DNA of 64,000 nt from contig NZ_CADFEB010000002.1 of the NCBI RefSeq assembly GCF_902833085.1, positions 434,001-498,000 on the forward strand, read 5' to 3'. Shown piece after piece: positions 1 to 64,000 of the stretch. Within the stretch, counting starts at the first letter, position 1; every line of letters begins with the position of its first letter. The translations under genes and the position numbers were made by a program. Origin of the DNA: Burkholderia ubonensis (GTDB taxonomy: Bacteria > Pseudomonadota > Gammaproteobacteria > Burkholderiales > Burkholderiaceae). Below the pieces are notes generated by a model. The model did not search any database and was not told where the DNA came from. It saw nothing but the letters and a program-made list of their open reading frames with translations.

Positions 1-729
1 CGCGTCGCCCCACTTGCGTGCGTCGGTGCCCGGCTCGGCGTGCTTCATGTGGCCGACGTAGTACGCGTTCGCGAGGCCGACGTCGCAGATGCCGCCGAGG
101 ATGTCGCGCGCGACGTCGCGGTCGCCGCCCGTCGCCTTGCGCGCGAGGTTCGCCTTCACGCCGCGCAGCCATTTCTCGGTCGCGGCCTCGCCGTCGTGCG
201 CGATCATCGCGGCGACGAGCGCCGTGTTGTACGGGTGCTGGCCCGAGCGGATGCAGACCTTGCCTTTCCACTTCGGATCGGCGAGATCCTCGTAGCGGAA
301 CGCGTCGACCTTCAGGTCCTTCTCGACGTACAGCACGCGGTCGCGCAGCGACAGCGCATACCAGTCGCCCTGCGCGCCGCGCAGGTTCGCGGGAATCGCG
401 TCGTCGAGCGCCTTCGAGCGCACCGGCTGCGTGAGCCCGCCGTCGACGAGGTCGAGCAGGTTGCCGACGTCGACCGTCATCAGCACGTCAGCCGGCGACT
501 GGCCGCCTTCCGCCTTCACGCGCTCGAGCAGGCCGTCCTTCACGAACACCGTGTTGACCTTGATGCCGCTCTGCTTCGTGAACGCGTCGATCAGCGGCTG
601 GATCAGCTTCGGCTCGCGGGTGGTGTACAGGCTGACTTCCTCGGCGGCGTGGGCGAGCGGCGCGAACGCGGCGGCGGCGAAGGCGACGGCGCCGACGAGC
701 GGAAGCAGGCGGGTGCGCGAGTGCGACAT
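1..729 (-). CDS. Fe(3+) ABC transporter periplasmic substrate-binding protein (3' end outside window)
   Basis: Translating the minus strand from the ATG at 729 gives 243 open codons with no stop before base 1, so the C-terminus lies off the window. A signal peptide covers about residues 1-27 (hydrophobic Ala-rich core, cleavage near AHA). The mature start EVSLYTTREPKLIQPLIDAF and later GKVCIRSGQHPYN and ANAYYVGHM match the FbpA/FutA class of ferric-iron binding proteins. The adjacent tyrosine pair near the break is where this family coordinates iron. It should deliver Fe(III) to an inner-membrane permease/ATPase pair; those genes are not in the window. A Fur-box-like sequence lies about 105 bp upstream. 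Family assignment is firm; substrate is inferred from family. Confidence 0.9.
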   Translation of the reverse strand, partial: MSHSRTRLLPLVGAVAFAAAAFAPLAHAAEEVSLYTTREPKLIQPLIDAFTKQSGIKVNTVFVKDGLLERVKAEGGQSPADVLMTVDVGNLLDLVDGGLTQPVRSKALDDAIPANLRGAQGDWYALSLRDRVLYVEKDLKVDAFRYEDLADPKWKGKVCIRSGQHPYNTALVAAMIAHDGEAATEKWLRGVKANLARKATGGDRDVARDILGGICDVGLANAYYVGHMKHAEPGTDARKWGDA

Positions 730-835
730 GGGAGCTCCGTGAGGCAGGCGGACGAAGAGGGCGCGCCGGGCCGCGCCTGCCGTTCGATCGGCCCGGAACA
801 TTACAGAATGAAAGACTCCGGATTCTAGATCGAAA

Positions 836-850
836 TGGGAACGATTATCA
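836..850 (-). promoter_or_regulatory. Putative Fur box upstream of the iron-binding protein gene
   Basis: The sequence TGGGAACGATTATCA matches the Fur 7-1-7 core (TGATAATNATTATCA) perfectly in its right half and at 4 of 7 positions in its left half. It lies in the promoter region of the minus-strand ferric-iron binding protein gene, where iron repression by Fur would be expected. The match is imperfect and no promoter boxes were assigned. Confidence 0.4.
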
Positions 851-981
851 AATGAAAGCTTGAGCGGGTGCGGAGAAGGGCGGGCGGCGGGAGGGCGGCG
901 GGAGTGGGGAAATGCGCGGCAACGCGCACGCAAGCGCGTAGAATGCCCGCTTCGATGAATTTGACGGAGCCGGGCCGGACT

Positions 982-1146
982 ATGAACGATCAGCGCAAGA
1001 AGAACCCTGTACGCAATGTGAGCATCCTGATCGTCGTGGCCGTGCTGCTCGTGATCGGCACGATCCTCTATAACGCGATCTCGGAGAAGCGCGCGTACGA
1101 CGACGCGCACCCGGCCGTCGCGTCGAGCGCATCTGCCGCGCACTGA
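982..1146 (+). CDS. Small single-pass membrane protein
   Basis: A 54-residue protein: a basic N-terminus (MNDQRKKNPVRN), one hydrophobic segment at about residues 14-31, then a short polar tail ending in an Ser/Ala-rich stretch. I prefer the ATG at 982 to the in-frame ATG at 955: a TAGAAT hexamer at about 939-944 could be the -10 box and would make 955 very close to the transcript start, and a GGAG at 965-968 could serve 982, although spacing is long. Function is not recognised. The gene stands alone between divergent and convergent neighbours. Confidence 0.65.
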   Translation: MNDQRKKNPVRNVSILIVVAVLLVIGTILYNAISEKRAYDDAHPAVASSASAAH

Positions 1147-1213
1147 CGCCGCGCGCGGACGCCCGCCGAAGCGGGGTGCCGCGCGTATGCGTCAACCGTG
1201 CATCAACCGCGCG

Positions 1214-2581
1214 TCAACGTGACGCAGCGGCGAATTTCGGCCGGAGCCGCGTGAAGAAGACCGCCGCGAGCAGCACGAGCCAGGCGGCGCCGACATACAA
1301 CGCGATGCGGGTGTCGTCGAACCAGCCGAGCATCGCGATCACGAAGCCCATGAACGCGATCGTCAGCGCCGGCGCGACGGGCCACAGCGGCACCTTGAAC
1401 TTCAGCGCCGCGACTTCCGCGGCCGACAGGCGCCGCCGCATCGCGACCTGCGACAGCAGGATCATCAGCCACACCCAAACGGTCGCGAACGTCGCGATCG
1501 CCGCGACCATCAGGAACACGTCCTTCGGCATCAGGTAGTTGAGCAGCACGCCGACGAGCAGCGCGCCGGCCATCACGAGCACCGTGACCCACGGCACCCC
1601 GTGCCGCGACGTCTTCGTCAGCACGCGCGGCGCCTGGCCCTGCCGCGCCATCCCGAACATCATGCGGCCCGCGCCGAAGATGTCGCTGTTGATCGCCGAG
1701 ATCGCCGCGCTGATCACGACGAGGTTGAGGATCGTCGCCGCGGATTTCACGCCGAGCGCGGAGAAGATCTGCACGAACGGGCTGCCGTCGTTGCCGACGC
1801 TCGTCCACGGGCTGATCGACATCAGCACGACCATCGTCAGCACGTAGAACAGCAGGATCCGCGCCGGCACCGCGTTGATCGCGCGCGGGATCACGCGCTC
1901 CGGGTCCTTCGCCTCGCCGGCGCTCATCCCGATCACCTCGATGCCGCCGTACGCGAAGATCACGACCGACAGCGACGCGACGAGCCCGCCGATCCCGTTC
2001 GGCAGGAAGCCGCCGTGATTCCACAGGTTCGCGAACGACGGCGCGTCGGCCGCGTGGCCGATGCGCATGCCGGCCGCGAGGATCGCGACGCCGCCGCCGA
2101 TCATCGCGACGATCGCGCCGACCTTGATGATCGACAGCCAGAACTCGAGCTCGCCGAACACCTTCACGTGGCACAGGTTGAGCCCGCAGATGATCGTCAC
2201 GACCGCGAGCACCCAGATCCACTGCGGCACGCCCGGAAACCAGAAGGCCATGTAGATGCCGAACGCGGTGATGTCCGCGATCGCGACGATCACCATTTCG
2301 AGCGTGTAGGTCCAGCCGGTGACGAAGCCCGCGAACGGGCCGAGGTTCTCGGTCGCGTAGTGGCCGAACGAGCCGGCGACGGGCTCGCGCACGGCCATCT
2401 CGCCGAGCGCGCGCATCACCATGTAGACGGCCGCGCCGCCGAGGAGGTAAGCCAGGATCACCGCGGGGCCCGCGAGCTGGATCGCGGACGCCGAGCCGTA
2501 GAAGAGGCCGGTGCCGATCGCCGAGCCCAGCGCGAGAAAGCGGATGTGCCGCGCGCTCAGGTGGCGCTGCAAGTTCTTCAT
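1214..2581 (-). CDS. proY: Amino acid permease, APC/AAT family (ProY/HutT-like)
   Basis: Inner-membrane proton-coupled amino acid symporter of 455 residues, the usual length for the AAT branch, with about 12 membrane segments. The N-terminal [20 protein letters not shown] is the family signature, and long stretches ([31 protein letters not shown]) are very close to enterobacterial ProY. The start at 2581 places this signature right after a short cytoplasmic tail; the open frame extends further upstream without homology. A GntR/HutC-type palindrome sits about 60 bp upstream of the start. If HutC binds there, histidine (HutT-like) would be a better guess for the substrate than proline. Family certain; substrate unsettled. 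Confidence 0.88.
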
Positions 2582-2638
2582 CGAGTCTCCGATATCGTTT
2601 TGCGACGGACCGGGCGAGCGCGCCGGTCTGGTCGTCTC

Positions 2639-2656
2639 AAGTTGTCTATACAACTT
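2639..2656. promoter_or_regulatory. GntR/HutC-type operator palindrome
   Basis: AAGTTGTCTATACAACTT is an 18-bp inverted repeat with a single asymmetric position in the centre. It lies in the promoter region of the ProY/HutT-like permease, 58 bp upstream of its ATG. The TTGTNTATACAA core is the type bound by HutC-subfamily GntR repressors. A nearly identical core recurs at 51348-51359 upstream of the NCS1 permease, which suggests a shared regulator encoded elsewhere. Confidence 0.55.
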
Positions 2657-2821
2657 AATTGTGAACGAATGATAACAAGCGGGGCCGGGTGGCTGGAATC
2701 GGGTATTCCCTGACTGGCGCGCCGGACGGAATGGCGCGCGGCGTGCGCGTGGCGCGGGCAGGTCATGCGTGGGGCTTCGCTTTATCGGGAAACGCCGCGG
2801 GCCGGCCCGCGGCGGCAAACG

Positions 2822-5113
2822 TCATGCGGGCAGGCGGATGACGCTCGCGTCCTTGCGGATCAGCAGCGACGACGCGAGCATCTGCTTGCACTGGTGCGCG
2901 AGCACCTTCAGGTCGTGCGTGAGTTCCGCGCCGACCGCGTCCGACTGCTCGGCGGCGACCACCATTGCGTCGAGCTCGCGCGTGATCTGCTTGGTGGCTT
3001 CGAGCTGGTACGCAGGCGGCGGTTCGCCGGCCTCGGCCTTCTCGAGGTTCTCGAGGATCGCGGTGAGCCCGCGTTCGAGCGTGTCGCCGTGGCTCGAGCC
3101 CGGCTCGGCTGCGCACGCGTTGCGGATCAGCGGCGCGGCGGCCGTGATCTGCGCGCCGAGCACGTGCGTCTGCACGAGCAGGTCGTTCAGCTCCGGCACG
3201 AAGCGCTGGTGCGCCTTCGGCTCGATCATCATCCGCTGGAATGCCTGGCCGAGGTTCGCGAACGCGATGTGCACGTTCTTGCGGGCGAGGCGGTACGGAT
3301 AATCGTCGTCGAGGCCGGCGGCCGGCGCTTCGACCGCCGCGGCGACGACCGGCACGACGGCCGCGCCGTCGGCGGTCGGCACCGCCGGCGCGGACGTGCC
3401 GCGCCCGGCGCGCCACGTGGCCTGGAAGTACTTGCGGGTGGCCGTCAGCATGTCGGCGACCTGCTTGCCCATCAGCCGGTATTCCCAGTACGGGAACAGC
3501 CGGCTCGCGGCGATCGCGATCATGCAGCCGACCACGGTGTCGATCGCGCGCTCGCCGATGATCGCCATGTTGCCCGGCGCGAGCAGGTGGAACATCAGCA
3601 GCACGTATGCCGACGTGAACACGACGCTCGCCGCGTAGTTGAACAGCAGCAGGCTGTAGCTCATCACCATCGAGCCGAACATGATCGCGATCAGCAGGTG
3701 CGCATCCTTGACCGTGTAGATCAGCGCGACGCTCGCCGCGCAGCCGATCAGCGTGCCGACGATACGCGCGGTGTTGCGCTGCTTGGTCAGCGAGTAGCCG
3801 GGCTTCAGGATGATGATGGTCGTCATCACGATCCAGTACGCGTTGGTGAGCGGCAGGAGCCGCCCGAGCCAGAAGCCGACCGCGACCGCGATCGTCACGC
3901 GCAGCGCGTGGCGGAAGCTCGGCGAGCGCATGTTCAGGTTCGAGAAGACCAGCAGCGGCGACACGCTGCGGCGCTGCAGGAAGCGCGTGAGCGCCTTGTC
4001 GATCCGCAGTTCGGTCTGCTGCGGATCGGCGCGGCCCGACAGGTTGCGGCGCATCCGGTCGATCAGGCGCGTCGCGCTCCAGATGCGCCGGAACGTCGCG
4101 AGCACCGCCGCGTACGCTTCGGCGTTGGTGGTCGGGAAGTTCTTCTTGCGCATCAGCTCGATCTCGTACTCGATCGCGCGCAGTTCGGCCTTCACGCTGA
4201 TCCGCGAATGCGGCGCGCGGTTCTCGAGCACGGCGAGGCCGATCTGCTCGAGGTCGATGGCCGCCTTGCGGATCAGGTCGCGGTAGAAGATGATCAGGTC
4301 CGAGCCGCCGAACGTGTTGCGCACGAGCGGGTAGTCGGTGTGCGCGCCGACGAACAGCTCGTGCAGGTCGACGCTGTTGATGAACAGGTTGTACATCGTC
4401 ACGCGGCCCGGGTCGAGCTTGCCGCGCCGCAGCTTCGGCAGGTTGCGCAGCACGATGTCGCGTGCGGTTTCCTGCGTCTCGACCGCGGTGATCTGCTTCG
4501 CGACCAGGTTGCGATAGCACTCGTCGAGATCGGCGTCGAGGTCGTAGAACGCGGCGCGCGCGAGCAGGTAGTCGGCGCACGCGAACAGGCTCTCGGCGAG
4601 CGCCTGCTGCTCGATCCGGCGCGCCTGCCAGCTCGACACGACGGTGGCCCAATACGTGTACCAGAGGCCGCCCGCGAGAATCCAGCCCGCGTTGACGAAC
4701 GCCTGCAGCGGCGTGAGCTTCTCTTCGAGCGTCATCACCATCATGAACAGCGTCGCGAAGCTGATTTGCGGCCAGCGGTTGCCGTACACGACGATCAGCG
4801 ACAGCACGAACGTGAGCGGCACGATGGTCAGCCACAGCGCGAAGATGTTGGGCGTCGCGAGGCCCGTCGCGAGCGCGGCGAGAAAGCCGATCACGCTGCA
4901 CGCGAGCATTTCGTTGTGCTTGTGCTTGAGCGGGCCCGGCATGTCGACGACGCAGGCGCCGAGCGCGCCGGTCGAGATCGTGAAGCCGATCTCGCGGTTG
5001 TTGAACACGATCAGGCACAGCACGGCCGGCAGCGACACGCCGATCGCGATGCGCAGGCCACCGAAAAAATACTGGCTGTAAAGAAACTTTCTGATTTCGA
5101 CGGAATAGCGCAT
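2822..5113 (-). CDS. FUSC family inner-membrane protein (YccS/aromatic acid exporter-like)
   Basis: A 763-residue protein with the classic FUSC layout: an N-terminal block of about six membrane helices (from residue 18), a long soluble region, a second block of about six helices at about residues 395-530, and a soluble C-terminal domain with an Ala/Val-rich linker. The family includes E. coli YccS and AaeB-like exporters of aromatic carboxylic acids; the substrate here is unknown. I chose the ATG at 5113 because MRYSVEIRKFLYSQYFFGG begins the conserved region; an in-frame ATG 84 bp upstream adds unlikely sequence. It is divergent from recC and has no membrane-fusion partner beside it. Confidence 0.85.
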   Translation of the reverse strand: MRYSVEIRKFLYSQYFFGGLRIAIGVSLPAVLCLIVFNNREIGFTISTGALGACVVDMPGPLKHKHNEMLACSVIGFLAALATGLATPNIFALWLTIVPLTFVLSLIVVYGNRWPQISFATLFMMVMTLEEKLTPLQAFVNAGWILAGGLWYTYWATVVSSWQARRIEQQALAESLFACADYLLARAAFYDLDADLDECYRNLVAKQITAVETQETARDIVLRNLPKLRRGKLDPGRVTMYNLFINSVDLHELFVGAHTDYPLVRNTFGGSDLIIFYRDLIRKAAIDLEQIGLAVLENRAPHSRISVKAELRAIEYEIELMRKKNFPTTNAEAYAAVLATFRRIWSATRLIDRMRRNLSGRADPQQTELRIDKALTRFLQRRSVSPLLVFSNLNMRSPSFRHALRVTIAVAVGFWLGRLLPLTNAYWIVMTTIIILKPGYSLTKQRNTARIVGTLIGCAASVALIYTVKDAHLLIAIMFGSMVMSYSLLLFNYAASVVFTSAYVLLMFHLLAPGNMAIIGERAIDTVVGCMIAIAASRLFPYWEYRLMGKQVADMLTATRKYFQATWRAGRGTSAPAVPTADGAAVVPVVAAAVEAPAAGLDDDYPYRLARKNVHIAFANLGQAFQRMMIEPKAHQRFVPELNDLLVQTHVLGAQITAAAPLIRNACAAEPGSSHGDTLERGLTAILENLEKAEAGEPPPAYQLEATKQITRELDAMVVAAEQSDAVGAELTHDLKVLAHQCKQMLASSLLIRKDASVIRLPA

Positions 5114-5297
5114 CGATGGTCGGAATGGCTGACGACGAGACGACGCCAGGGCGGCATCGAGACTGGCGACGAGTCTATCGTATTTCGCGGGGCCCAAGCC
5201 CCTGGCCGTTCGACAGATACGCTTTGCGGCGTCCCTTTGCTATCCTTGGTGCTTCCGTTCGCCCGGCCCGCCGACGCGACGTCCCGATGCTTGATTG

Positions 5298-8200
5298 ATG
5301 CTCCATCTCTTCTATTCGAACCGTCACGAAACGCTGGCCGACGCGCTGCTCGACGACCTGGCCGCGTTCCCGGCCCGCAACGCGCCGTGGGCGCCTCAGC
5401 AGATCATCGTGCCGAGCGCGGCGCTGCGCCGCCGTCTCGAGCTCGACATCGCCGAGCGCCACGGCGTGTGCGCGAACGTCGAGTTTACCTATCTCGCGCA
5501 GTGGCTGTGGGCGCAGATCGGCCGCGTGATGACGGTGCCGGCGCGCTCGCCGTTCGCGCCCGACCGCCTCGTGTGGCGCTGCTACCGGCTGCTCGCGCAG
5601 GCGAGCGGCGATGCGCCCTGGCTTGCGTCGCCGCGGCTCGCCGGATATCTGTCCGCGTCCGACGATGCGATGCGCTACGAGCTTGCGCAGCGCGTCGCGA
5701 CGGTGCTCGATCATTACCTGACCTATCGTCCCGAATGGCTCGCCGCGTGGCAGGCGGGCGAGTCGGTGCTCGCGGGCGACGGCGCGCCGCGCGGGATCGG
5801 CGACGCGGCGCGCGACGACGAGCGCTGGCAGGCGGCGCTGTGGCGCGCGCTGCTCGCGGAGCTGAGCGACAGCGGCACGCCGCCCGCGCACCGCTTCCTC
5901 GGCGACGCGCGGCATCTCGATCTCGACACCGTCGCGCGCGCGGACTGGCCGGAATCGGTCAGCGTGTTCGCATTGCCGACGATGCCGCCGCTGCACGTCG
6001 CGCTGCTGCGCGAGCTGTCGAGGTGGATCGACGTGCGCATCTACGCGCTCAATCCGTGCCGTGAATTCTGGTTCGACATCGTCACCGCCGCGCACGCCGA
6101 GGCGCTCGACGCGGCGGGGCGGCTCGACTACCAGGAAGTCGGGCATCCGCTGCTCGCCGAATGGGGCCGCCAGACCCAGGCGCAGCTGCACATGCTGCAC
6201 GAGCTGACCGAAAGCGCGGCGTCGAGCGACGCGTCGCGCTACGTCGGGAATCCCGCGCCGACGTGGCTCGCGCGGATCCAGAACGCGATCCTCGACCTGC
6301 AGTCCGAGGCGGAACTCGGCGAGCCGCCGGCCGAACACGGCATCGAAGTGCACGTGTGCCACAGTCTCGCGCGCCAGCTCGAGGTGCTGCACGACCGCCT
6401 GCTCGCATGGTTCGACGCGGACGACAGCCTGCGGCCGTCCGACGTGCTGGTCGCGGTGGCCGATCTCGCCGCGGCGGGGCCGCTGATCGACGCGGTGTTC
6501 GGCACGTCCGGCGCCGGCAGCGCGCGCATCCCGTACCGGATTTCCGGCCTGCCGCCGTCGCAGGCGAACCCGGTCGCGCGCGTGCTGCTCGACTGGCTCG
6601 CGCTGCCCGAACGGCAGGTCGGCGCGCCGGAGCTGGTCGAATGGCTGCGCGTCGATGCGGTGGCCGCGCGCTACGGCATCGACGCGGCCGCGCTCGAAAC
6701 CGTGCAGACCTGGCTGGCGGCCGCCGGCGCGCGCCGCGGGCTCGCGCCGCAAGCCAGCGACGACGCGCTGGTGCCGTCGCCGCGCCATACGTTCTCGGAT
6801 GCGCTCGCACGCCTGTTTCTCGGCTACGCGATGCCGGACGGCGCGGCGCCGGTCGGCGGCTGGCTGCCGATCGAGGCCGCGACCGGCAGCGAGGCCGAAC
6901 TGCTCGGCCGTCTCGCGCGCTTTACCGACGATCTCGACGGGTTCGCGCGGCGGGTGTCGGAGCCGCACGCGCCGCGCGCGTGGAGCGAGCTGTTCGCCGA
7001 CACGCTCGCGCGCTTCTTCGATTCCGGCGCCGCTTACGCCGACGCGCTCGCGGGCGTGCGCGACGCGCTCGACGCGATGCTCGCGGCGATGGCGGAGGGC
7101 GCGCCCGAGCAACGGCTGCCCGCCGCCGTCGTGCGCGCGGGGCTGGCCGCCGCGCTCGACGATCCCGCTCGCGGCGGGGTGCCGTGGGGCGGCGTGACGT
7201 TCTCGTCGCTGACGAGCCTGCGCGGGCTGCCGTACCGGATCGTGTGCCTGCTCGGGATGGACGACGGCGTGTTGCCGAGCCTCGCGCGCCCCGACGAGTT
7301 CGACCTGATGGGCGTGCTGCCGAAGCTCGGCGACCGGCAGCGGCGCGACGACGAGCGCAACCTGTTCCTCGACCTGGTGCTCGGCGCGCGCGACCGGCTG
7401 ATGATCGCCTACACGGGGCGCAGCATCCGCGACAACGCGCCGTTGCCGCCGGCCGCGCTCGTCGACGAGCTGCTCGACCATCTCGCGCTCGTCGCGGCCG
7501 GTCCCGACGCCGCGCCCGACGCGGTCGACGCCGCGCGTCGCGCGTTCCTCGTCGAGCATCCGCTGCAGCCGTTCGCCGCCGAGTATTTCCGGCCGGAAGG
7601 GCCGCTGTTTTCCTATGACGCGGAACGGGCGTCGCTCGCCGCGCTGCTGGCCGCCGAGCCGTCGCGCGACGGCGCGCGCGCCGCGGCGTTCTTTGCGCAG
7701 CCGCTGCCGGCCGAGCCCGTCGAGCCGGTCGCGTTCGCGGACTTCGAGCGCTTCTGGCGTCACCCGGCGCGCGCTCTGCTGCGCGAGCGCCTCGGCATCG
7801 TGCTCGCGGACGCGCAGGCCGAACTGCTCGACACCGAGCCATTCGCGCTCGACTACGCGGGCAGCGACGCGCTCGCCGAGCGCGTGCTGCCGCTCCTGAT
7901 CGAATCGGGCGACGCGCGCGCACGCGACCATGCGCTGCGGATCGCGGACGCGAGCCCGGAGCTGCCGGGCGGCGCGACCGGGGCCGTGTGGCGCGACCAG
8001 GCGCTCGGTTCGCTGACGCAACTGGCGACGAACGTGCGGCAGGCGCTCGCCGACGGCGCCGAGCGCCTGCCGTTCTCGATCGAGGTCGCGCCGGCGTGGC
8101 CCGCAACGGAGCAGGCGTTGTTCGGCCCGTTCGACGCGGCGCTGTCGCGCGACGCGGCGGCCGCGCCGCTCGCGCTGCACGGCACGCTGAATCGCGTGAC

Positions 8201-8636
8201 GGCCGCGGGGCAGGTTATCTTCCGCTATGCGCGGCCGAGCGCGCGGGACTACCTGTCCGCATGGCTCGCGCATCTCGTCTACTGCGCAGCCGTGCCGGAC
8301 GGGCCGCGCCGCACGCTGTGGTTCGGCAGCGGCGGCGCGTTCGAGCTGACGCCCGTCGCGGCGCCGCTCGAGCGCCTCGCGCCGCTCGCCGCGCTGTTCA
8401 GGGCCGGCCGGCGCATGCCGCTGCGCTTCTTTCCGCGCAGCGCGTGGGCCCGGGTGACCGACAGCGAAGCGAAGGCGGCAAGCGTGTGGATCAACGACCG
8501 GGTCGTGAGCGAAGCCGACGATCCCGCGCTCGCGATCGCGTGGCGCGGCGCGAATCCGTCGCTCGACGAGCCGTTCGGCACGCTCGCGCGGCTCGTGTTC
8601 GAGCCGCTCGTCGAGCACCTGAGGGAGGCGGCATGA
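5298..8636 (+). CDS. recC: Exodeoxyribonuclease V subunit gamma (RecC)
   Basis: RecC subunit of RecBCD, 1112 residues, matching the family length. It holds the complex together and scans the displaced strand for Chi. The start HLFYSNRHETLADAL and the blocks VPSAALRRRLELDIA, VSVFALPTMPPLHV and SLTSLRGLPYRIVCLLGMDD are typical RecC signatures; helicase-like motifs are degenerate as expected for this subunit. ATG at 5298 is preferred to TTG at 5295. The stop overlaps the recB start in an ATGA junction, giving the order recC-recB-recD, the usual proteobacterial arrangement with translational coupling. Confidence 0.96.
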   Translation: MLHLFYSNRHETLADALLDDLAAFPARNAPWAPQQIIVPSAALRRRLELDIAERHGVCANVEFTYLAQWLWAQIGRVMTVPARSPFAPDRLVWRCYRLLAQASGDAPWLASPRLAGYLSASDDAMRYELAQRVATVLDHYLTYRPEWLAAWQAGESVLAGDGAPRGIGDAARDDERWQAALWRALLAELSDSGTPPAHRFLGDARHLDLDTVARADWPESVSVFALPTMPPLHVALLRELSRWIDVRIYALNPCREFWFDIVTAAHAEALDAAGRLDYQEVGHPLLAEWGRQTQAQLHMLHELTESAASSDASRYVGNPAPTWLARIQNAILDLQSEAELGEPPAEHGIEVHVCHSLARQLEVLHDRLLAWFDADDSLRPSDVLVAVADLAAAGPLIDAVFGTSGAGSARIPYRISGLPPSQANPVARVLLDWLALPERQVGAPELVEWLRVDAVAARYGIDAAALETVQTWLAAAGARRGLAPQASDDALVPSPRHTFSDALARLFLGYAMPDGAAPVGGWLPIEAATGSEAELLGRLARFTDDLDGFARRVSEPHAPRAWSELFADTLARFFDSGAAYADALAGVRDALDAMLAAMAEGAPEQRLPAAVVRAGLAAALDDPARGGVPWGGVTFSSLTSLRGLPYRIVCLLGMDDGVLPSLARPDEFDLMGVLPKLGDRQRRDDERNLFLDLVLGARDRLMIAYTGRSIRDNAPLPPAALVDELLDHLALVAAGPDAAPDAVDAARRAFLVEHPLQPFAAEYFRPEGPLFSYDAERASLAALLAAEPSRDGARAAAFFAQPLPAEPVEPVAFADFERFWRHPARALLRERLGIVLADAQAELLDTEPFALDYAGSDALAERVLPLLIESGDARARDHALRIADASPELPGGATGAVWRDQALGSLTQLATNVRQALADGAERLPFSIEVAPAWPATEQALFGPFDAALSRDAAAAPLALHGTLNRVTAAGQVIFRYARPSARDYLSAWLAHLVYCAAVPDGPRRTLWFGSGGAFELTPVAAPLERLAPLAALFRAGRRMPLRFFPRSAWARVTDSEAKAASVWINDRVVSEADDPALAIAWRGANPSLDEPFGTLARLVFEPLVEHLREAA

Positions 8637-11600
8637 GCGGCGCATCGCATCCGCACGCGTCGCTCGAGCTCGACGTGTTCGCCTGTCCGCTGGACGGCGT
8701 CAACCAGATCGAGGCGTCGGCGGGCACCGGCAAGACCTGGAACATCTGCGCGCTGTACGTGCGCCTGCTGCTCGAGAAGGATCTCGGCGCGGACCAGATT
8801 CTCGTCGTGACCTTCACGAAGGCCGCGACCGCGGAATTGCACGAGCGCATCCGCGGCCGGCTCGCGCAGCTCGCGCACGCGCTCGACACCGGCGACGACG
8901 GCGGCGATCCGTTCATCGCGCGGCTCGTCGACACGACGCTCGGCGACGGCGGCGTGCTCGATCCCGAGACGGCGGCGAAGCGGATCCGGCGCGCGCTGCG
9001 CGCCTTCGACCAGGCCGCGATTCATACGATCCACGCGTTCTGCCAGCGCGCGCTGCAGGAGGCCCCGTTCGCGGCCGCGATGCCGTTCGCGTTCGAGATG
9101 CAGGCCGACGATGCGGCGCTGCGCTTCGAGCTCGCGGCGGATTTCTGGCGCACCCGCGTCGAACCGATGGCGGCGCGCTGGCCGGGCTTCGCCGCGTGGC
9201 TCGTCGAATCCGGCGCGGGGCCGGCCGCGCTCGACGCGCAGCTCGCGCGCCGGCTGAAGAAGCCGCTCGCCGCATTGCGCTGGGACGGCGTCGCGGAGCC
9301 GGACGAAACGGCGGAAGCGGCCGCGGCGGAATGTTTCGCGGAGGCGGCCCGGATGTGGGCGGCCGAGCGCGACGCGCTCGACGCATTGCTGCGCGCCGCG
9401 CAGCCGGCGCTCAACCAGCGCTCGCACAAGCCGGAGGCGATCGCCGATGCGCTCGACGCATGGGCCGCGCATTTCGCGCAAGCCGATGCGACGGCCGCGC
9501 TGCCGAAGGCCGCGCTGAAGCTGACGCGCACGGCGCTCGTCAAGGCGACGAAGAAGGGCGGCGCGACGCCCGCGCACCCGTTCTTCGAGATCGCGGACGC
9601 GCTCGACGCGGCGGTGGCCGCGGCCGAGGCCGTGCAGCGCGCGCGCTGGCTCGCGCTGATCGCCGCCTGGCTCGACGAGGCGCCGCGCGAGCTGGCCGAA
9701 CGCAAGCGCACGCGGCGCATCGTGTCGTTCGACGATCTGCTCGCGAACCTGTATCACGCGCTGCACGAGCATCCGTGGCTCGCCGACACGCTGCGCGCGC
9801 GCTATCCGGCCGCGCTGATCGACGAGTTCCAGGATACCGATCCGCTGCAGTTCGCGATCTTCGACCGGATCTTCGCGCCCGGCGGGCCGCTGTTCCTGGT
9901 CGGCGATCCGAAGCAGGCGATCTACAGCTTCCGCGCGGCGGATCTGCACACGTACCTGGCCGCGCGCGCGCGGGCGAGCGCGTGTTACACGCTCGCGGTC
10001 AACCAGCGCTCGACGCCGGCGATCGTCGATGCGTGCAACCGCTTCTTCCAGTCGAACCCGCGCGCGTTCGTGCTCGACGGGCTCGACTATTACCCGGTGC
10101 GCGCGGGCACGCGTGTGCGCGCGCCGCTGGCCGACGAGACGGATGCGGGCCCGGCGGGCGATTTCCGGATCTGGACGCTGCCGGACGGCGACGACGTATG
10201 GCTCAAGCGCGACGCGCAAGCGTATGCCGCGCAGGCGTGCGCGTCGGAGATCGCCCGGTTGATGCGCGGCGCGCGCGACGGCCGCGTGCGGCTCGGCGAT
10301 ACGCCGCTGTCGCCGGGTGACGTCGCGGTGCTCGTGCAGACGCACAAGCAGGGCAGCCTCGTGAAGCGCGAGCTCGCGCGATGGGGGATCGGCAGCGTCG
10401 AGCTCGCGCAGGCATCGGTGTTCTCGACCGGCGACGCCGAGCAGCTCGAGCGCGTGCTCGCGGCGATCGATGCGCCGGGCGACCTGCGGCGGCTGCGCGC
10501 GGCGCTGGCGTCGGACTGGTTCGGCCTCGACGCTCACGCGCTGTGGCGGATGGAGCAGGGCGGCGATGATGCGCCCGGCGCGGATGCCGCCGCTATCGTT
10601 GCCGCCAACGGCGCCGATGCGATGAGCTGGGTCGAGCGCTTTTCGCGCTACCGCCTGGTGTGGCGCGAACGCGGCTTCGCGGTGATGTGGCGCACGTTCA
10701 CGCGCGAGCTGCGGATCGCCGAGCGGCTGATGGCGGGCGCCGACGGCGAGCGCCGCGTGACCGACGTGAACCATCTGGCCGAGCTGACGCAGGCGCGCGC
10801 GTCGGCGCAGCCGGGCATCGCGCCGACGCTGCGCTGGCTGGCCGCGCAACGGCTCGACGGCGGCGGCGAGGACGCGCAGCTGCGCCTCGAATCCGATCGC
10901 AACCTCGTCCAGATCGTGACCGTGCACAAATCGAAGGGGCTCGAATACGCGATCGTGTTCTGCCCGTTCCTGAACGACGGCGCGCTGCGCGAACCGTTCG
11001 CGTCCGGGTTGCCGGACGCACGCGAATATCACGACGAAGCGGGCGATGCGGTGCTGCACTACGGCTGCGACGACGCGGCCGCCGAGCATGCGGCGCGACA
11101 GGCGTTGCGCGAGCAGGCGGCGGAGCGCGCGCGGCTCGTCTACGTGGCGCTCACGCGCGCGGTCTACCGCTGCTATCTCGTCGCGGGGCCGTACCTGTCG
11201 TCGCGCTCGACGCGCGAATCGCGGCGCAGCGTGCTCAACTGGCTCGTGGCCGGCGGCGGCGGGTCGTTCGACGCGTGGCTCGACGAGCCGCCCGACGATG
11301 CGGCGCTCGAACAGGCGTGGCGCGCGCTCGCGGGCGGCGCCGTGAGCGTCGCGCCGCTGCCGGTGCCCGCGCGCCGCGAGCGGCTTGCGGCCGGACACGA
11401 CGCGAACGAGGCGCTGGCGGCGCGCCTGGCGTCGCGCCTGCTGCGGGATGCGTGGCGGATGGCGAGCTTCAGTTCGCTGACGGCGTCGATGGCGCGCGAG
11501 GAGGCGGGCGTCGCGGCCGTGCCGGAAGACGATCTGCGGCCCGATCACGATGCGCTCGCGGCGCTCGCGCCGGATGACGATCCGGGCGATGGGTGGCCGG

Positions 11601-12352
11601 AGGCCGTGCCGCCCGACGACGACATCCTCGTGTTTCCGCGTGGCGCGGCGGCCGGCGAGTGCCTGCACCGCCTGTTCGAGCTGAGCGATTTCACCGATCC
11701 GGGGTCGTGGCACGCGGCCGCGCTCGGCGCGCTGCACGACCGGCCCGTCGAGGCCGAGCCCGAGCTCGGCGAGCGGCTGCCCGCGATGATGGCGCGGCTC
11801 GTCGACGACGTCGTGCGCACCGAGCTCGTGCCGGGCATGCGGCTGGCCGGGCTCGATCCGGCCAGGCGGCTCAACGAAATGGGCTTCCTGTTCGCGGCGC
11901 CGTCGCTGGACCTGACCGCGTTGCGCCGGCTGCTGGTCGCGCACGGGTATCCGGACGTCGCGCTGGAGGCGGGCGTGCTCGCCGGCTACATCAAGGGTTT
12001 CATCGACATGATCGTCGAACATGACGGCCGATTCTGGATCGTCGACTGGAAATCGAACCATCTCGGCAATACGCCGGATGCCTACGGCCCGCGCGCGCTC
12101 GACGCGGCGATGGCCGATCACGCGTATCACCTGCAGGGGCTGCTCTATACGGTCGCGCTGCATCGCTACCTGCGCGGCCGGCTGCGCGACTACGACTACG
12201 ACACGCATATCGCGGGCTACCTGTACCTGTTCGTGCGCGGCGTGCGGCCCGGCTGGCGCAGCGGCGGCGGGCCGGCCGGCGTGCATGCGCGGCGGCCCGC
12301 GCGCGAGCTCGTCGACGCGCTCGACCGGATGATGGAAGGGGGCCGCGCATGA
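8633..12352 (+). CDS. recB: Exodeoxyribonuclease V subunit beta (RecB)
   Basis: RecB, 1239 residues: superfamily 1A 3'-5' helicase fused to the nuclease domain. Walker A is EASAGTGKTWNI near residue 27, followed by VVTFTKAATAEL; Walker B is LIDEFQDTDPLQF near residue 396; VTVHKSKGLEY is the late helicase motif. The C-terminal nuclease shows GFIDMIVEHDGRFWIVDWKS, with the catalytic Asp and Asp-x-Lys near residue 1137, so both motor and nuclease appear intact. The open frame runs back into recC, but the ATG at 8633 in the ATGA overlap, just after GAGGGAGGCGGC, is the clear start. Confidence 0.97.
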   Translation: MSGASHPHASLELDVFACPLDGVNQIEASAGTGKTWNICALYVRLLLEKDLGADQILVVTFTKAATAELHERIRGRLAQLAHALDTGDDGGDPFIARLVDTTLGDGGVLDPETAAKRIRRALRAFDQAAIHTIHAFCQRALQEAPFAAAMPFAFEMQADDAALRFELAADFWRTRVEPMAARWPGFAAWLVESGAGPAALDAQLARRLKKPLAALRWDGVAEPDETAEAAAAECFAEAARMWAAERDALDALLRAAQPALNQRSHKPEAIADALDAWAAHFAQADATAALPKAALKLTRTALVKATKKGGATPAHPFFEIADALDAAVAAAEAVQRARWLALIAAWLDEAPRELAERKRTRRIVSFDDLLANLYHALHEHPWLADTLRARYPAALIDEFQDTDPLQFAIFDRIFAPGGPLFLVGDPKQAIYSFRAADLHTYLAARARASACYTLAVNQRSTPAIVDACNRFFQSNPRAFVLDGLDYYPVRAGTRVRAPLADETDAGPAGDFRIWTLPDGDDVWLKRDAQAYAAQACASEIARLMRGARDGRVRLGDTPLSPGDVAVLVQTHKQGSLVKRELARWGIGSVELAQASVFSTGDAEQLERVLAAIDAPGDLRRLRAALASDWFGLDAHALWRMEQGGDDAPGADAAAIVAANGADAMSWVERFSRYRLVWRERGFAVMWRTFTRELRIAERLMAGADGERRVTDVNHLAELTQARASAQPGIAPTLRWLAAQRLDGGGEDAQLRLESDRNLVQIVTVHKSKGLEYAIVFCPFLNDGALREPFASGLPDAREYHDEAGDAVLHYGCDDAAAEHAARQALREQAAERARLVYVALTRAVYRCYLVAGPYLSSRSTRESRRSVLNWLVAGGGGSFDAWLDEPPDDAALEQAWRALAGGAVSVAPLPVPARRERLAAGHDANEALAARLASRLLRDAWRMASFSSLTASMAREEAGVAAVPEDDLRPDHDALAALAPDDDPGDGWPEAVPPDDDILVFPRGAAAGECLHRLFELSDFTDPGSWHAAALGALHDRPVEAEPELGERLPAMMARLVDDVVRTELVPGMRLAGLDPARRLNEMGFLFAAPSLDLTALRRLLVAHGYPDVALEAGVLAGYIKGFIDMIVEHDGRFWIVDWKSNHLGNTPDAYGPRALDAAMADHAYHLQGLLYTVALHRYLRGRLRDYDYDTHIAGYLYLFVRGVRPGWRSGGGPAGVHARRPARELVDALDRMMEGGRA

Positions 12353-14601
12353 GCACGCCCGACGATACGCTCGAGTTTACCGGCGGCCTCGTCGCGCGCC
12401 TGCCCGAGCCCGCGGATTTCGGCATTGCGCTCGCGGAAGGCTTCGCGCGCCGGATCGGCGATCTCGCGCGCCGTGCGGGCGCGCCGGCCGCGGCGGCGCG
12501 CTGGGCTGCGCGCGCCGCGTTCGCGGCCAGCCGCGCGACCGCCGGCGGACACGTGTGCGTGTCGCTCGGCGCGCTCGCACAGCGTTACGACGAACCGCTC
12601 GCCGACGTGCGCGCGGCGCTCGCGGCGAGCGGCGTCGTCGCGTTCGGCGCGCTCGAGCGCGGCGACGAGCGGCCGCTGATCGTCGACCGGCACGACCGTC
12701 TCTACCTCGCGCGCTATTTCGCGTACGAACGGCGGCTCGCCGAAGCGCTCGTCGCGCAGGCGGGCGCGGTGGCGGCCGACGATGCGCCGGCGCCCGACGT
12801 GCTGCGCGAGCGCCTCGCCCGCTACTTCGGGCCGGCGACCGGCGAAACCGACTGGCAGCGCGTCGCGGCGATCGTGGCGCTGACGGGCCGCGTGACGATC
12901 GTCAGCGGCGGTCCCGGCACCGGCAAGACGACCACCGTCGTCGGCGTGCTCGCGTGCCTGCTCGACGCGCATCCCGGCCTGCGCATCGCGCTGGCCGCGC
13001 CGACCGGCAAGGCCGCGCAACGGATGCAGGAAGCGCTGCACGCACGGGCCGGCGATCTGCCGCCCGAACTCGCCGCGCGCCTGCCGAACACGTCGTATAC
13101 GCTGCACCGCCTGCTGGGCGGCGGCGGGGCGGCGGGGTTCCGCCATCATCGCGACAACCCGCTGCCGTACGACCTGATCGTCGTCGACGAAGCGTCGATG
13201 ATCGACGTCGCGCTGGCCGCGCATCTGCTCGACGCGCTCGCGCCGGGCGCGCGGCTCGTGCTGCTCGGCGACAAGGACCAGCTTGCCGCGGTCGAGGCGG
13301 GCGCCGTGTTCGCCGAACTGAGCGCGCGGCCGTCGTTCAGTGCGGCAGCTTGCGCACGCATCGCGCAGGCGCTCGGCATCGACGAAGCGGCGTTCGTCGC
13401 GGCGCTGCCGACGCCGGCCGATGCGGAGCCGGACGCAGCCGCGGCGGCGGTCGCGATCGGGCGCACGCGGGTCGCGCCGCCGCCGGCCGGCCCCCGCCAG
13501 GCGTCGCTGTTCGATGATGAACCACCTGCGGCTGTGGCGACGGCCGACGAAGCCGCGGGCGACGCCGACGACGCCGACGACGCCGACGACGCTGACGACG
13601 CTGACGATGGGCCCGCATGGATCGAGGCCGACGAACTCGCGTGGCTCGACGCGGCCGCGTTGCCGCCGCTCGATGCCGGTGCCGCGCAGCGCGTCGCGGC
13701 GATGATTCCCGTTTCCCGGGAGGACGTCGAGGCCGCTGAAGCGGCTGAAGCAACCCCACCGGCGCCGCTCGCGGATTGCGTCGTGTGGCTCGAGCGCAAT
13801 TACCGCTTCGGGCTCGATTCGCCGATCGGCCGCCTGTCGCTGGCGATACGCCGCGGCGACGTGCAGGAGGCGCTCGACGCGCTGCCGGCGAGCGACGCGG
13901 CCGCCGCATCGTTCCACGAGGATGCCGGCGACGCGCTCGCCGCGACGACCGTCGAACGGCTCGCGCGTCGCTTTTCCGCCTATCTGGACGCGTTGCAGGA
14001 TGCGCTCGCTGCCGCCGCGCCGGACCCGTTGCCGCTGTTCGACGCGCTCAACCGCTTCCGGATCCTGTGCGCGACGCGTGGCGGGGCGCGCGGCGCCGAA
14101 CACGTCAATGCGCTCGTCGCGGCGCACGTGCGCCGCGCCGCGCGCGTGCCGCTCGCGGTCGGCGCGCACTGGTTCACCGGGCGGCCGATCATGGTGACGC
14201 GCAACGACTATGCGCTCGGGCTGTTCAACGGCGACATCGGCATCGCGCTGCCCGACGCGCAGGGCGTGCTGCGCGTGTGGTTCAAGCGGGCGGACGGTAC
14301 CGCGCGCGCGGTGTCGCCGGCCGCGCTGCCGCCGCACGAGACCGCGTTCGCGCTGACCGTTCACAAATCGCAGGGCTCGGAATTCGACGAAGCCGCGCTC
14401 GTACTGCCGGCGACGTTCGGCCGCGTGCTGTCGCGCGAGCTGGTCTATACGGCGGTGACGCGGGCGCGCACGCGCGTGCAGGTGATCGGCGGGCGGCGCG
14501 TGCTCGCGCAGGCGATCGCGACGCGCACGCAGCGTGATTCGGGGCTGTCGGCGCGCATCGCCGAGGCGCTCGCGCGGTGCGCCACGGAGGCGTCGCGATG
14601 A
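12349..14601 (+). CDS. recD: Exodeoxyribonuclease V subunit alpha (RecD)
   Basis: RecD, 750 residues, the 5'-3' superfamily 1B motor of RecBCD. Walker A is [10 protein letters not shown] near residue 187, Walker [10 protein letters not shown] near residue 279, and the C-terminal motif [14 protein letters not shown] is present. The protein is longer than E. coli RecD (about 610) because of a low-complexity insertion at about residues 350-450, rich in Ala, Asp, Glu and Pro and including an Asp-Asp-Ala repeat. The insertion lies between the helicase motor halves and probably loops out of the fold. Start and stop both form ATGA overlaps with recB and arfB. Confidence 0.95.
13561..13605 (+). repeat. 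9-bp tandem repeat inside recD encoding Asp-Ala-Asp units
   Basis: Five tandem units of GACGCCGAC, the last two with a synonymous T, encode an acidic (DAD)n tract in the RecD insertion. A 9-bp unit keeps the reading frame whatever the copy number, so length could vary between strains without inactivating the gene. Confidence 0.85.
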
Positions 14602-15002
14602 TGATCCGCTATACGCTCGATCCGGCCGAGATCGAATGGACCGCGGTGCGTGCGCAGGGCGCGGGCGGACAGAACGTCAACAAGGTGTCGAGCGCGATCC
14701 ACCTGCGCTTCGACATCCGCGCGTCGTCGCTGCCGCCGCTGCTCAAGGAGCGGCTGCTCGCACTGTCCGATCAGCGCATCACGCGCGACGGCGTCGTCGT
14801 GATCAAGTCGCAGGAGCACCGGACCCAGGAGCGCAACCGCGAAGCCGCGCTGGCGCGGCTCGACGCGTTGATTCGCGGCGTCGCCGTCACGCCGCGCGCG
14901 CGCGTCGCGACCCGGCCGACGCGCGCGTCCAAAGAGCGGCGGCTGGAGCACAAGGCGCGCCGCAGCGTCGTGAAGTCCGGGCGGGGGAAGATCGTGGATT
15001 GA
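14598..15002 (+). CDS. arfB: Alternative ribosome-rescue factor ArfB (YaeJ, peptidyl-tRNA hydrolase)
   Basis: A 134-residue class I release-factor-like hydrolase that frees peptidyl-tRNA from stalled ribosomes. The catalytic GGQ is in [16 protein letters not shown] near residue 25, followed by the conserved HLRFDI, and the C-terminus is a basic tail ([20 protein letters not shown]) that would enter the mRNA channel. It lacks the stop-codon-recognition domain of RF1/RF2. GGAGG at 14586-14590 fits the ATG at 14598, which overlaps the recD stop, so arfB is the last gene of the recCBD operon. It converges on the EAL gene with an 8-bp gap. Confidence 0.93.
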
Positions 15003-15011
15003 CGCGCGCCG

Positions 15012-16292
15012 TCAGCGCATGATCGTGCCCGCGCTGTCGAGCACGAAGTCGACGCAGAACACGACGAGCCGCTCGTGCACGCGGGTCGCGACGGCGGCCG
15101 TATAGCAATCGCGGCCTTCCGTCAGCGAGAAGTGCGGCCCCATCAGCGCGACGCGGCCCGGCGCGGCGATCGCGCGCTGGAAGTACGGGCGCCGCGACCA
15201 GTTGCTGTGCGTTTCCGGGAACAGCGGCGCGAGGCGTGTGGTGGCCGGATTGCGCTCGTCGGGCTGCGCGCTGATCGACGGCAGGAACTGTTCGCCGATC
15301 TCGTTCGTGACGAACACGCGGCGCGCCGACGGCATCACGAGCACGCGCTGCGCGGCGTTGTGCAGGTCGCCGCTCGCGGCGAATGCGGCCGCGCCGGCGA
15401 GCACGAGCCGTTCGATCGCATCGAAGCCCGGCTGCGCGGTGCTCGTCTGCGCGTGGCGGCGGGCGATGAAGCGCTTCCACGCGGCATCGAGCAGCGCGGG
15501 CGCCGCCGCGCTCGCGCGGGCGATCGACGGGTCGGGCTGGCCGAACTGGAAGCCCTGCACGAAATCGATGTCCGCTTCCATCAGCGCCTGCAGTGCGTCG
15601 TCGCTCTCGACGCCTTCCGCGAGCACCATCGCGCCGGCCTGATGCAGCATCGACACGAGGTGATGCATGATGCGGCGGTCCTCGGCGGACCACGTCGCGC
15701 GCTCGACGAGCGAGCGGTCGAGCTTGACGATGTCGGGCTTCGCGCGCCACACGCGGTCGAAATTCGAGAAGCCGGTGCCGAAATCGTCGATCGCGATCAG
15801 GAAGTCGCGGTGCTGGATCATGTCGATCGTGCGGGCGAGCGCGGCTTCGTCGCGCGACGGCTGCTCGACGACCTCGAGCACGACGCGGTTCGGCGGCAAC
15901 GCGAAATGCTTGCACAGCAACTCGACGAACTCGCGCTGCACGAGGCCCGAATCGAGCACGCGCGGCGTCACGTTCAGGAACAGCCAGCCGTCGCCGATGC
16001 CTTGCGCGACGAAATTGGCGGTATGCAGGCAGCGGGCGAGCCGGTCGAGCAGCAGCGCGTCGGCGACGCCGCGTTGCTGCTCGAACAGGATGCCGGGCGA
16101 CAGCGTCTCGCCGTTCGCATCGGTCGCGCGCAGCAGCGCTTCATAGCCGACGACGCGCTTGTGCGTGATCGACAGCACCGGCTGGAACACGCTGCGCAGC
16201 GTCACGCCGCGATAGTCGGTCACCCAGCCGCTGGGCGTCGGCGTGAGGCGTTCGAGCAAGGATTCGAGTGAAAGGCCACGGGTCTGCGGCAT
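15012..16292 (-). CDS. EAL-domain cyclic-di-GMP phosphodiesterase with C-terminal sensor-like domain
   Basis: 426 residues. The EAL domain spans about residues 25-255 and keeps the catalytic set: GYEALLR (51-55), LFLNVTP, VVLEVVEQ, IDDFGTGFSNF, VKLDRSL, LAEGVES and DFVQGFQFG, so hydrolysis of cyclic di-GMP is expected. There is no GGDEF partner and no membrane segment. The C-terminal 150 residues resemble the PAS-like sensor part of YkuI-type proteins (RRVFVTNEIGEQFLPS, NWSRRPYFQRAI), which could bind a ligand; this part is inferred. No good ribosome-binding site precedes the ATG, and a 30-codon ORF ends 1 bp before it, so translation is probably coupled. Confidence 0.9.
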   Translation of the reverse strand: MPQTRGLSLESLLERLTPTPSGWVTDYRGVTLRSVFQPVLSITHKRVVGYEALLRATDANGETLSPGILFEQQRGVADALLLDRLARCLHTANFVAQGIGDGWLFLNVTPRVLDSGLVQREFVELLCKHFALPPNRVVLEVVEQPSRDEAALARTIDMIQHRDFLIAIDDFGTGFSNFDRVWRAKPDIVKLDRSLVERATWSAEDRRIMHHLVSMLHQAGAMVLAEGVESDDALQALMEADIDFVQGFQFGQPDPSIARASAAAPALLDAAWKRFIARRHAQTSTAQPGFDAIERLVLAGAAAFAASGDLHNAAQRVLVMPSARRVFVTNEIGEQFLPSISAQPDERNPATTRLAPLFPETHSNWSRRPYFQRAIAAPGRVALMGPHFSLTEGRDCYTAAVATRVHERLVVFCVDFVLDSAGTIMR

Positions 16293-16293
16293 G

Positions 16294-16386
16294 TCAGCGG
16301 CGCCCCGGGACGAACGGCAACGCAGTGTCGCGGCGCGCCGCCGAAGCGGCCGCGCGCGCAGGCAGGCGCGGTAGAACGAGGTCCAT
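16294..16386 (-). CDS. Possible 30-residue coupled leader ORF upstream of the EAL gene
   Basis: A perfect AGGAGG stands 8 bases before an ATG at 16386 on the minus strand. The frame encodes 30 residues, basic and Ala/Arg-rich (starts MDLVLPRLPARAAASAARRD), and its TGA is separated from the EAL gene ATG by one base. The EAL start itself lacks a clear Shine-Dalgarno, so the short frame may serve mainly to bring ribosomes to it. No family is recognised, and it could be only a regulatory leader. Confidence 0.45.
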   Translation of the reverse strand: MDLVLPRLPARAAASAARRDTALPFVPGRR

Positions 16387-16552
16387 CTTGGCCGCCTCCT
16401 GCGGATAAGTGTTCCGAGTGTAGCGGGATACGCCCGGTTGGCGTATCAGGGTAACTCCACACGCTCTGCGCGTACAACCCGGTCCGGCGGGAAGGCGCGC
16501 GCAGGCATCGACATGGATCAACGGAAACCGTGATGCGGGAGAGGCGGCGCGA

Positions 16553-16580
16553 ACGCAAAAAACGCGCCCATGCGGGCGCG
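16553..16580 (-). terminator. Rho-independent terminator after the DMT transporter gene
   Basis: On the minus strand a CGCGCCC/GGGCGCG stem with a four-base loop (16563-16580) is followed at once by a run of T (six A on the plus strand). It lies about 50 bp after the stop of the minus-strand DMT gene at 16632. Confidence 0.75.
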
Positions 16581-16631
16581 TCCGGCGCGCATCCGGGCGG
16601 GCATCGGGCCAGGCCGACGCCCGCGCGTTGG

Positions 16632-17546
16632 TCAGGTCGCCGGCCGCATGCCGGGCAGCCGCTTGATCACGCCGGTCGCGAGCGCCGTACCGGCGAGCAC
16701 GATCGCACAGCCCTCGAGCATCACGGCCGACACGTGTTCGCCGAGGAACAGCGCGCCCCACAGCAGGCCGAACACCGGGATCACGAACGTCACGGTGATC
16801 GCGCGGGCCGGCCCGACGTGCGCGATCAGGTAGAAGAAGATGAAATACGCGATGCCCGTGCACGCGATGCCGAGGCCGAGGACGGCGCCCCACGCGTGCG
16901 CGCCGATCGGCGCGGCCGGCCAGGTCGCGATCGCGAACGGCAGCAGCAGCACCGTCGAGCCGATCATGCTGCCGGTCGCGTTGACGAGCGGGTCGACGCC
17001 GGTCAGCTTGCGCTTCGTGTAGTTGGCCGCGATGCCATACAGCAGCGTCGCGCCGAGCGCCGCGGCCGCGGCGAGTGCGGTCGCGCCCGCGCCGGCGCCG
17101 CCGTGCGCGCTCGCAACCTGGTCCCAGACGAGCGTGAGCACGCCGGCGAAGCCGATCACGAGGCCGAGCGCGCGCGGCAGCGACAGCTTGTCCTTCAGCC
17201 ACACGTACGCGACGAGCGCGCCCCACAGCGGCGTCGTCGCGTTGATCACCGACGTCACGCCGGCCGACAGCGTGAGTTCCGCGAACGCGAACAGGCAGAA
17301 CGGCGCGCCGGAGTTGAGCGCACCGACGACGAACAGCGGCCATGCATGGCGGCGCAGTTGCGCGCCGAGCGTGGCGGGCGCAATGCGCGTCAGCGCGAGC
17401 CCGAGCAGGAACAGCGCGCCGATGCCGACGCGCAGCACCATCAGCGGCGCGACGCCGAACTCGGCGACGCCGATTCGGATGAACAGGAACGACGCGCCCC
17501 ACAGGGCGGCGAGCACGGTCAGCAGGCAGGCATTTTTAGGTGACAT
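16632..17546 (-). CDS. DMT superfamily transporter (EamA family)
   Basis: A 304-residue inner-membrane protein made of two EamA repeats, about 10 membrane segments, the standard size for this drug/metabolite exporter family. The start MSPKNACLLTVLAALWGASFLFIRIGVA is the typical first EamA helix with the WGxxF motif; the second repeat begins near residue 155 (GATLLYGIAANYTKR). The in-frame extension upstream of the ATG at 17546 has no homology and overlaps the lipoprotein gene. The substrate cannot be told from sequence; relatives export amino acids or other metabolites. A terminator follows at 16553-16580. Confidence 0.85.
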   Translation of the reverse strand: MSPKNACLLTVLAALWGASFLFIRIGVAEFGVAPLMVLRVGIGALFLLGLALTRIAPATLGAQLRRHAWPLFVVGALNSGAPFCLFAFAELTLSAGVTSVINATTPLWGALVAYVWLKDKLSLPRALGLVIGFAGVLTLVWDQVASAHGGAGAGATALAAAAALGATLLYGIAANYTKRKLTGVDPLVNATGSMIGSTVLLLPFAIATWPAAPIGAHAWGAVLGLGIACTGIAYFIFFYLIAHVGPARAITVTFVIPVFGLLWGALFLGEHVSAVMLEGCAIVLAGTALATGVIKRLPGMRPAT

Positions 17547-17680
17547 CGGTCGTGACGCGCAGGGCAGGGAAGGGGATGCGCTGCATCTTACACCGCGTAT
17601 CCCGGCCGACGTTTCACGATTGGATGAAATGACAAGAAACGGTAGATTCGCGACGGCTCGCGAGCCGTCGCGCGCGGCCT

Positions 17681-17935
17681 TCAGTGGTGATGATGCCAGC
17701 CGCCGCCGCGCCCGCCGAAGCCGAAATTGAGCGATACCGCCGGCCCCCACCAGCCGCCCCAGGCCGGTGCATAGGCGGGCGCCGGATAGTAGTAGGCGGG
17801 CGCGGGCTCGACATACACCGGCGCGGTCTGGACCGGCGCCGCCGCGTAATAGCCGGACGGATAGTAGCCGTACGGGTAGTAGCAGCCGGCGAGAGACGCG
17901 CACGCGAGCGCCGCTGCGACGAAGGTTCTGGTCAT
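17681..17935 (-). CDS. Small Tyr/Pro-rich lipoprotein
   Basis: An 84-residue predicted lipoprotein. The signal peptide ends in a lipobox LAGC with the modified cysteine at residue 18. The mature part is dominated by Tyr, Pro and Ala (YYPYGYYPSGYYAAAPVQ), then Gly/Trp-rich sequence and a C-terminal run of four His. Similar short YXP-rich lipoproteins occur in Burkholderia but no function is known to me. It lies about 135 bp upstream of the DMT gene on the same strand, probably as a separate unit. Confidence 0.75.
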   Translation of the reverse strand: MTRTFVAAALACASLAGCYYPYGYYPSGYYAAAPVQTAPVYVEPAPAYYYPAPAYAPAWGGWWGPAVSLNFGFGGRGGGWHHHH

Positions 17936-18222
17936 GATGTCTCCCCGGCGAGGCAGGCGAAGCGCCGATGCTTTAGCTTAGGTTGCGTGTGCGTGACAGG
18001 GTATGCAAAACGGTAACGGATCATTTCGCGTACCGGTACGGAAACCGCTGAGGGAACCGCCGCGGACATCGCATTGCGCAATGCACAAGATGCTACGTAC
18101 TCCACATCGCACCGTCATCCACGCGGCCCACGCCGCCGGCGCGCATGCGAAAACGGCGCTGCCGCAAGCGGGTAGCGCCGTCCGGTCCGGCTCGGCCTGC
18201 GCGCCGCGAGGGCGCGACGGGC

Positions 18223-18435
18223 CTACTTGCCGACCTGGTTGCCGATGATGCCGCCGGCGGCCGCGCCGCCGAGGGTCGACAGCGCATTGCCGCCGATCGC
18301 CGCACCGGCGACGCCGCCGACGCCCGCGCCGATGGCCGTGTCGCGCTGACGTCTCGTCATCGAGTCGCATGCCGTCAGGCTGGCCATCGTCGCGACGAGC
18401 AATGCGTACACCCCAATACGTCGGATCGAGTTCAT
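18223..18435 (-). CDS. Glycine-zipper lipoprotein (OsmB-like)
   Basis: A 70-residue lipoprotein with a signal peptide ending in the lipobox LTAC (Cys at about residue 23), then an Arg-rich turn and a glycine-zipper two-helix hairpin (GAGVGGVAGAAIGG, GGAAAGGIIGNQVG). OsmB and related outer-membrane or periplasmic lipoproteins share this layout and are often stress induced. The gene has its own upstream region; no regulator site was recognised. Confidence 0.8.
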   Translation of the reverse strand: MNSIRRIGVYALLVATMASLTACDSMTRRQRDTAIGAGVGGVAGAAIGGNALSTLGGAAAGGIIGNQVGK

Positions 18436-18600
18436 GATCGTTGTCCTTGATGTTGTGAACGGAGGGCGCGCGCCCGATCGGTGGCCGCGCTTGCAACCAA
18501 TCTACGCGCCGCTCCGGGAAGCTGTTGTAAGGACTTGTTAGGGTGTTCGCGCTTTCGTAATGATTTGTTTCCCGGATGCCGGCGGGTACGCAACGTGCAC

Positions 18601-18625
18601 AAAAAAAGCCCGCTCGAAAGCGGGC
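18601..18625 (-). terminator. Rho-independent terminator after thiC
   Basis: On the minus strand, GCCCGCT and AGCGGGC form a stem with a short loop, followed by seven T (18601-18607 as A on the plus strand). It lies about 60 bp beyond the thiC stop. Confidence 0.85.
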
Positions 18626-18687
18626 TTCGTGCATCGCGGAGCGATCCGGCGCTTATTGGACGTTCATCGGGACGCCCATCGGGACGC

Positions 18688-20640
<1,953 letters not shown>

Positions 20641-20710
20641 CTAGCTAAGCAGGAGACGAGATTCGTGAGGCGGCGGGTTTCGTCAGAGGGATGACGGCGA
20701 AGCCCGTACG

Positions 20711-20806
20711 CTTCCCTGCGCTGGCATTATCCAGATCAGGTTCAAAGGGTATTTCTCACCCGCAATTGCCGGTTTATTGACCGGGCTCATTGCAGGACCC
20801 CCGCGT
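20711..20806 (-). promoter_or_regulatory. TPP riboswitch (THI element) in the thiC leader
   Basis: Read on the minus strand, the leader starts GCGGGGGTCC, continues through GGGTGAGAAATACCC and ends with CTGATCTGGATAATGCCAG and CGCAGGGAA. These are the conserved P2/J and P4-P5 sequences of the thiamine pyrophosphate riboswitch. It ends about 90 bp before the thiC ATG, consistent with control of translation initiation or of a leader terminator; I did not resolve the expression platform. Confidence 0.95.
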
Positions 20807-21006
20807 TAGCAAGCGCACACGATACACCGGCTTCGCGGCGGTTTCAACCGGGGACAGATCCGTGCCGGATGCACGGCCGCGGCATCGCGCGGCGCGTGGC
20901 GGCGGCACGGCGCGCGCCGAGCACGGGGCGGCGGCCGCGCGGACCCGACGGCGCAGCGCAGCATCGCGCGGCTGCGCGCGTCGCGAAAAAAAATTTTGCG
21001 ACGGCC

Positions 21007-21032
21007 TGTCATATGGCGCCGCGTCGTCCGTC
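21007..21032 (+). promoter_or_regulatory. Possible ECF-sigma-type promoter of the MXKDX/cytochrome/oxidoreductase operon
   Basis: TGTCATA and CGTC are separated by 15 bp, close to the TGTC...CGTC pattern of several extracytoplasmic-function sigma factors, and lie 38 bp before the ATG of the MXKDX-repeat gene. It is a pattern match only. No ECF sigma gene is in the window. An A/T-rich inverted repeat with a GTCGC/GCGAC stem lies just upstream at about 20980-21002; nothing else was recognised between the riboswitch and this point. Confidence 0.35.
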
Positions 21033-21069
21033 TATTCGGCTCCTTAAACCCATGTACTGGAGTGATGTC

Positions 21070-21342
21070 ATGAAAAAAGCACTGATGGCAGCCTGCGTCG
21101 CCGGCCTCGCGTTCGCGGTGACGGGCGCTTATGCGCAGAACGACGCGATGTCGAAGGATCAGGCGCCGATGTCGAAGGACGCGATGGGCCACGAAGCGAT
21201 GTCGAAGGACGAAGGGATGCAGAAGGACGGCATGAAGAAGCCGAAGCACGCGATGAAGAAAGACGCGATGAAGAAGGGCGCCATGTCGCACGACGAGATG
21301 GGCAAGCCGAAGCAGGACGACAAGATGAGCCCGTCCAACTGA
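21070..21342 (+). CDS. Pentapeptide MXKDX repeat protein
   Basis: A 90-residue exported protein. The signal peptide (MKKALMAACVAGLAFAVTGAYA) should be cut after residue 22. The mature part is built from imperfect five-residue repeats of the type M-x-K-D-x (AMSKD, PMSKD, GMQKD, AMKKD), rich in Met, Lys and Asp. This is a recognised small family, common in Burkholderia and relatives; a periplasmic metal- or oxidation-related role is plausible from the Met content but unproven. I chose the ATG at 21070 after TGGAGTGATGTC because it begins the signal peptide. The cytochrome b and oxidoreductase genes follow at about 100 bp. Confidence 0.9.
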   Translation: MKKALMAACVAGLAFAVTGAYAQNDAMSKDQAPMSKDAMGHEAMSKDEGMQKDGMKKPKHAMKKDAMKKGAMSHDEMGKPKQDDKMSPSN

Positions 21343-21447
21343 CGGGATGGTTCGCGCGCGGCATGTGCCGCCCGCCCGGTCATGCGTTCGCGACAGCGGG
21401 CGCCGCCCGGCCGGCGCGGCAGCCGCGCCACTGGAGGAGTCGTCATC

Positions 21448-22080
21448 ATGCAAACCGTTCACGCCACCGGGCCGGCGGCCGCAACGCCGCCCGCGCGCTC
21501 GATTCACCCGCCGTGGGTGCGCGTGAGCCACTGGCTCAACGCGCTCGCCGCGATCGTGATGGTGCTGTCCGGCTGGCGCATCTACGATGCGTCGCCGATC
21601 TATCCGCCGTTCGCGTTCCCGCACGGCATCACGCTGGGCGGCTGGCTCGGCGGCGCGTTGCAATGGCATTTCGCGGCGATGTGGCTGCTCGCGGGCAACG
21701 GGATTTTCTACCTGACGATGGCGATCGCGACCGGACGCATCGCGCGCAAGTTCTGGCCGGTCACGCCCGCCGCGGTGTGGCGCGACTTGCGCGCCGCGCT
21801 GCACGGCAAGCTGTCGCACGACGACCTGAGCGTCTACAACGCGGTGCAGCGCGCGGCCTACCTGACCGCGATCGTCGATCTCGTGGTGCTGGTGCTGTCC
21901 GGTCTCGTGATCTGGAAGTCGGTGCAGTTTCCGCTGCTGCGCACGCTGCTCGGCGGCTACGACAACGCGCGCGTCGTGCATTTCTGGGCGATGTCGGTGC
22001 TCGTCGCGTTCTTCGTCGTGCACGTCGCGATGGCGCTGCTGGTGCCGCGCTCGCTGCTCGCGATGCTGCGCGGCCGCTGA
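21448..22080 (+). CDS. Cytochrome b561/b6-type membrane subunit
   Basis: A 210-residue integral membrane protein with four predicted helices and paired histidines typical of haem b ligation (RVSHWLNALAA, WHFAAMW, VVHFWAMSVLVAFFVVHVAMA), of the type serving as membrane anchor and electron conduit for molybdenum or NiFe enzymes. GGAGG precedes the ATG at 21448. The next gene, 27 bp downstream, encodes a molybdopterin oxidoreductase of the sulfite-oxidase family, so the two probably form a membrane-bound redox pair, with this subunit linking it to the quinone pool or a cytochrome. Pairing is inferred from the operon. Confidence 0.85.
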   Translation: MQTVHATGPAAATPPARSIHPPWVRVSHWLNALAAIVMVLSGWRIYDASPIYPPFAFPHGITLGGWLGGALQWHFAAMWLLAGNGIFYLTMAIATGRIARKFWPVTPAAVWRDLRAALHGKLSHDDLSVYNAVQRAAYLTAIVDLVVLVLSGLVIWKSVQFPLLRTLLGGYDNARVVHFWAMSVLVAFFVVHVAMALLVPRSLLAMLRGR

Positions 22081-22107
22081 ACGGCCCGCGCGACCAAGGA
22101 GATCATC

Positions 22108-22896
22108 ATGTCCGAACCCGAAGACACGCGCGCACGTGCGCGCTGGACGCTCGACCGGCAGGCGCTCGCGCTCGACGTGCGGCGCGAGCTCGCGATGCCG
22201 TCGCGGCGCCTGTTCAACCGCCGCATCCTGACGCTCGGCGGCCTCGCGATGCTGTCCGGCTGCACGCTGCAGGACGATGCGTCGGTCAACGCGTTTCTCG
22301 AGAAGGTGTCGCGGATGAACGACCGCGTGCAGGCATGGCTGTTCAACCCGGACCGGCTCGCGCCGACCTATACCGAAGCGGACCTGACGCGGCCGTTCCC
22401 GTTCAACGCGTACTACGGGATCGACGAGGTGCCGCACGTCGATGCGGCGACGTACCGGCTCGCGCTGTCCGGCCGCGTGAGCGGCAAGCGCGTGTGGACG
22501 CTCGACGAGCTGTATGCGCTGCCGCATGCGGAGCAGATCACGCGGCACATCTGCGTCGAAGGATGGAGCGCGATCGGGCGCTGGGGCGGCACGCCGTTCG
22601 GCGCGTTCCTGCGGCGCGTCGGCGCGGATACGAGCGCGAAGTACGTCGGCTTCAAATGCGCGGACGATTACTACGAGAGCATCGACATGCCGACCGCGCT
22701 GCATCCGCAGACGCTGCTGACGTTCGAGTACGACGGGCATCGCCTGCCGCCCGAATTCGGCTTTCCGATGAAGCTGCGGATGCCGACCAAGCTCGGCTAC
22801 AAGAACCCGAAGCACATCATGGAGATCTTCGTGACCAACACGTATCCGGGCGGGTACTGGGTCGACCAGGGGTACAACTGGTTCGGCGGGTCGTAA
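22108..22896 (+). CDS. Molybdopterin-dependent oxidoreductase, sulfite oxidase-like, exported
   Basis: A 262-residue protein with the sulfite-oxidase molybdopterin fold. The expected cofactor cysteine is in RHICVEGWSAIGRWGG near residue 152. The N-terminus has a twin-arginine pattern (SRRLFNRRILTLGGLAMLSG) ending in a lipobox-like LSGC at about residue 51, so it may be folded with its cofactor, exported by Tat and perhaps lipid anchored. It is shorter than full sulfite oxidases, having no dimerisation domain or cytochrome domain, like YedY/MsrP. The cytochrome b gene just upstream is the likely electron partner. Substrate unknown; MsrP-like sulfoxide reduction is one possibility. Confidence 0.85.
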   Translation: MSEPEDTRARARWTLDRQALALDVRRELAMPSRRLFNRRILTLGGLAMLSGCTLQDDASVNAFLEKVSRMNDRVQAWLFNPDRLAPTYTEADLTRPFPFNAYYGIDEVPHVDAATYRLALSGRVSGKRVWTLDELYALPHAEQITRHICVEGWSAIGRWGGTPFGAFLRRVGADTSAKYVGFKCADDYYESIDMPTALHPQTLLTFEYDGHRLPPEFGFPMKLRMPTKLGYKNPKHIMEIFVTNTYPGGYWVDQGYNWFGGS

Positions 22897-22938
22897 GCGG
22901 CGCGGCGCACGGCGTGTGCCGCGCGCCACGTGCGCCGG

Positions 22939-24660
22939 TCAGAAGGTTTCCCAGTCGTCCGCGCCGCCTGCCGTGGCGAGTGCCGGTGCGGCCGACGCAG
23001 CCGCAGGTGCGGGCGCCGGGCGGGCGGCGGCGCGCCGCGCGACCGGGCGCGCAGCCGCTGCGCGCGGGGCGGGAGCGGGCGCCTTGAGTGCCGCGGCCGG
23101 CGCGGTCGCGCCGCCGTCTGCGAGCTTGAACACCGAGACTGCGCGCTTCTGCTGCCCGGCCTGCTGTTCGAGCGACTGCGCGGCGGCGGACGCCTGTTCG
23201 ACGAGCGCCGCGTTCTGCTGCGTGACTTCGTCCATCTGGCCGACCGCGATGTTGACCTGCTCGATCCCGCGGCTCTGCTCCTCGGACGCGGCCGAGATCT
23301 CCGCGTTGATGTCCGCGACGCGGCGGATCGCCTGCTGCACGTCGCCCATCGTGCGGCCGACCGCTTCCGCCTGCGCCGAGCCGTCGCGGACCGTCTCGAC
23401 CGAGCGCTGGATCAGCTCCTTGATTTCCTTCGCGGCGCTCGACGCGCGCTGCGCGAGGCTGCGCACCTCGCCCGCGACCACCGCGAAGCCGCGGCCCTGT
23501 TCGCCGGCGCGCGCGGCCTCGACCGCGGCGTTCAGCGCGAGGATGTTGGTCTGGAATGCGATGCTTTCGATCAGCCCCGTGATGTCGGCGATCTTCGACG
23601 AGCTCGTGCTGATTTCGGTCATCGTCACGAGCATTCGCTGCACGACCTCGCTGCCGTTGTCGGCGACCTCCGACGCATTGGCCGCGAGCGTCGTCGCCTG
23701 GCGCGCGTTGTCCGAGTTCTGCTTGACCGTCGCGGTCAGCTCTTCCATGCTCGCGGCGGTTTCCTCGAGCGATGCGGCCTGTTCCTCGGTGCGCGACGAC
23801 AGGTCCATGTTGCCGGCCGCGATCTCGCTCGACGCAACCGAGATCGACTCGCTCGACGCCTTGATCCCGCGCACGATCTCCGCGAGATGCGTGTCCATCT
23901 GGCGCAGCGCGACCAGCAGGCGGCCGAATTCGTCGTTCGTGCGGATCTCGATCGCGTTCTCGAGATGGCCTTCGGCGATGCGCTGCGCGGCGTTCATCGC
24001 GATGCCGAGCGGCTGCGTGATCGCGCGCTGCAGATACTGCCACGCGCCGATCGCGGCGGCCACGCCGATCGTGACGATACCGAGCAACACCCACAGCAGC
24101 GTGTGGAACGTGTCATTGCCCTGGTCGGCCGCTTCCTTGACCTGCTTCGCGTTGATCGCGATGTCCTCGTCGATGCTGTCGGTGAGCGCGGTGCCGAGCG
24201 GGCGGATCTTGTCGATCGCCGCCGCCGTTGCGTCGGCGTTGCCCGCTTCGGCCGCGCCGAGCGCGGTCGACGCGAGCGCGCGGAAATCGCCGAGCTGGCC
24301 GGCGATGCGGTCCGCGAGCTTGCGCTCGTCGTCGGCCGTTACCTTTGCCGGGTAGTAGTCGTTCCACGCGGCCAGCATCTTTTTCTCGCGCTCGCGGATG
24401 CGATCGACGAGGTTCTTCACCTCGGCCGCGTCACGCGTCGTGACCAGCTGCGCCAGGCCGAGGCGCATCTGCAGCGCGCCCGCCTGGGTGCTCGCCAGGT
24501 CCTCGATCGGCACGGTGCTGTCGGTATACATCGCACTCATGTCGGAACTCAGCGTGGCGAGCCCCCGTATTCCTCCCAGTCCGATCGCGATCATCACGAT
24601 CACGCAAGCGCCGAATGCGATCGCGATCTTGAGCTTGATGGTGCCTGTCAGCTTGTTCAT
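22939..24660 (-). CDS. Methyl-accepting chemotaxis protein with 4HB sensor and CheR-docking tail
   Basis: A 573-residue transmembrane chemoreceptor. Helix 1 at about residues 10-32, a periplasmic four-helix-bundle sensor of about 155 residues, helix 2 near 190-210, a HAMP domain ([22 protein letters not shown]), then the signalling hairpin whose tip contains [20 protein letters not shown] and [18 protein letters not shown]. The C-terminus has an Ala/Pro-rich linker and ends in DWETF, a pentapeptide of the type that tethers CheR and CheB. The ligand cannot be told. It stands alone and converges with the oxidoreductase operon, with a GC-rich hairpin between the stops. Confidence 0.93.
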
Positions 24661-24834
24661 ACCCAGCTACCCATGTGAGAAAAACCTGTTGCTTCCCGGG
24701 CCCGCATCGATGCATTTGTCAGTTTATTAAGCTGAAATCCCATCATGTGGGCGGGGTGATGGCCGGGTATACGGCAACGGGAATCGGTTCATTAGGAAAA
24801 TTGAACCAACAGGGTCAAATAATCGATCTCGCGA

Positions 24835-24974
24835 GAAAACGTCAGTCAACAGCCTTTCATATAGCGCCCAAACAGCTTTCGAATGGGTTGCGTGCGAATG
24901 GGCGTCTCCCTGCCGCCGGCCACGCCGGTTCACTTCGTCGCAGTTCGCACTCTCATGTCGTTCCATGCGTTCTC
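24835..24974. repeat. Left copy of a diverged intergenic repeat flanking the metalloprotease gene
   Basis: The 600 bp between the chemoreceptor and metalloprotease genes hold no convincing gene. They do contain a segment resembling 27014-27190. The conserved blocks are ACGTCAGTC...CCTTTCA...CTTTCGAAT, then about 75 bp starting CGTCTCCCTGCCGCCGGC and ending near ATGTCGTTCC and CGTTC. Identity is about 80 percent by eye over the second block, with small indels between blocks. Confidence 0.7.
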
Positions 24975-25263
24975 GGTTGCCGGTTGCCGGGCCGGCGTGA
25001 CGGAGGCTGACGAATTTCGGACATGTCTGATTGTTCGCGCATCGTCAGGAATCTAGCATTGGCTCTCCGCGGTCGAGACGCGTTCGCACTCGCCGCTGGT
25101 GCCGCACCCGTTGCCGCGGCACGCGTCGATCAAACCGCATCGAGACGCAGTGAAGTCCATCTCGTTTTTCTGCACTGCGAATCGGAAGACCGGGCGTACC
25201 TGCCCGGCTGGTCGGGTCGCGCGCGGTTTCCCTGTCAAGTCGTTACATGGTTGGTCATCGAAT

Positions 25264-26982
25264 ATGAGTCTTGTCGTATTCCGGCGTGTCTGGTCGTTCA
25301 GTTTGCTTTGCGCGGTCGCGGGTGTGACGTTGTCGGCCTGTGGAGGGGATGGTTCCGACGTGCCCGCCGTCGTCGAGCAGGAAAAGGCGGTGCCGCAGGA
25401 GCAAGAGGTCGTTGCGGATACCGTCGCGGCGTCCGACGAGCCGGGGGCGCCTCCGGATCCGGTATATCCGCAGTCGCCCGAGCCGCCGGAGGCAGCCGAG
25501 CCGCCACCGGCGCCGAATCCGCCCGAGCCGCCGCCCGAGCCGCCCGCACCTGCCGACGCGAGCCTCGCCATCAGAAACCTCGCAACCGGCGAGAATCTCT
25601 GCCTGGCGATTTCGACGAGCAACGGCACGTACGTCGGATTCCAGTCGTGTTCGGGAGCGGACGCGCAGCGCTGGCGGATGGTGCGGACCCCGAGCGGCTA
25701 TTTCCAGGTGAGGAACGTGCTCGCGGAATCGCAGGGCAGGGACGTCTGCTTGCGCGCGGCTCCGTCGAATCCGGGCACGGTCAACATGTGGCCTTGCGAT
25801 GGCACCGATTATCCAACGACACGGCTGTGGCAAGCGGACTTCGACGCAGACGGTTCGTTCGCGATGCGGAACAAGCACTGGTCGGATATCGGCAAGCGCG
25901 TTTCGCTGCAATCGACGGACGGCACGCTCGCGATGCTGCCGGCTGTCGAGCAGCCTGCCGCGCGCTGGACCTATGACGGCGACGTGCCGTCGCCGGTGCG
26001 AATCGTGACGGGCGATCGCCGGGTGCTGTTGATGTCGGCGCATTTCACGGACCAGACGGCGAATCCTGCGGAGCCGATCCGCAAGGCCGTCTTTGGCGAC
26101 GGCGCGAATTTCGGTTCGCTCGCGCACTATGTCGGATTGGCGTCGCGCGGCAAACTGACGCTCGGCGGCACGATGCTGACGGACGTCGATCTCGGCGCGT
26201 TCCCGGCCGGCTGCAATTCGGGCGCCATCCTCGATCAGGCGAGGGCCGCCGCGCGGGTGCGAGGCGTCGATCCCGGTGCGTTCGACTACCTGTTCGTCGA
26301 CTTCCCGCGCTCCAGCGAATGCAAATTCGCCGGACTGGCGGCGCGGCCGGGGCAATGGATTCTGTCGAACGGCTCCGGCCACGCGTACTGGATGTGGGCG
26401 CACGAATTCGGTCACGGGCTGGGCGCAGGGCACCCGGATTCGCTGCGGAATTGCCCGATCGAGGGCGGCGCCGTCATGCTCGGCGCCGACTGCGTGACGG
26501 GCGGCATCGACGATCCGGCCGATACGTTGGGCGGCGGCGGCCGGCGCATGTATCCCGTCGATTACCAGCTGTTCGCGGGGTGGCTCGACGAAGCCGACGT
26601 GCCGCTGCTCGTGACGCCGGGTACGTACCGCCTGGCCCCGCTCTGGAGCGCGCTGCCGGGCAAGCAGGGCTATCGCCTGCCGCGCGGCGACGGCTCCTAC
26701 CTGCTGCTCGAATTTCGTCGTCCGTGGGGAGCGAAGGGCACGTATGAAGACTGGCCCGACACGTCGCCGTTCGTCAATGGCGTGGCCGTGCGGATCGTCC
26801 GCTATCCGGGCCGCAGCATTCAGAACACGCTCGTCGATGCGACGCCGGACAGCAACGACGGCATGAAGGACGCGCCGTTGATGCCCGGCAAGTCGCTCGT
26901 CGACACGGTGTCCGGGCGGCGCATCACCGTGCTGTCAGCCGATGACGGCGGCGCGGTGGTGCAGGTCGAGACGGTTCGCTGA
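25264..26982 (+). CDS. Lipoprotein zinc metalloprotease with ricin-like N-terminal domain
   Basis: A 572-residue predicted lipoprotein: lipobox LSAC with Cys at residue 26, then an acidic linker and a Pro/Glu-rich spacer to about residue 98. A ricin-B-like lectin region follows (LAIRNLATGENLCLAIS, FQSCSGADAQRW; about 100-235). The peptidase domain carries HEFGHGLGAGH near residue 380, an extended HExxHxxGxxH zinc site, with an M-like strand after it (GGAVMLGADC). It resembles gametolysin/immune-inhibitor-like secreted peptidases; the exact MEROPS family is unsure. I chose the ATG at 25264 because it begins the signal peptide. It stands alone between two related repeats. Confidence 0.82.
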   Translation: MSLVVFRRVWSFSLLCAVAGVTLSACGGDGSDVPAVVEQEKAVPQEQEVVADTVAASDEPGAPPDPVYPQSPEPPEAAEPPPAPNPPEPPPEPPAPADASLAIRNLATGENLCLAISTSNGTYVGFQSCSGADAQRWRMVRTPSGYFQVRNVLAESQGRDVCLRAAPSNPGTVNMWPCDGTDYPTTRLWQADFDADGSFAMRNKHWSDIGKRVSLQSTDGTLAMLPAVEQPAARWTYDGDVPSPVRIVTGDRRVLLMSAHFTDQTANPAEPIRKAVFGDGANFGSLAHYVGLASRGKLTLGGTMLTDVDLGAFPAGCNSGAILDQARAAARVRGVDPGAFDYLFVDFPRSSECKFAGLAARPGQWILSNGSGHAYWMWAHEFGHGLGAGHPDSLRNCPIEGGAVMLGADCVTGGIDDPADTLGGGGRRMYPVDYQLFAGWLDEADVPLLVTPGTYRLAPLWSALPGKQGYRLPRGDGSYLLLEFRRPWGAKGTYEDWPDTSPFVNGVAVRIVRYPGRSIQNTLVDATPDSNDGMKDAPLMPGKSLVDTVSGRRITVLSADDGGAVVQVETVR

Positions 26983-27013
26983 CTGCGCGCCGCGCGAGCC
27001 CCGGGTGTCGCGC

Positions 27014-27190
27014 CGAAACGTCAGTCGGCAACCTTTCAAGCGGGACGCCCGCTTCCTTTCGAATCCTTGATGCCATAATGCCGAGCATGCGCCATCGCAG
27101 CGGTGGCACACGTTTTCCGTCCCTCTGCCGCCGGCTCCGCCGGCTTACTTCGTCGCCGTTCGCATCGTCATGTCGTTCCGCACGTTCGCT
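27014..27190. repeat. Right copy of the diverged intergenic repeat, before the DMT transporter gene
   Basis: This segment resembles 24835-24974 in the same order and orientation: ACGTCAGTC...CCTTTCA...CTTTCGAAT, then CGTCCCTCTGCCGCCGGC through ATGTCGTTCCGCACGTTCGC. It has about 40 extra bases between the two blocks. It fills the otherwise empty 298 bp between the metalloprotease stop and the DMT gene start. Confidence 0.7.
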
Positions 27191-27280
27191 CCCGCCGTCC
27201 TGGTCCTGTCCGGGCCGTTTGCCGGTCCTTCCGGCGTCTTTCAGCGGAGCACGCGGCGCGCCGTGCGGGCAGGCTGAACG

Positions 27281-28432
27281 ATGACGCCGCTCGACCGTCT
27301 CCTCGATTTCTTCGCCCGCCACCCGATCCGCCTGCCGCAAAGCCGCGGCGGACGCGTCGCGCTCGCGCTCGTATTCATCTACTTCGTGTGGGGCTCGACC
27401 TACAGCGGCCTGCACTTCGCGCTGCAGTCGTTCCCGCCGCTGCTGCTGTCGGGGCTGCGCAACCTGCTCGGCGGCATCGGCCTGTTCATCTTCGCGCTGC
27501 GGCGCAAGCCGGAATGGCCGACGCTCGTCGAGATCCGCAACACGGCGATCGTCGGCACGATGCTCGTCGCGCTGTCGTCCGGCACGATCGCGCTCGGGAT
27601 GCGCACGGTCAGCAGCGGCTCGGCCGCGGTGATGGTCGCCACGGTGCCGCTGTTCGCGACCGTGATCGCGGCCGTCGCGGGGCGGCCCGTGACGAAGGGC
27701 GAATGGGTGGCCGTCGCGCTCGGGATGGTCGGCATCCTCGTGCTGAATTCGGGCGGCGCGGCGGCCACGAACTCGGCGCTCGGCACGATCTGCGTGCTGG
27801 CCGGCGCGCTGTTCTGGGCGGGCGGCGCGCACCTGTCGACGCGGCTCAAGCTGCCGTCCGACCTGTTCCTGTCCACGTCGCTGCAGATCGGCCTCGGCGG
27901 CCTGATGTCGACGCTCGCCGCGTGGCTGCTCGGCGAGCGCATCGAGCATCTCGCGGCGGGGCCGGTGTTCGCGTTCCTGTACCTGATGGTGTTCTGCACG
28001 ATGGCCGCGTACGTCGCATACGGCTACCTGATCCGTCATACGAGCCCGATCATCGCGAGCAGTTGCATGTACGTGAACCCGATCGTCGCGGTCGCGATCG
28101 GCGCGCTGATGCTCGGCGAGCCCGTGACGATGGCGACCGTGATCGCGACGGTCGCGATCCTCGGCAGCGTCGGGCTGTCGTTCGTGTTCGACCCGGCGCG
28201 GCGGCGCGTGTCGCAGACGGCTTCGGCGAGCGTCTCGACGCCCGTGACAGCGTCCACCGAATCCGCATCCGCGCCGGAGCCCGCCACGGCATCTGCAACG
28301 AAGTCAGCACCGGCATCGACGCAGGCGACGATGCCGACGTCCGCACCCGAGCCGATGCCGGCAGCGACCTATGCGTCAGCGCCCGCGTCGAGCATCAAGC
28401 CGGTGCCCGGCGCCCCGGCGGCCGACGCGTGA
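27281..28432 (+). CDS. DMT superfamily transporter (EamA family, YedA-like) with low-complexity tail
   Basis: A 383-residue inner-membrane exporter with two EamA repeats (about 10 helices, residues 25-305). The first helix holds FIYFVWGSTYSGLHFALQSF and the second repeat ends VAVAIGALMLGEPVTMAT, close to the YedA branch. An additional tail of about 75 residues, rich in Ala, Ser, Thr and Pro, extends into the cytoplasm; it is low complexity and probably dispensable. Substrate unknown. The gene converges with the MFS gene, with 22 bp between stops and no hairpin there. Confidence 0.86.
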   Translation: MTPLDRLLDFFARHPIRLPQSRGGRVALALVFIYFVWGSTYSGLHFALQSFPPLLLSGLRNLLGGIGLFIFALRRKPEWPTLVEIRNTAIVGTMLVALSSGTIALGMRTVSSGSAAVMVATVPLFATVIAAVAGRPVTKGEWVAVALGMVGILVLNSGGAAATNSALGTICVLAGALFWAGGAHLSTRLKLPSDLFLSTSLQIGLGGLMSTLAAWLLGERIEHLAAGPVFAFLYLMVFCTMAAYVAYGYLIRHTSPIIASSCMYVNPIVAVAIGALMLGEPVTMATVIATVAILGSVGLSFVFDPARRRVSQTASASVSTPVTASTESASAPEPATASATKSAPASTQATMPTSAPEPMPAATYASAPASSIKPVPGAPAADA

Positions 28433-28454
28433 CGGCGACCCGCGCGGCTGCCGC

Positions 28455-29657
28455 TTAGCCGCCGCGCTTGCCGCCCCGATGGTGGCACGCGCCGGCGAGC
28501 GCGGCGAACACCAGCCCCGCTGCGCACATGCCGGTCCAGCCGAACGCGCGCCACGCGGCGACGCCGGCCGACGAGCCGAGCGCGCCGCCGATGAAATAGC
28601 ACACCATGTACACCGTGTTGACGCGGCTGCGCGCGTCGGGCTTCAGCGCATAGATGCGCGACTGGTTCGAGATCTGCGCGGCCTGCACGCCGACGTCGAG
28701 CACGATCACGCCGATCACGAGCCCGGCGATGCTCGCGCCGGACAGCGCGAAGATCACGAACGACAGCGCGACCAGCGCAATCGCGAGCGAGATGATCGCG
28801 CGCGGTCCGCGCTTGTCGGCGACGCGGCCCGCATAGGGCGCGGCGAGCGCGCCCGCCGCGCCGACGATGCCGAACAGGCCTGCCGCCTGCGGCCCGAGAT
28901 GGAACGGCGCGCCGGCGAGCAGCAGCGTGAGCACCGGCCAGAACGCGCTGAATGCCGCGAAGATCGCGGCGCCCGTCAGCGATGCTTCGCGCAGCCCGCG
29001 CAACTCGGCCGCGAGATGCCACATCGAGCCGAGCAGCTTGCCGTACGGCAGCGTCGATGTCGGCGAGCTCCTCGGCAGGCGCAGCACGATCACCGCGGCA
29101 AGCGCGACGAGCGCCGCGACCGACGCGCCGAACACCGCGCGCCATCCGAAGTATTCGGCGACGAAGCCGGCCGCCGTGCGCGCGAGCAGGATCCCGAGCA
29201 ACAGGCCGCTCATCACGGTGCCGACCGCTTGCCCGCGCGCGGTGGGCGGCGCGATTTCGGCGGCGAACGGCACCGCCTGCTGCGCGATGGTCGCGAGCAC
29301 GCCGATCGCGAGGCTCGCCGCGGCGAGCACCGTGAGCGACGGCGCGGCGGCCGCCGCGACCAGCGCGACCGACAGGCCGGCGATCTGCAGCAAAATCAGC
29401 AGGCGGCGGTCGAAGCGGTCGCCGAGCGGCGCGAGCAGGAACATCCCGGCCGCATAGCCGAGCTGCGTGGCGGTCGGCACCGCGCCGATCCACGATGCGT
29501 GGTCCGGAAACGCTGCGCGGAAGCTGTCGAGCAGCGGCTGGTTGTAGTAGATGTTCGCGACCGATACGCCCGCGATCGTCGCGAGCAGCAACAGCAGGCT
29601 GCGCGAATAGTGGGGCGAGGCGGCGTCGGTCGGACGGTCGGGGGCTACGGAAGACAT
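28455..29657 (-). CDS. MFS transporter (sugar efflux/YgaY-like)
   Basis: A 400-residue major facilitator with 12 predicted helices. The N-terminal block VSVANIYYNQPLLDSFRAAF and the loop LAPLGDRFDRRLL (motif A position between helices 2 and 3) are characteristic of the YgaY/YybF group of putative efflux proteins. The ATG at 29657 starts MSSVAPDRPTDAA; the further upstream frame is Arg/Pro-rich and unlikely. No adjacent regulator identifies the substrate. Confidence 0.85.
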   Translation of the reverse strand: MSSVAPDRPTDAASPHYSRSLLLLLATIAGVSVANIYYNQPLLDSFRAAFPDHASWIGAVPTATQLGYAAGMFLLAPLGDRFDRRLLILLQIAGLSVALVAAAAAPSLTVLAAASLAIGVLATIAQQAVPFAAEIAPPTARGQAVGTVMSGLLLGILLARTAAGFVAEYFGWRAVFGASVAALVALAAVIVLRLPRSSPTSTLPYGKLLGSMWHLAAELRGLREASLTGAAIFAAFSAFWPVLTLLLAGAPFHLGPQAAGLFGIVGAAGALAAPYAGRVADKRGPRAIISLAIALVALSFVIFALSGASIAGLVIGVIVLDVGVQAAQISNQSRIYALKPDARSRVNTVYMVCYFIGGALGSSAGVAAWRAFGWTGMCAAGLVFAALAGACHHRGGKRGG

Positions 29658-29871
29658 GGCGATACGGGGCGCTCGGGTATGACGTGACCCGCGCGGGCGC
29701 GGCGGCTGGCGCCGGCGCGGGCCGGGCATCGGTCGGGGCAGCCGATGATACCGGAGCCGTGCGAAACGTGCCGGTCACGGCCTCGCCGGGCCGAGCGCGC
29801 ACACAGGCCCGGCGGCGGTGCGAGCGGCGGCGAGGGCCGCCACTGCGCCGGAACTGCCGCCGCGGCCGCGC

Positions 29872-30696
29872 TCAGTCGACGAGCTCGCCCGTCGGCTCGT
29901 AGAACGGATACGGGCCGTCGCCTTCGTCGATGTACACGTGATGCGTGATCATGCCGGCATCCGGCGTATGGCGATGCACGGCGAACGCGGGCGGCTCGAG
30001 CCGGAACGCCGACGGCGCGTTATCGCGCAGGTCGAACGCGACCTGGTGCGCGGGCGCCGGCACGGCCGACGCGATCGTGCCGCCGAAGCGCGCGAACATC
30101 GTCCGGTGCACGTGGCCGCACAGCACGCGTTCGACGTTCGGGTAGCCGCGCAGCAGCGCGTCGAGCTTCGCGGCGGCGGCGGGCGCGAGCCGCAGCGCAT
30201 CCATGTGGCCGATTCCGGACGCGAACGGCGGGTGATGCAGCGCGACGATCACGGGCCGATCGCGCGCGGCGTCGAGCTGCGTGGCGAGCCATGCGAGGCG
30301 CGCGTCGCACAGGTCGCCCGCACTCGCGCCGGGCACCTGCGAATCGAGCGCGAGCACGCGCACCGCGCCGACGTCGAACGCGTACTGCACGAACTCGCCG
30401 TCCTGCCATTCGGGGCGATCGGCGAACGCGCGGCGCAGTGCCGCGCGGTCGTCGTGGTTGCCGACCATCAGGTAATAGGGAATCTCGAGCGGTGCGAGCA
30501 GGTCGCGCAACTGCGCGTATTCGTCGTCGCGGCCGAAATCGACCAGGTCGCCGGTGATGAGCACCGCGTCGGGGCGCGGTGCGAGCGCGTTCAGGCGCGC
30601 GATGCAGCGCGCGAGCGCGGCGGCCGTGTCGACGCGCTGGTAGGCGAGTTGACCGGGCCGCTTGATGTGGAGATCGCTGATTTGGGCAAGCAACAT
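29872..30696 (-). CDS. Calcineurin-like phosphodiesterase, GpdQ/CpdA-like
   Basis: A 274-residue cytoplasmic metallophosphoesterase with all binuclear metal motifs: DLHIK (D8, H10), GDLVDFG, GNHDD near 80, HHPP near 155, and GHVHRT near 195. Length and sequence (start MLLAQISDLHI, later MVGNHDDRAALRRAF and LITGDLVDFGRDDEY) are close to GpdQ, the Enterobacter glycerophosphodiesterase of the same length, and to CpdA. It lies 63 bp after the ATPase of an ABC importer on the same strand, so it probably hydrolyses the imported compound, a phosphodiester, inside the cell. That role is inferred. Confidence 0.85.
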   Translation of the reverse strand: MLLAQISDLHIKRPGQLAYQRVDTAAALARCIARLNALAPRPDAVLITGDLVDFGRDDEYAQLRDLLAPLEIPYYLMVGNHDDRAALRRAFADRPEWQDGEFVQYAFDVGAVRVLALDSQVPGASAGDLCDARLAWLATQLDAARDRPVIVALHHPPFASGIGHMDALRLAPAAAAKLDALLRGYPNVERVLCGHVHRTMFARFGGTIASAVPAPAHQVAFDLRDNAPSAFRLEPPAFAVHRHTPDAGMITHHVYIDEGDGPYPFYEPTGELVD

Positions 30697-30759
30697 CGTG
30701 TTCCTCGGATCATCGGTTTATTGTGGGGGGCGTCAGGTGCGGCACGCGCCGCAAGCGGC

Positions 30760-31797
30760 TCAAGCGGCGGCACCGAGCGCGATCAGCCCGTCGGCCGCGA
30801 TCGCGATGCCGACGGCCGTGCCGCGCGCGAGCTCGATGCGGCCCGGCACGTCGATCACGAGCGCGTCGGGTGCCGCGTGCTCGATCGTGAGCCGGGTGCG
30901 CTCGCCGAGGAACGCGCAGCCGCTGACCGCGCCGCGCAGCGGCGCATGCGCGGGATCGGCGAGCTGCGCGTCTTCCGGCCGGAAGAACCATTCGTCGGCG
31001 GCGTGCGGCGTGACGAGCGCGCCGCCCGTCGTCACGAGCGCACCGTCTCGCCATTCTCCCGCAATACGGTTCAGCGTGCCGATGAACTGCGCGACCGCGC
31101 GGTTCGCGGGCCGGTAGTAGATGTCGCGCGGCGTACCGATCTGCTCGATGCGGCCCGCGCTCATCACGACGATGCGGTCGCCGAGCTCCATCGCCTCGGC
31201 CTGGTCGTGCGTCACGTAGACGGTCGTCACGCCCAGCTCGCGCAGCAGCGCGTTCATCTCGCGGCGCAGCGCGTCGCGCAGCTTCGCATCGAGCGCGGTC
31301 AGCGGCTCGTCGAGCAGCAGCACGCGCGGCCGCACCGCCAGCGCGCGCGCCAGCGCGACCCGCTGGCGCTGGCCGCCGGACAGCTGGTCGATCGGCTTCT
31401 CCGCGTGCGCGTCGAGCCGCATCATCGCGAGCAGGTCGTCGACGCGCTCGCGCAGCACGCGCGGCTCGGTCTTGCGGATCTTCAGCCCGTAGCCGACGTT
31501 GCCGCGCACCGTCAGGTTCGGAAACAGCGCGTAGTTCTGGAACACCATGCCGACCTGGCGGCGCTCGATCGGAAGCCGGGTGACGTCGTCGCCGCCGAAC
31601 AGGATCGCGCCGCCCGCATCCGGCGTGTCGAGGCCGGCGATCAGGCGCAGCGTCGTGGTCTTGCCGCAGCCCGAGGGCCCGAGCAGCACGAGCGTCTCGC
31701 CCGCGCCGATCGACAGGTCGAGCGGCTCGAGTACGCGGGTGCCGCGGAAGGTTTTCGCGCAGCGGGTCAGGGTGATCGGGATCGAATCGAGTTTCAT
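30760..31797 (-). CDS. ABC transporter ATP-binding protein (PhnT/FbpC/PotA-like)
   Basis: A 345-residue importer ATPase. Walker A is LLGPSGCGKTTTLR near residue 40, Q-loop MVFQNYALFPN, signature LSGGQRQRVALARAL, Walker B VLLLDEPLTALDAKLR, and H-loop THDQAEAMELGD. A C-terminal TOBE regulatory domain follows from about residue 240, as in the CUT1/Fe/polyamine/2-aminoethylphosphonate subfamily. It is the fourth gene of the substrate-binding protein - permease - permease - ATPase - phosphodiesterase order on the minus strand. The cluster matches the putative 2-aminoethylphosphonate importers (PhnSTUV type), but no phosphonatase genes are nearby. Confidence 0.92.
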   Translation of the reverse strand: MKLDSIPITLTRCAKTFRGTRVLEPLDLSIGAGETLVLLGPSGCGKTTTLRLIAGLDTPDAGGAILFGGDDVTRLPIERRQVGMVFQNYALFPNLTVRGNVGYGLKIRKTEPRVLRERVDDLLAMMRLDAHAEKPIDQLSGGQRQRVALARALAVRPRVLLLDEPLTALDAKLRDALRREMNALLRELGVTTVYVTHDQAEAMELGDRIVVMSAGRIEQIGTPRDIYYRPANRAVAQFIGTLNRIAGEWRDGALVTTGGALVTPHAADEWFFRPEDAQLADPAHAPLRGAVSGCAFLGERTRLTIEHAAPDALVIDVPGRIELARGTAVGIAIAADGLIALGAAA

Positions 31798-31819
31798 GTG
31801 AGTGACGGGTTCAGCCGGT

Positions 31820-32704
31820 TCAACGTTTCGCGCGCTTGACCGCGCGCGTGCCGGACGGATCGACGCCGAGCCACTGCATCGCGACGAGGAGCGGCAGCGT
31901 CATCAGCAGGAACAGGATCGTGTACGCGCTGCCGACTTCGAGGCGCAGCGACGCGTAGGTGTCGGCGAGGCCGACCGGCAGCGTCTTCGTGTCGGGCGTG
32001 TGCAGCATCCACGTGAGGTTGAACTCGCCGATCGACAGCGTGAGCACCGCGAGCGCGCCCGCGACGATGCCGGGCCGCAGGTTCGGCAGCACGATCGTGA
32101 CGAAGCGCGTGACGAACGACGCGCCGAGACTCGCCGCGCCTTCCTCGAGCGTGCGCAGGTCGGCGCCCGCCGCGACGGCCGCGACCGCGCGCACCATGAA
32201 CGGCAGCGTGAACACGACGTGGCCGGCGACGATGAACCACGGGCTCATCCGGAACGCGGTGAAGCCGCCGTAGACGACGAGCAGCGCGAGCGCGGACGCG
32301 AGCCCCGGCAGCGCGACCGGCAGCACGAGCGCTTCCTCGATCACGCGTGCGAAGCGGCCCTTGCTGCGCGCGAGCGCGTAGCCTGCCGGCACGCCGACGG
32401 CGAGCACGATCGCGAGTGTCGCGAACGCGACGACGAGCGACAGCACGACCGAGCCGTGATACTGCTGCCACACCTGTTCGAGCCAGCGCAGCGTGAGGCC
32501 GCTCGACAGGCCGCGGAAGTAGTTGACGGTCAGCCCCGCGAGCACCGACATCACGACGGGGACGATCAGGAACGCGCCCAGCAGCAGCGTGACGAGCCAT
32601 TGCAGCGCGGCGATCGCGCGTGCGCCGGTCACGCGCGGCGCGCGCTGCGCGGCGCCGTTCGCGCGGGCAGGGGCGGGGGCGGAGGAATCGGAAAGCGAAT
32701 GCAT
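31820..32704 (-). CDS. ABC transporter permease (PhnV-like)
   Basis: A 294-residue inner-membrane permease with about six helices and the ATPase-docking EAA loop EEGAASLGASFVTRFVTIVLP near residue 190. The periplasmic segment NLTWMLHTPDTKTLPVGLAD is typical of the PhnV/PotC/FbpB type. The N-terminal 30 residues are a cytoplasmic Ala/Pro-rich tail. It ends 22 bp before the ATPase gene and starts 10 bp after the other permease, so the genes are certainly co-transcribed. Confidence 0.9.
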   Translation of the reverse strand: MHSLSDSSAPAPARANGAAQRAPRVTGARAIAALQWLVTLLLGAFLIVPVVMSVLAGLTVNYFRGLSSGLTLRWLEQVWQQYHGSVVLSLVVAFATLAIVLAVGVPAGYALARSKGRFARVIEEALVLPVALPGLASALALLVVYGGFTAFRMSPWFIVAGHVVFTLPFMVRAVAAVAAGADLRTLEEGAASLGASFVTRFVTIVLPNLRPGIVAGALAVLTLSIGEFNLTWMLHTPDTKTLPVGLADTYASLRLEVGSAYTILFLLMTLPLLVAMQWLGVDPSGTRAVKRAKR

Positions 32705-32714
32705 CGAATGGACC

Positions 32715-33539
32715 TCAGGCGGCCGCGGCCGCGGTGTGGCCGGTGAACTGGCGCGCGAGCGCGAGCACGGCCCACGTGACGACGCCGAGCACGATCGACA
32801 GGCCGGCGGCCGTCGCGATGTTCGCGTTCAGCGTGAATTCGGTATAGATCGTCATCGGCAGCACGTTCAGGTCGGTCGCGAGCGTGAACGCGGTGCCGAA
32901 GGCACCCATCGCGGTCGCGAAGCAGATTGCGCCGGCCGCGATCAGGCCCGGCGCGAGCGCCGGCAGCACGATGTCGCACAGGATGCGCCACGGCGACGCG
33001 CCGAGCGAGCGCGCCGCTTCCTCGAGCGACGGATCGAGCTTCGACGCCGCGGCGATCACGGTGACGATCACGCGCGGGATCGAGAAGTACAGGTAGCCCG
33101 CGAACAGGCCCGCGACCGAATAGGCGAACACCCACTTGTCGCCGGCGAGCTTCGCGGACAGCATGCCGATCAGCCCCTGCCGGCCCGCGAGCATGATCAC
33201 CATGAAGCCGACGACCACGCCCGGAAACGCGAGCGGGAAGGTGAGCAGCGCGAGCAGCACGCGCTTGCCGGCGAACTCGCGGCGCGCGAGCAAGAGGCCT
33301 GCGATCGTCGACAGCGCGAGCGTCGCGAGCGTGACGGCCGCCGACAGCGCGACCGTCTCGCCGAGACTTTTCATGTAGCGCGCGTTGCCGAGCAGCGCCG
33401 CGTATTGCGTGAAGAACGCGCCGTTGGCCGACACCTGCGCGAGCGCCACCATCGGCAGCAGCCAGAACGCTGCGAACACCGCGAGCGCGGGCGCGACGAG
33501 CGCGATGCGCCAGCGCAGCGGGAAAGTCAGGTCGAGCAT
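32715..33539 (-). CDS. ABC transporter permease (PhnU-like)
   Basis: A 274-residue permease with about six helices and the EAA loop EEAARSLGASPWRILCDIVLP near residue 180. It pairs with the downstream permease to form the heterodimeric channel. The ATG at 33539 (MLDLTFPLRWRIALVAPAL) begins the first helix and lies 16 bp after the substrate-binding protein stop; the upstream open frame overlaps that gene and is not used. Length and sequence fit the 2-aminoethylphosphonate/iron/polyamine branch. Confidence 0.9.
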   Translation of the reverse strand: MLDLTFPLRWRIALVAPALAVFAAFWLLPMVALAQVSANGAFFTQYAALLGNARYMKSLGETVALSAAVTLATLALSTIAGLLLARREFAGKRVLLALLTFPLAFPGVVVGFMVIMLAGRQGLIGMLSAKLAGDKWVFAYSVAGLFAGYLYFSIPRVIVTVIAAASKLDPSLEEAARSLGASPWRILCDIVLPALAPGLIAAGAICFATAMGAFGTAFTLATDLNVLPMTIYTEFTLNANIATAAGLSIVLGVVTWAVLALARQFTGHTAAAAA

Positions 33540-33555
33540 CGGTCGCGTCCCGCCG

Positions 33556-34584
33556 TCACTGCATGATCTGCAGGTATTGCTGGCCGAACGCCTGCTGGCC
33601 GGCGGCCATCTTGCCGAAGTCGACGGCCTTCGCGCGCGCATAGTCGCTCGCCGGCAGGAACTTCGACGCGACGTCGGCGCTCATCGCCTGCGCGCGCACC
33701 GGGCGCAGATAGGCGTTCGCCCACAGCTTCTGGCCTTCGTCGGACAGCACGAAATCCAGCACCTTGCGGCCGTTCGCGTCATGCGGCGCACCCTTCACGA
33801 GGCTCATCACGTACGGCACCGCGATCGTGCCTTCCTGCGGAATCACGAACTCGACGTTCGCGTGATCCTTGTACTTCGCGCGGTATGCGTCGAAGTCGTA
33901 GTCGAGCAGGATCGGAATCTCGCCCGACAGCACGCGCGCGTAGGCGGTCTGCTTCGGCACGATCGGCGCGTTGGCCTTCAGCTTGCGGAACCAGTCGAGG
34001 CCCGGCTTGAAGTTGTCGAGACTGCCGCCGAGCGCCTGGTTGACGGCGACCGCGCCCGCGTAGCCGACGAACGCGCTCGACGGATCGAGATAGCCGACCA
34101 TCCCCTTGTATTCGGGCTTCAGCAGGTCCGCCCACGAGCGCGGCACCGGCTTGCCTTCGAGCGCGTCCTTGTTGACGAAGAAGCCGAGCGTGCCCGAGTG
34201 GATCGCGAACCAGTAGCCCTGCGGGTCTTTCAGGTTCGCCGGGACGTCGTTCCAGTGCGCGGGCTTGTACGGCGCGATCACGCCCTTGTCCTTCGCCTGG
34301 AACGCCGACGACACGCCGAGATAGACGACGTCCGCGACCGGACTCTTCTGTTCGGCGATCAGCTGCGCGATCGCCTGGCCCGAGTTCTTGTTGTCGAACG
34401 GCACGCGCACGCCGGTCTTCTGCTTGATCGCCGCGATCTGCGCGGCCCAGTCGGCCCATTCGGGCGGGCAGTTGTAGCAGATCGCGGTGTCTTCCGCGTG
34501 CGCGGCGGGTGCGCCCGCGAGAAGCGCGGCGCAGGCGAGCGGCGCGGCGAGCGCGCGCAGCAGGGACGTCAGTCGAAATGTCAC
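33556..34584 (-). CDS. ABC transporter periplasmic substrate-binding protein (PhnS-like)
   Basis: A 342-residue binding protein. I assign a GTG start at 34584, because GGAG lies 8 bases before it and the frame then begins with a clean signal peptide (MTFRLTSLLRALAAPLACAA, cleavage after AHA). The mature start EDTAICYNCPPEWADWAAQI and GYLDPSSAFVGYAGAVAVNQ match proteins annotated as putative 2-aminoethylphosphonate-binding. The gene opens the transporter operon and lies 70 bp after the LacI regulator stop. The ligand is not proven: together with the GpdQ-like enzyme a glycerophosphodiester is at least as likely as a phosphonate. Confidence 0.88.
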   Translation of the reverse strand: MTFRLTSLLRALAAPLACAALLAGAPAAHAEDTAICYNCPPEWADWAAQIAAIKQKTGVRVPFDNKNSGQAIAQLIAEQKSPVADVVYLGVSSAFQAKDKGVIAPYKPAHWNDVPANLKDPQGYWFAIHSGTLGFFVNKDALEGKPVPRSWADLLKPEYKGMVGYLDPSSAFVGYAGAVAVNQALGGSLDNFKPGLDWFRKLKANAPIVPKQTAYARVLSGEIPILLDYDFDAYRAKYKDHANVEFVIPQEGTIAVPYVMSLVKGAPHDANGRKVLDFVLSDEGQKLWANAYLRPVRAQAMSADVASKFLPASDYARAKAVDFGKMAAGQQAFGQQYLQIMQ

Positions 34585-34654
34585 GGTGTGGTCTCCGGGT
34601 GAGCGGGTGGGGCGCGACGGGGGCGCGTGTCGTGTGGTGGTGCGATCAGTGCAA

Positions 34655-35683
34655 TCAGGCTTCGCGTACGCGCAGGTCGGCCGGCGTGATCGTCGCGACC
34701 GTTGCGCCTTCGCGGACCGTGTGCGGCAGGATCCGCGACGTGCGTTCGATGGTCGCGCCGCCGATGCTTTCGACGAGGCGCAGCCACGCATGGCGGCCGA
34801 TGTCGCGGTTCGGCGTCGCGACGCTCGCGAGCGGCGGCGCGAGCAGCTCGCCGATCGCGATGCCGTCGAAGCCGAGCACCGAGATGTCGTCGGGCACCGA
34901 GAAGCCCGCGCGCCTGAGGCCGCGCATCACGACCATCGCGAGCAGATCGTTGCTGCAGAAGAGGGCCGTCGGACGCGTCGCGCGCGCGGTCAGGTGCGCG
35001 AGCACCGCGTCGGGCAGCTCGGGCGCGTTGAAGTCGACTTCGACGGGCGGCAGCGGCGCGACGCCGCTTTCCTCGAGCGCCTGCGCACAGCCGAGATGAC
35101 GCTGCCGCGCGCGGTCCGACGCGGCGAGCGAGCCGGCGAGCATCAGCACGCGGCGATGGCCGCGCGCCGTCAGCATGCGCACGCCGTCGTAGGCGGCGCG
35201 GCGGTTGTCGACCGACACCGACGGGCGGTGCTGCGTGTCGTTGTGCATCAGCACGTAATGCGGGCCGTCACGGTCGAGCATGTCGAGGAGCGGATGCGTG
35301 TCGGCATCGGCGACGGTCAGGATCAGCCCTTCGACGCGCTGCTCGCGCAGCGTTTCGATCGCGTGGCGCTCGCGCGCCTCGTCGTACTCGGTCGTCATCA
35401 GGATCAGCTTGAAGCCGGCCGCGGTTGCGAGCTCGTCGATGCCTTGCAGGCAGTCGGCGAACACCGGGTTCGCGAGCGTCGGCAGCACGACGCCGATCAA
35501 TCGCGTGCGCTCGCCGCGCAACTGGCGGCCGAGCGGGCTCGGGCGGAACTTCAGCGTATCGATGGCCGTGCGGATCGCGGCGAGCGTCGCGGGGCTGACG
35601 GTATGCGGCGCGTTGAGCGCGCGCGACACGGTGGCGATCGAGAAGCCGGCGAGTGCGGCCACATCCTTGATGGTCGGGGGCAT
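34655..35683 (-). CDS. LacI family transcriptional regulator of the ABC importer operon
   Basis: A 342-residue repressor. The N-terminal helix-turn-helix is TIKDVAALAGFSIATVSRAL with the LacI hinge following (TLKFRPSPLGRQLRGERT), then a periplasmic-binding-protein-like ligand domain (LIGVVLPTLANPVFADCLQG, DDISVLGFDGIAIGELL). It lies directly upstream of the transporter genes on the same strand, so the effector is probably the transported compound or a product of it. Two LacI-type operator sequences lie in its own promoter region, suggesting autoregulation and control of the whole operon. Confidence 0.93.
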   Translation of the reverse strand: MPPTIKDVAALAGFSIATVSRALNAPHTVSPATLAAIRTAIDTLKFRPSPLGRQLRGERTRLIGVVLPTLANPVFADCLQGIDELATAAGFKLILMTTEYDEARERHAIETLREQRVEGLILTVADADTHPLLDMLDRDGPHYVLMHNDTQHRPSVSVDNRRAAYDGVRMLTARGHRRVLMLAGSLAASDRARQRHLGCAQALEESGVAPLPPVEVDFNAPELPDAVLAHLTARATRPTALFCSNDLLAMVVMRGLRRAGFSVPDDISVLGFDGIAIGELLAPPLASVATPNRDIGRHAWLRLVESIGGATIERTSRILPHTVREGATVATITPADLRVREA

Positions 35684-35695
35684 GAGGAAAGCACG

Positions 35696-35738
35696 ATGTA
35701 AACGTTTTCGGCGAGGAAATTATCGAGAACGTTTATGA
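35696..35738. promoter_or_regulatory. Pair of LacI-family operators upstream of the regulator gene
   Basis: TAAACGTTTTCG (35699-35710) and CGAGAACGTTTA (35724-35735) are inverted relative to each other with one mismatch, and each contains the AACGTT core common to LacI/PurR-type operators. They lie 16 to 52 bp upstream of the minus-strand LacI gene start. Centre spacing is 25 bp, so two dimers could bind about two and a half turns apart. Confidence 0.65.
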
Positions 35739-35924
35739 CCGTCCGATGACGCACGATTTGGGGGCGAATCGGCGGGCGCGCTTGCGCAATCGTGTGAAGG
35801 ATGCGGCGTGGGGCAGCGCACGTATTGTATCGGCGGATGGTGTTGTTCGCGCTGGAGCGGATGCCCTCGACGGGGTCAAATGCGGACCGCGCGCGCGAGC
35901 AGTGGTAGAATCCCGTCCGCCCTT

Positions 35925-36261
35925 GCCGGGGTGATGAAATTGGTAAACATAGCGGACTTAAAAGATTGAGTGCCCGGCCGGAAACGGCCGGTGCAGAACC
36001 CTTCAAATTCGGTGAAACCCCTGATGCACGGCATCGAGGCAACGCCGAGCCAAGCCTCGCGGCGCACGCGAGGAAGGTGTAGAGACTAGACGGGGGGCGC
36101 CTAAGGCGCACGGGCAACCCAGCGAGCCCGCACGCGATGGCGAAGGCATAGTCCAGCGCACGAACGGCGTCGCCCAGACGAGGCCGGCTTCGAAAGAAGC
36201 AGTGTGACGAAAATCCGCCGCCTTAACTGGCTTGCCGGTTCGAGTCCGGTCCCCGGCACCA
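35925..36261 (+). tRNA. tRNA-Leu(UAA), interrupted by a group I intron
   Basis: Exon 1 is 35925-35959 and exon 2 is 36210-36261, giving an 87-nt tRNA with encoded CCA. The acceptor stem is GCCGGGG/CCCCGGC, the anticodon stem GCGGA/TCCGC, the rejoined loop CTTAAAA with anticodon TAA, the long variable arm contains GCC/GGC, and the T arm is GCCGGTTCGAGTCCGGT. Without removing 250 nt the anticodon arm cannot form. A TAGAAT hexamer about 20 bp upstream is a plausible -10 box. The 3' end also serves as the attachment site of a small decayed island. Confidence 0.96.
35960..36209 (+). ncRNA. Self-splicing group I intron (IC3-like) in the tRNA-Leu anticodon loop
   Basis: The intron is 250 nt and carries no ORF. 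P1 forms between the exon end ACUU and the internal guide GAGU (35968-35971), putting the required U-G wobble at the 5' splice site after U34. P2 is CCGGCCG-GAAA-CGGCCGG. The core has CTTCAAATTCGGTGAAACC (P3/J3-4/P4), GGCAACGCCGAGCCAAG (P5/P6 side), GGTGTAGAGACTAGACGG (P7/P3) and GAAGGCATAGTCCAG (J8/7-P7). The intron ends in G (36209). The core is strikingly similar to the Azoarcus tRNA-Ile intron as I remember it; the insertion point matches cyanobacterial tRNA-Leu(UAA) introns. Confidence 0.94.
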
Positions 36262-36347
36262 ATGGTTTATCCCGCTGTATCTCATGCAGTCTCGGAACCC
36301 CGCTCAGAACCCTCGTCTGACGGGTTTTTTTCGTTTCATGGCGTTTC
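36244..36347 (+). repeat. Left attachment-site repeat (tRNA 3' end plus terminator region)
   Basis: The last 18 bases of the tRNA (GTCCGGTCCCCGGCACCA) and the downstream T-run followed by GTTTCATGGCGTTTC recur in degenerate form and the same order at 37998-38097. The two copies bound the integrase fragment and the M48 gene, as expected for attL/attR left by integration into a tRNA 3' end. Confidence 0.6.
36308..36331 (+). terminator. Terminator after tRNA-Leu
   Basis: A short stem AACCC/GGGTT with an eight- to ten-base loop is followed by a run of seven T (36325-36331), about 50 bp after the tRNA 3' end. Stem pairing is modest, but position and T-run fit. Confidence 0.55.
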
Positions 36348-36357
36348 GTTGGGGCAC

Positions 36358-36649
36358 ATGCATCTCGACCTCGACAAGGGCGAATGGCGGTATCTCGTCA
36401 CGAAAACACGTGTTCCCTGGTGCGCGGGATCGCAAACGGCCAATAAGCGAGGCTGCAATCAACGCGGCGCTGCGGCGCCTAGGCTACGACACCCGTACCG
36501 AGATCACCGGGCATGGATTCCGCGCGATGGCGCGAACGATCCTGCATGAGGAGCTTGAGCAGAAGCCGGAGGTGATCGAGCACCAACTCGCGCACACGGT
36601 TACGGATAACCTTGGCTCGGCCTGCAACCGCACGAAGTTCATCAAGTAG
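36358..36649 (+). pseudogene. Decayed site-specific tyrosine integrase (P4-type), C-terminal fragment
   Basis: Only the C-terminal part of a P4-family integrase remains. One frame starts LDKGEWRYLVTKT; the sequence then lacks about 25 codons and continues in another frame with VFPGARDRKRPISEAAINAA, GYDTRTEITGHGFRAMART and IEHQLAHTVTDNLGSACNRT, which hold the catalytic H-x-x-R and H motifs of the family. A TAG replaces the codon after FIK, where intact relatives continue ERRE. The N-terminal half is missing. It cannot encode active recombinase. Its place right after the tRNA 3' end is the usual one for such integrases. Confidence 0.88.
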
Positions 36650-36749
36650 CGCCGCGAGGTGATTTACGCGCGTAGTCCGAAGGGGAAGGCTGAACGAGCT
36701 GCGCATCGCCGCGCCTCGATGCGGCATATCGCGACGAGAAATCCGTTTC

Positions 36750-36842
36750 GTGCGACGTGCCGACAACCATGAAGCCTTTCTCAAACTCGGCCGCTGCTTG
36801 ATCTGCTGGAATACCTTGCAGCGGACTCGGCAGTCTTTATGA
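36750..36842 (+). pseudogene. Transposase C-terminal remnant (IS5-like)
   Basis: A 30-codon stretch ending in a stop reads VRRADNHEAFLKLGRCLICW, resembling the C-terminal end of IS5-family transposases. No upstream transposase sequence or inverted repeats were found, so it is only a scar inside the island. Identification is from pattern memory and is tentative. Confidence 0.4.
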
Positions 36843-36866
36843 AACCGTCTCTAAAGGAGATGAGCG

Positions 36867-37033
36867 ATGAAGCCGAGTAGAATAATGGGCGCCCTGCGTC
36901 TGTTAGCGTGGCGGGCTGTCTTTACGCAGCGGAAATTCCCGAAGAGGTGCAATCGCTAGTGCAGTCGATAACAGACGTGCAGCACACGTTGATGCCGTCG
37001 ATCTTCAATACTGAGATATGCGCATGTATTTGA
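36867..37033 (+). pseudogene. Small exported or lipoprotein gene, apparently frameshifted
   Basis: AAAGGAGATGAGCG precedes an ATG that begins MKPSRIMGALRLLA. Near codon 14 the frame must change by one base to continue as AGCLYAAEIPEEVQSLVQSI and on to a TGA at 37031. The composite has a signal peptide with a lipobox-like LLA-AGC. In the original frame it ends after about 34 residues. I do not recognise the family. Confidence 0.35.
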
Positions 37034-37095
37034 GGCTGAAAATCGAGCGTCGATGAAGTCTGAAAACGAAATGTCAAAAAAATGGGGGTATTTCA

Positions 37096-37941
37096 ATGAA
37101 CGTTAGAGAGCTTCAAAACAAGAGGGAACGTGCGTATCACTGGCTCATGGTTGTAATTGGAGCCGTTCTCTGGGTGGTGGTCGCGAAATTGGTGGCGGAC
37201 TACTGGGAGCACCCGAAATTTGGGCAAGCGATTCATATGTACGTTGGATACGCCGTCGCCTTTATGGCGTTCCGTTGGATTGCCGGTGTGATGTACCGCG
37301 CGATCGCATTTGGAAACATGATGCTGCTTGGTCCGTCCCAGTTTCCTCAGATTCATGCGATGGTGGTGGCCGCAGCGAAGGAGGTTGGTCTCAGTGAGCC
37401 GCCGAAGACTTTTATATACAACTCGAATGGATTGTTTAATGCATTTGCCCGACGCATCCTGGGCGGTCGCTATGTCTTTCTGACATCGGCACTCGTTCAG
37501 GCAAATAATGATGCCCAGGTGCGTTTCGTGATCGGGCACGAAATTGGGCATCATGCCGCCGGGCATCTGAACCCATGGATGAATTTCGTCAAACTTCCGG
37601 CGCACATTGTTCCATTTTTGGGCAAGGCGTACTCGAGGGCGAGAGAGTACACCTGCGACAGCATCGGGGCGTACCTGTCGAAAGATGCCCATGCATCCCG
37701 AAGTGCGTTGCAAATGCTTGGATGCGGGTGTCAAAGACTGAATGAATCCATGAATTGCGAGGCGTTCGCTGCGCAAGAGGATAGCGTACCTCCGATTTCC
37801 GGCTTTCTTGTCGAGATTTGCAGGACGCATCCGCGTCTGACGCGACGTGTTTCTGCAATCGATGCATGGTCAAGATATGCTGGCGACGTGGGTGATGGAA
37901 AGCCGGCCTTCAATTTGGAAAAGCCCGCAATCCAGCAGTAG
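37096..37941 (+). CDS. M48-family metallopeptidase (HtpX-like), island-borne
   Basis: A 281-residue membrane peptidase. Two hydrophobic segments at about residues 15-35 and 45-65 precede the catalytic domain. The zinc site HEIGHH (His148, Glu149, His152) is followed by the third ligand in a REYTCDSIGAYL segment near residue 186, exactly as in HtpX/Ste24 relatives, so it should be active. Codon use and base composition are visibly lower in GC than the backbone genes, and it is enclosed by attachment-site repeats, so it is probably horizontally acquired cargo. Its target is unknown. It is the only intact gene in the island. Confidence 0.85.
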   Translation: MNVRELQNKRERAYHWLMVVIGAVLWVVVAKLVADYWEHPKFGQAIHMYVGYAVAFMAFRWIAGVMYRAIAFGNMMLLGPSQFPQIHAMVVAAAKEVGLSEPPKTFIYNSNGLFNAFARRILGGRYVFLTSALVQANNDAQVRFVIGHEIGHHAAGHLNPWMNFVKLPAHIVPFLGKAYSRAREYTCDSIGAYLSKDAHASRSALQMLGCGCQRLNESMNCEAFAAQEDSVPPISGFLVEICRTHPRLTRRVSAIDAWSRYAGDVGDGKPAFNLEKPAIQQ

Positions 37942-37997
37942 TTGCAGGCGCTTGAACTCGATGGATTGGGTCGTCGCGCGATTTTTATATCGTGCAT

Positions 37998-38097
37998 GAC
38001 CGGTCCCGCACCAGGATCGCTTCCATGCGAATCCGGCGAACGCATGAATCCCGCGAACGGTCGACGTTTCGCGGGTTTTTTGTTTCAGTGGCGTTTC
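37998..38097 (+). repeat. Right attachment-site repeat (degenerate tRNA-Leu 3' end)
   Basis: GACCGGTCCCGCACCA copies the tRNA 3' end with one substitution and a two-base deletion. It is followed, as after the real tRNA, by a hairpin, a T-run and GTTTCAGTGGCGTTTC. This marks the probable right end of the element integrated at tRNA-Leu. Confidence 0.6.
38050..38081 (+). terminator. Rho-independent terminator (displaced tRNA-Leu terminator)
   Basis: CCCGCGAACG pairs with CGTTTCGCGGG (one bulge) around a five-base loop, then six T. It is stronger than the hairpin now following the tRNA and is probably the tRNA's original terminator, moved away by the island. It also ends transcripts from the M48 gene. 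Confidence 0.8.
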
Positions 38098-38198
38098 ACC
38101 GTTCGAACGTTCTTCCCGTGACGTGAAGCGAACGTCCGCCTCATTCATCTGATCGCCGCCCTGCCTTAGCCTTGGTTCTCACACCAACGGAGGCAATC

Positions 38199-38774
38199 AT
38201 GGCCGCTGCAGAAGAAGCTTCAAAGGAACTCCTGTTCATCCTCAAGGCGCTCGGTTCAAGAAGTTGTACGGTCATGAACGCCGATGACATTCCTGAAATC
38301 AGGGGTGCCGGCGCATATACGCTTTGGCTCCGGCTCAATTCCGGCGGCGAGATGGTGCCGACATACGTTGGATGTACCACTCGACCGATCAGCCTGCGAT
38401 TGAACGAGCACGTGTCGTCCGAAAAAGGCAAGATTCGTGAGCTGTTATCCGGCGTAACGTTGGAGCATGGCCTCCCCAAGGGAGCAAAGAGCCTGGATGG
38501 CGTTCACGTCGAGTACATCGAGACAGATCGACTGGCCGCGGCGATGGTCGAAGCCATCCTGCTCGGCTCGTTCGATTTTGCCCAGAATACCGCCGGAAAT
38601 GGCCCGAGTCGCGCCATCAAGGCAGATCCGGGAATCGGTACGAAACCGGAGGTCACGATAGAAAAGCTGAAGGACACCGGGCTGATCAAGTCATTCATTC
38701 AACAATTCGAGGTGGCCCGGGGCGTCATCAAGGATTTCTGCAATTCGTTGGATGATGCGGTGGGGCGTCATTAG
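38199..38774 (+). CDS. GIY-YIG nuclease-like protein
   Basis: A 191-residue protein. Residues 38-40 GAY and 56-58 YVG form the GIY...YIG pair, followed by R67 and H71 in TRPISLRLNEH, and later a Glu in MVEAILLGSF and Asn/Gly in NTAGNGPS. These are the positions of the active-site Arg, Glu and Asn of GIY-YIG nucleases. The N-terminal 35 residues and C-terminal 60 are not recognised. GGAGG five bases before the ATG fixes the start. It lies next to the tRNA-Leu island in an accessory stretch, without an obvious antitoxin or methylase. Cleavage of DNA or RNA is likely; the target is unknown. Confidence 0.7.
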   Translation: MAAAEEASKELLFILKALGSRSCTVMNADDIPEIRGAGAYTLWLRLNSGGEMVPTYVGCTTRPISLRLNEHVSSEKGKIRELLSGVTLEHGLPKGAKSLDGVHVEYIETDRLAAAMVEAILLGSFDFAQNTAGNGPSRAIKADPGIGTKPEVTIEKLKDTGLIKSFIQQFEVARGVIKDFCNSLDDAVGRH

Positions 38775-38854
38775 GCTTTTCCCGCATGTTCCCGGCGACC
38801 CGCCGGCCGATGAGGCCATTCCTCGCGTCAGCCCGCAAGCAGACCGCCGGATCA

Positions 38855-38980
38855 TCACGTCATTTCACGTATCTGCTCAATCGACGCCGCCGGTAACGTT
38901 TCCAGTTCAGGGCATCTACCTACGGCGCGGCGCACCAGATTCATTACTTGCGAGATAGAATATTTATTCCGTGCCTGCAT
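38855..38980 (-). CDS. Possible 41-residue protein, unrecognised
   Basis: A short minus-strand frame from ATG 38980 encoding 41 residues (starts MQARNKYSISQVMNLVRRAV, ends SIEQIREMT). Composition is protein-like (balanced charges, predicted helix) unlike the Arg-rich shadow frames, and a GGAAA lies about 6 bases before the ATG. No family is recognised. Otherwise 38775-39119 shows no gene. Confidence 0.3.
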   Translation of the reverse strand: MQARNKYSISQVMNLVRRAVGRCPELETLPAASIEQIREMT

Positions 38981-39119
38981 TGAGTTTCCGCGAGAGATAG
39001 TCGGAATCTGCCCGATTTGTCGCGGATGGCGTCGACCTGGGCGGCGGTCATGTAGGGATGTTGCGAGTTGTCGTATTGCCGCCAACACCGAAATGTAGGA
39101 GTGCGATTCGTCAGCGCAT

Positions 39120-39362
39120 ATGCAAATGTCCAGACTGTTTCAATGCAAGGATCCTGTGCTCACCATGCTAAGTCCGCACGAAATCACCACATTGTTGATG
39201 GTCAGGAATGCGCCGGACCAGATCGGCTCCGACCGTGAGGAGCTTCTCACGTTGCTGGAGCGTCAACTGATCGCCATCGATCCGATGGTTTCGGATTTTC
39301 GGCGGATCGAGGTGACCGCCGAAGGGCACGCAGTCCTGAACGCGGTCTCGCGAATTCGCTAG
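39120..39362 (+). CDS. Small hypothetical protein, possible winged-helix fragment
   Basis: An 80-residue frame with protein-like composition: MLSPHEITTLLMVRNAPDQI, then LERQLIAIDPMVSDFRRIEV and ending TAEGHAVLNAVSRIR. The terminal LTAEGxxVL-like segment resembles the wing end of MarR/PadR-type winged helices, and short proteins like this occur widely in Burkholderia. An in-frame ATG at 39126 is an alternative start. Function unknown. Confidence 0.55.
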   Translation: MQMSRLFQCKDPVLTMLSPHEITTLLMVRNAPDQIGSDREELLTLLERQLIAIDPMVSDFRRIEVTAEGHAVLNAVSRIR

Positions 39363-39455
39363 GCGCAGCGGGCAGTTCGGCAAGACCGGCTTCGGCTGTT
39401 CGAGGAGGCGAGCGTCGATCGTCGCCCTGGATTGGACGCAATGACGGAGGCAACC

Positions 39456-39638
39456 ATGGACGGATCATGGATCGGGATTGTGGTCGGAACGTTCGTGCTG
39501 GCTCTCGTGGCGCGTGCCGCAGCGAACCACTATCGCCGCGTGCATCGTCGCGCGGAATTGCTCAGGAATCTGGATCACCACGACTGGTGCCGATGGACAC
39601 ACGCTCATCGGGGTGGTTCAAGAGCAGTGAAACGATGA
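39456..39638 (+). CDS. Small single-pass membrane protein, unrecognised
   Basis: A 60-residue frame beginning MDGSWIGIVVGTFVLALVAR with one hydrophobic helix at about residues 4-20 and a basic, His-rich tail. ACGGAGG precedes the ATG at 39456 by about six bases, which decides against the upstream in-frame ATGs. Its 3' end overlaps the stop region of the convergent betaine-binding-like gene by 21 bp. Function unknown. Confidence 0.5.
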   Translation: MDGSWIGIVVGTFVLALVARAAANHYRRVHRRAELLRNLDHHDWCRWTHAHRGGSRAVKR

Positions 39639-40418
39639 AGCGGCCCCGCGCGTCAGCGTTCGCGCCGCATCCAGCGGATCAAGATTGTCCCGCGAGATGA
39701 GGTAGTCCAGACGCGAGACTTCCGCATTGCCGATGGTTGCATTCCGCAGGTCGCGCACCGCGCCGTCGGGCAGCTTTTGCATCAGGCTGTGCCGGGCGAC
39801 GAGCGTAGCCTCGTCCGCGCCGCCGAGGATGCCTAATGGATCCTCGAGGCGTCGGATCTCGTGCTTCTCGTGCAGGAACTGCGGCTCCCAAAGCGGGACC
39901 ACGGCCCACTTGCGGAGCCGGACCGCTTCCTCGTACGCGCCGACGCACTCGTCGAGCGTGCCGTTCTCGAAGTGATAGCCCAGCTCCGCGAGGCCATAGC
40001 GGGCCACCGCGGTTCGCGAAAACCGGCTGATCCCGGCGCCGGGCCCGATGCCCTGGATGCGCTTTTCCATTCGCGCGACTGCATCGGGTTTGCGCAGGTC
40101 GTCGATCGTCGCGATCACGTCGCCAGGCACGTAGGCCGGGACACCCCAGTATGCGTAGGGGTGGTACAGCACCGCGACCTTCTCGAACTGTTCGGCCATC
40201 GGGTCGAAATAGACGCCATGGCTGTCCGGCAGCCACGCGCTGCACAGCATGTCCGCCGTGCCGTCGCGCAGATGTTCGAACGCCTTCTCATGCGGTGCGA
40301 CGATCTCGACCACGGATACGCCGTGGCTCGCGAGTATCGAGCGAACGACGCCCGATGCCGCGCGATGAAAGGAGAGATCGATCGTGGCGAGACGTACTTC
40401 TGCTTGCGTTGTCATCAT
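39618..40418 (-). CDS. OpuAC-type substrate-binding domain protein (glycine betaine ABC family), no signal peptide
   Basis: A 266-residue protein matching the OpuAC/ProX ligand-binding domain (ATIDLSFHRAASGVVRSILA, ADMLCSAWLPDSHGVYFDP, GVPAYVPGDVIATIDDL, WEPQFLHEKHEIRRL). Such proteins normally are exported, but no hydrophobic N-terminus is encoded from either ATG (40418 or 40415) or in the upstream frame. There are no permease or ATPase genes beside it. It may be a cytoplasmic sensor or a truncated binding protein. It lies 100 bp downstream of the MRJP-like gene on the same strand. Confidence 0.75.
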   Translation of the reverse strand: MMTTQAEVRLATIDLSFHRAASGVVRSILASHGVSVVEIVAPHEKAFEHLRDGTADMLCSAWLPDSHGVYFDPMAEQFEKVAVLYHPYAYWGVPAYVPGDVIATIDDLRKPDAVARMEKRIQGIGPGAGISRFSRTAVARYGLAELGYHFENGTLDECVGAYEEAVRLRKWAVVPLWEPQFLHEKHEIRRLEDPLGILGGADEATLVARHSLMQKLPDGAVRDLRNATIGNAEVSRLDYLISRDNLDPLDAARTLTRGAASSFHCS

Positions 40419-40518
40419 AGGTATTCCGGATATGACGCCCGGCACGACTCGCCTGCCGGGACGTCGGGTGGCTCGCGCCGTGCCGCCTCATCGGCGCAGG
40501 GGCGCATGTTCTTCGTCC

Positions 40519-41661
40519 TTACCGCAATCCGTCGGGAAGGTCGAGCCGATAGAGCGCGACCGGAAAACGGACGGTCGAGCGGCCGTGATTGAACGCAGGG
40601 GCGCCGTCGATTTGCGGCACCGGGAGATAGATGCGCCCGTTGCCGTCGAGGAACGGTGCATCGGTCCAGCGCAGGCGCTCGTCGCGCGCGAGCATCGAAA
40701 TCGTGCCGTCCGGAGCACGCCGCATCAGCGAGTTGTCAGCCAGCGGCGTGTAGTACAGGCTGCCGTCCGCGCCCATCGCGGTGCCGCCGACCGGCGGATT
40801 GTCGAACCACGTCGTGACGTGCCGGGCCAGTTCGTCGTCGCCGAGCGTATCGTCGTCGAGCAAGCGCGTCTCGATCCGGGACATCGGCCCCGACAGGGGG
40901 CCGAAATAGAAGTACCGGCCGTCGGGACTGAGTTCGAGAGGGTCGGCGTTCACCGTCAGCGCCTGACCGTCGTCGGACGTGAGCGCCTTGCCATTGACGA
41001 CGATCCGGTCGCCGGCGCGAGCGCGAGTAAACGATTGCCCGTCGAAGCGCCGCCGCACGCCGCCGTCGTCGAGGTCGAGCACGAGGATCGCGCCCTCACC
41101 GGCGTCGGTCAGATACGCGTGATGTCCGTTGATACGGATATCGTCGACGTAGGTATGGGCGCGGATGGCTTCCTTCGGAAACGTGTAGACCCGTATCACC
41201 GTGTCGGTGCGCGGATCGATGTGAACGACCTTGGCGCCGCCCGCGACCGGCGTGCCGCCGAAATCGGGCGAGCCGGTGTCGACGATCCACAGGTCCCCGT
41301 GCGCGTCCCGGTGAATCGCGTTCACGCTGACGAACGCGCGCATAGCGTCGCCGCCTGGCGTCCAGCTGTTCCACTCGCGATCGGGGTACGGTGTCAGCGT
41401 CCCGTTTGTCGCGACCGTGGCGACCGCCGGCCCCGTATTGCCGGTCCAGCGCGGCGCGCTGACGATGATGCGGCCGCGCGCGTCGACGGCGACCGCATTC
41501 CATGGCATCCGCGTGCTTTGCCGCACGGTGACGAGTTTCGGCTGGGGCGCTGCCGCATGGGCGGGCGCGGAAATGGTCGCGGCATCGGCACACGGGACAC
41601 TGCTGCTCAATGCGGCGGCAATAAGCGCCGCCAATGAGCGACTTCTGAAGAGGCGAGGCAT
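40519..41661 (-). CDS. Major royal jelly/yellow-family protein (exported beta-propeller)
   Basis: A 380-residue exported protein. The ATG at 41661 begins a signal peptide (MPRLFRSRSLAALIAAALSS, cleavage near ADA). The mature sequence has MRJP/yellow features: MPWNAVAVDARGRIIVSAPRW, YPDREWNSW, VNAIHRDAHGDLWIVDTGSP, and LELSPDGRYFYFGPLSG. This is a six-bladed propeller family best known from insects but scattered through bacteria, where the ligand or reaction is mostly unknown. It is divergent from a LysR regulator 216 bp away, which likely controls it. Confidence 0.85.
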   Translation of the reverse strand: MPRLFRSRSLAALIAAALSSSVPCADAATISAPAHAAAPQPKLVTVRQSTRMPWNAVAVDARGRIIVSAPRWTGNTGPAVATVATNGTLTPYPDREWNSWTPGGDAMRAFVSVNAIHRDAHGDLWIVDTGSPDFGGTPVAGGAKVVHIDPRTDTVIRVYTFPKEAIRAHTYVDDIRINGHHAYLTDAGEGAILVLDLDDGGVRRRFDGQSFTRARAGDRIVVNGKALTSDDGQALTVNADPLELSPDGRYFYFGPLSGPMSRIETRLLDDDTLGDDELARHVTTWFDNPPVGGTAMGADGSLYYTPLADNSLMRRAPDGTISMLARDERLRWTDAPFLDGNGRIYLPVPQIDGAPAFNHGRSTVRFPVALYRLDLPDGLR

Positions 41662-41877
41662 TTCGTTTCCGGAGAATGTATGAAATCGCATGATCGCGAT
41701 GCGGCGGATGCCCGGTTGCGGCGAATTATGGTCGTGCGCGATGCGCCGAAACAGGCGCGGGCGGCGCAATCAGCTTCGTGATAATTTTGAAAATGACCGA
41801 TATCCGATTTCGGCGCGCGTGCCGGTGCAATCGGGCAGGCGGCCGGAACGACGCACGAGGCGAGACCCCTCACCAAG

Positions 41878-42777
41878 ATGATCAAACTGGAAGACTTGCA
41901 GATTTTTCTTTTCGCCGTGGACAACGGCAGCCTTTCGGCCGCGGCACGCCGGCTGGATCTGACGCCGGCCGTCGCCAGCGCGGGACTCAAGCGGCTCGAA
42001 GGCGAACTCGGCACGCGCCTGCTGGCCCGCTCGACCCGAAGCTTGCGGCTCACGCCGGACGGCGAGCGCTATGTGCAATACGCACGCGCGATCGTGGAGC
42101 AGGTCGAGGCGGGGCATAACGCAATGGCGCATGGTCGCAAGACGATCGGCGGCGCGGTCTCGCTTTCCATGCCGTCCGATCTCGGCCGCAGCGTCCTGCT
42201 CGAATGGCTCGACGAATTCCAGCAGCAATATCCGGGCGTGTCGTTGCAGGTCCGCATCGGGGACCACGTGACCGACATGTTCCGCACGCCGATCGCCCTC
42301 GCGATACGCTACGGCGTACCCGAGGATTCGACGCTCGTGGCGCTCCCGCTCGCACCGGACAACCGGCGCGTGCTATGCGCATCGCCCGAGTATTTCGCGC
42401 GCCACGGCCGCCCCGAAACGGTAGCCGATCTGGCGGCGCACAACTGTCTCCGGCTCACGCTGAGCGACGCGCTGCACGATCGCTGGACGTTCTTCCGCGA
42501 CGACGACGCGAGCGTGGTCGGTGTTCGCGGCAACCGCAGCAGCGACGACGGGGAGCTGGTCCGGCGCTGGGCAGTGGCAGGGCGCGGAATTGCATACAAG
42601 TCCAGGCTCGACGTGCTGGAGGATCTTCGCGCCGGCCGGCTCGAAGCGGCGCTGACGGAATTCGACGGGGAAAGGGCGCCGCTGCATCTTGTCTGCGCGC
42701 ATCGGACGATGCTGTCGCCGACGGTCAATGCGCTGCGCGATTTTCTGCAATCCCGGATCGCCGCTTATCTCGCGTAA
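41878..42777 (+). CDS. LysR family transcriptional regulator
   Basis: A 299-residue LTTR. The N-terminal winged helix is KLEDLQIFLFAVDNGSLSAA, with RRLDLTPAVASAGLKRLEGE as recognition region; the C-terminal effector domain begins near residue 90 (GAVSLSMPSDLGRSVLLEWL). It belongs to the AaeR/CrgA-like branch with LVALPLAPDNRRVLCASPEY. It is divergent from the MRJP-like gene, the usual arrangement for a regulator and target. Confidence 0.93.
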   Translation: MIKLEDLQIFLFAVDNGSLSAAARRLDLTPAVASAGLKRLEGELGTRLLARSTRSLRLTPDGERYVQYARAIVEQVEAGHNAMAHGRKTIGGAVSLSMPSDLGRSVLLEWLDEFQQQYPGVSLQVRIGDHVTDMFRTPIALAIRYGVPEDSTLVALPLAPDNRRVLCASPEYFARHGRPETVADLAAHNCLRLTLSDALHDRWTFFRDDDASVVGVRGNRSSDDGELVRRWAVAGRGIAYKSRLDVLEDLRAGRLEAALTEFDGERAPLHLVCAHRTMLSPTVNALRDFLQSRIAAYLA

Positions 42778-43100
42778 GCAACGGCGTCGGGGTCGGTCGG
42801 AATTCGATGAAGACGCACTACTCGAAAGCCGGCTTCGTTCTCAAATCGTGAGAAGCGGAACGCGACTACTGTCACGTTCCCGGCGTATATTGCCGCGTTG
42901 GTTGTACACCGGCTTGCCGGTGCGTAGGGGCGGACAGTGCGCGTCGGTCGAGGCTGCGTTGCGCTGCTGCGCGTCGGTCATGCCATGGATGCAGGCATGC
43001 AGGAAGGAGGCACGCCGACCCGCGTTCTGGTCGTCATGACGATGACGGTCGCCCGCATCGGGCGCCGTTTCTCAATCCAGGAACTCCGGAGAAACGCACA
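42778..43100. other. Intergenic region, no gene seen
   Basis: This 323-bp stretch between the LysR gene and the S1/P1 nuclease gene contains only short frames without protein-like composition. A small inverted repeat (ACCGGCTTGCCGGT, 42909-42922) is present. I see no convincing promoter boxes, terminator or repeat shared with other parts of the window. Confidence 0.5.
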
Positions 43101-44213
43101 ATGACAATGCATCGACCGAGGGCCCAAGCCGTACCGACCGAATTGCCGAACCGCCAGCCGCGCCGTCGCCGCTTCGACCGCGCACGCCGTTACCTGGCGT
43201 GCGGCGCGCTGCTCCTGACGATCGCTCCGCGTGCGTTCGCGTGGGGCGACGAAGGGCACCAGATCGTCGCGAAGATCGCCGATCACTATCTGAGCACCAC
43301 GACGCGCGCCGCGGTCAACGCGATGCTCGCGAACGACGCGACCGGCCTGACCGCGACGGACATCGCCGGCGAGGCGACCTGGGCCGATCGCTATCGCACC
43401 ACGCACTCGGACACCGCCAACTGGCATTTCGTCGACACCGAGATCGGCAACGGCGACATCGACGCCGCGTGCAACGGCCATCCGCCGCTGCCGGTCGACA
43501 CGCCGGCATCGGCCGGCCCCGCGAACGCGTGCGTGGTCGACAAGATCGACCAGTTCACGAAGGAGCTCGCATCGCCGCAGACCAGCGACGCCGAGCGTCT
43601 GCTCGCGCTGCAGTTCCTGCTGCATTTCGTCGGCGACCTGCACCAGCCGCTGCATTCGAGCGACGACAACGACCGCGGCGGCAACGACAAGACGGTGTCC
43701 GCGCCGGGCATCGCGTCAGGGAAGCTGCACAGCTACTGGGACACGGCGTTTCTCAAGGGGCTGGGCAGCGACGCCGGCACGATCGCGACGCAGCTGATCG
43801 GCAACATCACGTCGAGCCAGCTCGCGACCTGGCAGTCGCAGACGCCGCGCGACTGGTCGCTCGAGGCGTTCGACATCGCGAAGCGGGATGCGTACGGCAT
43901 GCTGCCGGCGCCGAACAGTTCGGGCACCTATGCGCTGTCCGCCGACTACGTCGCGACCGCGCAGCAGGACGTCGCGCTGCAGTTGAGCCGTGCCGGCGTG
44001 CGGCTCGCGATGGTGCTGAACGCAGCCAACCTGCAGGCGCCGGGCTCGTCGGGCGGCGGCGCGGTGCAGGTGTGGGTGAACACGGATTCCGGCGTGTATC
44101 ACTGTCCCGGCTCGCCGTACTACGGCAACACGAGGAGCGGCGTCTACATGTCCGAAGCCCAGGCGAAGGCGGACGGCTATCGTGCGGCGGGCGGCAAGGC
44201 CTGCTCGGGCTGA
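43101..44213 (+). CDS. S1/P1-family nuclease, secreted, with C-terminal extension
   Basis: A 370-residue exported zinc nuclease cleaving single-stranded nucleic acids. After an Arg-rich start and hydrophobic segment, cleavage after AFA leaves Trp at the mature N-terminus ([17 protein letters not shown]), which is a zinc ligand in this family. The other ligands are visible: [35 protein letters not shown] and KLHSYWDT. After the nuclease fold, at about residue 320, comes an extra 45-residue module ([20 protein letters not shown] to KACSG) with two Cys, a small domain also found attached to other secreted nucleases. It is transcribed alone. Confidence 0.92.
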
Positions 44214-44265
44214 CGCGCAGCCGACGCGCGATCGCAGGGCAGGCGCCGCGCGCATGTGCCGGCCA

Positions 44266-44907
44266 TCAAGGCCGCATCCGCAGCGTCACATCGGCATTCG
44301 GCGTCGCGCCCGCTGCTTCCAGCGCCGCGACGGCCGCATCGTTGCCCTGCAGGATCGCATTCTGCAGCGCGGTGCGGCCGAGCGCATCGACGTGGTCCGG
44401 ATTCGCGCCGCGCGCGACGAGCACCGGCAGCAGGTCGAGCCGGCCGAACAGCGCCGCGAACGACAAGGCGGTTTCGCCTGCATGATTGGTCTGATCGATC
44501 GGGCAGCGGGTGTCGATCAGCCGTTTCGCGATCGCGGTCTCGCCCTTGAACAGCGCGCCCATCAGCGCGGTGTTGCCGTGGCGGTCGCCGACGCACGGGT
44601 CCGCGCCGGCTCGCAGCAGGTAGTCGAGCGCGTGCGGCTGGTCGCGGTAGGCCGCGAGAATGAGCGCCGTATAGCCTTCGCGCGTCGTCGCGTCGATCGG
44701 ATAATGCGCGTCGACGAGCGCCTGCAGGATGTCGATGCGGCCGAGGCGCGCGGCGGCGAACCATGCGTCGTCGTAGCGGCGCAGGTCGGCGTGCGCGTCC
44801 GGATGCGGAACGGCGGCGGGCGGCGCGGTCTGCGCGCACGCGGCGAGCACGGCGGTGCACGCGATCGCGAGCGTGCGCAAGAGGGCGGTTCGGAATCGAT
44901 TCTTCAT
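44266..44907 (-). CDS. ankB: Ankyrin-repeat lipoprotein (AnkB-like)
   Basis: A 213-residue protein with a signal peptide ending LAAC (lipobox, Cys about residue 24) and about four to five ankyrin repeats (TREGYTALILAAYRDQPHAL, RHGNTALMGALFKGE, AGETALSFAALFGRLDLLPV, LGRTALQNAILQGNDAAVAA). It lies 105 bp downstream of the periplasmic catalase gene on the same strand, the same pairing as katB-ankB in Pseudomonas, where AnkB supports full catalase activity. The role here is inferred from that pairing. Confidence 0.88.
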   Translation of the reverse strand: MKNRFRTALLRTLAIACTAVLAACAQTAPPAAVPHPDAHADLRRYDDAWFAAARLGRIDILQALVDAHYPIDATTREGYTALILAAYRDQPHALDYLLRAGADPCVGDRHGNTALMGALFKGETAIAKRLIDTRCPIDQTNHAGETALSFAALFGRLDLLPVLVARGANPDHVDALGRTALQNAILQGNDAAVAALEAAGATPNADVTLRMRP

Positions 44908-45012
44908 CAGCAGTCAGCGCCGCGTGTCGCCACGCGGCGCGATCGGACGGATTGGAAAGCGAAAGCCGTATTGCGGCCTTCGCTGCATCACGTTGATCAG
45001 TCGATCAGTCGA

Positions 45013-46548
45013 TCAGTTCTCGACGAGCTTGTCGGCGAGCGACTTCACGCGCGCCACGTCCGCGTGCGTCGCACGCGCGAGGCGCGTGCCGTAGTCCGCA
45101 TCGGCCTTGTAGAAGTACGACAGCATCGCGTACTTGTTCGCATCGTTCGTCACGTGATTCAGGTCGCCCGACAGCGCGGTCACGAGATCCTGCCGGCTCT
45201 GCGCGGGCAGCGCGCGGTAGTACTCGCCCGCCTGCCGGAAGTTCAGCGTCTTGTGGATCGCGGCCTGCTGCGTCGCGCCCGACAGCGGCGTCGCGACGGA
45301 CTTGTAGCGCGGGTTCTGCGCGAGCTCGTTCAGCGTCGACGGCTCGTAGTTCACTTCACCCTTGCGGTCGCCGAAGTTCATCGCACCGTCCTGGTTGTTG
45401 TTCGTGACGGGGACGCGCGGACGGTTGACGGGCAACTGGTTGAAGTTCGCGCCGAGGCGATACATCTGCGTGTCCGCATACGAGAACATCCGGCCCTGCA
45501 GCATCCGGTCTTCCGACGGCTCGATGCCGGGCACCATCCGCGACGGCGCGAACGCCGATTCCTCGGTCGACTCGAAGTAGTTGTCCGGCACGCGGTTCAG
45601 CGTCAGCGTGCCGATCGTGCGTTCCGGGATGCCGGCCCAGACCTTCGTGTCGTCGAGCGGGTTGTAGTCGAACTTGTCGAGCTCGGACGGATTCAGCACC
45701 TGGATCGTGAGATCCCACTTCGGATACTGGCCGGCCTTCAGCGCGCCGTACAGGTCGTTCGTCATCAGGTTCCAGTCCGCGCCGATCGAGCCGGGAATGT
45801 CCTGCGGACGGAGCCCGTGCATGCCTTGCCGGCTCTTCCAGCGGAACTTCACGTAGGTCGTCTTGCCGTCGGCATTGACGAGCTTGAACGCGTGCACGCC
45901 GTAGCCGTCCATGTGCCGGTACGAGTCGGGCATGCCTTCGTCCGTATACAGCCGGGTCAGCATGCTGGTCGCCTCGGGCGCGTGCGCGAAGAAGTCGAAC
46001 GCGAGGTTCGGGTCCTGCACGCCGGTCACCGCGCTCGGCTTGTTCGCATGGACGAAGTCCGGGAACTTGATCGCGTCGCGGATGAAGAAGATCGGCAGGT
46101 TGATGCCGACGAGATCCCAGTTGCCCTGCTCGGTATAGAACTTCACCGCGAAGCCGCGCGGGTCGCGCGCCTGCTCGGGCGAGCCGCGATAGCCCATCAC
46201 GGTCGAGAAGCGCACGAACACGGGCGTCTTGGTGCCGGGCGTGAAGACCTTGGCCGTCGTCAGGTCGCTGAGGTCGGCGCTCGGCACGAATTCGCCGAAC
46301 GCGCCGGTGCCGCGCGCGTGCACGACGCGCTCGGGGATGCGCTCGCGATCGAAGCGCTGGAGTTTCTCGATGAGATGCGAGTCCTGCAGCAGCGTGGGGC
46401 CGTTCGGTCCGGCCGTCTGCGAGTTCTGGTTGTCGCCGACGGGCGCGCCGTTGTCGCGCGTGAGTTCGGCGGCGTGCGGAGAGGCGCTCAGCGCGACGCA
46501 GGTGGCGGCGATCACGCCTTGCAGAAGCCGGTTCGCGGTGTGTGACAT
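45013..46548 (-). CDS. katB: Periplasmic catalase (KatB)
   Basis: A 511-residue haem catalase converting hydrogen peroxide to water and oxygen. The ATG at 46548 begins a signal peptide (MSHTANRLLQGVIAATCVAL, cleavage after HAA), placing it in the periplasm. Catalytic-site sequences: RVVHARGTGAFGEF (distal His), FVRFSTVMGYRGSPEQARDP, and the proximal haem ligand segment RMFSYADTQMYRLGANF. It is the small-subunit clade. With ankB downstream it forms an operon like Pseudomonas katB-ankB. The 275-bp region to the divergent chemoreceptor gene should contain its promoter, where OxyR control would be expected; I did not find a clear site. Confidence 0.95.
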   Translation of the reverse strand: MSHTANRLLQGVIAATCVALSASPHAAELTRDNGAPVGDNQNSQTAGPNGPTLLQDSHLIEKLQRFDRERIPERVVHARGTGAFGEFVPSADLSDLTTAKVFTPGTKTPVFVRFSTVMGYRGSPEQARDPRGFAVKFYTEQGNWDLVGINLPIFFIRDAIKFPDFVHANKPSAVTGVQDPNLAFDFFAHAPEATSMLTRLYTDEGMPDSYRHMDGYGVHAFKLVNADGKTTYVKFRWKSRQGMHGLRPQDIPGSIGADWNLMTNDLYGALKAGQYPKWDLTIQVLNPSELDKFDYNPLDDTKVWAGIPERTIGTLTLNRVPDNYFESTEESAFAPSRMVPGIEPSEDRMLQGRMFSYADTQMYRLGANFNQLPVNRPRVPVTNNNQDGAMNFGDRKGEVNYEPSTLNELAQNPRYKSVATPLSGATQQAAIHKTLNFRQAGEYYRALPAQSRQDLVTALSGDLNHVTNDANKYAMLSYFYKADADYGTRLARATHADVARVKSLADKLVEN

Positions 46549-46823
46549 GTCGTTGATGTTCCTTGACTGAGGTGGGTTGCGAAGCAACGCCGCCAATGTA
46601 AAAGGTTCGTCAGACGATTCGCCAATTGAATCTCGTTAAGGACGCGATAGGCAAAAGTCGCAATCGGGCAGAACGGCGTCGCATCCGCAATGCAGACACG
46701 CGACCGGGCGACCGATAGCCCTGTTGACGGCGTGCCGCGGCACGACCGGTCATCGAGTCTGTTCCGATTCCTCTTGAGACGCTTCGCGTGCGCCGATGCC
46801 GCGCGCGAGCCTGATTGGCGAAC

Positions 46824-48392
46824 ATGTTCAGAAACGTCACGATTCGCGGCGGACTCGCCGCCACCATTGCCGGCTGCACGTTCCTGCTGATGTCGGTCAT
46901 TGCGGCAGCCGTGCTGGCGCTCGTCACCAGCAACGCGGCGATCGACGCGATGTACCGCGACGACACGGCCGCCGTCGTGCACCTGAAGACGAGCTCCGAG
47001 CGCTTGCTGATGTTCCGGGTGGGCATGGCCGACGTCGAGCAGCTGATCAGCGCGGGCAAGCCGGCCGCCGCCGAGATCAAGCGGCTCCACGCGCTGCTCG
47101 ACGCGAGCAACCGCGAGCTGGCGGCATACCGGTCGCTTCACGAGCCGGACGCGCCGGAGCGCAAGCTGCTCGATGCGCTGGCCGGCAAGCGCGACCGGCT
47201 GTTGTCGCAGGCGTTCGCGAAAGGCCTCAGGCAGCTCGACGACGAGAACCTCGTCGATTTCCTGAGCACCCAGCGCGAGATGCCGGCCGCGTGGTTCGAC
47301 GAGTATCAGCAGGCCCTCACCGCGCTGGAGGAATTCCAGGTGCAGCGCCAGCGCGCGCGTTTCGAGCACGCGGCCGTGCGCTTTCGCATGACGCTATGGG
47401 CGTTCGGCGCGGCCGGGCTGATCGCGCTGGTCGCGGGCATCTTCGCCCATCGCGCGTTGACGCGGGCGATCGTGACGCCGATCGATTCCGCGGTCGAGTC
47501 GTTCGCGAAGATCGCGGCGGGCGATCTCACCGGGCGCGCCGCGGCCGGACGCGGCAACGAGATGGATCGCCTGCTCGATGCGCTGAACGAGATGCGGCAG
47601 GGACTCGTGGCGGTGGTGCGCCAGGTCCGGACCGGGACCGACGCGATCAGGCTGGATGCGCGCGCGATCGCGCACGGCAACCGCGACCTGTCGATGCGTG
47701 CCGGCGATCAGGCCGAATCGTTGCAGCAGGCCGCCGCGAGCATCGAGCAGCTGACGGCAACCGTGCGCCAGAACGCGGACAACGCGCACGATGCGAGCAC
47801 GCTGGCGACGCGCGCGTCGGACATCGCAACGCGCGGCGGCGACGTCGTGCGTCAGGTCATCCGGACGATGGACGCGATCGCCGACAGCTCGACGCGCGTC
47901 GTCGGCATCGTCGGCGTGATCGAGAGCATCGCGTTCCAGACCAACATCCTGGCGCTGAATGCGGCGGTGGAATCCGCCCGCGCGGGCGAGCAGGGCAGAG
48001 GCTTCGCGGTGGTCGCGAGCGAGGTGCGGCTGCTCGCGCAGCGCTCGGCCGCCGCGGCGAAGGAAATCAAGGAGCTGATCGCCGCGTCGACCCGCAACGT
48101 CCACGACGGAAGCGAACTGGTCGTGCGCGCCGGCACGACGATGGACGAGATCCTGAAAGCGGTGGGCAGCGTGAACGCGATCATGGCCGACATCAGTCTC
48201 GCGTCGCGCGAGCAGACGACCGGCATCGAACTGGTGAACGCGAGCGTCACGCAGATGGAGGCGGCGACCCAGCACAATGCCGCGCTCGTCGAGTCGGCGT
48301 CGACGGCGGCCGCGTCGCTCGAAACGCAAAGCGAGCGCCTGTACGCGGCCGTGTCGCTGTTCCGCGTCGAAGATGCCGTGCCCGCCGGCTGA
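46824..48392 (+). CDS. Methyl-accepting chemotaxis protein
   Basis: A 522-residue chemoreceptor: membrane helix at about residues 10-33, a periplasmic helical sensor of about 150 residues, a second helix near 190-210, HAMP (TPIDSAVESFAKIAAGDLTG), and the cytoplasmic hairpin with [20 protein letters not shown] and [20 protein letters not shown]. It ends soon after the hairpin with no CheR-binding pentapeptide, unlike the receptor at 22939-24660. I start at ATG 46824; a TTG three codons earlier is also open, and neither has a strong ribosome site. It is divergent from katB, but a functional link is not shown. Confidence 0.92.
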   Translation: MFRNVTIRGGLAATIAGCTFLLMSVIAAAVLALVTSNAAIDAMYRDDTAAVVHLKTSSERLLMFRVGMADVEQLISAGKPAAAEIKRLHALLDASNRELAAYRSLHEPDAPERKLLDALAGKRDRLLSQAFAKGLRQLDDENLVDFLSTQREMPAAWFDEYQQALTALEEFQVQRQRARFEHAAVRFRMTLWAFGAAGLIALVAGIFAHRALTRAIVTPIDSAVESFAKIAAGDLTGRAAAGRGNEMDRLLDALNEMRQGLVAVVRQVRTGTDAIRLDARAIAHGNRDLSMRAGDQAESLQQAAASIEQLTATVRQNADNAHDASTLATRASDIATRGGDVVRQVIRTMDAIADSSTRVVGIVGVIESIAFQTNILALNAAVESARAGEQGRGFAVVASEVRLLAQRSAAAAKEIKELIAASTRNVHDGSELVVRAGTTMDEILKAVGSVNAIMADISLASREQTTGIELVNASVTQMEAATQHNAALVESASTAAASLETQSERLYAAVSLFRVEDAVPAG

Positions 48393-48458
48393 CGGCGATC
48401 GTCGTTGACGAATGGGCCACGCTGATCGACTCGATGCGTACCGGCGCGCGCTCACGCG

Positions 48459-49376
48459 CTATTTCGACGCCCGCCTCGCCGGCGTCCGGAACTGATCGGC
48501 CAGCTCGCGCCGGAACACGTCGAGCACCTCGTTGTCGTCGGCATTCTTCGACGTCGCGAGCTGAAACTCGATCGCGTAGCTCATCCTGTTCGCGAGGAGC
48601 CTGCGCATCTTCCCGGCCGACTCCCACGGCGCCGCGATATGGTCGGGAAGAAAGCCGAGGTGCGCGCCGGACAGCACGAACACGACGTCGGCGTCGACGT
48701 TCTCGGAGAACGCGGTGGGCGGCCGGCCGCGCAGCCGCGAGGCCGGCGTGGTCATCCGGTACAGGCGCGCGACCGTGCTCGCCTGCGCGATGTCGTCGAC
48801 GCTGACCGTCGGCTTCGTGAAGAGCGGATGCGCGGCGCCGCAGAACAGCGCCTGCTGCTCGACGAACAGCGGCGCGTAGTTCAGCCCGGCGTGGCGCCCC
48901 GAGAAATAGCCGATCGCGAGCTGGACCTCGTCCTTGACCAGCTTGCCTTCGAGCTCGTCGGGCGGCAGCGCGGCCATTTCGATCAGCACGTCGGGCGCGC
49001 GCTCGCGGAAGCGGCCGACGGCCCGCGCGATCGATTCGACGACGTCCGGCGCGAGCCGCTCGGACATTCCGATGCGCAGTTCGCCGAGCAGCGTGTCGGA
49101 CACCTCCTGCGTGTCGCGCGTGAAGGTGTCGAGCGCCTGCAGCAGCCGGCGCGTCGACTGCAGCACGCGCTCGCCCTTGGGCGTCAGCCGGAACCCGCTC
49201 TTGCCCCGTTCGCACAGCCGAAACCCGACGCGCGTCTCGAGCTTCGCCATCTGCGTGCTGATCGTGGACTGCGCCATGCCGAGCCGGCCTTGCGCCGCGC
49301 TGAACCCGCCGCTCTCGACGATCGTCACGAACAGCCTGAGCAACTGCAGGTCCATGTCTCTCAATTGGGTGAGCAT
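48459..49376 (-). CDS. LysR family transcriptional regulator, divergent from the ureohydrolase gene
   Basis: A 305-residue LTTR with winged helix MDLQLLRLFVTIVESGGFSA and QGRLGMAQSTISTQMAKLET. The effector domain (LGELRIGMSERLAPDVVESI) follows. An in-frame ATG at 49355 (MDLQLL) is also possible. It faces the ureohydrolase gene across about 130 bp, and probably regulates it and perhaps the permease and porin further on, in response to a guanidino or related compound. Confidence 0.93.
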   Translation of the reverse strand: MLTQLRDMDLQLLRLFVTIVESGGFSAAQGRLGMAQSTISTQMAKLETRVGFRLCERGKSGFRLTPKGERVLQSTRRLLQALDTFTRDTQEVSDTLLGELRIGMSERLAPDVVESIARAVGRFRERAPDVLIEMAALPPDELEGKLVKDEVQLAIGYFSGRHAGLNYAPLFVEQQALFCGAAHPLFTKPTVSVDDIAQASTVARLYRMTTPASRLRGRPPTAFSENVDADVVFVLSGAHLGFLPDHIAAPWESAGKMRRLLANRMSYAIEFQLATSKNADDNEVLDVFRRELADQFRTPARRASK

Positions 49377-49505
49377 GGTGATACATCGCGATTCGTTAAA
49401 GTCAACTTATGATAGTTCATGTTTTTCGTTGGATGGCGGCGCTGCAGAATCCGGGTTCACGTCGCACGCGCGACCCGCCTCCGTCTGATGAAAGGAACCC
49501 GCCCG

Positions 49506-50465
49506 ATGAGCAGCAGCGATCTCGCCTTTACCCGTTCGAGCCTGTACGGCACCCAGGTCGAAGCCAATTTCGCCGGCGCGACGAGCTTCATGCGCCGCCG
49601 CTACAGCCGCGATCTCGCGGGCGTCGACCTGGTCTTCACCGGCGTGCCGTTCGATGCGGCCGTCACGCACCGGCCCGGCACGCGCTTCGGCCCGCGCGGG
49701 CTGCGCGTCGCGTCGACGGGAATCGCGTGGGAGCGTCCGTGGCCGTGGGAGTTCGACCCGTTCGACGTGCTGGCGGCGGTCGACTACGGCGACTGCGCAT
49801 TCGACGCCGGGCGGCCCGAATCGGTGCCGGACGCGATCGAGCGGCACGCGGACGAGATCCTGAAGCACGGCTGCGCGATGCTCACGCTCGGCGGCGACCA
49901 CTTCATCACCTATCCGCTGCTGAAGGCGCATGCGAAGCGCCACGGGCCGCTGTCGCTCGTGCATTTCGACGCGCATACCGACACCTGGCCCGATCCGGAC
50001 GGGAAGCGGATCGATCACGGGACGATGTTCTTCCACGCGGCCAACGAGGGGCTGGTGGTGCCGGGGCGATCGGTGCAGGTCGGCATCCGGACGACCAACG
50101 ACGAGCCGATGGGGTTCGACATCGTGGACGCGCGGCAGGTGCATCGCGCGACGCCCGAGGCGGTTGCCGCGCGCATTCGCGAACGCGTCGGCGATCATCC
50201 GGTCTACCTGACGTTCGACATCGACTGCCTCGATCCGGCCTTTGCGCCGGGCACGGGAACGCCGGTGTCGGGCGGCCTGTCGAGCCATCAGGCGCTCGAG
50301 ATCCTGCGTCACCTGCGCGGCATCAACCTGGTCGGCATGGACGTGGTCGAAGTGTCGCCGCCGTACGATCACGCCGAGATCACGTCGCTCGCGGGGGCGA
50401 CGATCGCGATGGAGATGGTGTGCCTCTATGCGTGGCGGCATCGGCAGGCGCGACCGCAAGGTTGA
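49506..50465 (+). CDS. speB: Ureohydrolase, agmatinase/guanidinobutyrase family
   Basis: A 319-residue binuclear-manganese enzyme that releases urea from a guanidino compound. Metal-binding motifs are intact: GGDHFITYP, FDAHTDTWPD and FDIDCLDPAFAPGTG; the N-terminal GVPFDAAVTHRPGTRFGPRG is the agmatinase signature. AAGGAA precedes the ATG at 49506. The context (LysR regulator, NCS1 permease, porin) resembles the guanidinobutyrase loci of pseudomonads more than a polyamine biosynthesis locus, so 4-guanidinobutyrate is as likely a substrate as agmatine; formimidoylglutamase (HutG) is a less likely alternative. Confidence 0.88.
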   Translation: MSSSDLAFTRSSLYGTQVEANFAGATSFMRRRYSRDLAGVDLVFTGVPFDAAVTHRPGTRFGPRGLRVASTGIAWERPWPWEFDPFDVLAAVDYGDCAFDAGRPESVPDAIERHADEILKHGCAMLTLGGDHFITYPLLKAHAKRHGPLSLVHFDAHTDTWPDPDGKRIDHGTMFFHAANEGLVVPGRSVQVGIRTTNDEPMGFDIVDARQVHRATPEAVAARIRERVGDHPVYLTFDIDCLDPAFAPGTGTPVSGGLSSHQALEILRHLRGINLVGMDVVEVSPPYDHAEITSLAGATIAMEMVCLYAWRHRQARPQG

Positions 50466-50610
50466 GGGCCGAGGCAATCCGGACAGGCGGCCCGGGATGT
50501 CCCGGGCCGCGCTTCCCGAAGCATGCCGCGTATGACGAAAGACGGGGCGCGACGGCCGGCGCGCGGCGTCCTAAGATGAAGGCATTCCCGTTCCGCGACA
50601 GGCCCCTTCC

Positions 50611-51273
50611 GTGTGCACCAACTACCGCGCGCCGGACGAAGATCCGGGCATCAGCGAACTGAAGCTCGGCATCGGCGACCTGTTTCGCCGAGATCCGTGG
50701 GAGCCCGACGTGTATCCGGACTACGCGGCGCCGATCGTGTGCGCCGACGGCGACGGCGTCGCGGCCATGAAGGCGGTGTTCGGCTTCTGGCCGAAGTGCA
50801 TGCAGCCGGAGCGCGTCGACGACGGCGGCCGCAAGCAGAAGAAGCTCGACACGATGAACGCGCGCGCCGAGACGGTCGGGACGTCGCGGCTGTACGGCAA
50901 GGCATGGCGCGACGGCCAGCGCTGCCTGATCCCGGCGCGCTGGGTCTGCGAGCCGTGCTATGAAACGGGCCGCAACGTCTGGCACCGGATCGGCCTCGCC
51001 GGCTGGCACGCGTACTGTGTCGCCGGCATCTGGCGGCGCTATGCGCGCGACGACGGCCAGCCGGTGATCGGCATGGCGATGCTGACGGTCAACGCCGACG
51101 CTCACCCGGTGTTCGCGCGGATGCACCGGCCCGGCGACGAGAAGCGGGGCGTCGTGATCCTGCGCGGCGGCGACTACGACGAATGGCTGCACACGACGAA
51201 CGCCGACGCCGCGCGCCTGATGCTGCAACTGCTGCCGGCCGGCGAGATGGCGGCGGAGCCGAATCCGAAATAG
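50611..51273 (+). CDS. SRAP-domain protein (YedK/HMCES family, abasic-site DNA crosslinker)
   Basis: A 220-residue SOS-response-associated peptidase-like protein that shields abasic sites in single-stranded DNA by a thiazolidine link. The catalytic cysteine must be residue 2 after Met removal: GTG at 50611 is followed directly by TGC, which fixes the start. Other active-site elements are NARAET near residue 83 (Asn and Glu) and ARMHRPGDEKRG near 170 (His). It is unusual in Burkholderia annotation only in lying inside a catabolic region; no LexA site was recognised upstream. Confidence 0.9.
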   Translation: MCTNYRAPDEDPGISELKLGIGDLFRRDPWEPDVYPDYAAPIVCADGDGVAAMKAVFGFWPKCMQPERVDDGGRKQKKLDTMNARAETVGTSRLYGKAWRDGQRCLIPARWVCEPCYETGRNVWHRIGLAGWHAYCVAGIWRRYARDDGQPVIGMAMLTVNADAHPVFARMHRPGDEKRGVVILRGGDYDEWLHTTNADAARLMLQLLPAGEMAAEPNPK

Positions 51274-51343
51274 CGGCGGCGTTCCGACGACCGGTCGGAC
51301 AAATTCGATATTTGGCCGATCTCGGGTAATTCCGGATTTCCCA

Positions 51344-51360
51344 CAAGTTGTATATACAAG
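51344..51360. promoter_or_regulatory. GntR/HutC-type operator upstream of the NCS1 permease
   Basis: CAAGTTGTATATACAAG contains the perfect 12-bp palindrome TTGTATATACAA at 51348-51359. It lies 190 bp upstream of the permease GTG start and closely resembles the operator at 2639-2656 before the ProY/HutT-like permease. Apart from it the 276-bp intergenic region shows no gene. Confidence 0.55.
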
Positions 51361-51549
51361 ATGATCCGCAGGCAATGTCGGCACGCGTGCGTGTCGACGC
51401 GCCAGCGTGCTGACCGTGCGTGCGTGGCGCAGGCCGGCGATCCACGGCGTTCGACCAAGTGCCGCCTCGACGAGCCGTTAAGGGCGGCTCGGCAGGTGCG
51501 TTGTATCGATGGATGTGTTTGTAATCCTGAGCAATTTGGAGATAACTCC

Positions 51550-52983
51550 GTGTCAATCAATTCCAGCGGGAAAGCCGGCGGCAGCCTGATCGAAGTCCGT
51601 TCGATCGATTTCATCCCCGACGCCGAGCGCCACGGCGGGCTGCTCAGCCAGTTCACGCTCTGGCTGTCCGCCAACATGCAGATCACGGCGATCGTGACGG
51701 GCGCACTGGCGGTCGTGCTCGGCGGCGACGTGTTCTGGTCCCTGGTCGCGCTGCTGCTCGGGCAGCTGATCGGCGGCGCGGTGATGGCGCTGCACGGCGC
51801 GCAGGGGCCGCAGCTCGGCCTGCCGCAGATGATCTCGAGCCGCGTGCAGTTCGGCGTGTATGGCGCGATGATCCCGATCGTGCTCGTGTGCCTGATGTAC
51901 GTCGGCTTTTCCGCGAGCGGCTCGGTGCTGGCGGGGCAGGCGGTCGCGCAGCTGCTGCACGTCGACGACGCGACCGGCATCCTGCTGTTCGCCGCCGTGA
52001 TCGTCTGCCTGACCGTGTGCGGCTATCGGGCGATCCACTTCGTCGGCCGCATCGCGAGCGTGGTCGGCATCGTCGCGTTCGTGTACATGTTCGCGCAGCT
52101 GTTCGCGAATCACGACATCGGCGCGCTGCTCGCGAACCGGCATTTCTCGCTCGCGAGCTTCCTGCTGTCGATGTCGTTGTCCGCGTCGTGGCAGATCGCG
52201 TTCGGGCCGTACGTCGCCGACTATTCGCGCTATTTGCCGCGCTCGACGTCGTCGGTGCGCACGTTCCTCGCGGTGGGCCTCGGGTCGGTGCTCGGCGCGC
52301 AGGCGGCGATGGTGTTCGGCGTGTTCGCCGCGGCGCTGGCCGGCAGCCGGTTCGCGCATCACGAGGTCGCCTATATCGTCGGGCTCGGCTCGACGGGCGC
52401 CGTCGCGGCGCTGCTGTACCTCAGCATCGCGTTCGGCAAGGTGACCGTGACGGCGCTCAACGCGTACGGCAGCTTCATGTCGATGGCGACGATCGTCAGC
52501 GGCTTTCGCGGCAAGGGCGCGGTGTCGTCGAAGAGCCGCCTCGTGTACATCTTCGGGATGATCTGCGTGTCGACGCTGCTCGCGCTGGCCGGCCGCCACT
52601 CGTTCCTGAAGGAATTCACCGCGTTCATCCTGTTCCTGCTCGCGTTCTTCACGCCGTGGAGCGCGATCAACCTCGTCGACTACTACTGCTTCACGAAGTC
52701 GCGCTACGACGTGCCCGCGCTGTCCAATCCGGACGGCCGCTACGGGCGCTGGAACGTGATGGCGATCACGATCTACGTGGTCGGCGTGCTCGTGCAGCTG
52801 CCGTTCATGTCGACGCACATCTACACGGGTCCGCTGGTCGATGCGCTGGGCGGCACCGACATCTCGTGGATCCTCGGGCTGCTCGTGCCCGCCGTGCTGT
52901 ATTACATCGGCGCGCGCGCGTCGCGCCGCCAGATTCCCGAACGGCTGATCCTCCCGCTCGAACGCGGCGAGATCCAGCACTGA
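51550..52983 (+). CDS. NCS1 family nucleobase/cation symporter (purine-cytosine permease type)
   Basis: A 477-residue inner-membrane symporter with about 12 helices. The signature DAERHGGLLSQFTLWLSANM is the NCS1 helix 1 motif, and ASWQIAFGPYVADYSRYLP is the ligand-site region near residue 215. I assign a GTG start at 51550 with GGAG eight bases ahead; the upstream frame is not conserved. Substrates of the family include cytosine, allantoin, hydantoins and other nitrogen compounds; a GntR/HutC-type operator and the neighbouring ureohydrolase suggest a nitrogen-rich catabolite. Followed by a porin gene. Confidence 0.9.
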   Translation: MSINSSGKAGGSLIEVRSIDFIPDAERHGGLLSQFTLWLSANMQITAIVTGALAVVLGGDVFWSLVALLLGQLIGGAVMALHGAQGPQLGLPQMISSRVQFGVYGAMIPIVLVCLMYVGFSASGSVLAGQAVAQLLHVDDATGILLFAAVIVCLTVCGYRAIHFVGRIASVVGIVAFVYMFAQLFANHDIGALLANRHFSLASFLLSMSLSASWQIAFGPYVADYSRYLPRSTSSVRTFLAVGLGSVLGAQAAMVFGVFAAALAGSRFAHHEVAYIVGLGSTGAVAALLYLSIAFGKVTVTALNAYGSFMSMATIVSGFRGKGAVSSKSRLVYIFGMICVSTLLALAGRHSFLKEFTAFILFLLAFFTPWSAINLVDYYCFTKSRYDVPALSNPDGRYGRWNVMAITIYVVGVLVQLPFMSTHIYTGPLVDALGGTDISWILGLLVPAVLYYIGARASRRQIPERLILPLERGEIQH

Positions 52984-53141
52984 CGAGCGGGCGTTCGGTT
53001 CCGGCCGGACACCCTCATTCCCCGATCCGGCCGCGCCGCGCGATGCGGCACTCCGCCGGCCGGATCTCCCAGCTCATTCGATGATGGCACGGTGCGCCGA
53101 TCGCGTTCCGCGTCGGCGTGCGTTCCGTCGAAATGGATAGC

Positions 53142-54212
53142 ATGACTAAATTGATGAAACATCGCGCGGCCTCGCTGCGCCTGCCGCCGGCGCGCACCGG
53201 CCTCCATGCCGCGTGCGCGGCCGCCACCTTCGCATGCTCGGGCGCGGCGCTGGCCGGCGACGGCGTCACGCTGTACGGCGTGATCGACGAGTTCGCGCAA
53301 TACGTGAACACCGGCAACGGCTATACGGCGGCGATCGGCTCGGGCGGCCAGTGGGGCAGCCGGTTCGGCGTGAAGGGCGCCGAGGACATCGGCGGCGGGC
53401 AGAAGATCGAGTTCGATCTGGAAAACGGCTTCAATCCGAATAACGGCACGCTCGCGGATTCGAGCCGCATGTTCAACCGGCAGGCATGGGTCGGCGTCGC
53501 GGGGCAATGGGGCAAGCTGCGCGCGGGCCGCCAGAATTCGCCGCTCTTCAACGACCAGGGCGGCCAGGACGCGTTCGGCGGCGTGACCCAGGCGTCCGGC
53601 ATGGACAACCTGACGGTCTTCGCGTTCCGCACGAGCAATACCGTGTCGTACCGGAGCCCGGAGATCGCCGGCTTTCAGGCGGGCGTGTATGTCGGCTTCG
53701 GCGACGCGGGCGGCGTGCGCTCGGCCGGATCGAGCCGGCAGTTCGACGTGACCTACGAGCACGGGGCGTTCGCGGCGTTCGTCGCGGGCCAATGGCTCAG
53801 GAGCGCCACGGCGGCGACCACGGATCGCACGATCATGGCCGGCGCGTCGTACGCGATCGGCAAGGCGACCGTCTACGGCGGGTTCTCGGCGGTGAAGTGG
53901 GACGACATCGGCATCGATTCGCGCGTCTACGGGCTGTCGGTCAAATATCAGCTGAATCCGGCGAACTACCTTGCGCTCGGCTATGCGTACCTGCACGACC
54001 AGTCGTCGCAAGGGAGCAACGCGGACCAGGTCGGCCTGATGTACGAGTACGACCTGTCGAAGCGCACCAGTTTCTACGGCGCGCTGTCGTACCTGCGCAA
54101 CCGCAACCAGGCAGGCTACACGCTCGCCGGCGCGGCGAACCCTGGCTTGCCGCTCGCGTATCCGGGCGCGAACGCGCGCGGCGTGCAGCTCGGCATCGTG
54201 CATCGGTTTTGA
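53142..54212 (+). CDS. Outer-membrane porin (beta-proteobacterial OmpC-like)
   Basis: A 356-residue trimeric 16-stranded porin. After a signal peptide ending ALA, the mature protein begins GDGVTLYGVIDEFAQYVNTG, the standard start of Burkholderia porins, and holds SRFGVKGAEDIGGGQKIEFD and NRQAWVGVAGQWGKLRAGRQ; it ends in Phe (GIVHRF), required for outer-membrane insertion. The exact start is uncertain (GTG 53118, ATG 53133, 53142 or 53154); I chose 53142 for a normal signal length. It probably admits the substrate of the NCS1 permease 160 bp upstream. Confidence 0.88.
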   Translation: MTKLMKHRAASLRLPPARTGLHAACAAATFACSGAALAGDGVTLYGVIDEFAQYVNTGNGYTAAIGSGGQWGSRFGVKGAEDIGGGQKIEFDLENGFNPNNGTLADSSRMFNRQAWVGVAGQWGKLRAGRQNSPLFNDQGGQDAFGGVTQASGMDNLTVFAFRTSNTVSYRSPEIAGFQAGVYVGFGDAGGVRSAGSSRQFDVTYEHGAFAAFVAGQWLRSATAATTDRTIMAGASYAIGKATVYGGFSAVKWDDIGIDSRVYGLSVKYQLNPANYLALGYAYLHDQSSQGSNADQVGLMYEYDLSKRTSFYGALSYLRNRNQAGYTLAGAANPGLPLAYPGANARGVQLGIVHRF

Positions 54213-54245
54213 GCGCAACCCGCGTCGCGCGCTTGCGGCAGCCGG

Positions 54246-55457
54246 TCAACGAACGGCGTTCGTCGCGAGCGAGGCGCGCCGACGCTGCACGACCTGCAGC
54301 GCGACGAGCGCGAGCCCGGCGAGCGCGATCAGCGCGCCGGCCACCGGCACCGCCGCATAGCCGAACCCGCCCGAGATCGCCGCGCCGCCGGCCGCCGCGC
54401 CGAGCGCATTGCCGAGGTTGAACGCGCCGACGTTGACCGACGACGCGAGCCCCGGCGCTTCGGACGCGGCGCGCATCACGCGCATCTGCAGCGGCGGCAC
54501 GACCGCGAACGTCGCGACGCCCCACACGAGCAGCGCGACCGCCGCGCCCGCCTGTGTCGCGGCGAGCGCCGGGAACGCGAGCATCACGGCGATCAGCAGC
54601 AACAGGAAGCCGATCAGGCTGCCGTCGAGCGAGCGGTCCGCAAGCCGGCCGCCCGCGAGGTTGCCGATCGAGAAGCCGATGCCGATCAGCACCAGCATCG
54701 CGGTCACGAAGCCGGGCGTCGCGCCCGTCAGGTTCGCGAGCGTCGGCGCGACATAGGTATACAGCGTGAACATCGCGCCGGCGCCGAGCACCGTCGTCGC
54801 GAGCGCGCCGAGCACGACCGGGCGCGTGAGCACCGCGAGTTCGGCGCGCAGGTTCGGCATCTTGCCGGCCTCACCCCTGGGCAGCGCGGCGAACAGGCCC
54901 GCGATCGCGATCAGGCCGAGGCCCGCGGTCGCCGCGAACGACATCCGCCAGCCGATCGCGTGGCCGAGCCACGTCGCGGCCGGCACGCCGCCGACGTTCG
55001 CGATCGTGAGGCCCATGAACATCGTCGCGACCGCGCTCGCCTGCTTTTCGCGCGGCACGAGGCTCGCGGCGACCACCGAGCCGAGCCCGAAGAACGCGCC
55101 GTGATTCAGGCTCGTGACGAGTCGCGCGAGCAGCAGCGTCGTGTAGTTCGGCGCGAGCGCCGACAGCAGGTTGCCGATCGTGAAGATGCTCATCAGCGCG
55201 ATCAGCGCGGCGCGCCGCGGCCAGCGCGCGAGCAGCAGCGTCATCAGCGGTGCGCCGGCCATCACGCCGATCGCATACGCGCTGATCAGCATGCCGGCGG
55301 TCGGGATCGACACGTGGACGCCGTCGGCGATCACGGGCAGCAGGCCCATCGGCGAAAACTCGGTGGTGCCGATGCCGAACGCGCCGGCGGCGAGTGCGAA
55401 GAGCGGCAGCGCGGCGCTGCCGCCCGTGCGTGACGCAGGGGAGGTCGGGTGGTTCAC
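54246..55457 (-). CDS. MFS transporter (AraJ/YdhP-like efflux)
   Basis: A 403-residue, 12-helix major facilitator. The start FALAAGAFGIGTTEFSPMGL and LARWPRRAALIALMSIF are typical of the AraJ/YdhP group of putative sugar or drug exporters. The start is GTG at 55457, eight bases after AGGAG on the minus strand. It converges with the porin gene, 33 bp between stops. Substrate not predictable. Confidence 0.9.
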   Translation of the reverse strand: MNHPTSPASRTGGSAALPLFALAAGAFGIGTTEFSPMGLLPVIADGVHVSIPTAGMLISAYAIGVMAGAPLMTLLLARWPRRAALIALMSIFTIGNLLSALAPNYTTLLLARLVTSLNHGAFFGLGSVVAASLVPREKQASAVATMFMGLTIANVGGVPAATWLGHAIGWRMSFAATAGLGLIAIAGLFAALPRGEAGKMPNLRAELAVLTRPVVLGALATTVLGAGAMFTLYTYVAPTLANLTGATPGFVTAMLVLIGIGFSIGNLAGGRLADRSLDGSLIGFLLLLIAVMLAFPALAATQAGAAVALLVWGVATFAVVPPLQMRVMRAASEAPGLASSVNVGAFNLGNALGAAAGGAAISGGFGYAAVPVAGALIALAGLALVALQVVQRRRASLATNAVR

Positions 55458-55631
55458 GTAAGGGGCTCCTGGGTGCGGGCGGCAGCGGGGGTGGGCATAG
55501 CCTGATCCGGCCGGTCGTTTGATGGCAAGACGCAGTGTGCGCGCTTTACTTTTGCGGAAAAAGCCGCGATCGATCGAAATTATTTTGATTTTGAATCAAC
55601 AATGAAAGCCGGGTCCCGCGTCCGCGCCCGT

Positions 55632-55668
55632 AAAAAAGCCTCGGAAACGGGCGGACCGTGACCGAGGC
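55632..55668 (-). terminator. Orphan minus-strand terminator in the 900-bp intergenic region
   Basis: On the minus strand GCCTCGG and CCGAGGC form a stem around a GC-rich loop that can extend it, followed by six T (A at 55632-55637). No protein gene ends here, so it most likely ends a short untranslated transcript. Confidence 0.7.
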
Positions 55669-55705
55669 GTCAAGGCATCCTCTCATAGGCACGAGGAATG
55701 GATGC
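55632..55705 (-). ncRNA. Candidate small RNA
   Basis: On the minus strand a TATACT -10 box (55712-55717) lies 17 bp after TTTCAA (55735-55740), a weak -35 match. A transcript from about 55705 would be about 74 nt, contain a GCATCC...GGATGC hairpin, and end at the terminator at 55632-55668. The terminator is otherwise unexplained and no coding frame ends there. The surroundings are lower in GC than the rest of the region. No known family was recognised. Confidence 0.4.
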
Positions 55706-55776
55706 GCGCGCAGTATATTTCGAGATATAACAATTTGAAATAGCGCGCGGTGACTGATTTTCGAGGGATATTTCAA

Positions 55777-55944
55777 ATGTCCGACAATCAGGTTGCCGGC
55801 GTCGTGAAACTGAAAAGCGGCCGATATCGCGGTGGCCGCCGGCAGAGCGGATCGATCCGCGTCGGGTACTTTCCGGATGATCGGGCCGGATGCCGCCAAC
55901 ACGGCATGCGACGCGCCCGCCGCGCCTGCGCGTTTCGTTTTTGA
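55777..55944 (+). CDS. Possible 55-residue basic protein, doubtful
   Basis: GAGGGA lies nine bases before an ATG that opens a 55-codon frame (starts MSDNQVAGVVKLKSGRYRGG). The first half is protein-like, the second half is Arg/Ala-rich like a shadow frame. No family recognised. The rest of 55458-56361, apart from the candidate RNA and the inverted repeat at 56101-56145, holds nothing I can assign. Confidence 0.25.
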   Translation: MSDNQVAGVVKLKSGRYRGGRRQSGSIRVGYFPDDRAGCRQHGMRRARRACAFRF

Positions 55945-56100
55945 AACATTTCGGCGGCGCAATGGGCGGCTGGCCATATTGCGCCGAACCGTAAGAAAAA
56001 TGTCGGCTTGGCGCGGTGCGTGGCCGGGAGGGACGAACGCGCGACGCTGACGGCAGCACGCTGTTTTTCGCCTCGTTCGAGCGTGCGCCTGTTTCATCCC

Positions 56101-56145
56101 CGCAACCGATCGTAAGGGCCGCCTGCGCACGGCGGCTCGGTTGCG
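56101..56145. repeat. Strong imperfect inverted repeat (stem-loop)
   Basis: CGCAACCGA (56101-56109) pairs with TCGGTTGCG (56137-56145), and inside it GCCGCC (56118-56123) pairs with GGCGGC (56131-56136) around a seven-base loop, leaving an eight-base internal bulge on one side. No T-run follows on either strand, so it is not a normal terminator; it may be part of the leader of the small gene at 56362. Confidence 0.5.
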
Positions 56146-56361
56146 CGTCCACGGCGCATGCGGCGTGCGGTTGCCGACCGGTGGCATGGAACCTGCTACA
56201 TCATCGAGCGTAAAGAGAAGGATTGAACGGAGGACCGCAACGGATCGACATCCCGGCGACGACAGGCTTCCGGCGACGCGCACGCGGAGGCAGGCGAACG
56301 ATGGGCGCGAATATCAACGAGGTGCCATCGGAACGGCCATCCGGCCGGTGGGAGAAAGGCA

Positions 56362-56499
56362 ATGAGGGATTTCGTGGTCGCAGTGCTGTGGCTTGGCCCG
56401 CTGTCGGTGCTGCTTTACCTGTCGGACGTCGACGTCCGGCAGGTCGTTGCGCAGATCCCGGACTACCTGCGGCATCTGGTGGCGATGTTCTTCAGCTGA
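56362..56499 (+). CDS. Small (45-residue) membrane protein
   Basis: ATG at 56362 preceded by GGGAGAAAGGCA encodes 45 residues: MRDFVVAVLWLGPLSVLLYL forms one hydrophobic helix, then a soluble amphipathic part (DVRQVVAQIPDYLRHLVAMF) ending FFS. The composition is unlike the Arg-rich shadow frames and the ribosome site is reasonable. No family recognised. It converges with the LysR gene, 37 bp between stops. Confidence 0.5.
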   Translation: MRDFVVAVLWLGPLSVLLYLSDVDVRQVVAQIPDYLRHLVAMFFS

Positions 56500-56536
56500 C
56501 GAAGGCCGGGACGTATCGGCCGCGGCATCGTCGCGT

Positions 56537-57436
56537 TCACGCGCCGGCCGTCGCGTGCAGCGCCGCGAGGAACTGCCGCACGACCGGCGAGACCGCGTGG
56601 CCGTCGTACACGAATTCGACGTCGAAGCGTTCGGCGAGCGTGTCGAGCGCGACCAGCCGCACGGTGCCCGGACACGACGGCGCCGCGCTCTCCGGCACGA
56701 ACGCGCAGCCCATCCCGGCCGCGACGAGCCCGATCAGCGTCGGGACGTCGCTGCCGACCTGCGCGATCCGCGGCGTGAAGCCCGCCCGCCGGCACTGTTC
56801 GATCAGGAACCGGTGGTGTGCGGCGGACCGTTGCGGATCGAACCAGACGAACGGCGCGTCGGCGAGTTCGGTCAGCCGGGCCGGCGCGCGCACGCGGCGG
56901 CTCGGCGTGGACGGCATCGCGAGCACGAACCGGTCGCTCAGCAGCCGCACGCCCGCGAGCTGCGCTGCTTCGTCCCGGCGCCACGCCATGATCCCGCCGT
57001 CGAGCTCGCCGCGCGCGATCGCGGCCGCCTGTTCGGCCGACAGCATCGGCGCGATCGACAGCTTCACGTGCGGGCATGCATCCCGGAACGCCTTGAGCAC
57101 GTTCGACACCACCGGCAGCGGCAAATAGTTCGGCAGCACGCCGAGCCGCAGCTCGCCGAGTTCGCCGGCCGCGCAGCGCAGCGCGCGTTCGCGGCTGTCG
57201 CGCAGGTCGGCGAGCAGGCGCGTCGCATCCCGCAGGAAGCTCGCACCGGCCGCCGTGAGCGCGACGCCGGTCGCGCGGCGGACCAGCAGCGGGGTGCCGA
57301 TCGCGTCCTCGAGCTCGCGGATCTGCCGGGACAGCGCGGGCTGCACGATCCCGATCGCGCGGGCGCCCGCCATCACGCTGCCGGCTTCCGCGACCGCGAC
57401 GAAGTAGCGGAGATGGCGTAATTCGACTTGTCGCAT
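56537..57436 (-). CDS. LysR family regulator, divergent from the serine/threonine dehydratase gene
   Basis: A 299-residue LTTR starting at ATG 57436 with VELRHLRYFVAVAEAGSVMA and RAIGIVQPALSRQIRELEDA; the effector domain starts near residue 88 (GELRLGVLPNYLPLPVVSNV). The open frame extends 24 codons upstream without homology. The divergent dehydratase gene 128 bp away is the likely target. Confidence 0.93.
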   Translation of the reverse strand: MRQVELRHLRYFVAVAEAGSVMAGARAIGIVQPALSRQIRELEDAIGTPLLVRRATGVALTAAGASFLRDATRLLADLRDSRERALRCAAGELGELRLGVLPNYLPLPVVSNVLKAFRDACPHVKLSIAPMLSAEQAAAIARGELDGGIMAWRRDEAAQLAGVRLLSDRFVLAMPSTPSRRVRAPARLTELADAPFVWFDPQRSAAHHRFLIEQCRRAGFTPRIAQVGSDVPTLIGLVAAGMGCAFVPESAAPSCPGTVRLVALDTLAERFDVEFVYDGHAVSPVVRQFLAALHATAGA

Positions 57437-57563
57437 GCGGCTCCTGTCCGTCGATGAAGATATGCCTGCGAAGCATAGCAGCCGGCATTCGATGGTATTG
57501 GAAAGCATGACGTGCGCGGCGTAGCATGAACGGCGTCATTTCATCCGTGTGCGCCTCATTCCC

Positions 57564-58517
57564 ATGCCGCTTCATATCCAGACCCCCTATCTTCGTTCGC
57601 AGGCCGCATCCCGCCGGCTCGGCAAGGACGTGCTGCTCAAGATCGAGGCGATGCAGCCGTCCGGCTCGTTCAAGCTGCGCGGCGTCGGCGCGGTCTGCGA
57701 CGCGCGGCGCGCCGCCGGCGCCCGGCGGTTCGTGTCGTCGTCGGGCGGCAACGCGGGCATCGCGGTGGCGTATGCGGGCCGCGAACTCGGCGTGCCCGTG
57801 CTCGTGGTGGTGCCGGAAAGCACGTCTGCGCGCGCACGCGAGCTGATCCGCGTCGAAGGCGCGGAGCTGGTCGTGCATGGCGCATCCTGGGCGGAGGCGA
57901 ATGCGTACGCGCAGTCCGTGCTCGGCCCGCACGACGCGTTCGTGCACCCGTTCGACGATCCGGTGCTGTGGCAGGGCCACGCGACGATGATCGACGAGAT
58001 GGCGGCGGCGGGGCCGAAGCCCGATGCGGTCGTGCTGGCGGTCGGCGGCGGCGGGCTGCTGTGCGGCGTGCTCGAGGGGCTCGCGCGCAACGGCTGGCGC
58101 GACGTGCCGGTCGTCGCGGTGGAGACCGAAGGCGCGGACTGCTATGCGCGCTCGGTTGCGCTGGGGCGGCCCGTCGAATTGGCGGCAATCACCAGCGTCG
58201 CGACGTCGCTCGGCGCGAAGCGGCCGTGCGACGCCGCGCTCGAGTGGGCGACGCGGCACGCGATCGACACCGTCGTCGTGTCCGATGCGGCAGCGGTGGC
58301 CGCGTCGCTGCGGTTCCTCGACGAGCACCGGATCGTGGTGGAGCCGGCGTGCGGGGCCGCGCTGGCCGCGCTCGACATGACGACGCCCGCGCTGGCCGCC
58401 GCGTCGCGCATCGCGGTGATCGTCTGCGGCGGGGTGACGGCGACGGTCGAGCACCTGCACGCGTTGAACAGCCGCGGCGATGACGGGCGGGGGCGCGAAA
58501 CGGAAAGGGGGCGGTGA
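57564..58517 (+). CDS. PLP-dependent serine/threonine dehydratase
   Basis: A 317-residue fold-type II PLP enzyme deaminating L-serine and/or L-threonine to the 2-oxo acid and ammonia. The PLP lysine is in MQPSGSFKLRGVGA near residue 37, the substrate/cofactor loop is SSGGNAG near 62, and the phosphate cradle GGGGLLCG near 165. It lacks the C-terminal ACT domain of biosynthetic IlvA, so it resembles catabolic TdcB/SDS-type enzymes. I use the ATG at 57564 (MPLHIQTPYLRS); a GTG five codons earlier is open. The divergent LysR gene probably controls it. Confidence 0.9.
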   Translation: MPLHIQTPYLRSQAASRRLGKDVLLKIEAMQPSGSFKLRGVGAVCDARRAAGARRFVSSSGGNAGIAVAYAGRELGVPVLVVVPESTSARARELIRVEGAELVVHGASWAEANAYAQSVLGPHDAFVHPFDDPVLWQGHATMIDEMAAAGPKPDAVVLAVGGGGLLCGVLEGLARNGWRDVPVVAVETEGADCYARSVALGRPVELAAITSVATSLGAKRPCDAALEWATRHAIDTVVVSDAAAVAASLRFLDEHRIVVEPACGAALAALDMTTPALAAASRIAVIVCGGVTATVEHLHALNSRGDDGRGRETERGR

Positions 58518-58577
58518 CGGGCGTTTGCGTGACGCCGCGCCGCGCGAGCGGCGGCGCGGGCGTCGACCGGACGTGAT

Positions 58578-59693
58578 TCAGCTTGCGCGGCGCGCGACTG
58601 ACGATACCGGCGCAGCGGCCTCGATGGTCGTGACGGGCGAGGGCGCGGGCGCCTTGTCGGCCGGCGTGGTCGAGACCGGTGCGGGGACGGGGGCCTGAGC
58701 GGGCGCCGAGGCGGGCGCGGACGCAGGGGCAGCAGCCGATGCCGGAGCCGGCGTGGACGCCGGTGCAGCCGCGGATGCCGGAGCCGGCGCGGCCGCTGGT
58801 GCGGAAGCCGGCTTGGACGCAGACGTGGCCGCCGATGCGGAAGCGGAGGCCGACGCGGAAACCGGAGCCGACGCGGGCGAGCCGGCAGAGGCCGGCGCGA
58901 CTGCCGAAGCCGCCGCGGCCGCCGCACCGGATGCCTGTCCCGGAGCGGACGCCCGCACCGCCGGAACCGCCGCCGCGGAACCCGGCGCGCCGGACGCCGG
59001 CACGGCAGCGGACGCGGGCACCGGCGGCGCGGCCGGCGTCGGCACGGCCGGCGTCGTCATCTTGATCGGTTCGCCCTGCGGCGTCGGCGCGGGCTCGGGC
59101 AGCGGCGCGACGTGCTCCTTCTCCGCGGCCTTGACGGTCGCGCGGTCGCGGCGGGTCGGATCGACCTTCAGGAAATGGTCGACGAGATTGAAGAAGCGCT
59201 CGTAGAACACGCCGGCCGGAATCGTCTCGCTCGCGGTCTTCACGAGCGCGTCGTCGCTCGAGCCGATCGGCAGCGACAGCGAGCCGAACACGCTGAGGCC
59301 GACGCTCGCCGACGTGTTGGACTTCTTGAGCGTGTAGCGGTCCTGCACCGCATTCACGTACGCGATGCTCGACGTGCCGTCCGCGTTCGCGTCCGCGCAC
59401 ACGACGTGAAACTCGATCACGACGTGCATGTCGTTGCTGGGCTGGAAATTCTTGCTGCCGTCGATCGCGTCGGAGCGGGATGACGACGCGACATAGCCCT
59501 GGCTCAGCAGCGCGCGGCGCGCGGCTTCGCAGGTCGCGTCGGATTTCGCGTGAAACGTGTGCGAGTACGGGCTGCTTGTCACGTCGAACTGCTCCTGCTG
59601 ATAGATCGGCTTGGGCGGCGACGAGCACGCCGCCAGCACGGTCGCAGCCGCGAGCGCGCACGAAACGGGGAACAGTCGAATTCGGTTGTGCAT
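58578..59693 (-). CDS. DUF2242 family lipoprotein with long Ala/Pro/Ser-rich tail
   Basis: A 371-residue lipoprotein: signal peptide with lipobox LAAC (Cys at about residue 23), then a globular region to about residue 190 (PIYQQEQFDVTSSPYSHTFH, CEAARRALLSQGYV, GVFYERFFNLVDHFLK) that I recognise as DUF2242. The C-terminal half is low complexity, mostly Ala, Pro and Ser in short repeating units (PASAP, ASAAAP), probably an extended surface or peptidoglycan-spanning segment. Function unknown. The ATG at 59693 starts the signal peptide. DNA at 58640-59060 is correspondingly repetitive. Confidence 0.82.
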   Translation of the reverse strand: MHNRIRLFPVSCALAAATVLAACSSPPKPIYQQEQFDVTSSPYSHTFHAKSDATCEAARRALLSQGYVASSSRSDAIDGSKNFQPSNDMHVVIEFHVVCADANADGTSSIAYVNAVQDRYTLKKSNTSASVGLSVFGSLSLPIGSSDDALVKTASETIPAGVFYERFFNLVDHFLKVDPTRRDRATVKAAEKEHVAPLPEPAPTPQGEPIKMTTPAVPTPAAPPVPASAAVPASGAPGSAAAVPAVRASAPGQASGAAAAAASAVAPASAGSPASAPVSASASASASAATSASKPASAPAAAPAPASAAAPASTPAPASAAAPASAPASAPAQAPVPAPVSTTPADKAPAPSPVTTIEAAAPVSSVARRAS

Positions 59694-59867
59694 GGCGTCT
59701 TTCAAAAGGCTCGGCCGGTTGCCGCGCCGGGACTGCGCGCGCATTGCGCGAAGGTCGGATGGTTGCCGGGCGCGCAAGCGCGCGGCCGGCAGAAGCTGTC
59801 AGGCAGGCGCGAGGCAATCTCGCGAGGCCGGGGCGCTATTATAGTTTCGTTTGACGTCGCGCTTGCG

Positions 59868-60758
59868 TCAGCGCCGCGCATCGCGCGCGACCGCGAGCAA
59901 GCGCGCCGTCAGCGGATGCTGCTCGCCGCGCCGCGAGCGGATCGCGTGGATCTCCTCGGTCACGTCGCCGGCGCGCCCGAGCCGCCGCACCCCCCTCAGC
60001 AGTGACGCATCGTTCGCGCCCAGCTCGCTCAACGGAAACACGCCGAGGCCGCGCGCCGCGAACACCGCCATCAGCGCGCTGTCCTCGAATTCGCCGGCGA
60101 TGCGCGGCACGATGCGTTCCGCCTCCAGCCAGCGGTCGAGCCGCTCGCGCAGCGCGGAATGCGCGGTCGGCAGCAACAGCGGCAACTCGGCGAGGCACTG
60201 TGGAAAGCGCTGGCGCGCGGCCTGCGTGACGAGCGCCGCGGGGCCGTACCAGTCGACCGGCGACGCGACGAGCCGCTCGCTCGTCACCCGCAGGTTCGCG
60301 TTGGGCGGCGCGCCCTGGCCGGCGAGCACCAGGTCGAGATGGTGCAGCGCGAGCTCCGCGAGCAGCGCGTCGTGCTCGCCCTCGTGGCACAGGAGCCGCA
60401 GCGCGGGCGTGTCGAGCACCGGCGCGAGTATCGCGTGCGCGGCCAGCTTCGAGATGCCGTCCGACAGGCCGACCGCGAGCCGCACCGTCGGCTGGCTCGC
60501 GGCGGCGCGCACCTCGTCGGGAATCCGCCGTCCGAGCTCGAAGATCGCCTCCGCGCGCGCGAACGCCGCGCGGCCGGCGTCGGTCATCGCGACGCCGCGT
60601 CCCGCCGGCCCCAGCAGCTGATGGCCGAGCGACTTCTCCAGCTCGCGCACCTGCGCGCTGATCGTCTGCACCGCCATGTCGAGCCGTTCGGCCGCGCGCG
60701 CGAAGCCGCCTTCCTTCACGACGACCCAGAAGTAGTACAGATGTCGAAAATTCAGCAT
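59868..60758 (-). CDS. nhaR: LysR family regulator NhaR-like
   Basis: A 296-residue LTTR beginning MLNFRHLYYFWVVVKEGGFA, the NhaR signature start, then DMAVQTISAQVRELEKSLGH and the effector domain TVRLAVGLSDGISKLAAHAI, again NhaR-like. In enterobacteria NhaR activates the sodium/proton antiporter gene nhaA; here the divergent neighbour is a TerC-family gene about 109 bp away, so the target set may differ. ATG 60758 chosen over 60788 because the conserved sequence starts there. Confidence 0.85.
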   Translation of the reverse strand: MLNFRHLYYFWVVVKEGGFARAAERLDMAVQTISAQVRELEKSLGHQLLGPAGRGVAMTDAGRAAFARAEAIFELGRRIPDEVRAAASQPTVRLAVGLSDGISKLAAHAILAPVLDTPALRLLCHEGEHDALLAELALHHLDLVLAGQGAPPNANLRVTSERLVASPVDWYGPAALVTQAARQRFPQCLAELPLLLPTAHSALRERLDRWLEAERIVPRIAGEFEDSALMAVFAARGLGVFPLSELGANDASLLRGVRRLGRAGDVTEEIHAIRSRRGEQHPLTARLLAVARDARR

Positions 60759-60866
60759 CGGATCGATATATCGAAAAAACCGAACCAAAGATCAGATTGT
60801 CGCTGATTTTTCCGAATTTCGCGGATGCCGATAATCGGGTTTTCCACCTTCGTTTTCCCGAACCTC

Positions 60867-61619
60867 ATGGACTATCTGCTGACGCTTGCCGCCGATCCCG
60901 CCGTCTGGGCCGCGCTCCTGACGCTCGTCGTGATGGAAGTCGTGCTCGGCATCGACAACCTGATCTTCATCTCGATCCTCAGCAACAAGCTGCCCGAAGC
61001 GCAGCGCGCCCGCACGCAGCGGCTCGGCATCGGCCTTGCGCTCGTGATGCGGCTCGCGCTGCTCGGCACCGTCGCGTGGATCGCGCGCCTGACCGAGCCG
61101 GTGTTCTCGCTGTTCGACCATGCGTACTCGTGGCGCGACATGATCCTGCTGGCGGGCGGCCTGTTCCTCGTCTGGAAGGCGACCACCGAGATCCATCATC
61201 ACGTGTCGCGCGACGGCGGCGCCGGCGCGTCGAACGGCGCGCCCGGCCTGACGATGTGGGCGGCGGTCGGCCAGATCCTGATGCTCGACATCGTGTTCTC
61301 GATCGACAGCATCGTGACCGCGATCGGCATGACCGAGCACATCCCGATCATGTTCGTCGCGGTGATCGCCGCCGTGACCGTGATGCTGTTCGCCGCGCAG
61401 CCGCTCGCGCGCTTCATCGACCGCAACCCGACGATCGTGATGCTCGCGCTGTCGTTCCTCGTCGTGATCGGCATGACGCTGATCGCCGAAGGCTTCGGCT
61501 CGCACGTGCCGAAGGGCTACATCTACGCGGCAATGGCGTTCTCGGCGTTCGTCGAGGGCATGAACATGCTGGCGCGGCGCGCGAAGGCGAAGCGTGCGGC
61601 GCAGGCGTCCGGGCACTGA
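60867..61619 (+). CDS. TerC family integral membrane protein
   Basis: A 250-residue protein with about seven to eight helices. The family motifs with membrane-embedded acidic residues are present: [18 protein letters not shown] near residue 22 and [16 protein letters not shown] near residue 140. TerC/Alx/YoaE proteins export manganese or affect tellurite tolerance and metal loading of secreted proteins. The ATG at 60867 ([14 protein letters not shown]) matches the family start; the ATG at 60825 adds an unlikely extension. It is divergent from the NhaR-like gene. Confidence 0.9.
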
Positions 61620-61668
61620 ACGCGCGGCGCCATCCCGATTCCTCACCCGTCCGACAAGGAGACCCATC

Positions 61669-61950
61669 ATGAAATGCCCGGTCTGCAAGACTCCCGACCT
61701 GCTGATTGCCGAACGTCAGTCGATCGAGATCGACTATTGCCCCGCATGCCGCGGCGTGTGGCTCGATCGCGGCGAGCTCGACAAGCTGATCACGCGCGGC
61801 GTCGACGACGCGCCCGCGCATCGCGACGCACGCGCGCAGCGCGACCACGACGACGCGTGGGGCCGCGACCGGCGAGCGCGCGACGACGACCGCCGCCACG
61901 AGCCGCACCGCCGCAAGAAATCGGTGTTCGACATCTTCGATTTCGATTGA
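61669..61950 (+). CDS. zf-TFIIB-type zinc-ribbon protein
   Basis: A 93-residue protein with a zinc ribbon at the N-terminus: MKCPVCKTPDLLIAE and YCPACRGVWLDRGELDKL provide two CxxC pairs, followed by a charged Asp/Arg/His-rich linker and a short conserved end, KKSVFDIFDFD. AAGGAGACCC precedes the ATG at 61669. Small proteins of this kind are common in proteobacteria; their role is unknown. It lies 49 bp after terC on the same strand and may be co-transcribed. Confidence 0.88.
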   Translation: MKCPVCKTPDLLIAERQSIEIDYCPACRGVWLDRGELDKLITRGVDDAPAHRDARAQRDHDDAWGRDRRARDDDRRHEPHRRKKSVFDIFDFD

Positions 61951-61977
61951 GCGCGCGCCGGCCCGCGATGAAAAGTT

Positions 61978-62006
61978 GCCCCGTCAGGCCGTGTGCCTGA
62001 CGGGGC
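61978..62006. terminator. Bidirectional hairpin between the zinc-ribbon and Hsp20 genes
   Basis: GCCCCGTCAGGC and GCCTGACGGGGC form a perfect 12-bp stem with a five-base loop. On the minus strand it is followed by AACTTTTC, so it can end Hsp20 transcripts; on the plus strand it follows the zinc-ribbon gene but lacks a T-run. Confidence 0.7.
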
Positions 62007-62031
62007 ATGTCACATGCGTGCTGCTACGGCG

Positions 62032-62451
62032 TCACGCGTTGCCGGCCGCGACCTCGATGCGGCGCGGCTGCGCCGCTTCGCGCCGCGGGATCGTCAGCGT
62101 CAGCACGCCGTCGCGCAGGTTCGCGACGATGTTCGACGTATCGAGATCCGGGCTCAGCGTGAACGCGCGCGCAAAACGCGGCGCACGCAGTTCGGCGTGC
62201 CGGACCCGCAGCTCGGCGGGCAGGTCGATGTGCACCTGCGCGTCGATCGACAGCGTGTTGTCATGCACCTTCACGTCGAGGTTTTCGCGCGGCACGCCGG
62301 GCAGGTCCGCGCGCAGCGTGACGCCGTGGCGGTCCTCGACGATGTCGACGGCCGGCGCGATCGCGGGCGCACGCGCGGCCGCGGCCGTGGCAGCGGCGCC
62401 GGGTTGGACGTTGGCCGATTGACGTTCGGCGACTGGCTGGCTGATGTTCAT
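62032..62451 (-). CDS. Small heat-shock protein (Hsp20/IbpA class), second copy
   Basis: A 139-residue ATP-independent holdase. An N-terminal region rich in Ala precedes the alpha-crystallin domain (about residues 35-130): VDIVEDRHGVTLRADLPGVP, VHDNTLSIDA and LRDGVLTLTIPRREAAQPRR, including the conserved LxLxIP-like strand. There is no C-terminal IxI tail beyond IEV. It ends 16 bp after the upstream Hsp20 gene, so the pair is an operon; paired sHSPs often form hetero-oligomers. Confidence 0.9.
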   Translation of the reverse strand: MNISQPVAERQSANVQPGAAATAAAARAPAIAPAVDIVEDRHGVTLRADLPGVPRENLDVKVHDNTLSIDAQVHIDLPAELRVRHAELRAPRFARAFTLSPDLDTSNIVANLRDGVLTLTIPRREAAQPRRIEVAAGNA

Positions 62452-62467
62452 GTCGTTCTCCTCTTGA

Positions 62468-62908
62468 TCAGTGGACCGCGATCGCGCGCGGCTTCGACGT
62501 TTCGCGCCGGCCGATGCGGATCAGCAGGCAGCCGTTCTCGTAGCGCGCGCTCACGTTGTCGGGATCGGCGTTGCGCGGCAGCTCGACGACGCGGCGGAAC
62601 GCGCCGTGGAAGCGCTCCTGCGCATACGTGCGCACGTCGTCGCCGTCGTTGCGCGGCGCCGGCTTGCGTTCGCCGCCGATCGTCAGCAGATCCTTGTCGA
62701 TCGACACGGCGAAGTCCGCCGCGGCCATGCCCGGCGCGAACACGACGATCTCGATCGCATCGTCGGTCGCGCCGACGTTGAGCGCGGGGAACGCGCCTTG
62801 CCGCGCCGCGCGGATGCTCGCCGGCGATTCGCCGAACAGGTCCGTCATCTGGCGCTGCATGCGGGCCAGCTCGTTGAAGATGTCGGTGCCGAATGGGAAA
62901 CCGTTCAT
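62468..62908 (-). CDS. Small heat-shock protein (Hsp20/IbpA class), first copy
   Basis: A 146-residue class A sHSP. The N-terminal MNGFPFGTDIFNELARMQRQ with DLFGESP is typical, and the alpha-crystallin domain covers about residues 40-138 (ALNVGATDDAIEIVVFAPGM, VSIDKDLLTIGGERK, FHGAFRRVVELP, YENGCLLIRIGRRE). It binds unfolding proteins under heat or oxidative stress. A sigma-32-like promoter lies about 80-108 bp upstream. Confidence 0.92.
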   Translation of the reverse strand: MNGFPFGTDIFNELARMQRQMTDLFGESPASIRAARQGAFPALNVGATDDAIEIVVFAPGMAAADFAVSIDKDLLTIGGERKPAPRNDGDDVRTYAQERFHGAFRRVVELPRNADPDNVSARYENGCLLIRIGRRETSKPRAIAVH

Positions 62909-62988
62909 ACGCGTGTCCTCCGTAACAGACGGGCTTCATGCCATCGAAATGCGCAGCGCATGGTGCGCGGCTGCGCTCACGGCACGTA

Positions 62989-63016
62989 ATTAGTGGCCGC
63001 CGCCGCGCATTTCAAG
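62989..63016 (-). promoter_or_regulatory. Sigma-32-like heat-shock promoter for the Hsp20 pair
   Basis: On the minus strand CTTGAAA (63010-63016) is a perfect heat-shock -35 box. CCACTAAT lies 13 bp further on (62989-62996), a partial match to the CCCCAT -10 element at correct spacing. It precedes the two small heat-shock genes. Confidence 0.55.
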
Positions 63017-63086
63017 TGGTCCGCGTCAGATGCGCGCGCTCGATTCGATGCGACAATCGCCGCGCCATCCAAGGAGACTCAACGAC

Positions 63087-64000
63087 ATGAACAAGAACAT
63101 CGGACGCATCGCCGTCGTCGGCGCCGGCGTGATCGGCGCGAGCTGGGCGGCTTTCTATCTGTCGAAGGGATTCGACGTCGTCGCGACCGATCCGGCGCCG
63201 GACGCCGACACGCGGCTGCGCGACGCGCTCGCCGCGTTTCTCGGCGACGAGGCCGCGGCGCTGACGCAGCGGCTCGTGTTCGACGCGGAGTTGTCGCGCG
63301 CGCTCGACGGCGTCGATTTCGTGCAGGAGAACGGCCCCGAGCGGCTCGACCTGAAGCGCGCGCTGTACCGGCAGATGGACGACGTGCTGCCGGCGCACGT
63401 GCTGATCGCATCGAGCTCGTCGGGCCTCAAGATGTCCGACATCCAGACCGCGTGCGAGAAGCATCCGGAGCGCTGCCTGATCGCGCATCCGTTCAACCCG
63501 CCGCACCTGATCCCGCTCGTCGAGCTGGTCGGCGGCGCGGCGACCGCCCCGGACGCGATCGCGCGCGCGAAGGCGTTCTACGACGCGCTCGGCAAGGAGA
63601 CCATCGTCCTCAACAAGGAGATGGCCGGCCACGTCGCGAACCGGCTTGCGGCCGCGCTGTTCCGCGAGGTGTACCACCTCGTCGGCGAGGGCGTCGTCAG
63701 CGTCGCCGACGCGGACAAGGCGGTCGCATGGGGCCCCGGGCTGCGCTGGGGACTGATGGGGCAGGCCCTGACCTATCACCTCGGCGGCGGCGCGGGCGGG
63801 ATCGCGCACTTCCTCGAGCATCTGTCCGGCCCGATGACGAGCTGGTGGGACGATCTCGGCACGCCGTCGTTCGATCCCGACGTCGACCGCAAGCTGATCG
63901 ACGAACTCCGCGCGATCCAGGGCGCGCGCTCGATGCAGGAACTCGCCGCCGAACGCGACCGGCTGCTCGTCGAGCTGATCGACGCGCGGCGGCGCAGCTT
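63087..64000 (+). CDS. 3-hydroxyacyl-CoA dehydrogenase family oxidoreductase (L-carnitine dehydrogenase-like), 3' end outside window
   Basis: 304 complete codons are in the window and the frame runs off the end. The N-terminal Rossmann motif is IGRIAVVGAGVIGASWAAFY with an Asp-containing second strand (VVATDPAPDA), followed by FVQENGPERLDLKRALYRQ, IASSSSGLKMSDIQ and the catalytic-region HPFNPPHLIPLVELVGG. The C-terminal helical domain begins GHVANRLAAALFREVYHLVG. AAGGAGACTC precedes the ATG. This pattern fits L-carnitine/3-hydroxyacyl-CoA dehydrogenases and lambda-crystallin relatives; which one cannot be told without the downstream genes. Confidence 0.88.
   Translation, partial: MNKNIGRIAVVGAGVIGASWAAFYLSKGFDVVATDPAPDADTRLRDALAAFLGDEAAALTQRLVFDAELSRALDGVDFVQENGPERLDLKRALYRQMDDVLPAHVLIASSSSGLKMSDIQTACEKHPERCLIAHPFNPPHLIPLVELVGGAATAPDAIARAKAFYDALGKETIVLNKEMAGHVANRLAAALFREVYHLVGEGVVSVADADKAVAWGPGLRWGLMGQALTYHLGGGAGGIAHFLEHLSGPMTSWWDDLGTPSFDPDVDRKLIDELRAIQGARSMQELAAERDRLLVELIDARRRS

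What the first reader, a model, noticed from the sequence alone, without database searches (positions are those of the whole stretch)
35925..36261. Group I intron splits tRNA-Leu(UAA) in a beta-proteobacterium
A 250-nt ORF-less group I intron sits after U34 of the anticodon. P1 with the U-G wobble, a GAAA-capped P2, recognisable P3-P8 core and terminal G are all visible. The site is the one used by cyanobacterial and plastid tRNA-Leu(UAA) introns, while the core looks like the Azoarcus tRNA-Ile intron. This makes lateral transfer between tRNA genes, or shared ancestry across phyla, testable. I do not know whether this Burkholderia copy has been described.
Basis: partly seen in the sequence, partly recalled or inferred. 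Interest (0 to 1): 0.9.

Follow-up and report, generated by a model that had tools for sequence, protein, structure and literature searches.

The report
Self-splicing intron splits essential leucine tRNA
In this Burkholderia-type bacterium the only gene found for the tRNA that reads the leucine codon UUA is cut in two by a small RNA that should splice itself out; the same arrangement is found across the genus and in many other bacteria, and ordinary tRNA searches can miss it.

Summary
Window 35925-36261 is a tRNA-Leu(UAA) gene split between U34 and A35 by a 250-nt group I intron (35960-36209). ARAGORN in intron mode rebuilds an 87-nt tRNA. Rfam Intron_gpI matches below its cut-off (31.3 bits, E 3.7e-6). 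A 75-pair group I fold with the P3/P7 pseudoknot is 96.5% paired in 14 relatives, 28 pairs showing changes on both sides.

The split gene is in 65 of 65 genus genomes. A pattern for an uninterrupted anticodon arm hits 2 of the 65 (one an additional tRNA-Leu(UAA), one not a tRNA) but 14 of 16 family genomes without the intron. Splicing must therefore work in vivo; it was not tested.

The intron groups with tRNA-Leu introns of other Burkholderiales, then of Alphaproteobacteria, not with Azoarcus-type tRNA-Ile introns; cyanobacterial tRNA-Leu introns form a separate clade. This one family holds at least two intron lineages at the site (p-AU 8e-5). Relatives also sit in tRNA-Leu(CAA), Thr(UGU), Ser(UGA), Ile(CAU) and Arg(CCU).

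Verdict: a new, well-supported member of a known kind, with an unexpectedly wide range.

The parts
35925..35959 (+). 5' exon of tRNA-Leu(UAA), ends ...GACTT (U34)
   Evidence: ARAGORN with introns allowed
35960..36209 (+). group I (IC3-like) intron, 250 nt; intron position n = window 35959+n; the only ORF of 100 aa or more that overlaps it is antisense (35551-36117)
36210..36261 (+). 3' exon of tRNA-Leu(UAA), begins AAAAT (A35), encodes CCA
35956..35971 (+). P1: exon ACUU with intron UUGAGU, U34.G9 wobble at the splice site; U7U8 could also pair with A35A36 of the 3' exon (P10)
   Evidence: sequence; P1 100% paired in 14 sequences; P10 is inference
35974..35991 (+). P2, GAAA tetraloop at 35981-35984
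   Evidence: 5 of 7 pairs with changes on both sides, 95.9% paired
35999..36004 (+). P3 5' strand (partner 36092-36097)
   Evidence: 100% paired
36009..36048 (+). P4 (36009-36014 with 36043-36048) enclosing P5/P5a 36018-36039
   Evidence: 98.8% and 93.8% paired
36049..36078 (+). P6 and P6a
   Evidence: P6 100%; P6a 94.8% with 5 pairs changed on both sides
36082..36088 (+). P7 5' strand with bulged A; guanosine-binding pair G125-C194 (partner strand 36149-36154)
   Evidence: 100% paired, one pair changed on both sides; assignment of the G site by analogy with known group I introns is recalled
36098..36142 (+). P8 (36098-36101 with 36139-36142) with CCUAAG...GAUGG, near the known GAAA-receptor motif (motif recalled), and an extension
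   Evidence: P8 100%, extension 96.2% paired
36157..36206 (+). P9 with P9.1 and a GAAA-capped P9.2 (GAAA 36192-36195)
   Evidence: 98.6%, 78.8% and 95.7% paired
36209..36209 (+). terminal guanosine (omega G)
   Evidence: sequence

Best explanation
[quoted passage not shown] The pre-tRNA folds so that P1 holds the 5' splice site (U34 opposite G9 of the internal guide). GTP bound at P7 attacks after U34; the freed U34 then attacks after G250, rejoining the anticodon loop CUUAAAA while the intron leaves. Shown: anatomy, covariation, conservation, presence throughout the genus sample, and no intact replacement in nearly all of it. Inferred: that it splices, that GTP is the cofactor, and that splicing is essential because UUA codons have no other reader. 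The intron entered this tRNA before the genus diversified, from the pool of proteobacterial tRNA-Leu introns, and has been inherited within the genus since.
For: Precise tRNA halves and intron; RF00028 match; 75-pair model with 28 pairs changed on both sides; catalytic strands nearly invariant (J6/6a-P7-P3' 23 of 24 columns; P8'-J8/7-P7' 16 of 19) while tips vary (P9.1 2 of 22; P6a/L6 3 of 19) in 13 Burkholderiaceae rows; 65 of 65 genus genomes hold it over its full length (own genome included); contiguous-arm pattern in 2 of 65 genus genomes (one an additional tRNA-Leu(UAA) beside another tRNA gene in a genome that also has the split gene, one not a tRNA) but in 14 of 16 family genomes without a match to the intron model, one exact empty site read (L340); own genome's tRNA matches give Leu CAA, CAG, GAG, UAG and no UAA; tree placement.
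Against: RF00028 score below its curated cut-off. No transcript or splicing data. The assembly is 42 contigs; the tRNAs I could type also lack Tyr, Thr(GGU) and Gly(UCC), and two weak or odd matches (L302, L306) stayed untyped, so a second gene could lie in a gap. The pattern for an intact gene missed 2 of 16 family and 5 of 7 order genomes that lack the intron, so it is not fully sensitive. One genus genome has an additional contiguous tRNA-Leu(UAA). Deep branches rest on about 220 columns and the bootstrap had not settled.
Confidence: 0.94

Rival explanations
1. The intron is a decayed remnant and the split tRNA gene is silent, with UUA read by another tRNA.
For: RF00028 score below cut-off; one genus genome (G062) has an additional contiguous tRNA-Leu(UAA).
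Against: Conservation of the catalytic strands, covariation and presence in 65 of 65 genomes; no contiguous arm found by the pattern in 63 of 65.
Confidence: 0.03
2. The intron came into tRNA-Leu of Burkholderiaceae from an Azoarcus-type tRNA-Ile(CAU) intron of Betaproteobacteria.
For: Same intron family; tRNA-Ile introns are common in Betaproteobacteria (7 of 16 betaproteobacterial pattern hits, one of them with an odd junction). In the core-only tree the deep order is weak (54/87).
Against: At most 64% identity to tRNA-Ile introns, against up to 75% to tRNA-Leu introns of Alphaproteobacteria or unnamed other classes; tRNA-Ile introns fall outside the 142-row clade (100/91) that holds the window; holding Burkholderiaceae tRNA-Leu and tRNA-Ile introns together costs 38 lnL, p-AU 0.021 (groups named after the first tree, L200 left out).
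Confidence: 0.08
3. One ancestral tRNA-Leu(UAA) intron was inherited vertically from the common ancestor of Cyanobacteria and Proteobacteria, with losses.
For: Same site and host tRNA in cyanobacterial, alpha-, beta-, gammaproteobacterial and acidobacterial hits; core-only data do not reject Burkholderiaceae plus cyanobacterial tRNA-Leu introns as one clade (p-AU 0.33).
Against: All tRNA-Leu(UAA) introns as one clade rejected at p-AU 0.024; the family's tRNA-Leu(UAA) introns are not one clade (p-AU 8e-5); patchy presence with empty sites.
Confidence: 0.1

Closest known systems
[quoted passage not shown]
   Same: Same tRNA, same junction gactt|aaaat, small group I intron; cyanobacterial copies came from the same scan and tool. 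Plastid copies were not in my data.
   Different: At most 54% identical over aligned columns (14 rows) and a separate clade; RF00028 scores one cyanobacterial copy at 100.9 bits (L076), the window copy at 31.3.
Azoarcus sp. BH72 tRNA-Ile(CAU) intron and relatives (IC3)
   Same: Betaproteobacterial tRNA intron of similar size with GAAA-capped P2 and P9 (Azoarcus details recalled; its crystal structures are mentioned in PMC3984707, passages).
   Different: Different tRNA and loop position (after the anticodon in the tRNA-Ile rows); tRNA-Ile rows at most 64% identical and in another clade. The Azoarcus copy itself was not in my data.
Group I introns in tRNA-Ile2 of Acidovorax and Burkholderia
   Different: Another tRNA. 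In the window's genome three distinct tRNAs with anticodon CAU are uninterrupted; I did not settle which of them is Ile2.
tRNA-Leu(UAA) intron of a gamma-proteobacterium (Vepritskiy et al. 2002; recalled, nothing seen)
   Same: Same tRNA in a proteobacterium.
   Different: One isolate as recalled; relation to the present clade not tested.

Membership tests
Group I introns | Conserved core P3-P8 with the P3/P7 pseudoknot | tested here: met
   75-pair model, 96.5% paired over 14 rows, P3 and P7 100%
Group I introns | U.G at the 5' splice site in P1 and G at the intron end | tested here: met
   Sequence 35956-35971 and 36209; U.G in 14 of 14 rows
Group I introns | Match to the curated covariance model above its cut-off (an annotation criterion) | tested here: not met
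   31.3 bits against 50. Of 11 loci with core matches scanned, 3 exceed 50, 6 score 26.6-41.9 and 2 (L057, L179) have no match at E 0.01
Group I introns | GTP-dependent self-splicing | not testable with these tools
   needs a bench test
Subgroup IC3 tRNA introns | Small intron, GAAA loops on P2 and P9, receptor-like P8 (criteria recalled) | tested here: met
   GAAA at 35981-35984 and 36192-36195; CCUAAG...GAUGG in P8, not the exact recalled receptor
tRNA-Leu(UAA) introns of Cyanobacteria/plastids | Insertion between U34 and A35 of tRNA-Leu(UAA) | tested here: met
tRNA-Leu(UAA) introns of Cyanobacteria/plastids | Common descent with cyanobacterial copies to the exclusion of other tRNA introns | tested here: inconclusive
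   Full-intron tree separates them; on the core, Burkholderiaceae plus Cyanobacteria is not rejected (p 0.33) while all tRNA-Leu(UAA) as one clade is (p 0.024)

The most novel reading that the evidence does not exclude
Proteobacterial tRNA genes host a large, largely unannotated pool of small IC3 introns that moves between tRNAs whose loop starts CUU or CUC (Leu UAA, Leu CAA, Thr UGU, Ser UGA), because one guide sequence fits them all. In that pool tRNA-Leu(UAA) is the commonest host and probably the source, and the same site has been colonised more than once within one family, in one genus as the sole gene for the UUA-reading tRNA.
Probability: 0.5. Interest if true: 0.65.

Novelty: new member of a known kind. 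Interest (0 to 1): 0.5.

Why it matters
Whether tRNA introns are ancient or travel is an old question, raised by the cyanobacterial tRNA-Leu intron. Here one family offers intron-bearing and intron-free alleles, at least two intron lineages at one site, and several other host tRNAs, so descent, loss and transfer can be separated by data. It also means that a genus probably depends on a ribozyme to decode UUA, and that default annotation can miss tRNA genes of this form.

Tried and rejected
Default ARAGORN and Rfam gathering thresholds miss the gene. Phage collection: no match. A first alignment mixed strands and was discarded (A1). The core-only tree (100 rows, 133 columns) leaves the deep order unresolved and, unlike the full-intron tree, puts tRNA-Ile, tRNA-Ser and beta/gammaproteobacterial tRNA-Arg introns beside Cyanobacteria with weak support (54/87). 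Monophyly of 22 chosen Burkholderiaceae rows is neither shown nor rejected on the core (p 0.48, L200 left out).

Selection and dropped rows: of the many core matches I fetched 100 regions chosen by hand for spread; eight more fetched (besides own-genome stretches and one 2-base slip) were not analysed. Of 29 genus loci L003-L031 only 8 went into the intron set, and L033 was left out as a near copy. Of 216 introns, 215 entered the first tree (L215 dropped) and 184 the second, after removing named long-branch rows and all rows whose host I marked uncertain. Host labels: ARAGORN's junctions were often off by one or two bases, so I used a junction solver (no solution for 16 loci) and set 31 labels by hand. 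Of 120 named hits, 15 had no tRNA call and 12 are only probably Leu(UAA). The Thr(UGU) junction is ambiguous by one base between ARAGORN and my solver.

A terminator-like site after the gene is no more than chance (1 found, 0.9 expected). The 7-kb interval between the gene and a partial copy in G035 (L334) showed no integrase among ORFs of 150 aa or more, read by eye. Copies of the tRNA 3' end near the gene in six genus genomes looked like island attachment repeats at first, but four of the six lie in the opposite orientation, so I claim no islands. Papers: searches (listings) showed no paper that by title or abstract start reports a tRNA-Leu(UAA) intron in Betaproteobacteria; the library holds open-licence papers only, so this is weak evidence of absence.

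Full report
What is there. Window 35925-36261 encodes tRNA-Leu(UAA) in two halves. ARAGORN with introns allowed joins 35925-35959 and 36210-36261 into an 87-nt tRNA with anticodon UAA and a 250-nt intron between U34 and A35. In default mode it reports no tRNA in the window. Rfam's Intron_gpI matches 35950-36105 with 31.3 bits, E 3.7e-6, below its gathering score of 50, so default annotation passes over it. At E 0.001 it is the only Intron_gpI match in the genome.

Structure. I wrote a group I model from the sequence (P1, P2, P3, P4, P5/P5a, P6/P6a, P7, P8 with an extension, P9 with two sub-hairpins). All 75 pairs are standard in the window. Counted on 14 sequences (window, ten genus rows, Mycetohabitans, Candidatus Vallotia and one plasmid copy), 96.5% of cells pair, 28 pairs have changes on both sides (shuffled mean 6.0, 0 of 500 as high), and sliding the partner strand by 1 to 3 columns leaves 35-44%. 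P1, P3, P6, P7 and P8 are 100% paired; P9.1 is the weakest (78.8%). The alignment was made by MAFFT without the model, but the model was drawn on the window row. In the 13 Burkholderiaceae rows the J6/6a-P7-P3' stretch is invariant in 23 of 24 columns and P8'-J8/7-P7' in 16 of 19, while P9.1 is invariant in 2 of 22 and P6a/L6 in 3 of 19. That is what a working ribozyme would show. The only ORF of 100 aa or more that overlaps the intron is antisense (35551-36117).

Is it the only copy? The genome's 58 tRNA matches, fetched and read with ARAGORN, include tRNA-Leu CAA, CAG, GAG and UAG but no contiguous UAA. Tyr, Thr(GGU) and Gly(UCC) are missing as well and two matches stayed untyped (L302, L306), so the list is not complete. 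A degenerate pattern for a contiguous tRNA-Leu(UAA) anticodon arm matches 2 of 65 genus genomes: in G062 it is an additional tRNA-Leu(UAA) beside another tRNA gene, in G033 it is not a tRNA. The same pattern matches 14 of 16 family genomes and 2 of 7 order genomes that lack a match to the intron model, and 0 of 3 intron-bearing controls. In G083 the empty site was read: the 5' exon is identical over 39 bases and the 3' part 94% over 52 (L340). The split gene is therefore almost certainly the working gene.

Distribution. The window sequence matches 65 of 65 genus genomes over its full length at 83-100% identity (own genome included). A covariance model of the core, built from 12 sequences (R1), has matches in 193 of 398 family, 62 of 399 order, 59 of 350 class and 39 of 378 phylum genomes (samples overlap and stricter filters applied). 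By my labels 63 are tRNA-Leu(UAA), 12 probably so, 12 Arg(CCU), 7 Ile(CAU), 3 Thr(UGU), 15 without a tRNA call, the remaining 8 other or uncertain. The 63 come from Alphaproteobacteria (35), Cyanobacteria (15), Betaproteobacteria (4), Gammaproteobacteria (2), Acidobacteriota (2), a Bacteroidia bin (1) and records not placed below Pseudomonadota or not placed at all (4); many are metagenome bins, where misbinning is possible. Within the window's genus one genome has a Thr(UGU) intron (L173) and another an Arg(CCU) intron (L343).

Descent. In a tree of 184 introns over 224 columns the window sits in a 37-row clade of Burkholderiaceae tRNA-Leu introns (100/99), inside a 43-row Burkholderiales clade (87/95), inside a 142-row clade (100/91) that also holds other proteobacterial tRNA-Leu, Leu(CAA), Thr(UGU) and 13 of 18 Arg(CCU) introns. 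Outside it lie the tRNA-Ile and tRNA-Ser introns, the other 5 Arg(CCU), 5 tRNA-Leu introns of other orders of the class, and the cyanobacterial ones. The bootstrap had not settled. Host labels change 7 times, the least possible being 6: introns seldom change tRNA, but they do. The 44 tRNA-Leu(UAA) introns of this one family are not one clade (p-AU 8e-5): rows of genera g3, g12 and g16 lie elsewhere, so the site was filled at least twice. On the core alone (133 columns) all tRNA-Leu(UAA) introns as one clade are rejected at p 0.024 and Burkholderiaceae tRNA-Leu plus tRNA-Ile at p 0.021, but Burkholderiaceae plus Cyanobacteria is not (p 0.33); these groups were named after the first tree. The tree has no outgroup, so direction between tRNAs is inference.

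Mechanism. Standard group I splicing, inferred from anatomy: guide pairing of ACUU with the intron's UUGAGU, guanosine at P7, ligation helped by P10-like pairing of U7U8 with A35A36. The hosts Leu(UAA), Leu(CAA), Thr(UGU) and Ser(UGA) can all give a 5' exon ending in CUU or CUC, which one guide can hold; this is my explanation for movement among them, by reverse splicing or recombination, and is untested.

What is known. tRNA group I introns of Cyanobacteria, plastids, alpha- and betaproteobacteria are reviewed in PMC4033280 and bacterial group I introns in PMC3984707 (passages). [quoted passage not shown] PMC5733544 (passages) covers cyanobacterial tRNA introns. PMC11915505 (passages) states, for tmRNA introns, the boundary rules met here (U before the intron pairing with G in P1, G at the intron end). 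A gamma-proteobacterial tRNA-Leu(UAA) intron (2002) is recalled only. No listing pointed to a betaproteobacterial tRNA-Leu(UAA) intron. I file it as a new member of a known kind. It fits: one contig of family member G156 has the exact length of the Mycetohabitans rhizoxinica record, named Paraburkholderia introns group with genus g20 of the family, and the genus's genomes span 5.5-9.4 Mb; but no tool named the species.

Noticed in passing
L032:2990-3290 (NZ_CP121792.1) and L033: A different split tRNA-Leu with a group I intron sits on resistance plasmids: 1295 of 72,556 plasmid records match, 1273 of them at 99% or more, and 635 of 5426 complete E. coli genomes. In both records whose surroundings I read, an aac(3)-II-type gene lies within 1 kb. 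The 25 E. coli rows shown have no annotated feature there. I read its anticodon as UAA from the sequence; ARAGORN placed the junction differently.
   Followed up: partly
window 36284-36649 (+): Just downstream of the tRNA lies a 121-aa ORF with a weak match to the C-terminal part of phage integrases (PF00589, E 8.6e-5, below cut-off), perhaps a remnant; no second copy of the tRNA 3' end was found in the window with up to 3 mismatches.
   Followed up: partly
G014, G015, G016, G028, G035, G053 (same genus; L334, L335, L338, L339): Copies of the tRNA's 3' end lie 1.2 to 22 kb from the gene, in the same orientation in G035 and G053 and in the opposite one in the other four; in G035 the copy includes the last part of the intron.
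   Followed up: partly
L343:881-1168 (G060) and L173 (G033): Two other genomes of the genus carry group I introns in tRNA-Arg(CCU) and tRNA-Thr(UGU).
   Followed up: partly
window 20695-20812 (-): TPP riboswitch, 63.5 bits.
   Followed up: no
L034, L035 and 11 further plasmid records: In Mycetohabitans (716-857 kb) and Candidatus Vallotia (61-72 kb) the split tRNA-Leu(UAA) lies on a replicon filed as a plasmid, which would make that replicon indispensable if no other copy exists (not checked).
   Followed up: no
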